Virus record (IMG/VR): IMGVR_UViG_3300047557_002939
Coordinates: 1-33,917 of that record
Reading direction: 5' to 3' (one strand)
From: a virus
DNA length: 33,917 nt
Shown: positions 1-33,917 of the stretch, one piece after another
Position numbering within the stretch: position 1 is the first letter of the stretch
How the letters are laid out: each line of letters opens with the position of its first letter
Program-made: the position numbers and the translations under genes
The notes under the pieces: model-generated
What the model saw: the letters and a program-made list of their open reading frames with translations, nothing else
Told to the model about the DNA's origin: nothing
Databases searched by the model: none

Positions 1-28
1 GTTGACGTCGTACTTGATGTAAAGCCGC

Positions 29-43
29 GTTTTACTTGGCACA
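29..43 (+). repeat. Transposase-binding-type site R1
   Basis: The 15 bases read GTTTTACTTGGCACA and match the R2 and R3 copies at 13 of 15 positions. It is the outermost copy and starts 22 bp before the next one, as expected for the terminal MuA-type site. Confidence 0.7.
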
Positions 44-50
44 AATTCTA

Positions 51-65
51 GTTTGATTTGGCACA
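51..65 (+). repeat. Transposase-binding-type site R2
   Basis: The 15 bases read GTTTGATTTGGCACA. The copy is identical to the inverted copy at 111-125 and lies in the same orientation as R1, 22 bp inward. Confidence 0.75.
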
Positions 66-110
66 GCTTTTTCATGCTCCCGTGATAAATTAAGGCGCAC
101 TTCGCGGGCT

Positions 111-125
111 TGTGCCAAATCAAAC
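111..125 (-). repeat. Transposase-binding-type site R3, inverted
   Basis: The reverse complement reads GTTTGATTTGGCACA, a perfect 15-base match to R2 but pointing outward. It sits about 30 bp from the end of the last gene. The inverted orientation relative to R1/R2 is a visible peculiarity of this end. Confidence 0.75.
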
Positions 126-156
126 CCGACCGTTTTTGCCCGTCCCGTTCGGGGCG

Positions 157-378
157 TTAAATGACTATCTGAATCACTGGCAAGACGGGGGCGGGGCCCT
201 CGATCACGGATCCTCGGACGAAGACTCTGGCGGCCATGGCGGCATCGCCGCGGGCGGTGATTGTGGCGCCGTCGGGCAGGGTGATGGTGCGCAGTTCGCC
301 GTTGATAGCGGTGACCTCGCCGGACAGCAGCGGGGGCTCTGGGAGCAGCGAGCGGAACTGTTTGAGAAGGTTACTCAC
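157..378 (-). CDS. Small phage tail-region protein (last late gene)
   Basis: A 73-residue protein of unknown function and the last gene before the prophage right end. The start is GTG, preceded by GAGG nine bases upstream, and it overlaps the end of the tail hub gene by eight bases, which suggests translational coupling. The protein has an amphipathic N-terminus, then a beta-rich segment with evenly spaced glycines (around residues 18-60) and a hydrophobic C-terminus. No cysteines, signal peptide or recognised motif are seen. Its place next to the tail-tip protein suggests a small tail component or assembly factor, which is inference only. Confidence 0.7.
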   Translation of the reverse strand: MSNLLKQFRSLLPEPPLLSGEVTAINGELRTITLPDGATITARGDAAMAARVFVRGSVIEGPAPVLPVIQIVI

Positions 379-2233
379 GACACTCTACCTCGATCGTTTG
401 GCGCACCCTGGGGAATGCTGCTTGAATAGAAAGGGCGCGCACGATGCCGATTCTGGAGGTCCCGTTTTCGGTGAATTCCACCATGGATCCGACGGGGTAA
501 ATACCCACCCCTGGAAGCACCGGCGTATCGAGGAGCATGCGCAGTTGGCGACCGGTGTCGGCGAGGATTGACAGGCCTCTTTGGGTGGCGACTTCGACGG
601 CGGTATTGAGCTGATCGGTAATCATTGGCGCGACCAGATCGCCGGCGGTGCCAGCCCTGACGCACTGCGCGAGGACGCCGGACCCCTCGCCGCTCACATA
701 GACGGCGTTGTATCCCGGGCGCTCGATCCACTCTATTGACTCGCGACTGGTGACGGCCGAGGGTAGCGAGAAGTCGGGCGGGGCGAGATGCCAATCCCAC
801 GGCGGCATGGGGTAGCGGTGACGGACCATCAGGGTGCGGCCTGCGCGGTCGGCCTGGACATAGGCGCCGGCGGCTTCGGCGATGCGCAGGACGGCGCCGA
901 TGTGGTCGCCGGTATGTGACCAGACGCCAGCCGGAACCAGCCAGTCGGTAATGCCCCAGTCGATCGCCCAGCCGATGCCGACGTTGTTGATCGTCAGGGC
1001 GTCGTTGGCGATCTGCTGCGCGGTCTGGTCTGAGAGGTTGCTGCGGCTGACTGAAAGAGCGTAGGGGTCGCCCAGCTCAGCCGCGATACCCCGCCCGGAG
1101 ACCGTGATACGGCCCGTGGCAAAGGAGCGTTCGCGCGTTATTTTCTCGGCCAGCAAGCGGAATGTAACGCCGTTGACCGTGGCTTCCAGCTCGACCGGGG
1201 CGCCTGGCCCAGCGGGCAGTAGGTTGCCCAGTTGGGAAGCTGGCAGGCTGGCTTGCCAGCCCCATACCCAACTGTCGACGTCGATCGACAGGGACAGGGC
1301 CAGGGCCGGCAACGGCAGGTTGTTGGCGACGCGCAACAGGATGACCTCATTGACCACGAGATAGGCCCTCAAGATGGGGATGGTGACTTTGGCGGATGGC
1401 CTGACGACATGCAAACCGCCGAACACCAGGTGCAGGCTGGCCGGCATGGATTGGTCGAACAGCAGGTGCGTGGACGGCGTGTAGCCGCCAGGGTTGGGCG
1501 GCACGACCGGGCCAGCACAGCGCCCATGATCCGGGGTTTTGCCCTCGCCCCACGGGATGCGCCAGGCAGGCCGCACGCCGCGGCCGACGTCGAACGGAAC
1601 GGCCGTCATCGAGGCAAGTGGCGCGCCGGCACCCCACGGGATAACGAGGGTTGGACGCGCCCAGCGGAAGAGATCCCGCCAACCCGAACGGACCCAGATC
1701 GGAGCCGGAGACGCCTCGGCATAGCCGAATCTTGACGCCGGCCGGACAGCCATGGACAGGTGACTGAAGCCCCCGGCGAGCAGCCTGCTGCGGGCGCTGC
1801 CTTGCCCCCACGGGATGCGTGGCAGTGGCCGAAGATGCGCCGCCATGGGCTGCCATCGCGTCGCCAGACGGGCGCCAAAAAGGGTCGCGCTGCCGCATCG
1901 ACAGTCGACGGCGGTCTCTTCGGATGCCGTTGCATGGTGTGGCGCACGGCACGCCATTGGGAGCGCTGAAGTGCCCTGCCATGGGGCGCGACACCAGCGC
2001 ACCGGGCCCCGGCTGACGGCGTTGTCGTAGGTGATTTCGGCCGGCCCGGCGATGGCGGGCAGGGCAGCAGAAGCCGCCAGGGGGAGGGCGCCGGCCCGCA
2101 AAACGCCGGCCATGACAGGCGGTGGCAGCGTTGCCGCCATCCCCAGCGCGCGCGGCTGTGGGGCGGCGCCCTGCCCGCCGAAGACGAGATCGAGCGACCC
2201 TGGCGAATCGGCGAAGAGAAGATCGACAGCCAT
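371..2233 (-). CDS. Tail-tip/hub protein with repetitive N-terminus
   Basis: A 620-residue protein, probably the distal hub of a non-contractile tail. Residues 1-275 are unusual: a near-duplicate LLF...LVFGG element occurs at about 5-20 and 257-273. Between them are Pro-Trp motifs: APWQG at 83, IPWGQG at 140, IPWGAG at 198 and IPWGEG at 226. From about residue 280 to the end the protein looks like a compact hub or baseplate-type fold: beta-rich, with a central helix-containing part (about 385-450) and a C-terminal beta domain ending in VECRE. It begins five bases after the previous stop and overlaps the next gene. The hub role is inferred from size, position and the C-terminal character. Confidence 0.65.
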   Translation of the reverse strand: MAVDLLFADSPGSLDLVFGGQGAAPQPRALGMAATLPPPVMAGVLRAGALPLAASAALPAIAGPAEITYDNAVSRGPVRWCRAPWQGTSALPMACRAPHHATASEETAVDCRCGSATLFGARLATRWQPMAAHLRPLPRIPWGQGSARSRLLAGGFSHLSMAVRPASRFGYAEASPAPIWVRSGWRDLFRWARPTLVIPWGAGAPLASMTAVPFDVGRGVRPAWRIPWGEGKTPDHGRCAGPVVPPNPGGYTPSTHLLFDQSMPASLHLVFGGLHVVRPSAKVTIPILRAYLVVNEVILLRVANNLPLPALALSLSIDVDSWVWGWQASLPASQLGNLLPAGPGAPVELEATVNGVTFRLLAEKITRERSFATGRITVSGRGIAAELGDPYALSVSRSNLSDQTAQQIANDALTINNVGIGWAIDWGITDWLVPAGVWSHTGDHIGAVLRIAEAAGAYVQADRAGRTLMVRHRYPMPPWDWHLAPPDFSLPSAVTSRESIEWIERPGYNAVYVSGEGSGVLAQCVRAGTAGDLVAPMITDQLNTAVEVATQRGLSILADTGRQLRMLLDTPVLPGVGIYPVGSMVEFTENGTSRIGIVRALSIQAAFPRVRQTIEVECRE

Positions 2234-2238
2234 GCCGA

Positions 2239-2640
2239 TCAGGGCTCAGATAGCGTAGCGGCCGAGAGAAAGACGAAAGCGCCCAGCAACAGCACCACAT
2301 TGTCCAGCGTGAAAGCCGCCCCGGGCGTGCCGGTGACTGCCACATTGCCATCGACGACGAAGTTGCCGTCGCCATCGTAGCCGCGCGCCCAGACCGCGGT
2401 ACCGCCCGGATTGACCTGCCCTGGCTGGGTGACGTTGAAGGTGATGACGCCATTGGCCACCGTGCCGCACGGCTTCTGCAACGGGATGCTGACCAGCGGC
2501 GCGCCGCCCGGGGGATCCCCGGTGGCGGGCTGCGCCGTGGCGAAAATGGCCAGCGATCCGGGCAGAGCCGCCTTGTCCAGCTGGTCCACGACGGCCTGCG
2601 CGCGGGCGTTGCGCACCGACAGGGCAAAGCCGAGGCTCAT
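2239..2640 (-). CDS. Small tail protein
   Basis: A 133-residue protein of unknown function, overlapping the upstream LamG gene in an ATGA. The N-terminal SLGFALSVRNARAQAVVDQLDKA looks like the short helical start seen in phage tail-tip proteins of this class. A Pro/Gly-rich beta region follows, and a hydrophobic stretch near residues 108-127 (rich in L, V, F and A) could be a membrane or packing helix. Its position between a LamG protein and the hub suggests a tail-tip component. No catalytic motif is visible. Confidence 0.65.
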   Translation of the reverse strand: MSLGFALSVRNARAQAVVDQLDKAALPGSLAIFATAQPATGDPPGGAPLVSIPLQKPCGTVANGVITFNVTQPGQVNPGGTAVWARGYDGDGNFVVDGNVAVTGTPGAAFTLDNVVLLLGAFVFLSAATLSEP

Positions 2641-3683
2641 GGCATCAGATCCGGAGTCACCGAGTCGGCGATCACGGCGTTATAGACGCCGGTGTGGTCG
2701 TGCGACAGCACGATGTATTCGATGTCGTGTCGGACATGCTCGAACAGGTAATTGCCTCCGGCATCGCTCCAGCCCTCGCGTGCCAGGAATCCATCCCGCT
2801 TGCGCAGCAGGCGCACCCTGCGGGAGACCGGGTAGTCCGGGTTGCCGACGTTCTTGGTCGTGCCGATGACGCGCCCTCTGCCGCCGTTTTCGAGATCCAC
2901 CAGCGGCCGGCATCCGGACAATAGCGACGGGCTCTGCGCGGGCATCTGGCCACCGACCGCCGCCGACAACGGCACCGCGACCAGCGCCGGTAGCAAGCCG
3001 CCGAACGTGTTGCCAAAGGGCGCCGGCGGCAACACGAAGGCGTCGGTAGCGAAGCCTTGCGCGCCGATATGTATTACCAGGTCGTCGATCTTGCCGATAA
3101 AATCCTTCGCGGCATCGCGATATCTGACCTGAGCGCCGATCGCCATCCTGGCGCCGGTGCCGGGAAACGGCGTCAGATATGGCTGTCCTTGCAGCAGGCT
3201 ATCGAGCACCCCGTCCACCGTGATGTAGACCGCCGGATACAACTGCCCCGTGTAATCATTGGTTTTGCCGACGACGATATGATGCCAGCTGCCATCATTG
3301 ACGGAGACGGTGCCGGCAAAAAGCACGGAATTTTGACACCATACCTCGATACGCCCGCCGTTGTTGATGCGCACCTGGTAGAGATAGTTGAAATAGGTGT
3401 CGTCGATATCGATCAGCACCACCCCTGCCGCAGCCGTTCGCACCCAGAGCGATATCGACCATGGCTCATAGACAAAGGAGCCAATTGGCGCATCGGATCG
3501 AAAATAGTCGCCGGCGCCGTCAAACACCGCACACGACCCACCAAAGACGCCATCCGATGTCGTGATGTGCGCGTCCCCGTAGGCCGTCCACGAGTTGCCC
3601 TTCAGGTCCGGCGCCGCCGTTGCCCCTTCGACGCCGTCGAAGTGCAGCGCCACGCGCGCGCAGTGCCAGAGTGGATCGTCCAC
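2637..3683 (-). CDS. LamG/concanavalin-like tail protein
   Basis: A 348-residue protein with two parts. Residues about 10-215 have the pattern of a LamG/concanavalin-A-like jelly roll: ALHFDG near the start, CAVFDGAGDYF around 50, SISLWVRT around 76, DGSWHHIVVG around 130 and GKIDDLVIH around 197. Residues about 265-348 resemble a small carboxypeptidase-regulatory-like beta domain (RVRLLRKRDG, SDAGGNYLFEHV). Such domains bind carbohydrates or act as spacers on phage tails, so a role in contact with the host surface is likely. The start is GTG, three bases after the preceding stop and without a strong ribosome site. Confidence 0.7.
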   Translation of the reverse strand: MDDPLWHCARVALHFDGVEGATAAPDLKGNSWTAYGDAHITTSDGVFGGSCAVFDGAGDYFRSDAPIGSFVYEPWSISLWVRTAAAGVVLIDIDDTYFNYLYQVRINNGGRIEVWCQNSVLFAGTVSVNDGSWHHIVVGKTNDYTGQLYPAVYITVDGVLDSLLQGQPYLTPFPGTGARMAIGAQVRYRDAAKDFIGKIDDLVIHIGAQGFATDAFVLPPAPFGNTFGGLLPALVAVPLSAAVGGQMPAQSPSLLSGCRPLVDLENGGRGRVIGTTKNVGNPDYPVSRRVRLLRKRDGFLAREGWSDAGGNYLFEHVRHDIEYIVLSHDHTGVYNAVIADSVTPDLMP

Positions 3684-3686
3684 CGA

Positions 3687-4880
3687 TTAAGCCCGCCAAG
3701 GCCCGGTCACGTCGAAAAACACGAAGCCGAAGTAGGTGGCCCCAGTGCCCCCTCCGTAGGGGTGCGCCATCACTCGCCGCCCTGGCAAATTGGCGACGCC
3801 ATCAATGGGGGTTGGCTCGCTGATCCAGGTGTCCGCGATCGCCTGCGGGCTGCAGTACAGCCCGGCAGACTCGCCTCGCAAGTTGGGCACCCCGAACTCC
3901 AGGATGTTGTGCGGCCCGACGTAGAGACCGCCGTCCGGCCCATTCGGGAAAGGAACGGCCCCCCCTCCGGATGCCATCGCCTGCCCGGCATTGGTCAGCG
4001 CGTTGAACATGGCCAGCGCCGGCATGCTGCCGCCCGAGCCATAAAACGCCCTCGCCAGGTAAAGCTCATCCGCTGTGGCCAGCGAGTTGCGCTGCGTCGC
4101 GTAGTCGTTGAGGTCGCCAGAGGACCCGGCGGACGTATCGCTGGCATGCCCCGACAGCACGCAGGCCCACGCATCGCCGGCTTTCTTGGGCAGGATGTCG
4201 CCAAATGCCACCAGCGCACCCGCGGCGCCGACGCTGGCATGCGCCCCCAGGATCAGATAGGCCATCCGATCATCGGCAAACACCGACCACCGCCTGGATG
4301 TGGCGTCGGCCACGTTGCTCTTGGGCCAATAGACCCCCCCGGAGCGCTGCACGGCCGATGGGAAAGGCCCCGCCCCAGCGCTGATGCCCGTCATCGACTC
4401 ATACCCAACGCATCGCGCCACGCGTGCGCCCGTATCATCGACCCGCAGATAACAGCCGGTCGCCGCCACGTTCAAGCTGCGATAGGCCGCCAGATTGGCG
4501 CCGGAAAATGGCTTGCTCCAGCCGGCGCCGGCGAGCTTGAGGCTGATCGCCCCGGTCGCTGCTTGGTCGCCGATGCCGGTCGCGTCATAGGTCAGAGTGG
4601 TCTTTGCGACATTGACCGAGAGCACCTTCTTTTCACCGTTCAGCCCGCCGGGGGCGGCGCCGGAGACCGTGACGACGCTGCCGACCTCCGCGCTGTGGCC
4701 AGCGGCGATGGTGGCGGTCGCGACGTTGGCCGAGACCACCAGGCTGGCGACGGCAGAGACGGCGAAGCCATTGACCAGGCAGGCGTCGAGCACCGCGATG
4801 AGCGACCCGGCAGTGCCCGAGAGAACCGGCGCACCGGGCATCAAGCTATGGAGAAATTTAACGCTGGTATCGGCTGGCAT
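3687..4880 (-). CDS. Tail protein of unknown function
   Basis: A 397-residue protein in the tail-tip block. The sequence is beta-rich and alanine/glycine-rich. Residues about 40-110 look like an immunoglobulin-like domain (VVTVSGAAPGGLNGEKKV, then AKTTLTYD); the remaining two thirds is a compact domain with many aromatic and glycine residues and several cysteines. The Gly-Ser-rich segments fit an extracellular virion protein. It follows the large tail protein after a 20-base gap and is followed three bases later by the LamG gene. Known relatives in Mu-like siphophages are mostly uncharacterised, so only a structural tail role is proposed. Confidence 0.65.
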   Translation of the reverse strand: MPADTSVKFLHSLMPGAPVLSGTAGSLIAVLDACLVNGFAVSAVASLVVSANVATATIAAGHSAEVGSVVTVSGAAPGGLNGEKKVLSVNVAKTTLTYDATGIGDQAATGAISLKLAGAGWSKPFSGANLAAYRSLNVAATGCYLRVDDTGARVARCVGYESMTGISAGAGPFPSAVQRSGGVYWPKSNVADATSRRWSVFADDRMAYLILGAHASVGAAGALVAFGDILPKKAGDAWACVLSGHASDTSAGSSGDLNDYATQRNSLATADELYLARAFYGSGGSMPALAMFNALTNAGQAMASGGGAVPFPNGPDGGLYVGPHNILEFGVPNLRGESAGLYCSPQAIADTWISEPTPIDGVANLPGRRVMAHPYGGGTGATYFGFVFFDVTGPWRA

Positions 4881-4900
4881 GGGTCAAGTCCAAAGGGGAA

Positions 4901-7900
4901 TCAAGGCGTATCGACATCGCCGCGGATGCCAATCGTGAAGTAGTCATTGGCCTGCGACGCAGGGCCCTGCAGGACGGTCCGCGCCACCCATACCGGGTAG
5001 TTGGCGGCGACGGTGTTGAAGCGCACCACATTGCCAGCGGACCAGCCGCCGCCCCAGCCTGCCGGCTCGATCGAGAAGTAGGGCACGCCGGTGGCCGGGT
5101 TGATCGGCGCCAGCAGGTTGGCGATCGCATGCCCGGTGACGATCTGGCCGACCGTTTCGCCGATCACGCTGACCGTGGTGACGTTGGTGAAAACGATCCG
5201 CCAGCGCTCCTGAAGGGCGCCCCGGTTGGTCACCTCGACCGGGAACTGCACGGTGTTGTAGCTCGAGCTGGCGTCACTGCCGATCAGGGTGTCGGACCAC
5301 ACGCCGGTCCACGTCTGCTGGTCGAACCAATGCGAGACCCTTGCCTTCAGGTCGCCCATGATCAGCGCCGAGCTGACCAGCGAACCGAGCGGGAAATCAT
5401 GCGTCAAGGGGCGGGTAATCGTCAGATCGCCGTTGATCTGGGCATCCGAGCAAAGCGCCATGTCCTCGATGCGATGCTCGATGCGCACGGGCTGCGAATA
5501 GCCGGTGACATCGGTGAAGGTGACCGTGCCGGCGTCCAGATCCTGCGTGTAGCCGGCGGTGATCGTCGCGTCGTTGGCGCCGATCACCCGCACGCGGGCG
5601 AGGCGCACGCGCCCGAGGTTGATCGTCTGGCCGTTGGCCACGCCGGCCGGCGCCGTCGTCGCCGAGTGATGCACCACCAGCACATCGCCCTTGCGCAGCA
5701 CCGGTACCCGGCCGTCGACCGGCAGGCGGACAGGATCGAGCCCCAGCACCGCCGCGGAGAGGGGCAGGCTGGAGACCGCCACGGCGTTGTACAGCGCGGT
5801 CTCGGTCAGGATCAGCCTTGGCCGAAAAATCTGCCCAAGCACCACCGCGCCGGCGTCGTACCACCACTCGGATTTCTCCTGAGGCGACAGGCCGGCATCC
5901 GCCACCAAGGCGCCGAAGCGCACCGAGACCAGGCCGAATTGCGCGTCCACCTCACCCTCCGTCTCGGCGCCGCTGATGTCCCCGGTCAGGTCGCTGCTGG
6001 CCGTGATCTGCACGCTGTCGGAAGCGCGATTGGCGCGCAGCGCGAAGCTCGCCGGCTGCACGGGCGCCCCCGAGATGCGAAAGCGGATCTCGTAGTCCTC
6101 CCAGACGCCCTTGCGCGTCAGGCAGGCGACGCTGGCCACCGGGGCGCCACCGCCGGCGTAGTCCGAGACGGTCACCTGGCCGGCCGCATAGTTGACGGCG
6201 CCAGCCACCAGGCCGGCATTCGTCGAAGCCGAAGGGTCCCGCACCAATACGCCCGCGCGGTCGACGTACACACTGCCGGCCAGCGTCAGGCGCAGCGATC
6301 CCGGTACCAGCGTATTGCTGACCGAAGGCAGCAGATCGATCTGCAGCGGCTCGATCGGCTGCGTCTGCGTCTGCAGAGCGCCGGCGGCATTGCCCGCCTG
6401 GCGGTAGGTGGCGACGATGTTGCCCGACGCACTGGCCAGGGTTGGCGCCTGCGACCAGGTCTTGATGCCGTTGAAGATATCCCGCGACTGGGTCGTCGCC
6501 ACCATGTCGACCTGACCACCCAGCGCGACCGCACCGGTCGCGTAGTTGATCGTGCCACCGATGCCCGCCGTGGACGAAAGGGCGATCGACGCGCGCGACG
6601 TCCAGGCGCCGAACTGCTGCCCCCCCGACCCGGTCGCCTGCAGCGACGCCTCCCGCAGCACCAGGTTGCCGGCACCGTCATCGCCGACCGTGTAGCGGCC
6701 GCCGACGTTGTCTGAAAACACCAGCGTCAGGCTCTTGGGCAGCACCGCATTGGCCAGCACGAAGTTGGTCGACACGCCCCCGGCCACATGCACCGAGGAG
6801 ACCTGAGCGCCCTGCTTGTATTGCGTCACCACGTCCGAATTGCTGTCTGGCAGCAGGCTCGGCGCCAGCACCAGCTTTCCGTTGGCGTAATCCACCCAGC
6901 CCGACCCGGCGCCGACCAGGGCGCCAGCACCATCATCCGTCACCACCCGGTCGACGCCACCGGCGCGATAGGTCACGGTCAGGTTGCTGGGCTGCAGCGC
7001 GCCACCCGGTACCGTGATCCTCAGCGCCGGCGCCTGGAACACCGCCCCGCCCACGTGCGAGCTATGGTGTGCCGGCGTCCCCCAGGCAAAGAAGATCTGG
7101 GTGTTGGTGTCCGGCAGGGCCCCGAGGGTGACCGACAGCGAACCGGTCGCGTAGTCGACCATGCCGGCGCCGACGCCATCGTCGCCAGCCAGCCCGCCAG
7201 AGCCGTTATCCAGCAGCCGGTACCACTTGCCGAGCGCCATGTAATCGACGCTGACCGACCCCGGCGAAGGCGCCGGCGAGAGGTTCTTGACGTAGGTGTA
7301 GCCGCGGTTGCCGATGGTGATTGGCGTGCTGTCGGTATGCACCGCGATCGCCAGAGCGACGGCATGCGCCGCCGTGCCGTTGACCGTCGCGCTGATGCCG
7401 GTCGAGCGCGCCAGGGCCACCGAGCCGGAGGCATAGTCGACCGAGCCGGTGAAGCCGGAAGCCGTCACCAGGTTGCCGGCGCTGTCGTCGACCAGGGTGA
7501 CGCCGCTGACCGAGAGCGCGACCGACCCGCGCTTGACCGCACTGCCGAAGTAGCGCACAGCGACCTCGCCCGGGGCGGTGCTGACCGCCGAGGAGAACGT
7601 CAGAGCCGGCGCGCCGGTGATCGGCACGATCAGCTCGCGACCGCCCGCGCAGCGGGCATCGATGATCGGTGATTCCGCCAGCGCCGAGGGCAGCAGCTGG
7701 GTATAGACGGAATCCGCCTTGATCGTCAGATCGCCCAGGCTGGCCGCCTGCGCCAGCCCCGCCACGCCGTAATAGCTCGTGGCGTCCGCCGGAAACGTCG
7801 AATGCACCCGAGTGGCCGGGTTGTAATAGCCCGCGGTGAATCGCGTGACATCGGATCCGGCAAACGCCATGCGCAGGGCGTCCGGGATTTCCAGCACCAG

Positions 7901-8464
7901 GACGTCGCGCAGATAGTCGCCGTGCACGTCGGTGAACACCTGATCGACCAGGCGAGAAACAATCCGGGTCACCCGGAAGAACTGGAAATTCGCGGCATTA
8001 TCCCGCTGCACCAGGGCGAAAACGTCGCCCACGCCCGGATTGGGCGCCGTCTTTGAGCAATGCACCTGCACACTGCGCTGGCCGGCCAGGTGATTGCCGT
8101 AGAGCGAATAGCGCGACTCGGCGCCCATCGCGATGTAGCTCTCCAGCTTGTTCTGCGCCGCGGTGCGCTGATCCGGCCAGGCGCCAGTGGTGAACAGGGC
8201 GGCCGAGACGCGCGGATCGCCCGGCGCCTGCGCGATGATCACATGCGAGCCGTAATAGCCATCGACCGTATCGGTGAGCACTGCCGGGAAAACCTTGCGC
8301 AGCGAGATGCGGCCATAGGTGCGGTCAAGCTGCGAGATGTCCGGGAAGAGGTTGTTGGAGACGCCGTCGACGACCTCCTGGCCGGTGGCCATGCCGCCGC
8401 CCTCGGGGACATCGTCCAGCACGGCGGATTGAAGGAGCTGGATGTCGCCATCAAGAATCGGCAT
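4901..8464 (-). CDS. Large tail-tip protein with repeated beta domains
   Basis: A 1187-residue structural protein, the second largest of the window. A recurring motif of the form V/I-D/N-Y-A-x-G-x-V/L appears near residues 340, 436, 523, 640 and 758 (VDYASGSV, VDYATGSL, VDYANGKL, INYATGAV, VNYAAGQV), usually after a Gly/Asp-rich turn such as DDGAGAL. This indicates a string of five or more similar Ig-like beta domains between an N-terminal domain (1-290) and a C-terminal domain (about 850-1187). The gene lies directly after the distal small tail genes; its ribosome site GAGG overlaps the preceding stop. A central tail-tip or spike support role is inferred. Confidence 0.7.
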   Translation of the reverse strand: MPILDGDIQLLQSAVLDDVPEGGGMATGQEVVDGVSNNLFPDISQLDRTYGRISLRKVFPAVLTDTVDGYYGSHVIIAQAPGDPRVSAALFTTGAWPDQRTAAQNKLESYIAMGAESRYSLYGNHLAGQRSVQVHCSKTAPNPGVGDVFALVQRDNAANFQFFRVTRIVSRLVDQVFTDVHGDYLRDVLVLEIPDALRMAFAGSDVTRFTAGYYNPATRVHSTFPADATSYYGVAGLAQAASLGDLTIKADSVYTQLLPSALAESPIIDARCAGGRELIVPITGAPALTFSSAVSTAPGEVAVRYFGSAVKRGSVALSVSGVTLVDDSAGNLVTASGFTGSVDYASGSVALARSTGISATVNGTAAHAVALAIAVHTDSTPITIGNRGYTYVKNLSPAPSPGSVSVDYMALGKWYRLLDNGSGGLAGDDGVGAGMVDYATGSLSVTLGALPDTNTQIFFAWGTPAHHSSHVGGAVFQAPALRITVPGGALQPSNLTVTYRAGGVDRVVTDDGAGALVGAGSGWVDYANGKLVLAPSLLPDSNSDVVTQYKQGAQVSSVHVAGGVSTNFVLANAVLPKSLTLVFSDNVGGRYTVGDDGAGNLVLREASLQATGSGGQQFGAWTSRASIALSSTAGIGGTINYATGAVALGGQVDMVATTQSRDIFNGIKTWSQAPTLASASGNIVATYRQAGNAAGALQTQTQPIEPLQIDLLPSVSNTLVPGSLRLTLAGSVYVDRAGVLVRDPSASTNAGLVAGAVNYAAGQVTVSDYAGGGAPVASVACLTRKGVWEDYEIRFRISGAPVQPASFALRANRASDSVQITASSDLTGDISGAETEGEVDAQFGLVSVRFGALVADAGLSPQEKSEWWYDAGAVVLGQIFRPRLILTETALYNAVAVSSLPLSAAVLGLDPVRLPVDGRVPVLRKGDVLVVHHSATTAPAGVANGQTINLGRVRLARVRVIGANDATITAGYTQDLDAGTVTFTDVTGYSQPVRIEHRIEDMALCSDAQINGDLTITRPLTHDFPLGSLVSSALIMGDLKARVSHWFDQQTWTGVWSDTLIGSDASSSYNTVQFPVEVTNRGALQERWRIVFTNVTTVSVIGETVGQIVTGHAIANLLAPINPATGVPYFSIEPAGWGGGWSAGNVVRFNTVAANYPVWVARTVLQGPASQANDYFTIGIRGDVDTP

Positions 8465-8467
8465 GCG

Positions 8468-8851
8468 TTAAACCTCGATGAGTTTGACGGTGGCGATGTA
8501 CCACCAATCGGCGCCCGGATCGGACAGATCGACGACCTGCTGCGCCAGAATCGGCTCGTCTGGCGCAAAAATCACGTTGAAGCTGCGGCCATCGGCCAGC
8601 GTCAGCACGTACTGCCCTGGCAGCACACTGGCCAGCACGCGCAGCGCATCCACGGTCGCGCGGGTGATCCAGCCTCCATCGGGCGCGCCGGCCAGCGTGA
8701 TCGGGCGCCCGGCCAGGCGCATACCGGAGTCGACGATCAATGCCCCGGACAGGCTGTATTCGGTGCTCTTGACGACCGTCGGCCAGTTGTACTCGTCTGA
8801 CCAGACCATATCGCCGCTGAAAGACACGTTGTGCAGAAGATGGTCGGCCAT
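8468..8851 (-). CDS. Small tail protein after the tape measure
   Basis: A 127-residue, beta-rich protein with several tryptophans and aspartates. It has a central LADGRSFNVIFAPDEP segment and a C-terminal WWYIATVKLIEV strand, features seen in small distal-tail-type proteins. In siphoviruses the genes right after the tape measure encode the distal tail and tail-tip proteins, and position supports such a role here. It is four bases upstream of the 1187-residue tail gene and two bases after the preceding 64-residue gene. Confidence 0.65.
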   Translation of the reverse strand: MADHLLHNVSFSGDMVWSDEYNWPTVVKSTEYSLSGALIVDSGMRLAGRPITLAGAPDGGWITRATVDALRVLASVLPGQYVLTLADGRSFNVIFAPDEPILAQQVVDLSDPGADWWYIATVKLIEV

Positions 8852-8852
8852 G

Positions 8853-9047
8853 TCAGATCGTCACCCACTTGGTTCCGTCCCAGAGGGCCAGCGGTTGGCC
8901 TTCCGGCGTGACGACGCGCGCCTCGATGATGTCCTGCCAGATCTTGCGAAAGCGCCGGTCCTTGCTGGACAGCTCGCGCACGTTGGCGATCGCCTCGCGG
9001 CTGCGCGGCTTCTTTGCCCATCTGAGCACGTCTGCCGGCCCGATCAT
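8853..9047 (-). CDS. Small basic protein in the tail operon
   Basis: A 64-residue protein whose start overlaps the tape-measure stop in an ATGA, so it is probably translated by coupling. It is rich in Arg, Lys and Trp, with a helical first half and a C-terminal beta stretch (EGQPLALWDGTKWVTI). No recognised motif is seen. It probably belongs to the tail assembly set, but the only evidence is position. Confidence 0.6.
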   Translation of the reverse strand: MIGPADVLRWAKKPRSREAIANVRELSSKDRRFRKIWQDIIEARVVTPEGQPLALWDGTKWVTI

Positions 9048-12000
9048 GCCGCCCTCTTCGAAAGGTCGGTGAGCATGCCGATCAGCGCCTGCGCGGCATT
9101 GGGGCTGGCGGTATCGACCGCCGTCGTCTTGCCGTTGAGGGTGATCTCGACGCGGTGCGTGCTGGCGGGTTTGTCCGAGGCGTCGACCTCCGACCGCTTG
9201 GCCTTACCCACCGTTGACTTGGCGTCATTGACGGACTGATCGACGGCGCGCTCCAGCGAGCCGGAGTAGGCCTTGATGTACTCCTCCGCGCTGATCGGGC
9301 CACGGAAGGCATAGCGCTGGGCCATGCCGGCCATCTCCTGAGCGAAGTTGTCGCCAAAGGCGTCCACGAAGGCCTTGACGGCCGGGCCGCTGAGGCCCTT
9401 CGAACGGGCGATGAAGTCGGCGTTGATTTGCTGGGTGTTGACACTGCGGGAGACATTGCCGGCGGCCTTGTCACTCTCCGAGGTACGGCGATCAGAGTAG
9501 TAGTTCTGGATCTCGCTCTCGGTGAAGTTGGCATCCTTCAGTTCCTGGACTGTCCGCTCTTTCGAGCTGTCGCGGACGTTGATGTCCCCGGAGAAACCAC
9601 GGCCGCGCCGGTCAACTTCGCCGCTGATCGTTCCTTCAAATCGCGGGCTTGGCCGATCCGCCACGTCCTTCAGCTCGCGGACCTTCTCGACAGCCTTGCC
9701 GGCGGCATCGGCAAAGCGCTCGGTCTCCCGGGTGCCGCCGCCCATGCTGGCGATGATCGCCTTGCCGGCGTTGTCGACCTCGATCGTCATGCCGCGCATG
9801 GAGGCCTCGATGCGCAGGGCGTCGGTGACCACCCCGCCGTTGGCCTCCAGCACCGTCTCCGCATAGCGGCGCCAGGCGGCGGCGAGCTGCGCCGGGGTGG
9901 CGGTACCGGAGTCGCGGATGGTGTCGAAAGCCTGACGGGCGGTGTCTGCCGTGCGCTTGAGTTCGGCCTGGCTGCGCAGGCCGAGCGTGCGGAAGGCCTC
10001 GGTGACGCTGTTAATGCCGGGCGCCAGATTGTCGAGCTTGTCTTGTGCGCCATCGAGGCCGCGGCGCAAGCGTTCGCCGGTCAGCAGGCCCTGCCGGCCG
10101 AGTTCGTCCCAGCGCTCGATCACGGCACCGAGGGCAGCTTCGCTGTTCGCGGCGTTGGTCGCCTGCTCCAGGCTGGCCGCCAGCGTCGTGCCGACATCGA
10201 GCCCCTTGGCGCGCACATCTTCGAGCCGCTCGACCAGGACGTCGTAGCTGTTGATGGCTGTCTGCGCACCGGTGCTGATGCCGGTCGAGAGCTCGGCCAT
10301 GTCCTTGCCGGTGCGGCGCAGCGCTTCGGCGAGCACGGCATCCATGGCCGCAGCCAGCCGACGGGCGCCCTGCTCGCTATTGTCGAAAGCCGCCGCCGCC
10401 TCGACCTCGAAGGCGCGCAAATCCTTGCCGGCGAGCGCCTGCTTCCAGGCGTCGCGCACCTGGTCTGCTGACGCCTTGCCCTTGACCGCCAGCGCATCGA
10501 GGGCGGCGCCCGCGTCGGCGATGCCCTGGATGTCGGAAAGGTCGAGCGCCTTGGCGAGCTTGCCGATCGCTTCGGAGGCCTTGCTGCCGGACTTGACCGC
10601 CTCCTCGAAATCCGCCACCAGCACCTTGCTGCGGGCCGACAGCCCGAGAGCCGCCTCGGCGGCGAGCCGCTTCTTGGTGGCGAGTTCGGCCATTTCTGCC
10701 GCTTCGGCCTTGGTCGCCGCGGCCAGGCGCTGGCTCTCGCGCTCCTGATCGGCGGTGCGCTTGGCCAGGTCGGTGAAGCCGTAGGCCGTCTTTGCCAGCC
10801 AGCCGCCGATATCCTGCAGATTGGTGAGCAGGAAAGCGAACGAGAAGCCCTTGATCAGGCTGAAGGCAGCGGCCAGCTTGCCGGTCGCGCCGGCCAGCTC
10901 GGCCGTGCCGGCGACGGCGGCGCCGCGGGCTGCGGCGTTGGCTTTCTGTGCGAGGGTATTGCCCGCGGTGGCCGCGGTGTTGGCGGCTGTCGCCGCCGTG
11001 TCGGTGGCCTTGGCTGCCGCGCTGGCCAGCACGGCGCCCCGCAGGCCGAGGAACTCGGCGGCGATGTTGTAGGCGCGCCAGGCCAGCCAGGCCTGGCCGG
11101 AGTTGATCAGCGCGCCCGAGATCAGTTCGAGGTTTTCCCCGACGAGCTTGATGGCGGACGCCGCCTTGGCGCTGGCGCCGCTCGACGCGTCGACCTCGCC
11201 GATGTAGGCGGCAAAGTTGGTCTTGAGGCTTTCCAGCGCGCGGCCGATGGTGGGCGGCAGCTGGGCGAACTCGGCCTGGATCGTTTTGGCTTGCCCTTGC
11301 AGGGCGCCGATCACCGACGCCGAGGAGAGCGCGCCGGCTTCGGCCAGCTTGCGCAGCTCGCCGGTGGTGACGCCGAGGCCGGCCGCCAGAGCCTGCGCCA
11401 GGCGGGGCGCCTGCTCCATGACCGAATTGAACTCTTCGCCGCGCAGCACGCCGGACTGCAGCCCCTGCACCAGCTGCTGGATAGCCGCCTTCGATGCCTC
11501 GGCACTCTCGCCCGAGATCTGGATGGATTGGCTGATCGTTTCGGTGATCGCCAGCGATTCGGCCATGCCGATGCCGAGCGTTTTTCCGGCTTCGGCGATG
11601 CGGGTGAACAGCTTGCCGGTCTCGGCCAGGGCCGATCCGGTCGAGAGCGCGATGGACTGCACCCCGGCCATGGCCTGTTCAAGCGCCGGGCCCTCGCCGA
11701 CGACCAGCTGCATGCGCGCCCGCAGGCCGTTGAATTCGTCGGCCACCTGGCCGATGTCGGCGGCGCTGCCGACCAGGAAGCTGCCGCCGGAGAGGGCAAT
11801 CCAGGCCTTGGTGAGCAGGTCGATCTGCTGGCCGATGTCGGCCACCGACTGTGCAATCTTGCGGTTTGCCGGCGTCGCCTTGGACTCTGCGCGCTGCGCC
11901 GCGTTGCCGACCGCATCGATGCCTGCGCCGGCGACCTTGGCGTCTGACCCGGCCTGCAGCGCGCCCGCGCCAAGTGCATCGACGGACTGCGCGAGTCCGT

Positions 12001-12064
12001 CGACTTCCTTTTTACCGGTGACGCCAGCAGAGACGTCTACCCGGTATTTCAGCTCATTGGCCAC
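9044..12064 (-). CDS. Tail tape measure protein
   Basis: A 1006-residue protein that sets tail length. Its early part (about 80-300) has the conserved tape-measure domain of lambda-like phages, with stretches such as AITETISQSIQISGESAEASKA replaced here by short cues: GLQSGVLRGEEFNSVMEQAPRLA near residue 210. A hydrophobic helix pair (about 395-415) could insert in the membrane during DNA entry. Long Ala/Lys/Glu-rich helices and coiled coils follow, and a conserved C-terminal segment ends in MLTDLSKRAA. At roughly 1.5 angstrom per residue the tail would be about 150 nm. No chaperone genes lie between this gene and the tube gene. Confidence 0.9.
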   Translation of the reverse strand: MANELKYRVDVSAGVTGKKEVDGLAQSVDALGAGALQAGSDAKVAGAGIDAVGNAAQRAESKATPANRKIAQSVADIGQQIDLLTKAWIALSGGSFLVGSAADIGQVADEFNGLRARMQLVVGEGPALEQAMAGVQSIALSTGSALAETGKLFTRIAEAGKTLGIGMAESLAITETISQSIQISGESAEASKAAIQQLVQGLQSGVLRGEEFNSVMEQAPRLAQALAAGLGVTTGELRKLAEAGALSSASVIGALQGQAKTIQAEFAQLPPTIGRALESLKTNFAAYIGEVDASSGASAKAASAIKLVGENLELISGALINSGQAWLAWRAYNIAAEFLGLRGAVLASAAAKATDTAATAANTAATAGNTLAQKANAAARGAAVAGTAELAGATGKLAAAFSLIKGFSFAFLLTNLQDIGGWLAKTAYGFTDLAKRTADQERESQRLAAATKAEAAEMAELATKKRLAAEAALGLSARSKVLVADFEEAVKSGSKASEAIGKLAKALDLSDIQGIADAGAALDALAVKGKASADQVRDAWKQALAGKDLRAFEVEAAAAFDNSEQGARRLAAAMDAVLAEALRRTGKDMAELSTGISTGAQTAINSYDVLVERLEDVRAKGLDVGTTLAASLEQATNAANSEAALGAVIERWDELGRQGLLTGERLRRGLDGAQDKLDNLAPGINSVTEAFRTLGLRSQAELKRTADTARQAFDTIRDSGTATPAQLAAAWRRYAETVLEANGGVVTDALRIEASMRGMTIEVDNAGKAIIASMGGGTRETERFADAAGKAVEKVRELKDVADRPSPRFEGTISGEVDRRGRGFSGDINVRDSSKERTVQELKDANFTESEIQNYYSDRRTSESDKAAGNVSRSVNTQQINADFIARSKGLSGPAVKAFVDAFGDNFAQEMAGMAQRYAFRGPISAEEYIKAYSGSLERAVDQSVNDAKSTVGKAKRSEVDASDKPASTHRVEITLNGKTTAVDTASPNAAQALIGMLTDLSKRAA

Positions 12065-12085
12065 CCCTGCGCCTGCGGCTGGCTG

Positions 12086-12850
12086 TTACGACACGCCGCG
12101 CAGTTCGACGTCGAACGGCGACGTCTTGCCGGTCGGCGTTTCCATTTTGCCTTTCAAAGGCACGTCGCCGAAGTTGTCCGAGAGGAAATCGAACAGCTCG
12201 CCGGACGACAGCACCGCCTGCCAGACGCGCACGATCACGGCCTTGTCATCGGCGAAGTTCTTGCCGTCGAGGATGAACTCGCCGCGCACCTGCGCCTGGG
12301 TGGCGCCGGAAATCTTCGATCCGGTGAAAGCGATGTAGGTGCCGCTGACCTTGATCGAGGCGCCGTCGACGATGGCGCCGGTGGCCAGCGTGCGCACCAT
12401 GCCCAGCTGATAGTTGACCTCGTAGTCGGTGCCGAGCACGTAGGTGGGCACGCCGCCGTTGTGCTTGACGCTGAAACCGGCGACCTGGAAATTCTGCTTG
12501 CTCAGCTGCACCCAATAGCCGTGCTTCGCTGCGATCACCTCATCGACGATGCCGCCGCCGCCCTGCGAGAGCGCCGAGGCGGTGCCGAGCAGCGCCATGG
12601 CCATGCCGTCCTTGCCGGTCTGCGATAGGGTGATCTCGATCTCGGCCGGGTCCTGCAGGGCGACGGAGCCGATGACCTGGCCGTAGGTCGAGCGGCCCTT
12701 CGATTTCTTCTCCTTGATCTGCGTGTTGGCCTTGACTGCGAATTTGTCGGCGTAGAAGGGCCCGGCGAGGCCGACGGCCAGGCCGGTGGCGGGGTCGATC
12801 CGGTTGATGTAGAGGTCGCCGGCGCCTACGAATACTTGTGCATCAGCCAT
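12086..12850 (-). CDS. Major tail tube protein
   Basis: A 254-residue protein with the character of a siphovirus tail tube subunit. It starts with a short conserved part (MADAQVFVGAGDLYINR), followed by alternating beta strands and no cysteines. It has a good ribosome site, AGGAG, six bases before the ATG. It lies directly upstream of the tape measure, which is the usual place for the tube gene. No contractile sheath gene is found anywhere in the window, which makes this the main tail-shaft component of a flexible non-contractile tail. Confidence 0.75.
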   Translation of the reverse strand: MADAQVFVGAGDLYINRIDPATGLAVGLAGPFYADKFAVKANTQIKEKKSKGRSTYGQVIGSVALQDPAEIEITLSQTGKDGMAMALLGTASALSQGGGGIVDEVIAAKHGYWVQLSKQNFQVAGFSVKHNGGVPTYVLGTDYEVNYQLGMVRTLATGAIVDGASIKVSGTYIAFTGSKISGATQAQVRGEFILDGKNFADDKAVIVRVWQAVLSSGELFDFLSDNFGDVPLKGKMETPTGKTSPFDVELRGVS

Positions 12851-12903
12851 GGTTGGCTCCTGTTGTAAAGGGGTTGATCAGGGGTTGTGAGGGGTCGGTC
12901 GCG

Positions 12904-13344
12904 TTAATCGCCACGGAGAACGACCTCCGATGTAACGGCAATCGGGAACTTCAGGCGGCTGCCGCGGTACACGGGCGTCATCTCGCCGGCATCGGCCAGC
13001 ACCAGCGGGCCGTAGGGATGTCCGGGCGCCCAGCCGAGCAGCTTGCCAAGCACCGCCTGGACGAGCGGCGCGGCATCGGCCCGCGCGGGGGCGCCATCGG
13101 CCGGATCGAGCGGGTTGCGCACGGTGACGACGACGTGCCACCGGGTGGCAACGCGCGCGGCCCGGCCGTTGCTGGCTGCTTCGATGACCTTGTAGCCATC
13201 CCAGACGACATAAGCAGCCGGCGTTTCGTAGCGCGCATCGATGTCGTCCAGCTCCGGCGCGCCATAGATCGCAGCCAGGCCGGTGACTTCGCGCAGCCGC
13301 TCACGCAGCAGGGGTTCGAGGCCGAGCATCAGGCTGGCGTCCAT
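12904..13344 (-). CDS. Tail terminator-like protein
   Basis: A 146-residue protein between the gp37-like gene and the tail tube. An N-terminal helix (LEPLLRERLREVTGL) is followed by a mixed alpha/beta segment with WHVVVTVRNP near residue 68 and a C-terminal strand region. Tail terminators of siphoviruses have this size, this position and an N-terminal helix followed by a beta sheet, so the role is likely but not proven. It overlaps the upstream gene by 16 bases. Confidence 0.65.
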   Translation of the reverse strand: MDASLMLGLEPLLRERLREVTGLAAIYGAPELDDIDARYETPAAYVVWDGYKVIEAASNGRAARVATRWHVVVTVRNPLDPADGAPARADAAPLVQAVLGKLLGWAPGHPYGPLVLADAGEMTPVYRGSRLKFPIAVTSEVVLRGD

Positions 13345-13799
13345 GGCGCTGGCTCGAAATCCGAGCCAGGCAGCGGCGCATCGGTGCGCACCTGGACGAC
13401 GGCCACGTAGAGCCCCTTGCGATAGAGGGTTTCGCTGGCGACCATGTCCCAGCGCAGTGCCTGGTAGTGGCGTTCGTCGATCACGGCGCCGTCGATCAGC
13501 ACCAGGATGGATTCGACCAGCTGCAGCAGCCCCAGCTGCATGCCGTCGCCCTGGCGGGCGGCTTGCGGGCTGCGGCTGTTGCGGGTGACGCAGGCGATAC
13601 CGATGGTCGGCGCCGCCATGCCGCGCTCGATCAGATCACCGGATCCCATGGCGACATAGACCGCCGGCGCATCGGCGCCGAAGCGCCCGACCAGGCTGTC
13701 GCCCTCGAGGTCCGGCAGCGCATCGATCTGGCGCAGCCGGGCGGCGAGCGGCGAATCCTTGAGGTAGGCGACGAGGCCCTGCTCGATGCTGGCGAGCAT
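13329..13799 (-). CDS. Phage gp37-like protein (DUF1834 type)
   Basis: A 156-residue protein resembling the Mu gp37 family. It begins with a short helix (MLASIEQGLVAYLKD), then a beta-rich core (APAVYVAMG, then GIACVTRN near 66), a helix (LGLLQLVESILVLIDGAVI, about 89-107) and a C-terminal segment rich in Pro and Trp. In Mu-like phages this family sits at the head-tail junction. It starts on a TGATG overlap with the preceding gene (13799), a sign of coupled translation. Confidence 0.75.
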   Translation of the reverse strand: MLASIEQGLVAYLKDSPLAARLRQIDALPDLEGDSLVGRFGADAPAVYVAMGSGDLIERGMAAPTIGIACVTRNSRSPQAARQGDGMQLGLLQLVESILVLIDGAVIDERHYQALRWDMVASETLYRKGLYVAVVQVRTDAPLPGSDFEPAPWTPA

Positions 13800-14281
13800 C
13801 AGGCGGCCGCCAGACGACGCGCGATCAGGTCGGCAATATCGGCCTTGTCGTCGTCGGAAAGCCCGAGGAACGGCCGTGCCGGCATGGTCACCGATTTGAC
13901 GGTGGCGAAGCCGCCACCGGCAAGCGCGAAACGCAGCGCCTTGCCGTTTTTGGGGCGGATGGTGCCGCCGAATTGATGGATGGCGGCATAGATGCGGTTG
14001 ACGCCCCACTCGGCAAAGTCGCGCCCGTGCCGCGCGGAAATCGAGCCGGAGAGGTGGCCGTCCTTGGTCAGCGTGCGGCCGCCGGAGACCTCGGCGCGCA
14101 GGCTTGGCTTCCAGGGGCGGCCATCCGGGCCGGTCATTGTGCGGAAGCGCAGGCGGGTGCTGCTCTCGCCGAGCGCGGCGATTTCCTCGTTGATCGGCGT
14201 CGGGTCGGCCAGACGGCCAGCCAGCGAGCGCAGCGCGGCGAGCACGCCGGCGTCTTCGACCTTGATGGTGAACCCGCTCAT
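13799..14281 (-). CDS. Phage virion morphogenesis protein (Mu gpG type)
   Basis: A 160-residue protein of the virion morphogenesis family that includes Mu gpG and P2 gpS. Typical features are an N-terminal helix followed by STRLRFRTMTGPDGRPW around residues 41-57 and HLSGSISAR around 75-84. The IYAAIHQFGGTI motif is at about 96-107 and the ARPFLGLSDDD motif at about 135-145. These proteins complete or connect the tail to the head. It overlaps the DUF1320 gene in an ATGA and ends in a TGATG with gp37. Confidence 0.9.
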   Translation of the reverse strand: MSGFTIKVEDAGVLAALRSLAGRLADPTPINEEIAALGESSTRLRFRTMTGPDGRPWKPSLRAEVSGGRTLTKDGHLSGSISARHGRDFAEWGVNRIYAAIHQFGGTIRPKNGKALRFALAGGGFATVKSVTMPARPFLGLSDDDKADIADLIARRLAAA

Positions 14282-14775
14282 AGCCCGCGCGCCTCGCGCG
14301 ACCAGAGGCGGGTACTGCTGACGACTTCGACGGCGCCACCGCCACCCTTGGGCGAGGTGATGACATCGGCGCCGAAGGTGATCTTGCCGGCTGCGATGTC
14401 CCGGCAAAGCGCCATCGCCGCGTCGTGCGCCTTGATGATCGGATCGCTCGCGCGATCGCCGTGCAGGTAGTAGCGGGTGACATCGGCCGTCATGCGCTTG
14501 ATGATCAGCGGCACCGTTGCCAGCGGCGTGCTGTAGCGGCCGGAGAGGTAGGCATCGATGGCCGACTGGGCGTCGTCAATGGTGGTGGTGAGCAGGCCGA
14601 CCGCGTTGGTGACTGCGATCACATCGCTGGACGCCCAGCCGATCAGCGGATCCGCCGCGATCGCCAGGTCGAGCACCTCGGGCGTGACCTCGCGCGGCAG
14701 CGCGCGGTCGGCTACCTGGGCGATTTCTTCGGCGCCAAAGCGGGCGACCAGGTCGGCGGGGGTGATGTAGGCCAT
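14278..14775 (-). CDS. gp36-like head-tail connector (DUF1320)
   Basis: A 165-residue DUF1320 protein, the Mu gp36 family. Hallmarks are the opening MAYITPADLVARFG, a run of acidic and hydrophobic helices, SAIDAYLSGRYSTPL around residue 70 and DVTRYYLHG around 97-105, with GAVEVVSSTRLWSR near the C-terminus. Family members are connectors that close the capsid portal side and join the tail. It begins twelve bases after the gp35-like gene and overlaps the next gene, consistent with one late transcript. Confidence 0.9.
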   Translation of the reverse strand: MAYITPADLVARFGAEEIAQVADRALPREVTPEVLDLAIAADPLIGWASSDVIAVTNAVGLLTTTIDDAQSAIDAYLSGRYSTPLATVPLIIKRMTADVTRYYLHGDRASDPIIKAHDAAMALCRDIAAGKITFGADVITSPKGGGGAVEVVSSTRLWSREARGL

Positions 14776-14786
14776 GCGGGGCCGTA

Positions 14787-15071
14787 TCAGGCAGCGTCGA
14801 CCATTTGCAGATCAATCAGCGGATCGTCCTGCAGGGCCTTGATCTGTTCTTCGGACAGCGCATCGCGGGCGACGCGGGTCGGCTCGATGGTCCATGCACG
14901 GCCTGCCCGGCGGTAGCCGTCGGCGTGCGGCGTAACGATGAGGACGGCGAGCGGGGCGCGGTCTGCCTGGTCGGTGGCAACCGTTTCCGTATCGGTCACG
15001 CCTTCGGCGATCGGTGCGGGCTCTGCCGGGGGTTCTGCTGCAGTGGCTGGCGTGGTCTTGCGAGTGCTCAT
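14787..15071 (-). CDS. gp35-like protein (HI1506-related)
   Basis: A 94-residue protein in the place of Mu gp35, between the major capsid and gp36. The first 45 residues are low-complexity (Ala, Pro, Glu, Thr) and probably disordered. The C-terminal half has the family pattern DGYRRAGRAW around residues 51-60, followed by LSEEQIKALQDDPLIDLQMV near the end. The ATG at 15071 is chosen because GAGGAG lies seven bases upstream; an in-frame start ten codons earlier lacks such a site. Its function in the virion is not established. Confidence 0.8.
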   Translation of the reverse strand: MSTRKTTPATAAEPPAEPAPIAEGVTDTETVATDQADRAPLAVLIVTPHADGYRRAGRAWTIEPTRVARDALSEEQIKALQDDPLIDLQMVDAA

Positions 15072-15147
15072 CGATGCTCTCCTCGGTCGTCGGTGCTGCA
15101 AACGCCAGGACGCGGGGCGCCCTGGCGTGGTGCGATCTACTCAGTGC

Positions 15148-16194
15148 TTAGCCGGTGCTGCCGACCGACAGCTGCCAGAAGCCGTAGGTGCCGGTGGCGC
15201 GGGCCTCGGCGCCAAACTTGAACTCGCCGCGGCTGAAAACGTCGTCGTTATCGAGGCCGGTCTGTTGCACGAACATCGGCGCCTTGCGCATCTGCACGAT
15301 GAAGGGCTTGACGACTTGCCGCGTGCAGTGCAGGAACCAGGCAGTCGAGCTGGTGAGCGCCGGATTGACGATGACGCGGGCGGTACCCTTGTACGGGTTG
15401 GGCGACTGGTCGGTGAATTTGTCGCTTTCCAGGATCAGCCGGGCCATGGTTTCCAGCGCCGGCGGTACCTCGAGCACGTCCGGGATCAGGCGCAGCGGCA
15501 TGCCCTCATCGTCCTTGAAGCCCATGATTGCCGTGCGGGCGGCGCCGTAGCTGGCGAGGGCTGCGGCGGTGGTAGCGCCAGAGAGCGCGACGGCGAGCTT
15601 GTTGCTGACGTTGGCGCCGGCCACCACGTGGTCGGTGTCGTAGAAATATTGGCCGTCGTAGCACAGCTGCGTGAATCCGCCGTTCTTCAGGCTGTCGACA
15701 ATGATGTCGTGCAGCTCGCCAGCGCTGGCGCCAGCACTGCGTGCCTGGATGTTGTAGATGCCGAGGCGGTCATCTTCGAGGTCATTGCGAGCGATCGCGA
15801 TCGTCGTCTCCCAGTCCTCGTTCTTGACGAAGTACTTGCCAGCGCTGATGTTCTTGATCACCTTGTCGCCAACCCACTTCTTGAACTTGGGGAAACGGCT
15901 GAGCCAGGCGTAATCCTCGCCGGCACCGCTGGAAGGCACTTCCATCGCCGTCTCCTGCCAGGTGCCGGTCTGCGCCACCAGGGAATTGTTGAACAGCGTT
16001 TTGAGGCCGTTGAAGACGGTATCGAGCGTCGAGCGATTGACGGTCAGGCCGGCGAACAGCAGTCCGGACAAAGCGCTGTCGTCGCCGGTCAGGCCGAGGT
16101 GCGCCAGGGGGCCGGAGCCGGGGGCGAGCCAGGCCAGGGCGCCGATCGCCACAACGGCGGCCAGCAGGGTGATGCGATTGAGAGTGGTTTGCAT
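15148..16194 (-). CDS. Major capsid protein (Mu gpT family) with hydrophobic leader
   Basis: A 348-residue major head subunit of the Mu gpT type (HK97-like fold). The family core begins at LTVNRSTLDTVFNGLKTLFNN (about residue 49), where relatives usually start. It continues with FPKFKKWVGDK near 101 and the conserved QLCYDGQYFYDTDH segment around 175. Before the core, this protein has about 48 extra residues with a strongly hydrophobic stretch (about 8-26, rich in Leu, Ala and Val) that resembles a signal peptide or membrane helix. The ATG at 16194 has AGGAG eight bases upstream and no ATG or GTG lies at the usual family start, so the leader appears genuine. Confidence 0.92.
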   Translation of the reverse strand: MQTTLNRITLLAAVVAIGALAWLAPGSGPLAHLGLTGDDSALSGLLFAGLTVNRSTLDTVFNGLKTLFNNSLVAQTGTWQETAMEVPSSGAGEDYAWLSRFPKFKKWVGDKVIKNISAGKYFVKNEDWETTIAIARNDLEDDRLGIYNIQARSAGASAGELHDIIVDSLKNGGFTQLCYDGQYFYDTDHVVAGANVSNKLAVALSGATTAAALASYGAARTAIMGFKDDEGMPLRLIPDVLEVPPALETMARLILESDKFTDQSPNPYKGTARVIVNPALTSSTAWFLHCTRQVVKPFIVQMRKAPMFVQQTGLDNDDVFSRGEFKFGAEARATGTYGFWQLSVGSTG

Positions 16195-16246
16195 GGGGTA
16201 GCTCCTGAAGTTTTGCGGGGGTTGCTGTGCGGTCGGCTTGGTCGGC

Positions 16247-16648
16247 TTACTCGACCCAGACGCCATCGGCGTCCAGCTGCACCACGCGGCCGGCAGCCGA
16301 GCGGGTCGCGCCGCTGTTGGTCTTGGCGACGGTCTGGTCATCGACGATGTAGCAGGTCTTGCCGAGGTCCGCCTGCACCACCAGGTCGGCGCCGTGGTTG
16401 AGCCACTTGAACGCCTGCTTGCGGCGCACCAGCACGTTCTTGGCGCCGTTGTCGCCGGCGTTGACCACCTGCTCCTCAGCCCGGCCCAGATAGGTCAGCG
16501 TGGCGGCGACCGCACCGGGCGTCGCATAGCCGCTGTTGTTGGCGGCAACCAGGGAGCCGGCAAAAATGGTGACGGCGGTGGCGACGGGGACCGAGACCAG
16601 CTCGCCCTCCATCGAGGGGGTGTTACGGTCGGCAGTCAATGCGGACAT
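16247..16648 (-). CDS. Head decoration-like protein (gp33 position)
   Basis: A 133-residue protein between protease/scaffold and major capsid, the position of Mu gp33. It begins with an extended segment rich in Thr, Val and Ala, has a Gly-rich turn (NNSGYATPGA) near residue 38 and ends in a beta-type stretch (GRVVQLDADGVWVE). Short proteins of this kind at this locus are commonly capsid decoration or stabilisation proteins. GGAG eight bases before the ATG supports the start. No membrane segment is seen. Confidence 0.75.
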   Translation of the reverse strand: MSALTADRNTPSMEGELVSVPVATAVTIFAGSLVAANNSGYATPGAVAATLTYLGRAEEQVVNAGDNGAKNVLVRRKQAFKWLNHGADLVVQADLGKTCYIVDDQTVAKTNSGATRSAAGRVVQLDADGVWVE

Positions 16649-16686
16649 TGTGTAGTCTCCGGTAGATGAAAGGGGTCAGGCGCAGG

Positions 16687-17211
16687 TCAGACCGTGGCGG
16701 TGCGCGTCTTGAGGTAATCCTCTGCCGAGACACCGAGCAGGCGGCAGACCTTCTGCTCATCGGCACTCAGCGCGGCGATGCCGGCCTGGCCGGCTGGCGC
16801 CGTGCCACCCGTCTGCGTCGTGCCCGGGGTGAGGATCACCGGCATGGCTTCCAGGTAGGAGGTCAGCGCGGCCAGGTCACGCGTGCCGAGGTCGGTGGCC
16901 CAGGTTTCGAGCGCCGGCGTGAGCTTGCCGGCGGCCTTGGCGGCATCGATCACCTGCGCCAGTTCGGCGGCGCTGGCCTTGGCGGTGAGCGCGGCCAGCT
17001 GGCCTTGCAGCCTGCCGTGTTCGGCCTGCAGCGCAGCGAGCGTGCCGACCGGGACGTACTTTGCCGGGTCTGGCGTGGCCAGCGTGGCGACCTGGGCGCC
17101 GAGGGCGGCGACGTTGGTCTGCAGTGCGCTGACGGCAGCGAGCGCGGCAGATTCATCGGCGGTTTCCGCCAGGCCCAGAGCGGCCAGGAGTTTCTTCAGG
17201 GTTTCGTGCAC
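16687..17211 (-). CDS. Internal-start scaffold protein (Mu Z type)
   Basis: A nested 174-residue product in the same frame as the protease. The GTG at 17211 (giving HETLKKLLAALG after Met) is preceded by AGGAG at 17218-17222 with a six-base spacer, stronger than the ribosome site of the protease itself. Mu makes its scaffold gpZ by the same trick, from an in-frame start inside gene I. The product is alanine-rich and largely helical. That it is translated separately is inferred from the ribosome site and the Mu precedent. Confidence 0.7.
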   Translation of the reverse strand: MHETLKKLLAALGLAETADESAALAAVSALQTNVAALGAQVATLATPDPAKYVPVGTLAALQAEHGRLQGQLAALTAKASAAELAQVIDAAKAAGKLTPALETWATDLGTRDLAALTSYLEAMPVILTPGTTQTGGTAPAGQAGIAALSADEQKVCRLLGVSAEDYLKTRTATV

Positions 17212-17778
17212 GGGGTGCTCCTGTGATTGGTAAGTGGGGTGGAGGGTCTGCGCCGCGAGCGCGGCCAGGTCGGTCAGGCCGTCAAGGCCGGGATCGTTGG
17301 TCAGGCTGGCGCCGAGCAGGCTCAGCACGCGCCCGGTACCGGGCTCGTAGGTAAAAAGCGGGGAGATGTAACGGTACTCTCGGTCGGCGATCATGCTGGC
17401 GGCGCGGAACGTCCAGTCGATGCCCGCAGCCCAGAGGCCAGTGTCTGGGTGCCATTCGAGCCGGTCAAACCAGCCCGCGGCCGGGGCCGGCGCGCCGCTC
17501 GCCTTGGCGTGCAGCGTGGCGTGCTCGTAGTCGATGTAACGGGCGGACATGCGCCGCGACATTTCGGCCACCAGGTGCCTGGCGTCCACGTCAGACAGCT
17601 GCCAGGCCGGCGCATCCGCTGGCCGGTCGCTGCCGTCATCGGCGCGAAACGGCCCGGCCGGGATCAGGCGGAGAGTGGTGGGGGCGGCGCCGCCGACCAG
17701 TTCGCGGCGCAAGGCGGCGAAGGCCGGCGGCGCGGAGCGCGCTGCTGGCGGGGGGGTATGAAGGCGTCGAAGGGACAT
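16687..17778 (-). CDS. Phage head maturation protease/scaffold (Mu gpI type)
   Basis: A 363-residue protein combining a head protease and a scaffold, as Mu gene I/Z does. The N-terminal half (about 35-190) has the gpI pattern: RLIPAGPFRADDG, DYEHATLHA near residue 83 (with its His), APAAGWFDRLEWHPDTGLWA around 96, and REYRYISPLFTYEP around 132. The remainder (190-363) is Ala/Leu-rich and probably coiled coil, ending near a conserved LSADEQKVCRLLGVSAEDYLK. The protease cuts the scaffold from assembling proheads. It is the first head gene after the cargo interval; its start ATG at 17778 has only a weak ribosome site. Confidence 0.9.
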   Translation of the reverse strand: MSLRRLHTPPPAARSAPPAFAALRRELVGGAAPTTLRLIPAGPFRADDGSDRPADAPAWQLSDVDARHLVAEMSRRMSARYIDYEHATLHAKASGAPAPAAGWFDRLEWHPDTGLWAAGIDWTFRAASMIADREYRYISPLFTYEPGTGRVLSLLGASLTNDPGLDGLTDLAALAAQTLHPTYQSQEHPVHETLKKLLAALGLAETADESAALAAVSALQTNVAALGAQVATLATPDPAKYVPVGTLAALQAEHGRLQGQLAALTAKASAAELAQVIDAAKAAGKLTPALETWATDLGTRDLAALTSYLEAMPVILTPGTTQTGGTAPAGQAGIAALSADEQKVCRLLGVSAEDYLKTRTATV

Positions 17779-17841
17779 GCCGCCATTTTCATGGCGGGGG
17801 TTGTGGTCGGTTGGCCGTGAAGTGGTTCAGTGCCGATCTAT

Positions 17842-17857
17842 TCCCGCGCGCGCGGGA
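17842..17857. repeat. 16-base GC palindrome
   Basis: TCCCGCGCGCGCGGGA is a perfect palindrome of alternating GC, about 63 bases upstream of the protease ATG. It could be an operator, a hairpin or chance in GC-rich DNA. Confidence 0.5.
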
Positions 17858-17880
17858 GCACAGCGCCCGCCCTTGTTAGA

Positions 17881-17920
17881 CTACAGTTTTCTGTGCTTCG
17901 GCTACAGTTTTCTGTGCTTC
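17881..17920. repeat. Direct repeat with internal dyad, 21-bp spacing
   Basis: The 19-base unit CTACAGTTTTCTGTGCTTC occurs at 17881-17899 and again at 17902-17920, perfectly repeated with a 21-bp period (two DNA turns). Each copy contains the inverted repeat ACAG-TTTT-CTGT. Two dyads on the same helical face is a typical operator layout, but no binding protein is known. Confidence 0.6.
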
Positions 17921-18196
17921 CATTACCGCGCGCTGAGTGCCCTGCATCGCCCCCCTTTTCCCCCTGGCAGGACGGCGATGGATGGCGGCGGGGTACTGCA
18001 GCGGGGACGAGGCATGCCGGCCAGTTTGGCGGCATGCCGAGGGGGCGTCAGCCAAAAGGGTTCTAACGTCTGGCGGCTGCCCAGATGGCGGCATTGGCGA
18101 GCGCCTGATACCGAGAAAAACCAGCGTTATTTCTGTGCTAAATGTAGAATGTGAGGACTTTTCCTACTTTCCGGCATTGCACGAGGATATGCTCGC

Positions 18197-18736
18197 ATGC
18201 GAGACGATGATGACGAGGCGAGTGTTGCCGTTGTCACGGTAGACGAGATCACTCTCTACTGTGTTAAGGCGCCTTGGGTTGACCGCGCTGGGAGTGAGGA
18301 CAGAATTGGCACGCTGGCGATCACGCAGAAGCAGCTTGGCGCGTATGCGACGATGGGGCTGACGAGCGGCCTCGCTCAGTTTCAGCGCATCGTGGCTCCA
18401 GGGATCATTCTGGCCCGGCACATCTTCCGTGGTTTGATGCGGCCGATGTCCGTCGGCGGGAACATGTGCGCCGACCGGGACAAGCTGGTCTATAGCTGGA
18501 AGCCGAGGTTTGACTACGAGTGGCCTGGTGACCGTTTCAAGTATCCACCGGTCGAACTGGAACCTCCTGCGGGCCGTGTGTTTGTCGTCTTGGTGACTCC
18601 GAACTCGTCTGACCAATTCCCGATGGTCGATGGTTGGATCGAGCGGTGGAACTGGGTGCTCGGGAGCGACGATCTGTTTGCTGCGCCGATCAAGCATTCC
18701 GAGCGTTATGAAGAACAACTATGGAGAGCGACATGA
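18197..18736 (+). CDS. Cargo protein A of unknown function
   Basis: A 179-residue protein on the opposite strand to all phage structural genes. I do not recognise the family. The N-terminus is acidic (RDDDDE), followed by a mixed alpha/beta body with aromatic patches (YSWKPRFDYEWPGDRF around 121-136) and VFVVLVTPNSSDQFPMVDGWIERWNWVLG around 147-166 as its best-defined region. No signal peptide or transmembrane helix is seen. GAGGA lies nine bases upstream of the ATG. Its GC content is visibly lower than the neighbouring head genes, and it overlaps cargo gene B in an ATGA. Together these features mark a separately acquired two-gene operon. Confidence 0.7.
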   Translation: MRDDDDEASVAVVTVDEITLYCVKAPWVDRAGSEDRIGTLAITQKQLGAYATMGLTSGLAQFQRIVAPGIILARHIFRGLMRPMSVGGNMCADRDKLVYSWKPRFDYEWPGDRFKYPPVELEPPAGRVFVVLVTPNSSDQFPMVDGWIERWNWVLGSDDLFAAPIKHSERYEEQLWRAT

Positions 18737-19164
18737 ATGAGACTGTTATCGAGCTGAATGGCCAGCCACCATGGATGGTGGAACTGCTGAGGGCTTACCC
18801 GCCGTCCCCTTTCAAGCAGCGCGCCTACTATGACAAGCACCTCGACTGCATCCGCGTGGTCATTCGCGAGTGCAGCGTCTGCGAGCATCGACTGACGGCC
18901 ATCATGACCGTTCTTGAGGACAACTACCCAGAGCCTGGGCAGCAACCCTTCGTCGGCTTCGTGATCAAGGGCGTTGAACACCTCTTCAAGCAGATTGGTT
19001 TGCCGCTCGAAGGGGTTCTGCCGTTCATTGAACTCTTCGACAAGCTGGCGAAGTTGCATGGCGACGAGCTGACGGAGATAGTCCTTCAGCCGTATCAGGG
19101 TCTGCTGCAGGTGTTGAAGGACATTGAGCTGAAGGTCGATTTCGCCGAGGCGATGGCGGCGTAG
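18733..19164 (+). CDS. Cargo protein B of unknown function
   Basis: A 143-residue, mostly helical protein downstream of cargo gene A. The ATG at 18733 overlaps the A stop (ATGA) and has GGAG six bases upstream; an in-frame ATG at 18721 has none, so the later start is preferred. The protein is acidic and leucine-rich: ELLRAYPPSPFKQRAYYDKH near the start, a cysteine pair CSVC at about 52-55, then amphipathic helices with VEHLFKQIGLPLEGVLPFIELFDKLAKL around 86-113. No known domain is recognised. Coupled translation suggests that A and B act together, perhaps as a complex. Confidence 0.7.
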   Translation: MNETVIELNGQPPWMVELLRAYPPSPFKQRAYYDKHLDCIRVVIRECSVCEHRLTAIMTVLEDNYPEPGQQPFVGFVIKGVEHLFKQIGLPLEGVLPFIELFDKLAKLHGDELTEIVLQPYQGLLQVLKDIELKVDFAEAMAA

Positions 19165-19207
19165 CAGAACGTGCTGAGGCGTCGATTTTGATTCAGTGGC
19201 TGTGTTC

Positions 19208-19229
19208 GGCTCGAGCGGGCCGAGCCTTT
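19208..19229 (+). terminator. Hairpin downstream of cargo operon
   Basis: GGCTCG and CGAGCC form a 6-bp stem with a 7-base loop, followed by TTT, 44 bases after the stop of cargo gene B. It is a weak candidate terminator. Confidence 0.4.
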
Positions 19230-19272
19230 GGCGACAGTCTTCAGACAGGCTTCAGTGCGATCAACAGGGGGC

Positions 19273-19300
19273 AAAGGGGTCTGAACTCCCCCTTTTCCTG
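19273..19300 (+). terminator. Second hairpin with T-rich tail
   Basis: AAAGGGG and CCCCTTT form a 7-bp stem with a 9-base loop, followed by a T-rich tail (TCCTGTTTATT). It could terminate the cargo operon. The AAAGGGGTC...CCCCTTTT look also resembles REP-type palindromes of proteobacteria. Confidence 0.45.
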
Positions 19301-19326
19301 TTTATTCTTACGTGGGGGCCTGAATG

Positions 19327-19353
19327 CAGTTGTTCGGCAGAGCCGAACAACTG
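19327..19353. terminator. Perfect 12-bp hairpin between convergent genes
   Basis: CAGTTGTTCGGC pairs perfectly with GCCGAACAACTG across the loop AGA. It lies 11 bases past the stop of the minus-strand DUF4124 gene and downstream of the plus-strand cargo operon. No T run follows on either strand, so it may act as a transcription barrier or RNA stabiliser rather than a classical terminator. Confidence 0.5.
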
Positions 19354-19364
19354 ATTAGCCGTGG

Positions 19365-19889
19365 TCAGCGACTTGCCTGCAGGCTGGCCTTCTCGCGGCG
19401 CAGCGCATCGATGCGGGCCGTGTGTTTGCTGGTGGCTGCCTGCATCTCCTGCGAGATGCTGCTCTCCCAGGTCGCGCCGGCGAGGTTGTTGGCAGACCGG
19501 TACTTACGCTGCCTGAGCTTCTCCAGCTCGTCGTCCATCTCGCGCTCGGCGTCGCGAATCTCGAAGCCCAGCTCGCGAATGCGCCGCTCCTTGGCCATTT
19601 GCGCCAGCTGCTCCTGGCGCGCCTTTTGGGCATCGGCAGGGGCTGGCGTGGCTGCGTCTGGCGCGCGCGCCGCGATGGCCGGGGCCGGGGCCGGGGCTGG
19701 CGGCTCGGTCGTCTGTACGATGGTCTTTGGCTGCGCCCCCGCCTGCGGGCCGCTGATCAGGACAGCCGACTTGCCGCAGGGGCGCTCGGCGTACTTGACG
19801 ACCCCACCTTCGGTGCATTTGTAGAGGCTTTGCGCCACCGCCCCCAGGGGGGCGAGCGCGAGGAGGAGCGCGAACAGGGAAGGTTTCAT
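19365..19889 (-). CDS. Exported DUF4124 domain protein
   Basis: A 174-residue protein of the DUF4124 family, common in beta- and gammaproteobacterial genomes. It has a signal peptide (about residues 1-20, ending AVAQ) and the DUF4124 core SLYKCTEGGVVKYAERPCGK (about 21-40, two cysteines likely forming a disulfide). A Pro/Ala-rich linker (about 62-90) and a charged coiled coil (about 92-170) follow. The family's job is unknown. The ATG at 19889 is chosen because the signal peptide begins there; a TTG six codons earlier is possible. It is oriented like the phage genes but separated by long gaps, so it is probably host-derived cargo. Confidence 0.75.
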   Translation of the reverse strand: MKPSLFALLLALAPLGAVAQSLYKCTEGGVVKYAERPCGKSAVLISGPQAGAQPKTIVQTTEPPAPAPAPAIAARAPDAATPAPADAQKARQEQLAQMAKERRIRELGFEIRDAEREMDDELEKLRQRKYRSANNLAGATWESSISQEMQAATSKHTARIDALRREKASLQASR

Positions 19890-20240
19890 GGTGTCGACCC
19901 AGGGCAAAGGCGAGGTCGCCAGATTATCACGACAGATCGGAGGAGGGGAGCTTCAGGACGGCCGCTGGCGCTTCGCGCGGGCAATCGCTCCAAAGGCCAG
20001 AATGTGAGCAACGCGCTACGGAATAACCAGCGTTAAAATCCGCGTTAAATGGGTATACGTTCAACGATCGCCGTTTGGCGAAGGGGGTAGCCGCGGCGGC
20101 GCGGCTCGATGGCCTTAAATCGCGTTTCTGTGGCTCGCGCCACTGGCGACGCCGGGCGGCTAAAGCAGGGTGGGCTAGTCAACCTCAAGCACTTGACTGC
20201 GCGCCGTGGCCATTTCGCATTCTGCCGCAGCGGCTTTCTG
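19890..20240. other. Intergenic stretch upstream of DUF4124 gene
   Basis: About 350 bases with no convincing gene. On the minus strand there is a short tandem TTTAACGC motif (within 20030-20050) 130-160 bases ahead of the DUF4124 start, with a TTTAAC / 17-bp / TTATTC arrangement that could be a very weak promoter. An 11-base copy of AACCAGCGTTA (20025-20035) matches 18119-18129 on the other side of the cargo genes. Confidence 0.4.
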
Positions 20241-20471
20241 CTAAGCGGGCGGCCTGCCGGCTATGTGTGCGTCGAAATGCTCCTGCTCTGCCTCTGTCGG
20301 ACAAAGCCCGGAGGTAATGATCCCGTAGTCGATCTTATAACCCGGAAGCGCGCTCTCGATATCTTCCGCGGACGATGTCGGCGATACGCCGCGCGAATTC
20401 TCTCGGGGAGGGGCTGTTCCACGATTCAGCCCAACACTCTGCGATGAACTCACCAATATTTTTCCCGGCAT
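20241..20471 (-). CDS. Small ORF overlapping the MuF 3' end
   Basis: A candidate 76-residue protein in a different frame, starting inside the MuF gene and ending 94 bases past its stop, so 137 bases are shared. The ATG at 20471 has GGAGG nine bases upstream. The part beyond MuF looks protein-like: PGYKIDYGIITSGLCPTEAE then FDAHIAG, acidic and without repeats. The overlapped N-terminal part looks like forced coding. It could be a cognate immunity or regulatory protein of the MuF toxin-like domain, or the remnant of a gene whose 5' end was overwritten when that domain was exchanged. No family is recognised. Confidence 0.45.
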   Translation of the reverse strand: MPGKILVSSSQSVGLNRGTAPPRENSRGVSPTSSAEDIESALPGYKIDYGIITSGLCPTEAEQEHFDAHIAGRPPA

Positions 20472-21855
20472 AAGTAGATACCTCCGACGCAATTCCCTTG
20501 TCGATCGCTTCTTTATAGATCGCCTTCACTTCGCCGTCAACGCTTAACTGCAAAAGGCTGTCCAGTTGGTGCCCAAGCTCGTGGTCGACCACGCTTCGAA
20601 CTGTGTCGCACCCAACGGGGTGCCACTGCGATTCTGTGTCCCGCGACAGGTGGCGCTTGAACTCGACATCGGCCGAACCCCATTTTTTGTTGACCGAGAT
20701 CCCGGACACATGGGGATGCGTCCATGATTGAGCATATCTGTTGTCTGTTTTGCGAGGCTTGACCCACCCCTCGGCGGTCCTCCGAAACATCGCCAGGTCA
20801 CCGTCTGGATTTTTACTTGCCAGCGCATCGACAAACCTCTGGATCTCGAGTTCTCGCCATCGAGCGTTTTGGGCCTGAATGGTGCCGGTAAACTTCTGCG
20901 CGGGGCGCAGTTCAGGGAACTCCTGCAAGTGATCGAACAGGCTCTTGTTCCATGTGTTCGCAACCTCTGTCTTGATGCCCGTATAGTCGGCATAGTCGGC
21001 CAGGTTGTTAGTTACCGCCCATTCCGCGGCAGCTTTGGCGGTTGGCTGCTCGACAAATTTTGGCGGCGATGGAATGTTTGGCTTAGTCTTCACGGTGGCC
21101 TCTTCCCTCACCTGCTTCTCCGCCAGACTCTTCTCGATCGCCTGCCGCCGCCCACCAGGCGGATAGTTGAACGCCGGATCGACCCCCGCAGGCACCCGCT
21201 GCGTTTCGCCGCTGCGCGCATTGGTGTAGTCGCGCCACTGCTCCTCGGGGGCCTGGTCGACGCCCTTGCCGAGGCGCTTCAGCTGGCGCTCGCCGAGCTG
21301 GATCACCCGGCACTTGCAGCCCCACGCCTTGACCGGCATGTGCCGCAGCCACCACGGATCGTCGGCCGGCAGCACCAGGCCATCCCAGGCGGCGTGCTCG
21401 GGGCGCTCGTAGGTGCTCGGGGTGTGGTCGTACATGAGGTACGGCAGGCGATCCTTGGCCGCCTGGATGCGCTGCCACTGGCCCTCGGCGTGCGCGGTGC
21501 GTAGATTGGTGTCGTAGATGACCTTCAGCCGGCGCGGGCTGCCGAGCCGGGCGAGGACTTTCTCCCCGGTCTTCGGGTCGACGACCTCGCGCGTGCCCCA
21601 CCAGCCGCGCTTGACCAGGTTGGGGCGCAGCTCGTCGATGAAGGTCTGCAGCGTTGTGCCGTTGGCCAGGGCGGCGTCGACCTGCGCCCGGATGTCGGCC
21701 AGCAGATCGAGCTCCATGGCCTTGGCGACGGTGAACGCCACCTGGTGCTCCTGCTGCCAGACATCCAGGTACGAAAAACCGATCTGGTAGCCCTTTTGCC
21801 GGAAGTACTCGATGGCCTCCTGCGGTGGCAGGAGCTTGAGGGTGAGGTCGATCAC
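20335..21855 (-). CDS. MuF head protein fused to HExxH zinc-protease-like domain
   Basis: A 506-residue minor head protein. Residues about 20-190 are the MuF (Mu gpF/SPP1 gp7) domain, with YDTNLRTAHAEGQWQRIQ around 114-131, MYDHTPSTYERPEHAAWDG around 141-159 and the closing WGCKCRVIQL (Cys180, Cys182). After a charged linker comes an extra domain (about 275-506). It has DHELGHQLD at 424-432, an HExxH zinc motif, and a downstream GEFIAECWAES whose glutamates (469, 473, 477) could supply the third ligand. DNA for this domain is AT-richer than for the MuF part. Start is GTG, overlapping the previous gene. Such fusions are known as phage-carried polymorphic toxins; peptidase activity is inferred. 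Confidence 0.88.
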   Translation of the reverse strand: MIDLTLKLLPPQEAIEYFRQKGYQIGFSYLDVWQQEHQVAFTVAKAMELDLLADIRAQVDAALANGTTLQTFIDELRPNLVKRGWWGTREVVDPKTGEKVLARLGSPRRLKVIYDTNLRTAHAEGQWQRIQAAKDRLPYLMYDHTPSTYERPEHAAWDGLVLPADDPWWLRHMPVKAWGCKCRVIQLGERQLKRLGKGVDQAPEEQWRDYTNARSGETQRVPAGVDPAFNYPPGGRRQAIEKSLAEKQVREEATVKTKPNIPSPPKFVEQPTAKAAAEWAVTNNLADYADYTGIKTEVANTWNKSLFDHLQEFPELRPAQKFTGTIQAQNARWRELEIQRFVDALASKNPDGDLAMFRRTAEGWVKPRKTDNRYAQSWTHPHVSGISVNKKWGSADVEFKRHLSRDTESQWHPVGCDTVRSVVDHELGHQLDSLLQLSVDGEVKAIYKEAIDKGIASEVSTYAGKNIGEFIAECWAESWNSPSPREFARRIADIVRGRYRERASGL

Positions 21856-22124
21856 GGCAGGCCGTGCCAGCCAGCATCGCGCGACCAGGCGGCGATCGGC
21901 GCTTGCTCCCGGTCGTCAATGACCAGGCGCAGGTCCATCGGTTCGCAGAGGGCCGCCATCCGCGCGGCCCGCTCCATGGCGGCAGCGGCCAGGCCTACGA
22001 TGCGCCCGACGGTGCGCCAGCGGCCGCGATCGCCGGCCAGTTTCCGCTGCAGCGCCAGCGGGTGCCTGGCTGCGACGATCTGCACCGCCAGGCCAAGGTC
22101 CGGCGGCAGCTTGGCCATGACCAT
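21852..22124 (-). CDS. Small protein between portal and MuF
   Basis: A 90-residue protein with overlaps on both sides (TGATG with the portal stop, GTGA with the MuF start), so it is certainly part of the coupled packaging operon. It is Arg/Ala-rich and helical, with a conserved-looking LRLVIDDREQAPIAAW segment at about 65-80 and a C-terminal GWHGLP. No domain is recognised. Mu has no obvious counterpart at this place, but other Mu-like siphophages carry unnamed small genes here. Confidence 0.7.
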   Translation of the reverse strand: MVMAKLPPDLGLAVQIVAARHPLALQRKLAGDRGRWRTVGRIVGLAAAAMERAARMAALCEPMDLRLVIDDREQAPIAAWSRDAGWHGLP

Positions 22125-23815
22125 CAGGCTGCTGGCTTGCCAGGCACGGCGCGCCCGGCCAGGTAGGCCCAGAAGGTACCGCGCGCCAGCAGATCGACGA
22201 GGGCCGCGCTATCCATGCCGGCGATCACCTCGGGCAGGCGGTCGCGAAACTCCTGCAGGGTGGCGGCTTCCTGCGCCAGGCGGTCGAAGGGCGAGAGCAG
22301 GCCGTCCATGGTCGGCTGCCACTCCTCGCCCATCAGGTCGGCCAGGTCGTCCAGCGCGTCGCGCTCGGCCGCGGCACGCTCGGCAGCGGCCAGGGCAGCC
22401 AGGGCGGCGGGAGTCTTGTCCTGGTCCGGCGATTTGTCGGGGTCGGCGCCGCCTTTGCCCCCCTCGTTGCCTTCGTTGCCTTCGCCGTCCTCATCGTCTG
22501 GCATTGTCTTGCCGCCCGGCTTGCCCGGCCCGCGCGGTGGCTGGCCGGCAGCGTCTGCGGCTGGCGCCCCCAGCGTTTCCTCGCCCTCGGCGGCTTCCGG
22601 GATGCGCAGCTTTTCATGCACCCAGGCGACCGGGATCTTCTTCATGCCGACGGCCACGAGCTTGGGCAGGCTGTCGGCGTAGGCGGCCAGGTCTTCCGGC
22701 TCGCCGGTGTCGAACACCAGGCGCGGGCAGCGGGCGAGGCTGTCGATGCCGCCGCGGTTGAGGGCGATCAGAGGATAGAGCAGGTCGCGGGTGATGGTGC
22801 CCTCGATCTGGCGCGCATCGGCCTTGAGGATGTCGTGCCGCACCTCGTCGTGCAGATCGGCATTGCCGCTGCCGATGCCGGTCGACTTGGCCTCGGCGCT
22901 CATCGTCTGGCCCAGGATGGCCTTGCTCTGGCTGCGCTCGGCCCAATCGACCATCGCCAGGTGCGGCGAGGTGCTGCCGTTGCCGGTGATACCCTGGATT
23001 TCGAGCTGCATCTCGGCCGGCATGATGGCGCGGGCGTCGTGCCCGAGGGCAGTGACGGCGCGCAGCAGGCTGGCCTTTTCGTCGTCGGTCGCGCCGCTGA
23101 AATACTTGCCGGTGATCATCGGCAGGCCGAAGGTCTCCAGGAACTCGGCGAAGTCGCCGATGGCGTAGGCTTTGTAGAGGAATGGCCAGACGAGTACGCG
23201 ATGCAGGCCCATGCGGCCCAGGTAGCCGGTCTTGGCCTTGCCGTAGGTGTGCATGACCCAGCCAAAGGGCTGCAGCAGGGCGCCGTCGGCACTGGCATCG
23301 CGTAGCCGCAGTTCGCGCCGGGCGGCGTCCAGGCGGAACCACTCCTGCGGGCGGGGGTGGAAAGCGGGCAGCAGCTCCTTGCCGGACTTTAGCCAGGCCA
23401 GTTCGACCGGCGCGAACCCGTGCCCGACGCCATCCATCAGCGCGACGAGCAGCTCCTCGAAGGGGTCGGCGGCGTCGGTGAGCACCTCGGTGAGCCATTC
23501 CGCGTTGGCCTTCTCGGCTGCGCTGGGGTTGCGCGGCGGCTCGATCGTCCAGTCCAGCGTCAGCGGCGCCCGCCGGCGCTTGCCCATCTCGGCATAGAGA
23601 TGCGCGTCGCGCTCTTCGAGGTCACTGAAAAGACGATGTTGCGCCCACAGGTCGCCGTCGTCTGCCGCGCGCAGCCTGGCAGCCACGCGGGCCGGGCTGA
23701 GGCCGTCCAGCTGGCCGGTCAAATATTCGTTCTGCAGCGTGGTGACGCGGCTGGTCTGCGGCTCGCGCAGCGCGCCGCGGTCGATTGGGCGGCCGTATTG
23801 GTCGACTAGGCTCAA
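22124..23815 (-). CDS. Portal protein (DUF935, Mu gp29)
   Basis: A 563-residue DUF935 portal protein, the channel at the capsid vertex through which DNA enters and leaves. The family opening VDQYGRPIDRGALREPQTSR is at about 4-23; GDLWAQHRLFSDLEERDAHL follows around 54-73 and PLTLDWTIEPP around 84. The stretch LVWPFLYKAYAIGDFAEFLETFGLP (about 209-233) is strongly conserved in the family. Residues about 420-470 are a Gly/Asp/Glu-rich linker. The start is TTG at 23815, supported by GAGGAG six bases upstream and an overlap with the terminase stop (TTGA). No ATG fits the family start. Confidence 0.93.
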   Translation of the reverse strand: MSLVDQYGRPIDRGALREPQTSRVTTLQNEYLTGQLDGLSPARVAARLRAADDGDLWAQHRLFSDLEERDAHLYAEMGKRRRAPLTLDWTIEPPRNPSAAEKANAEWLTEVLTDAADPFEELLVALMDGVGHGFAPVELAWLKSGKELLPAFHPRPQEWFRLDAARRELRLRDASADGALLQPFGWVMHTYGKAKTGYLGRMGLHRVLVWPFLYKAYAIGDFAEFLETFGLPMITGKYFSGATDDEKASLLRAVTALGHDARAIMPAEMQLEIQGITGNGSTSPHLAMVDWAERSQSKAILGQTMSAEAKSTGIGSGNADLHDEVRHDILKADARQIEGTITRDLLYPLIALNRGGIDSLARCPRLVFDTGEPEDLAAYADSLPKLVAVGMKKIPVAWVHEKLRIPEAAEGEETLGAPAADAAGQPPRGPGKPGGKTMPDDEDGEGNEGNEGGKGGADPDKSPDQDKTPAALAALAAAERAAAERDALDDLADLMGEEWQPTMDGLLSPFDRLAQEAATLQEFRDRLPEVIAGMDSAALVDLLARGTFWAYLAGRAVPGKPAA

Positions 23816-25620
23816 AACATGCTCCTCGATGCGGCGCGCTCGCCGCTGTGGTCATCGGCGGCGTGCCGATCCTCGCCACCGCTGCCGCGGCGTGAGACCG
23901 TCTGAAACCCGACCGTCGCGCTGGCGCCACCGTAGCGCAGGGCGACATCCCACAGGATATAGAGCGCGCAGAGGCCGTCGTAGTCGTGCCCGGCCTGGCG
24001 CTCGGGCCAGGTATCCAGCTCGCCGAGCAGCTGCGTCAGGGCCGGGTCGAAGAGAATCCGCGGCGCCATGGCGTCGGTGATGAAAGGCTCCATGCCTTCG
24101 ATGCGAATTTCGCGCTCGATGCTCGCCGGCAGGCCGATCAGTGGCAGGGCGACACCGGCGCGCAGCGCAGCGGTGACGAAGGTCTGTCGGCTGTGTTCGT
24201 AGGCATTGTTGTTCTCGAAGCCGATGCGCATCGGCGAGAAATCGCGCTGGAAAGCGATCAGGTCGGATTCCAGCTTGCTCGGCACGCGGCGCTTGATGCG
24301 CGCCTCGACCACGTGCAGCTGGCCGCGCTCGCGGTCGTAGCAGCCACCGAGGATCGCCGATGGGTGCGACTTTTCGCCCTTGCCCATCGACGGGTCGCAG
24401 GCGCCGAGATGGACCCAGCGATCACTGCGGCGGATCGAGAACGTGACCGGCGCGAAGACCTTGTCCTCATCGCTCCTCGGGTCGCCCTGCATCTCGGTGT
24501 TGAAGGCGCGCAGGTTCTTGGCGCGGGCGCGCATCAGCCAGTACAGCGAGCGCACGGCCGGCCAGCTGATCACGGCGCCGGCATCCATGTCTGGCCGGTT
24601 CTCCATGTAGTACTTGAACGACGGCAGCTGCGCCTGGTCGAGCACTTCGCCGCGCGCCGCGGCCTCTTCCTCGGCCGCCTTGTCGTCGTTGAGCATCACC
24701 TCCTGGCAGCGCTCCCACAGGTCGGCGTGCGTCGGCGGCTGCTCGATGGCGCGGAAATGATGCACCAGGTGGCCAATGGTCGCCTTGGCGCGGCTGATCG
24801 GATCCTCCTTGTGCAGGACGGTGCCGACGCCGAGATACTTGACGCTGCCATCTGGCGGGCCGAGGTAGTCGACTGCCTTCTCGAGCCAATCCCAGCGGTT
24901 GTCGCGCTCGGTCGGGCTCTTCGCTTCCTTGTCGGTGATCAGGTCGTCACCCAGCAGCAGCTTGGGCCGGCTGGCGCCGTGGAAGGTGCCACGAATCGCC
25001 TGCTCGGCGCCGAAGCTCTCGACCTTGACGCCGGTTTTGGTCGAGAACTCGCCGATCTTCCAGTTGCGCGTGGCGCCGCAGGCCTCGGGGAAATCGAGCG
25101 CCAGCGCGGCGTTATATTGCAGCTCGACTTTAACGACCTCGAGCAGCTTGGTCGGCAGCTTGGTCTCGGCACCGAGCAGGATGATGTAGTCGATGAAGTA
25201 CGGCGCCGGCCGGTCTGCCGGCCAGCCGATCTCCTGGCGGATGGCGGCGCGCTGCAGCAGGCCGCGCACGGCGCACCAGACCGGTCCGACCTTGGTCAGC
25301 AGGCTCGACTTGGCCTCGCCGCGCGGCGCGATCCACCACTCCTTGGCGCCGGATGGCTTTTCGAGGATGGCCGGAAAGCGCGTGAAGAAGTGCTCGTGGA
25401 AGCGCGAGGCCGGCGGCCGGATGTGGTGGCTGAGGTAGGTATAGGCGAAGAAGGCGAAATCGCCATCGAGCAGCACGCGCCGGCGGCGTTCGCGGCGTGC
25501 GGCCGGCGACGGGTCGAGGCCGATCTGGCGCGCATTGAGTTCGGCGCGGGCGGCACGGGCGATCTCTTCGAGCTGTCCGAGAAACGCGGTCTCGCTGAGG
25601 GTGTCGGGGGATTTGGCCAT
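23812..25620 (-). CDS. Terminase large subunit (Mu gp28 type)
   Basis: A 602-residue packaging motor. The ATPase domain has a Walker A-like APRGEAKSS (98-106) and a Walker B-type LLLGDD (221-226). The nuclease domain carries LGACDPSMGKG (Asp409) and IGFENNNAYEH around 466-476, near which the second metal ligand is expected. It drives headful packaging of Mu-like genomes together with the small subunit. The ATG at 25620 is preferred; an earlier in-frame start (25731) would place 37 low-quality residues overlapping the small terminase gene. The ribosome site is weak. It overlaps the portal gene by four bases. Confidence 0.93.
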   Translation of the reverse strand: MAKSPDTLSETAFLGQLEEIARAARAELNARQIGLDPSPAARRERRRRVLLDGDFAFFAYTYLSHHIRPPASRFHEHFFTRFPAILEKPSGAKEWWIAPRGEAKSSLLTKVGPVWCAVRGLLQRAAIRQEIGWPADRPAPYFIDYIILLGAETKLPTKLLEVVKVELQYNAALALDFPEACGATRNWKIGEFSTKTGVKVESFGAEQAIRGTFHGASRPKLLLGDDLITDKEAKSPTERDNRWDWLEKAVDYLGPPDGSVKYLGVGTVLHKEDPISRAKATIGHLVHHFRAIEQPPTHADLWERCQEVMLNDDKAAEEEAAARGEVLDQAQLPSFKYYMENRPDMDAGAVISWPAVRSLYWLMRARAKNLRAFNTEMQGDPRSDEDKVFAPVTFSIRRSDRWVHLGACDPSMGKGEKSHPSAILGGCYDRERGQLHVVEARIKRRVPSKLESDLIAFQRDFSPMRIGFENNNAYEHSRQTFVTAALRAGVALPLIGLPASIEREIRIEGMEPFITDAMAPRILFDPALTQLLGELDTWPERQAGHDYDGLCALYILWDVALRYGGASATVGFQTVSRRGSGGEDRHAADDHSGERAASRSMF

Positions 25621-25636
25621 GCCGGTCGATGGCCTT

Positions 25637-26131
25637 TCAGCCGTAGGCCTTGGCCAGCTCGCCACCGAAGGGGCTGAGGATTTCCGCGAACGCGGACTGG
25701 TGCTGCGGCGTGGTCTGGCGGATAAAGGCATCCAGGCGCTTGATCACGTCCATGGCGATCGCCAGCTTGTCGGCCTCCGGCATCATGCCCTTGCTGGCCG
25801 CGCGCAGCTTGGCGACGGTGTCGCCCAGCGTGGCCATTGCCTTGACGCCCTCGAAGGGGTCTTCGGCATCGGCGGTGCGCTCGAGCAGCGACTCGCAGCG
25901 CATGAGGCCGGCGGCGATGATCCGGCCGAGGGCTTGCTCGATGCCGCCGCCGGCGACGATCAGCGAGGCGGCGCGGAATCTATCCCAGTCGTCGCCGGTG
26001 TCGCGCGCGGCGCGGTACCAGTTGCGGGCGGTGCCATGCGGCACGCCGACCTTGTCCGCGGCATGTTCGAGCGGCAGGCCGCCGATGTAGGCGGTGCGCA
26101 GCTGCATGCGCAGCTCGGGACTGTGCGCCAT
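25637..26131 (-). CDS. Small terminase-type protein (DUF1804, Mu gp27)
   Basis: A 164-residue DUF1804 protein. The N-terminal part is a helix-turn-helix: LRTAYIGGLPLEHAADKVGVPHGTARNWY (about 11-39), followed by conserved RAARDTGDDWDRFRAA. The rest is helical, with AIAMDVIKRLDAFIR around 124-138. Members of this family sit directly upstream of the large terminase in Mu-like phages and are thought to act as the DNA-recognising subunit. The start is a TGATG overlap with the preceding gene. Confidence 0.9.
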   Translation of the reverse strand: MAHSPELRMQLRTAYIGGLPLEHAADKVGVPHGTARNWYRAARDTGDDWDRFRAASLIVAGGGIEQALGRIIAAGLMRCESLLERTADAEDPFEGVKAMATLGDTVAKLRAASKGMMPEADKLAIAMDVIKRLDAFIRQTTPQHQSAFAEILSPFGGELAKAYG

Positions 26132-26379
26132 CAGGGCAGCGCCCGCAGGCCCTTGGCGGTCTCGCGACCCTCCTCGGTGAGCGCGACGGTGTCGTTGATT
26201 TTGTTGAGCAGGCCGACATCGGCCAGCCAGGAAAGGTCGGCTCGCACGCGGTCAAGCGTGACGGCGATGCCATGCACGGCTTCCAGCTCGGTCTGCAGCG
26301 TGCGCGCCTGGCTGGCGCCGCCGGCGAACAGCAGGCTGACGAGGAGGGCATTGGCGCGCTTCTTGTCGTTTTCGGTCAT
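26131..26379 (-). CDS. Winged-helix-like protein (Mu gp26 position)
   Basis: An 82-residue protein with the pattern of a small winged helix: ALLVSLLFAGGA (about 11-22), TLQTELEAVHGIAVTLDRVRADLSWLADVGLL (about 27-58) and VALTEEGRETAKG (about 65-77). Mu-like phages have a similar small gene between DUF2730 and DUF1804. A DNA-binding role in packaging or late regulation is inferred. AAGGAC lies upstream of the ATG. Confidence 0.75.
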   Translation of the reverse strand: MTENDKKRANALLVSLLFAGGASQARTLQTELEAVHGIAVTLDRVRADLSWLADVGLLNKINDTVALTEEGRETAKGLRALP

Positions 26380-26397
26380 GGCGGTGTCCTTGGCTGA

Positions 26398-26745
26398 CTA
26401 TTTGATGTGGTGCTGGACGAGTGCGCGCAGCAGGTCGGTCTGGCCGCGGCCTTCGCCGACGAGCAAATTGATCTTTTCCGACAGGCCTTCGATGCGGTTG
26501 TAGAGGCCGGCCAGGTCCTTGTGCGTCGGCGCCTGCTCGATGGCGGATTCGATGTGCGTCAGGCGAGTGCTGTGCTCCTCGTACTTGTCGATCAGGTGGC
26601 CCTCGACGGTGTTGACCCGCTGGTCGGTGGCGATCGACCGGCGGACCAGCCACAGGTAAAAGCCCAGCCCCCAGGTGAGGATGAAATTGGCGATCGCGAT
26701 GTAGGGGAGGATCTCGGTGATGCTGGTCATCTGGTCATCGTCCAT
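26398..26745 (-). CDS. DUF2730 membrane-anchored coiled-coil protein
   Basis: A 115-residue DUF2730 protein (Mu gp25 type). One transmembrane helix lies at about residues 13-34 (ILPYIAIANFILTWGLGFYL), followed by a cytoplasmic coiled coil with LTHIESAIEQAPTHKDLAGL (about 62-81) and LYNRIEGLSEKINLLVGEG. The start at 26745 overlaps the DksA-like gene by 11 bases; an in-frame ATG at 26730 is nearly as good since neither has a clear ribosome site. Its function is unknown, though the gene order is conserved in Mu-like phages. Confidence 0.85.
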   Translation of the reverse strand: MDDDQMTSITEILPYIAIANFILTWGLGFYLWLVRRSIATDQRVNTVEGHLIDKYEEHSTRLTHIESAIEQAPTHKDLAGLYNRIEGLSEKINLLVGEGRGQTDLLRALVQHHIK

Positions 26746-27076
26746 GCGGGTGGGTGCGGCGGCTGGGATGGTCGACGGCGGATTCCAGCTCGCGCTGGCA
26801 TTCGATGCAGGTCTGCACGCCGGGGACGGCCTGCCGGCGGGCGTCGGGGATGGGCTCCTCGCACACGGCGCAGTTTTCGGCGCTGGCGGGTGCCTGGCGC
26901 TTGCCAGCATGGCCGTCGTGCTCGTCCTGGGCGTGCCGGACGCGCTCGCGGCGATCCAGACCGGGCCAGTCGACGGTCGGGCTGCACGCGCTCTGCATCC
27001 GCCGGCTGTGCTCTGCCAGGGCATCGTCGCGCAGCTGCTGCTCGCGCTCGGCGGCGATGTCGGCCCAATCGCTCAT
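26735..27076 (-). CDS. TraR/DksA-type zinc-finger protein
   Basis: A 113-residue protein of the DksA/TraR C4 zinc-finger type. The ligands are Cys69, Cys72, Cys90 and Cys93 (CAVC...CIEC spaced by 17 residues), with a PIPDARRQAVPGVQ signature between them. The N-terminal half is helical and charged (DIAAEREQQLRDDALAEHSRRM). Phage members of this family can alter host RNA polymerase. The gene overlaps the next upstream gene in an ATGA. Confidence 0.88.
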   Translation of the reverse strand: MSDWADIAAEREQQLRDDALAEHSRRMQSACSPTVDWPGLDRRERVRHAQDEHDGHAGKRQAPASAENCAVCEEPIPDARRQAVPGVQTCIECQRELESAVDHPSRRTHPHGR

Positions 27077-27381
27077 GCCGTGCGCACCGGGAGATTGGCG
27101 GCGAGCACCAGCACGCGGCCGGTTGGGACGAGGGTGGCGGCACAGCGCAGCTTGTAGACGGCGCCATGAACGCCGGCGCGAAATGGCTGCAGCACGACGC
27201 CGGCGGCGATCGTCGGCAGTTCGTGGAGCATCGCCGCGGGGTCCGGGTCGACACCGGCGAGCAGCGAGACACTCACCAGGACACTGCTGATCGTCTCGCC
27301 GGGGTCGAGTTCGGCAGTGAAGTCGAAGCCGCAGACGAGAGATTCGGCGGGGTCTTTGGCGGGCCAGGTGGCGGTGGTCAT
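27073..27381 (-). CDS. Small beta-rich phage protein, possible fibre-tail adaptor
   Basis: A 102-residue protein that is almost entirely beta structure: FDFTAELDPGETISSVLVSVSL (about 19-40), YKLRCAATLVPTGRVLVLAANLPV (about 76-99). It resembles the small Ig-like proteins found beside fibre genes in Mu-like siphophages, where they are described as fibre-tail adaptors. It lies seven bases past the repeat-protein stop and overlaps the DksA-type gene. Function by position only; no catalytic motif. Confidence 0.6.
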   Translation of the reverse strand: MTTATWPAKDPAESLVCGFDFTAELDPGETISSVLVSVSLLAGVDPDPAAMLHELPTIAAGVVLQPFRAGVHGAVYKLRCAATLVPTGRVLVLAANLPVRTA

Positions 27382-27388
27382 GGGGCGG

Positions 27389-28276
27389 TCACTCGGCAGT
27401 CACGAGGAAACTTCGGCGGGGCCGATTGGCGAGGTAGTCCCGTCGCTTGACCGACGCCAGGTAATGCCGGCTGACCAGCCGCGTAGGCGTGCCGCCAATC
27501 GATAGGCTGGCGCTGGCCAGGGCCTGCATCACCGCCTGCGCTTGGAGGCGGATCTGGGTGGTGAGTGTGCCCGTAGCCGATACCTGCGCCAGCGCGCTCG
27601 CGCTCAGGCCGCTGGAAATCGTCAGGTCGCCGTTGGCATTGGAGACGGTCGCCGCTGCGCCAGAAAGTCGGATGCCGGTCGTCAGCCCACCGGCGGCGAT
27701 GGCGATCGCCGAAGCTGCGCCGACCAGCTTGATGCCGGTGGATAGCGCGCCCGATGCGCTGGCCGTCGCCGTCGCGCTGCCGGAGAGGCCGGCCGGGGTC
27801 GTGGTCAGGCCGGCACTGGCCAGGGCCTGCATCACGGCAGTGCCCGAAAGGCGGATCTGGGTGGTGAGCGTGCCGGCGGCGACAGCGCTCGCCGACGCGG
27901 CCCCCGCCAGCTGGGCGTTGCTGGCGGCCAGGGCGCCACTGGCCAGCACCTGCGCCAGCGCAGCGCCGGAGAGGCGGATCTGGGTCGTGAGCACGCCATT
28001 GGCGACGGCGACCGAGGCAGCCGCACCGGATAGGCGGATCTGGTTGGTCAGGCTGCCGGCGGCCGTGGCAATGGATGCCGCGGCCCCGGAGAGGCGGATC
28101 TGTGTGGTGAGCGAGCCGGTCGCGGTGACCTGTGCGGTGGCGTCGCCGGCCAGATCGGCCGCGGCGCCGCCGACGGCGTCAGCCTGTATCCAGCCGCCGA
28201 GGCTGACGCGCGAGAGTGCGGCCGCATCGTCGTATTGTATCCAGCCGCCGAGGCTGACGCGGGAGACGGTGGTCAC
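27389..28276 (-). CDS. Repeat protein, 11 units of about 20 residues
   Basis: A 295-residue protein. It begins with a duplicated SRVSLGGWIQ (5-14 and 22-31) and ends with a basic tail (about 263-295, LVSRHYLASVKRRDYLANRP). Between residues 41 and 262 there are eleven consecutive repeats of 20 residues (two have 21). The consensus is RLSGAAxxxAxAxGxLTTQI, low in charge and rich in Ala, Gly, Thr and Ser. The regular alternation suggests a beta-solenoid or a trimeric fibre shaft. Located between the beta-helix protein and the adaptor-like protein, it is probably a virion fibre. The DNA repeats are degenerate but near-identical in places, so copy number could vary. Confidence 0.75.
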   Translation of the reverse strand: MTTVSRVSLGGWIQYDDAAALSRVSLGGWIQADAVGGAAADLAGDATAQVTATGSLTTQIRLSGAAASIATAAGSLTNQIRLSGAAASVAVANGVLTTQIRLSGAALAQVLASGALAASNAQLAGAASASAVAAGTLTTQIRLSGTAVMQALASAGLTTTPAGLSGSATATASASGALSTGIKLVGAASAIAIAAGGLTTGIRLSGAAATVSNANGDLTISSGLSASALAQVSATGTLTTQIRLQAQAVMQALASASLSIGGTPTRLVSRHYLASVKRRDYLANRPRRSFLVTAE

Positions 28277-28279
28277 GGG

Positions 28280-29599
28280 TCAGGCCGTCCGGATCTGCGG
28301 GTCGAGGTAGACGGTGATGCTGGGCGCGCCAACGACCAGCCGCGCCAGGATTTCGCCGGTCTCTGCCGGCGAGAAATCCGCTCCCGAGTCGCACTTGCCC
28401 GACCATGCGGTCGCGTTCTCGCCCGTCCAGGCACCCGTGCCGGCCCCTGCAGCCTGATTCGCCGGGGTGCCGAGCAGAGGCATCCCGTCCGAGTACGATG
28501 TCCCAAGGACCGTGCCAGACGTGACCTTTGCCGACCACTCGGACCACACCTCGTCATCCTGGTAGGCCGTCGCGCTCCCGTCTCGCAGGATCTCCAGACA
28601 CGGGGTGATGGAGGATACGCCAGAGTGATACGCCGCGATCCAGGGGGTGACGAAAGGGGTCGCAGGCGAGCAGTTCGCAGTAGTCGTGACCTTCCAGGAT
28701 TGTGCTGCGGCGCCTGTGGTGTAGTAAATACCAGCGTCAGACACCACTGATCCGAACGCATTTGCATAGTGCATGATGCCGTGTGTGTCGTCGCTGGAGC
28801 AGTCGATAGAGAGCGCGGTGGCGGACCCAAGATTGGCGGGAGCCTGCGTGTCGAGTAGCACGTAATTGCTCCCGAACTTGCAACGAGCAAACTCGTAGGT
28901 GAAAACCTGGTTGGGGGCTGAGGGACATATAATCCCTGATCCGATTAATGAGAAGTCACAATCTATACCCAGAAAAGACCCGCCTCTACCCCCATCCGAA
29001 AATAACCGTGTTGGGGTTGACCCGGCAGAAGAAACACGGCAACCCGTCCATTCATTCCGGCCATATAACTGCGCCGTTTGGCCTGTTGCGCCATACCGCA
29101 TCGTACAATTCGTCAGCTTCGTGTACGAGTTCGCTTGTGATATAGCGCCGAACACGTTATAGGCAGCCGAACTAGTGGTTCCATTCCAGAAGAGGCAGTT
29201 TTCAATTTCAAAGTGCGATCCGTCTGAGGTGGATACAGACAGTTTCGCAGCAGATGTAACCCCTGCTGTGCGAAAAGTCAGCCCATACATCTTTACCCTG
29301 TATGCCCCGGCAAAGACCAATGCAAGGTGTGTTGACGAGGAACCAAGCCATGCCGCTTCACCCATTTCTGCCAAAGCGTCGCTGGCGTCCTTGTCGACGC
29401 AGATAATCGAGATGTTGTTGAGCGCAGTCCATGTCGTGTTGGCTGCCAGCGCGCTGTCCCCAGTGTGGTCCTTGTCGACCAGAATGACGTCACCCGATGC
29501 GGTGGCGAGCGCGATCGCCCCGGCCAGCGTGGTCTTGGCGGTGGCCCACGAGGTGCCGGCCCCGTTATCTCCGGTATCAGATACGTAATAGGTCGTCAT
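28280..29599 (-). CDS. Beta-helix-like tail spike protein
   Basis: A 439-residue protein with the look of a right-handed parallel beta-helix. It opens with YYVSDTGDNGAGTSWATAKTTLAGA (the usual start of pectate-lyase-like spikes), then short strands with Asn- and Gly-rich turns (HFEIENCLFWNGTTSS near 122, TNCTMRYG near 158). Similar proteins are phage spikes that bind or cut surface polysaccharide. The middle of the gene (about 28900-29400) is clearly AT-richer than its flanks, as in exchanged receptor-binding modules. No catalytic residue set can be confirmed. It starts on a TGATG overlap. Confidence 0.7.
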   Translation of the reverse strand: MTTYYVSDTGDNGAGTSWATAKTTLAGAIALATASGDVILVDKDHTGDSALAANTTWTALNNISIICVDKDASDALAEMGEAAWLGSSSTHLALVFAGAYRVKMYGLTFRTAGVTSAAKLSVSTSDGSHFEIENCLFWNGTTSSAAYNVFGAISQANSYTKLTNCTMRYGATGQTAQLYGRNEWTGCRVSSAGSTPTRLFSDGGRGGSFLGIDCDFSLIGSGIICPSAPNQVFTYEFARCKFGSNYVLLDTQAPANLGSATALSIDCSSDDTHGIMHYANAFGSVVSDAGIYYTTGAAAQSWKVTTTANCSPATPFVTPWIAAYHSGVSSITPCLEILRDGSATAYQDDEVWSEWSAKVTSGTVLGTSYSDGMPLLGTPANQAAGAGTGAWTGENATAWSGKCDSGADFSPAETGEILARLVVGAPSITVYLDPQIRTA

Positions 29600-29853
29600 C
29601 AGTCGCCCTTTGCCGATCGCAGATCGAGCAGCGATTCACGCAGCTTGGTCAGTCGCGCCTTGAATACCACGTACTGCGCATCGTCCTTGCCGAACTCGGC
29701 CTGAATTTGCGCGTCCGTGAAATCGCCCTCCTCAATCAGCCGCAGGATGCGATGAGCGATCTTTGCCAACCGCTCGCCGTCGGCATTGCGGTACGCCAGG
29801 CGCAGCCGGTTGCGCAGCTGCGCCTTGGTCTGGTGTTTGAGAGCGAGAGCCAT
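29599..29853 (-). CDS. Small basic protein in the fibre cluster
   Basis: An 84-residue, highly charged helical protein: KAQLRNRLRLAYRNADGERL near residue 10, KIAHRILRLIEEGDFTDAQIQAEFG (31-55), then a coiled helix. The DFTDAQIQAEFG part resembles a helix-turn-helix-like hairpin, but no family can be named. It overlaps the spike gene by one base. Small conserved genes of this kind accompany fibre genes in Mu-like siphophages; assembly or chaperone work is a guess. Confidence 0.65.
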   Translation of the reverse strand: MALALKHQTKAQLRNRLRLAYRNADGERLAKIAHRILRLIEEGDFTDAQIQAEFGKDDAQYVVFKARLTKLRESLLDLRSAKGD

Positions 29854-29855
29854 GA

Positions 29856-30077
29856 TCAGTCGTCCAGCAGGCGCTCAAGCTCTGCTGCGGCCAGGGTCGC
29901 GGCGAGCGCTGCCGCCCGCGACGCCATCAGCGCATCACGATCGACCACGCCATCCCACAGGTAAGGGCCGACGGTGTAGCTATTGCCGTCGCTGTCGATG
30001 TGCGTCTCGACCGTCCAGCGCCCGCCGCCTGGCTGCGCATGCTGGTCGGTGACGCGGGAGGATGAGATGATGGGCAT
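29856..30077 (-). CDS. Small protein in the fibre cluster
   Basis: A 73-residue protein with a beta-type N-terminal half (RWTVETHIDSDGNSYTVGPYLWD, about 20-42) and an alanine-rich C-terminal helix (about 50-73). The gene is two bases upstream of the following gene. Nothing in the sequence reveals its function; it seems to be part of the fibre cluster. Confidence 0.6.
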   Translation of the reverse strand: MPIISSSRVTDQHAQPGGGRWTVETHIDSDGNSYTVGPYLWDGVVDRDALMASRAAALAATLAAAELERLLDD

Positions 30078-30102
30078 GGCTGGGGATGGACGCCTGGGTG
30101 GC

Positions 30103-30630
30103 TTAGTTGTCGATCTGTACCGTCAGCGCGCCAGCGGCGAAAGACGGCGCGGCGTCGCCGTTGTTGATGGTCTTGGCGGCTGCGAGGTTGAAGCAGATCC
30201 AGGCATTGCCGGCAGAGGCGGCATCCCAGATGCGCACGCTATTGACGACGCCCCAGTTTGCGGTCGGCGCCGGGAAGGTCAGCGCGCCGTTGTTGCTGGT
30301 CGTGCCGCCGGTGCCGCTACTGGCCACGGTCGAGCCGGCCGACTGCGTGCCGGCCCAGTTGGTGAGGTTGGAGGTGACCGCGACGCGGGCATACGAGCCC
30401 CCCGAGACTTCGGTCCCGCTGCCGGTCTCGCCACAGGCGACGGTGTCCAGGCCGACATACCACGAGGCCGGGATGCCGCTGGCCTGCCCGCGGAAGATGG
30501 TATCGACCAACTTGTTTTCGGCGAAGTCTGTGAACGAGCCGGCGACGGCCTGCGAAAACCACGCGGCCTGTAGCGCGAGGACGATCGCAGCGGCGGCCAG
30601 CAGGGGGCGAAGGCGGGAGAAAAGGCGCAT
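30103..30630 (-). CDS. Tail-fibre-type protein with signal-like leader
   Basis: A 175-residue protein. Residues about 31-175 match the small phage fibre family: SFTDFAENKLVDTIFRG (the usual N-terminus), GTEVSGGSYARVAV around 70-83, ALTFPAPTANWGVVNSVRIWDAA around 115-137 and SFAAGALTVQIDN at the end. The preceding 30 residues (RLFSRLRPLLAAAAIVLALQ...AVAG) form a textbook-like signal peptide, unusual for a virion protein. AGGAG before the ATG at 30630 favours this start. Just downstream of the middle-operon terminator, it is the first gene of the late block. Confidence 0.8.
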   Translation of the reverse strand: MRLFSRLRPLLAAAAIVLALQAAWFSQAVAGSFTDFAENKLVDTIFRGQASGIPASWYVGLDTVACGETGSGTEVSGGSYARVAVTSNLTNWAGTQSAGSTVASSGTGGTTSNNGALTFPAPTANWGVVNSVRIWDAASAGNAWICFNLAAAKTINNGDAAPSFAAGALTVQIDN

Positions 30631-30789
30631 GTTTTGGGCTCCTGAAAAGACAGTCAACGGGGTGCTGATTCTGTCCAGTCTATGCGCGCGCGGGGGGCGG
30701 GCCGGGCTTGAAGCGGTTCATGAGCGGCCATGAAAAAGCCCGCACGGGGCGGGCTTGGTTAGGTTGGCCTGGTTATGCGGGGCATCAAG
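30631..30789. other. Intergenic stretch between middle and late blocks
   Basis: This holds the terminator at 30733-30756 and, between it and the fibre gene, the likely place of a late promoter. On the minus strand GACAG and CTGTC form an inverted repeat around 30640-30670, but no confident promoter motif can be named. Confidence 0.4.
30733..30756 (-). terminator. Rho-independent terminator after the middle operon
   Basis: On the minus strand, AAGCCCGC and GCGGGCTT pair across a short loop and are followed by a run of T residues. It lies 34 bases past the stop of the small membrane protein. It ends the Mor-containing transcript and separates it from the late block, as in Mu. Confidence 0.85.
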
Positions 30790-31008
30790 CTACCTGATGT
30801 TGGAGCGCATCCGTCCGATGATGCTGGCCCTCATGGCCAGTGCCCCAAACAGGCATCCGAGCCAAAGGCCGGCAATCAGCTCGGTGCGCCCAAACAAGAT
30901 GGATGCGGGCAGCGCGGGCAAGGCTAACCCGGTTGCCCAAACTAACGACCACCACCATTCTGTAATCTGCGATTTCATCGTTTTCTCCGTATTCAGTGTT
31001 TCAACCAT
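30790..31008 (-). CDS. Small membrane protein, possible holin
   Basis: A 72-residue protein with two hydrophobic segments: about residues 18-39 (WWWSLVWATGLALPALPASILF) and about 44-61. The C-terminus is positively charged (IIGRMRSNIR). Two starts are possible, each with its own GGAG: ATG at 31008 or the ATG ten codons later (MKSQI), a pattern reminiscent of dual-start holins. Holin function is a guess based on size, topology and position before a terminator. No endolysin is adjacent. Confidence 0.6.
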   Translation of the reverse strand: MVETLNTEKTMKSQITEWWWSLVWATGLALPALPASILFGRTELIAGLWLGCLFGALAMRASIIGRMRSNIR

Positions 31009-31039
31009 AGCAAATCTCCGTCGGTTGATGCGGGCTATC

Positions 31040-31282
31040 TCAGGCAGTCTGCGGCAAGGTCACCAGACGACGCAGATATACGTCGCGCCCGCCGCCGTCC
31101 TGCCATATAGGCTCGGTCATCTGCTTATCCAGGTGCGGGCACTCCTCCTGTGCGCACGGCACCAGCCCGCCGAGGTCGCGGTCGAACATCGGTGCCAGGA
31201 TGCCTCTTCCACAGTCGCCGAAGCAGTGGGCAGTGATTTCCGGCTCTTGCAGCGAGAGCACCATAACGTACATATTTTCCAT
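31040..31282 (-). CDS. Small cysteine-containing protein
   Basis: An 80-residue protein; the ATG at 31282 has GGAGGG upstream. Four cysteines at positions 20, 24, 43 and 48 (CFGDC, CAQEEC) might bind zinc, with a nearby His-Leu-Asp. The remaining sequence is unremarkable. It is in the middle region between two other small genes. A longer open frame to 31486 exists but would run through the upstream gene and has no ribosome site. No family recognised. Confidence 0.65.
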   Translation of the reverse strand: MENMYVMVLSLQEPEITAHCFGDCGRGILAPMFDRDLGGLVPCAQEECPHLDKQMTEPIWQDGGGRDVYLRRLVTLPQTA

Positions 31283-31338
31283 GCTCAGCCCTCCATGCCG
31301 GACCTGATGACGTTGTACGCCAATACCATTCCGTTGCG

Positions 31339-31572
31339 TTATGCGCTCTGGTCCCACCCGTTGCCTGGCAGCTGGCCGAGCTTGATGTTGGCGTTGATCT
31401 CGTCCAAGCACTTCTGGCGTTCGTCTTGCCGGAAGGCTTTCGATATCGCGCCGAATTTCGCGGGGAGGTATGTCACCGAGAACCACGCCCAGATCATCCG
31501 CCTGAGCTGGCCGTGCTTCTCAAGCTTCGGTACCAGCCGGAATGGCCCTGCAATCTCAAATATCACCACCAT
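31339..31572 (-). CDS. Small middle-region protein
   Basis: A 77-residue protein starting at the ATG at 31572, because AAGGAGG lies directly upstream inside a longer frame that begins at 31590. The sequence contains RRMIWAWFSVTYLPAKF (about 23-39), rich in aromatics, and a charged helix (DERQKCLDEINANIKL). It follows the Mor gene after 14 bases. No function can be suggested. Confidence 0.65.
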   Translation of the reverse strand: MVVIFEIAGPFRLVPKLEKHGQLRRMIWAWFSVTYLPAKFGAISKAFRQDERQKCLDEINANIKLGQLPGNGWDQSA

Positions 31573-31586
31573 GTCTTCCTCCTTGG

Positions 31587-32021
31587 TCAAAACAAAATCC
31601 CCTGCCCCGACCCGATCCCGCTCACCGGCTGCCCGGGGCAGCGCTTGAGGATGGTGCGGATCTGCCGGTCGGTCAGGGTGTGCTCGCGGGCGAGGCTGTT
31701 GACCGACTGGCCGGCATCGTAGGCGGCGATGATCCGCCGGTCGCGCATGTCGCGCAGAGCCTGCGCGCAGCGCGGGATGAATAGCCGTTCGCCGCCGTAG
31801 GCAGCAATCAGCGCCCGCGTAGCCGGCTCGCCGATCAGCTCGATCAGTTCAAGCAGCTGCTGGCCGTCTGCCCGCGCGCCGGTCGGCACGCGCAGCACGG
31901 TGCCGCCATAGACCCGGACGAGGGTCATCGTCGCCGGCAGGCCGATGTGCGCGACCATCTCGCGCACCGAGCGCGGCAATGCGGCGGCGTCTGTGTCGTC
32001 TTCGGCGGCGGTGTCGTTCAT
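31587..32021 (-). CDS. mor: Mor-type transcription activator
   Basis: A 144-residue Mor/C-type activator of the middle or late promoter of Mu-like phages. It has a duplicated dimerisation-type segment: LPATMTLVRVYGGTVLRVP (28-46) and EPATRALIAAYGGERLFIP (65-83). The C-terminal helix-turn-helix follows (about 96-127, with AAYDAGQSVNSLAREHTLTDRQIRTILK). Mor binds as a dimer and recruits RNA polymerase. Only one such protein occurs in the window, whereas Mu has both Mor and C, so this one may serve both purposes. GAGG precedes the ATG. Confidence 0.9.
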   Translation of the reverse strand: MNDTAAEDDTDAAALPRSVREMVAHIGLPATMTLVRVYGGTVLRVPTGARADGQQLLELIELIGEPATRALIAAYGGERLFIPRCAQALRDMRDRRIIAAYDAGQSVNSLAREHTLTDRQIRTILKRCPGQPVSGIGSGQGILF

Positions 32022-32027
32022 GGGCCT

Positions 32028-32246
32028 CTAGCGAGCGCCCTGGCGCACGGCAGCATGCGGACCGCACGCGGCCGGCAGGCTGACCGGATCGAGCACGGCG
32101 GTGAAGGTTGCGCAGTATTCCAGCGCGACTTCGCGCGCGATCGAGAAGGGCCACGCCAGGGACAGCGCGGCGGCGGCATTGACGACCGTCTGGACGGGCG
32201 TCTGGGGGGTCAGCGGACAGAGTAGGCGGCGTTGCTGGGGGGTCAT
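32028..32246 (-). CDS. Small protein upstream of the Mor activator
   Basis: A 72-residue protein with a GAGGAC ribosome site. The N-terminal part is hydrophobic/helical (VNAAAALSLAWPFSIAREVALEYC, about 22-45), followed by a segment with two cysteines. A single membrane-associating helix is possible. Six bases separate its stop from the Mor start. Unknown. Confidence 0.6.
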   Translation of the reverse strand: MTPQQRRLLCPLTPQTPVQTVVNAAAALSLAWPFSIAREVALEYCATFTAVLDPVSLPAACGPHAAVRQGAR

Positions 32247-32300
32247 GGCTGGGTCCTCAATGCGTTAAATGGGGCGGTGTGGGGGGCGGTTTAACGGCTG

Positions 32301-32350
32301 GTCAGACCGGATCGGGCCGGGTTAGGCCGGGTTAGACCGGATCGGGCCTG
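32301..32350. repeat. Array of five degenerate decamers
   Basis: In steps of ten, the plus strand reads gtcagaccgg, atcgggccgg, gttaggccgg, gttagaccgg, atcgggcctg. AGACCGGATCGGGCC is repeated perfectly 30 bases apart (32304-32318 and 32334-32348). Ten-base phasing places every unit on the same face of the helix. It lies in the 168-base gap between the HU-like and the following gene, which otherwise holds nothing recognisable. Confidence 0.6.
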
Positions 32351-32414
32351 GCTGGCGGCGTCTCCCGATGCCCCCGCGCTGGTCTGGCGCAGTGGCATGA
32401 GGCGAGGCCGACGG

Positions 32415-32705
32415 CTAGCGAGCGCCGGCGACGCCTTCCTGGAAGGTTTTCGACGGCACGAAGCGGGCGCGCCGCTTGCCGCCGACGAGGCGGATGTCTG
32501 GCGGATCACGGAAATTGAGGTGCTGCAGGCGGATGGGGCTGGTGACCGGCTTGAATTTGCCGAAGCCGGGCACGCTGACATCCTCACCGCCGGTGTGGAT
32601 GACCTCGGCGACCAGTTCGCCGGCGGTTTCGAGGACTTCCCGGATGGCGGGCTTGGGGATCTTGGTGAGGTTGCAGAGGGTCTGCAGGAGTTCGGCGGAG
32701 TTCAT
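32415..32705 (-). CDS. Divergent HU/IHF-type DNA-binding protein
   Basis: A 96-residue HU-family protein. The N-terminal helical part (LQTLCNLTKIPKPAIREVLETAGELV, about 7-32) and the beta turn DVSVPGFGKFKPV (about 42-54) are conserved. The DNA-binding arm is atypical, lacking the usual RxGRNPxTG and having FRDPPDIRLVGGKRRARFVPSK instead. Such proteins bend DNA and could assist transposition or repression. The start overlaps the preceding stop (ATGA). Confidence 0.85.
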   Translation of the reverse strand: MNSAELLQTLCNLTKIPKPAIREVLETAGELVAEVIHTGGEDVSVPGFGKFKPVTSPIRLQHLNFRDPPDIRLVGGKRRARFVPSKTFQEGVAGAR

Positions 32706-33028
32706 TGGGGTCCTTTCTGGTAGTGGGTTTTTTGGACGAGCGTGGCAGAGGCAAAACAGGCGGTCGGCTGCGGCGGCTCGCTGATCGCCGGCGAGTCTTG
32801 GGAGTCGTCTGGGTCGTCCGGGTCGTCTGGCGGGTCTACCAAGGCCAGCCCGAGGCCGTCTGCCGGGCTGGCGCGCCGGTTCCAGCGCTCCCAGGCCTCG
32901 GCCTGGCTTTGCTCGGCCGTCACCGGGCCGATCGCCAGGCAATCGAGGCAGCTGACGGTCACCATATCGCTCCACTGTTCGACATGGACCTGGTGCGATC
33001 CGCAGAAGGGGCACGGGGAGGCGATCAT
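32702..33028 (-). CDS. Lar-like zinc-ribbon protein
   Basis: A 108-residue protein beginning with a Lar-type zinc ribbon: CPFC (Cys6, Cys9) and CLDC (Cys27, Cys30), followed by AEAWERWNRR (about 43-52), the family signature. Lar of Rac prophage relieves restriction by EcoKI; this relation is family-level only. The second half is low-complexity acidic (DPPDDPDDPDDS, about 65-76). It overlaps both neighbours by four bases. Confidence 0.8.
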   Translation of the reverse strand: MIASPCPFCGSHQVHVEQWSDMVTVSCLDCLAIGPVTAEQSQAEAWERWNRRASPADGLGLALVDPPDDPDDPDDSQDSPAISEPPQPTACFASATLVQKTHYQKGPQ

Positions 33029-33336
33029 GGCTTTACCCCGCTTTCTTTCGGCGCGGGCTTGGCGAGTAGGGGCATGAGCTGGTCTGCGTCGATCATCTTC
33101 AATTCGGTCGGGCCGATCTGTTTTCGCTCGAAGTACTCGTCACGGTCGCCTATGCCCCAATTGCGCTCGACGATCGTGGCGCCGGCCATGATTTCCAACA
33201 GATCCAGCCCTTTTCGCAGTGGCATGACCGCGCTTAAGTGAGCGCCGATATTGACGACGCACAGGCTGCCTGCCTTCGGCTCTACCTTCCGTGCCGCGCG
33301 CACCGGCTTGGTGGGGGTGAGGGTGGCGGCGCTCAT
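33025..33336 (-). CDS. Early-region protein of unknown function
   Basis: A 103-residue protein. A basic, disordered start (about 1-23) is followed by GSLCVVNIGAHLSAVMPLRKGLDLLEIMAGATIVERNWG (short extracts: LCVVNIGAHLS, LLEIMAGATIV), a compact alpha/beta segment, and a Pro/Lys-rich end. ATGA overlaps occur at both ends. Similar small genes accompany DUF3164 in early regions of Mu-like phages, but their function is not known. Confidence 0.65.
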   Translation of the reverse strand: MSAATLTPTKPVRAARKVEPKAGSLCVVNIGAHLSAVMPLRKGLDLLEIMAGATIVERNWGIGDRDEYFERKQIGPTELKMIDADQLMPLLAKPAPKESGVKP

Positions 33337-33917
33337 GCGGTCGCCACATCCAGCGCGATCGGCACATACTCGCCGCTCGAAATCCGCTCGAAAACCCGCA
33401 CGTAGGTCTTGCTGCCGATCACCTGCACCGCCTCGGAAATCGCCTTCATGGCCAGCTGCCAGCGCGGGTCGTCAATCTCCAGGCGGCGCAGGGCGAGCAC
33501 CCGGCCGGTGTTGATCTTGCCGGCCTTATCCACCTGGAACGCCTGGTTGATCAGCGCCTGCAGCTCGGGCCGGCTGTCGGCCGCCCATTCGTGGATGCAC
33601 TCGTCGACCAGCACCTTGGCGGTCTGCAGGCGCTCGTCGAAGCTGATGTACTCGGCGATCGCGCGCAGGACCTTGTATTTCTGGTCGAAGCTGAACAGGC
33701 AGACATTGCCCTTGTTGCCGCCTCGTTTGACGCCATACATCTCGGCGGAGAGGTCGCAGAAGGCGTCGATGTCGCCGAAGGCTTGCGTCTTGAAGGCGCG
33801 AATCTGCTGGCTGAGCGCCTTGGCGTGCGCGACCAGTTCGAGCACGAGTTTGTCGCGCTCCAGGTCGATCGGCTTGATCGTCTCGAGCGGCACCAGGCGG
33901 CCGGCGCCGTCCTGCAT
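33333..33917 (-). CDS. DUF3164 family protein, cut by window edge
   Basis: At least 194 residues of a DUF3164 protein, a family found in early regions of Mu-like phages. Signature segments are MQDGAGRLVPLETIKPIDLERD at the start, CDLSAEMYGVKRGGNKGNV around 53-71, and SFDERLQTAKVLVDECIHEW around 92-111. The frame reaches the last base of the window, and family members usually have a few residues ahead of MQDxxGRLVP, so the true start probably lies outside. The function is unknown; an early replication or transposition accessory is possible. Confidence 0.85.
   Translation of the reverse strand: MQDGAGRLVPLETIKPIDLERDKLVLELVAHAKALSQQIRAFKTQAFGDIDAFCDLSAEMYGVKRGGNKGNVCLFSFDQKYKVLRAIAEYISFDERLQTAKVLVDECIHEWAADSRPELQALINQAFQVDKAGKINTGRVLALRRLEIDDPRWQLAMKAISEAVQVIGSKTYVRVFERISSGEYVPIALDVATA

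Follow-up and report, generated by a model that had tools for sequence, protein, structure and literature searches.

A Co-inherited Two-Gene Accessory Cassette Running against the Late Head Operon at the MuF–Protease Junction of a Phage with Mu-Like Late Genes

The Gene Pair and Its Phage

The DNA analysed (the window) is the whole 33,917-nt stretch of the virus record IMGVR_UViG_3300047557_002939. Its minus strand carries Mu-like late genes, namely those for the large terminase, portal, MuF, head protease, major head protein, and tail, and a match to a late transcription activator family is found at 31587–32021. A second contig, the twin of the window (L006), shows one mismatch in 20.5 kb and an identical arrangement of the gene pair described below. 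The twin reaches 8.8 kb beyond the window, and in the early region found there a 778-aa protein looks by eye like a MuA-like transposase; the Pfam DDE_2 model had no match in the record of the twin, this protein included. Based on the Mu-like late genes and the MuA-like early protein, the phage is most likely a transposable, Mu-like phage.

Two genes, ORF1 and ORF2, are placed between the protease gene (gene I) and the MuF gene (gene F), that is, at the F–I junction. The features of the locus are as follows:

16687–17778, minus strand: Mu-like head maturation protease (gene I), flanking the pair; family match
17876–17917: tandem repeat of 21 nt in two copies, both with the palindrome ACAGTTTTCTGT, located in the divergent spacer that separates ORF1 from the protease gene; repeat search
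18184–18187, plus strand: Shine-Dalgarno-like AGGA, 9 nt before the ATG of ORF1; sequence
18197–18736, plus strand: ORF1 (179 aa), which opens the pair; ORF and homologue alignment
18721–19164, plus strand: ORF2, with two possible starts, the ATG at 18721 (147 aa) and the coupled ATG at 18733 (143 aa); ORF and homologue alignment
18733–18736, plus strand: ATGA overlap of the ORF1 stop and the ORF2 start; sequence
19165–19364: hairpin-bearing spacer on which ORF2 and the DUF4124 gene converge; inverted-repeat search and folding
19365–19889, minus strand: DUF4124 gene, accessory neighbour of the pair, with a signal-peptide-like N-terminus; also at the MuF–protease junction in contig L011
20335–21855, minus strand: MuF-like minor head protein (gene F), flanking the pair; family match

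The original prediction, made from the sequence of the window, had singled these out as its only two convincing plus-strand genes. Coordinates and a codon-position test on ORFs of at least 60 aa agree: ORF1 and ORF2 are the sole plus-strand ORFs of that size which lie mostly outside minus-strand genes and have coding-like codon positions, with GC3 exceeding GC2 by 0.24 and 0.49, respectively. The proposed ATGA coupling with an internal ribosome site was likewise recovered, as GGAGAG at 18723–18728 precedes the internal ATG at 18733 and is the likely ribosome site for ORF2. Alignment with the homologues showed the conserved motifs HIFxGLxRP ... KLVYSWKP ... VFVVI ... GWIExWNWV ... APxxWxxRYxxKLW in ORF1, and AYYDKHLDCIRV ... 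CS..E.R ... VGFxIKGVxHLF in ORF2. AlphaFold2 single-sequence models of the two proteins had pLDDT values of 41 and 30, too low for use.

The GC content of ORF1 (58.5%) and ORF2 (57.0%) is below that of the window (66.2%), the protease gene (71%), and the DUF4124 gene (69%). A base composition differing from that of the neighbours (57–58.5% vs. 66–71%) is a mark of morons. The lower GC noted originally thus holds against the window and these two genes, but not against the 3′ part of the MuF gene, which is equally GC-poor (56–58%), and therefore the low GC of the pair alone is not diagnostic. Separately, an exact 17-nt direct repeat, TGCGGGCCGTGTGTTTG, occurs at 18568–18584 within ORF1 and at 19412–19428 within the DUF4124 gene, possibly by chance or as a trace of recombination.

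Regulatory Sequences around the Pair

Repeats upstream of the pair had been reported as part of the module. The two 21-nt copies do exist, and tandem repeats with ACAGTTTTCTGT occur at no other place in the window, but they lie 280 nt from ORF1 and approximately 100 nt upstream of the opposite-strand protease gene. Since they are nearer to the protease gene, they are possibly its control sites; they could be regulator sites of either the protease gene or ORF1, or serve as late-promoter activator sites. Gene I of Mu is preceded by a late promoter, and such a promoter here would explain why the junction tolerates inserts. A consensus promoter was sought 5′ of ORF1 in the window and was not found.

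The hairpins originally noted downstream are present. One, with a T-rich tail, is located at 19276–19289, and a perfect 12-bp inverted repeat spans 19327–19353. Folding of 19165–19364 gave a stable structure (z −3.3), and this spacer is predicted to be a likely transcription terminator region. An integron cassette was rejected, because no attC-like site was found and the inverted repeat at 19327–19353 has, by eye, its GTT/AAC arms in the wrong order. An RNA element at the locus was also rejected, the sole match being a eukaryotic IRES model below threshold.

The MuF–Protease Junction

The junction was surveyed in 37 contigs with a measurable MuF–protease interval. This interval is <120 nt in 14 contigs, at most 412 nt in 29, approximately 0.7 kb in two, and 2.1–2.7 kb in six. 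The pair therefore separates two genes that adjoin each other in related phages (spacing of at most 412 nt in 29 of the 37), a further property of morons. The six large inserts include that of the twin, and four independent ones hold cargo on the opposite strand. The MuF–protease junction is thus a cargo spot, as had been proposed.

The cargo running against the late operon is diverse. It includes a Bro-N gene in L011, a 672-aa protein in L022 (9052–11070, minus strand) with no Pfam or PADLOC match, and a 477-aa protein of low GC in L025. In L028 (8909–11411, minus strand), such cargo comprises an alpha/beta-hydrolase-domain protein matching the PADLOC model LmuA (E 9e-15), together with a protein of 237 aa that contains cysteine pairs. 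The L028 hydrolase shares with our pair the junction, in a related phage, and the opposite strand; the proteins themselves are unrelated, and only one Lamassu-like component was matched in L028.

Three other observations concern these junctions. By eye, the L022 protein resembles a GHKL-type ATPase. In L016, low-GC junction cargo lies on the late strand (2999–4535, plus strand) and encodes a DUF4747 protein and, after it, a hydrophobic protein of 193 aa. The DUF4124 gene of the window (19365–19889, minus strand) has a 54% homologue at the same junction in L011, there not against the late operon, and is therefore itself shared accessory cargo.

Homologues and Their Genomic Contexts

Occurrence of the pair together in other genomes had been proposed as a check, and it was found, in other phages as well as in one restriction–modification locus. 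ORF1 seeds had no match in approximately 85,000 species genomes. ORF2 seeds matched three loci, in Latescibacterota (L068, 47%), Magnetominusculus (L069, 38%), and Thiosymbion (L070, 42%). Although these loci were located with ORF2 alone as the query, each has an ORF1 homologue (E 1e-27 to 1e-36) immediately before ORF2. Viral contigs searched with alignments revealed both genes in L071 and L072, ORF2 beside an ORF1 stub (LAPIDRDERYSQRVWS) in L103, and an ORF2 fragment in L104. This truncated frame of L104 (6–230) adjoins T4-like recombination genes (gp46/47-like by eye), and could represent either decay of a copy or a chimera at the contig end. No real match was obtained by tblastn with ORF1 and ORF2 against phage records, or with these and their homologues against plasmid records. 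The pair is absent from most relatives of the phage.

Sampling of genomes around the cellular homologues gave one further pair only, a remote one, and the family is therefore rare at this sensitivity. The remote pair of Nitrospirota L079 (8031–8845) has the same gene order and C-terminal motifs, with profile matches of 95.9% (E 6e-9) for ORF2, compared from an assumed start a few codons too late, and a weak one (E 0.002) for ORF1. This pair suggests a wider uncharacterised superfamily.

All six complete close members, which come from three bacterial lineages and three phages, have ORF1 immediately before ORF2. Five of them (the window, L068, L069, L070, and L071) share the ATGA overlap, and L072 has a gap of 44 nt. 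The genes of L079 overlap by approximately 19 nt (by eye), and even the ORF1 stub of L103 enters ORF2 through an ATGA. The distances within the two families are correlated (Mantel r 0.58, permutation p 0.03), and in both family trees the window groups with L068 and L070 groups with L071. The copy in our phage is therefore closest to that of a Latescibacterota, which suggests that the two genes have moved horizontally together.

Promoter-like sequences precede ORF1 in several members: TTGACA-17-TATCTT approximately 40 nt before the gene in L068, a perfect sigma-70 consensus (12/12) just upstream in L069, and a 10/12 match in L070. In L068, ORF2 is followed by a strong terminator, formed by a GC-rich hairpin of 10 bp and a T-rich tail. 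The pair is a mobile bicistronic moron for which autonomous expression is probable.

The bacterial homologues occur without phage genes nearby. In L068, hsdS and hsdM of a type I restriction locus flank the pair, and in L070 an Eco57I/type IIG restriction-methylase gene is approximately 3.4 kb away; no defence genes were recognised next to the pairs of L069 and L079. Restriction–modification genes are thus near two of the four cellular pairs, a sample too small for a defence-island statistic. In the viral contigs L071, L072, and L103, the genes share the strand of the late genes, so the opposite orientation is not a family trait. ORF2 of L103 comes directly after a tail gene, and its retention after the loss of ORF1 suggests that ORF2 is tolerated, and would be harmless, alone.

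Searches for Family and Function

Consistent with the view that neither protein belongs to a recognised family, no member of either family matched Pfam, and the two proteins of the window matched no PHROG or NCBIfam model. Known defence models (PADLOC-DB) gave no credible match. The sole PADLOC match, Cas10h (19.9 bits, in the acidic N-terminal part of ORF1 of the window), was rejected owing to its low score, the acidic stretch involved, and its absence from the other five members. Known toxin or antitoxin families matched no member in Pfam, nor the window's pair in NCBIfam. A helix-turn-helix family of the aca type was found in neither protein (Pfam), and thus no acr–aca arrangement was recognised. 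A PDB sequence search with the two proteins gave nothing credible. Within the libraries and open-access papers searched, which are not the complete literature, both protein families are undescribed.

ORF2 resembles DUF2283 (PF10049), a family picked by eye, in the spacing YD-x3-D-x-I and the later E and VG-x-I positions. The hhalign probability is 5% (P ~0.007), with a score above 300 of 300 column shuffles. ORF2 differs from DUF2283 in being twice as long and in having no significant hit in the Pfam scan for this family, and the likeness is a suggestive lead only.

Discussion

The locus carries a mobile, co-inherited two-gene accessory cassette, that is, a bicistronic moron, at the F–I junction, where it runs counter to the late head genes. 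As an example of a phage moron it is new and undescribed. The original prediction had been a lysogenic-conversion unit, possibly a defence or exclusion pair; it is partly supported, in that the pair is cargo at a cargo spot, forms an opposite-strand unit, and is conserved elsewhere, while expression in the lysogen and a defence role are putative.

As to function, an anti-phage or superinfection-exclusion role is considered the most likely, in view of the carriage by phages, the orientation against the late operon, the copy in a restriction locus, and the further cargo found at the junction. ORF1 and ORF2 would be translationally coupled and transcribed on their own from the repressed prophage. 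The two proteins may then act jointly to protect the lysogen, with ORF1 as the effector and ORF2 as its coupled partner, regulator, or antidote. We give this reading a probability of roughly 0.4. In its favour are the co-occurrence in 6/6 members, the ATGA in 5/6, the distance correlation, the promoter-like sites of L068, L069, and L070, and the L068 terminator. The restriction contexts of L068 and L070, the opposite-strand cargo including the LmuA-like protein, and ORF2 without intact ORF1 in L103 were also counted for it. Against it are the lack of any defence, toxin, or antitoxin family match, the neighbours of L069 and L079, the late-strand members, and the missing promoter in the window. 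More tentatively still, the pair could represent an undescribed two-component anti-phage (exclusion) system from families outside Pfam, PHROGs, and PADLOC, which would move between bacteria and unrelated phages with the F–I junction as one docking place.

Such a role would recall lambda rexAB and olg1/gene 10 of Fc02 (PMC9936078), small gene pairs of temperate phages with proposed exclusion of other phages. In Fc02, the two genes occupy opposite strands of the repressor region and overlap there, whereas the present pair is located in the head operon. In comparison with both systems, our pair has no family match to any known protein (no Pfam family matched ORF1 or ORF2), and its exclusion role is putative.

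Two small coupled genes, mobile, rare, and present in chromosomes without defence neighbours (L069 and L079), could also constitute a host-fitness, regulatory, or addiction (toxin–antitoxin-like) module with no specific anti-phage role. ORF2 may in that case be a DUF2283-like small beta protein controlling ORF1. The register YD...D.I...E...VG..I shared with DUF2283 and the shuffle result are in line with this, and so is the persistence of ORF2 alone in L103, as would be possible for an antidote. Set against the low hhalign probability for a family chosen by eye, and the lack of a toxin family match, a module of this kind appears somewhat unlikely.

Cargo that aids the phage on entry, either anti-restriction or anti-CRISPR, is less probable again. 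In Mu-like Pseudomonas phages, the anti-CRISPR locus lies just upstream of the protease gene and its genes follow the direction of the late operon, whereas our pair runs against it. The cellular copies, found in or near restriction systems or away from phage genes, and the lack of an Aca-like helix-turn-helix partner (Pfam) also speak against such a role. Its main support is the precedent of these Pseudomonas phages, whose morons occupy regions of genomic plasticity, RGP A–I, with the anti-CRISPR genes in the low-GC RGP G (PMC4378225). Our pair is like the RGPs in being formed by low-GC accessory genes between core head genes, absent in close relatives. The RGPs, however, mostly hold single ORFs of 34–100 codons (PMC4378225), whereas our pair consists of two coupled genes (179 and 143 aa), runs on the opposite strand, and has homologues in distant bacteria.

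Ordinary virion or late genes are a very improbable explanation. The late-strand genes of L071, L072, and L103, and the tail gene directly before ORF2 in L103, would fit it, but in the window the pair is on the opposite strand, bacterial homologues have no phage genes nearby, one copy is inside a type I restriction locus, and most relatives of the phage lack the genes. The pair is almost certainly not a virion gene set. The original prediction had named two contrary outcomes, homologues that are ordinary virion genes and absence of the pair elsewhere, and neither was observed.

Spurious ORFs or an assembly artefact can be dismissed with near certainty: minus-strand ORFs of similar length do overlap both genes, but homologues at 30–51% identity keep the plus-strand frames and the gene order, which is decisive for both ORFs being genuine, and the near-identical twin contig has the same arrangement.

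An orphan gene pair has thereby become a defined, testable module, with conserved residues, a constant gene order and coupling, natural occurrence in several settings (among them a restriction locus), and a relative that has a decayed ORF1. The F–I junction of Mu-like phages, with its unstudied opposite-strand genes, is a place to seek new defence or exclusion systems.
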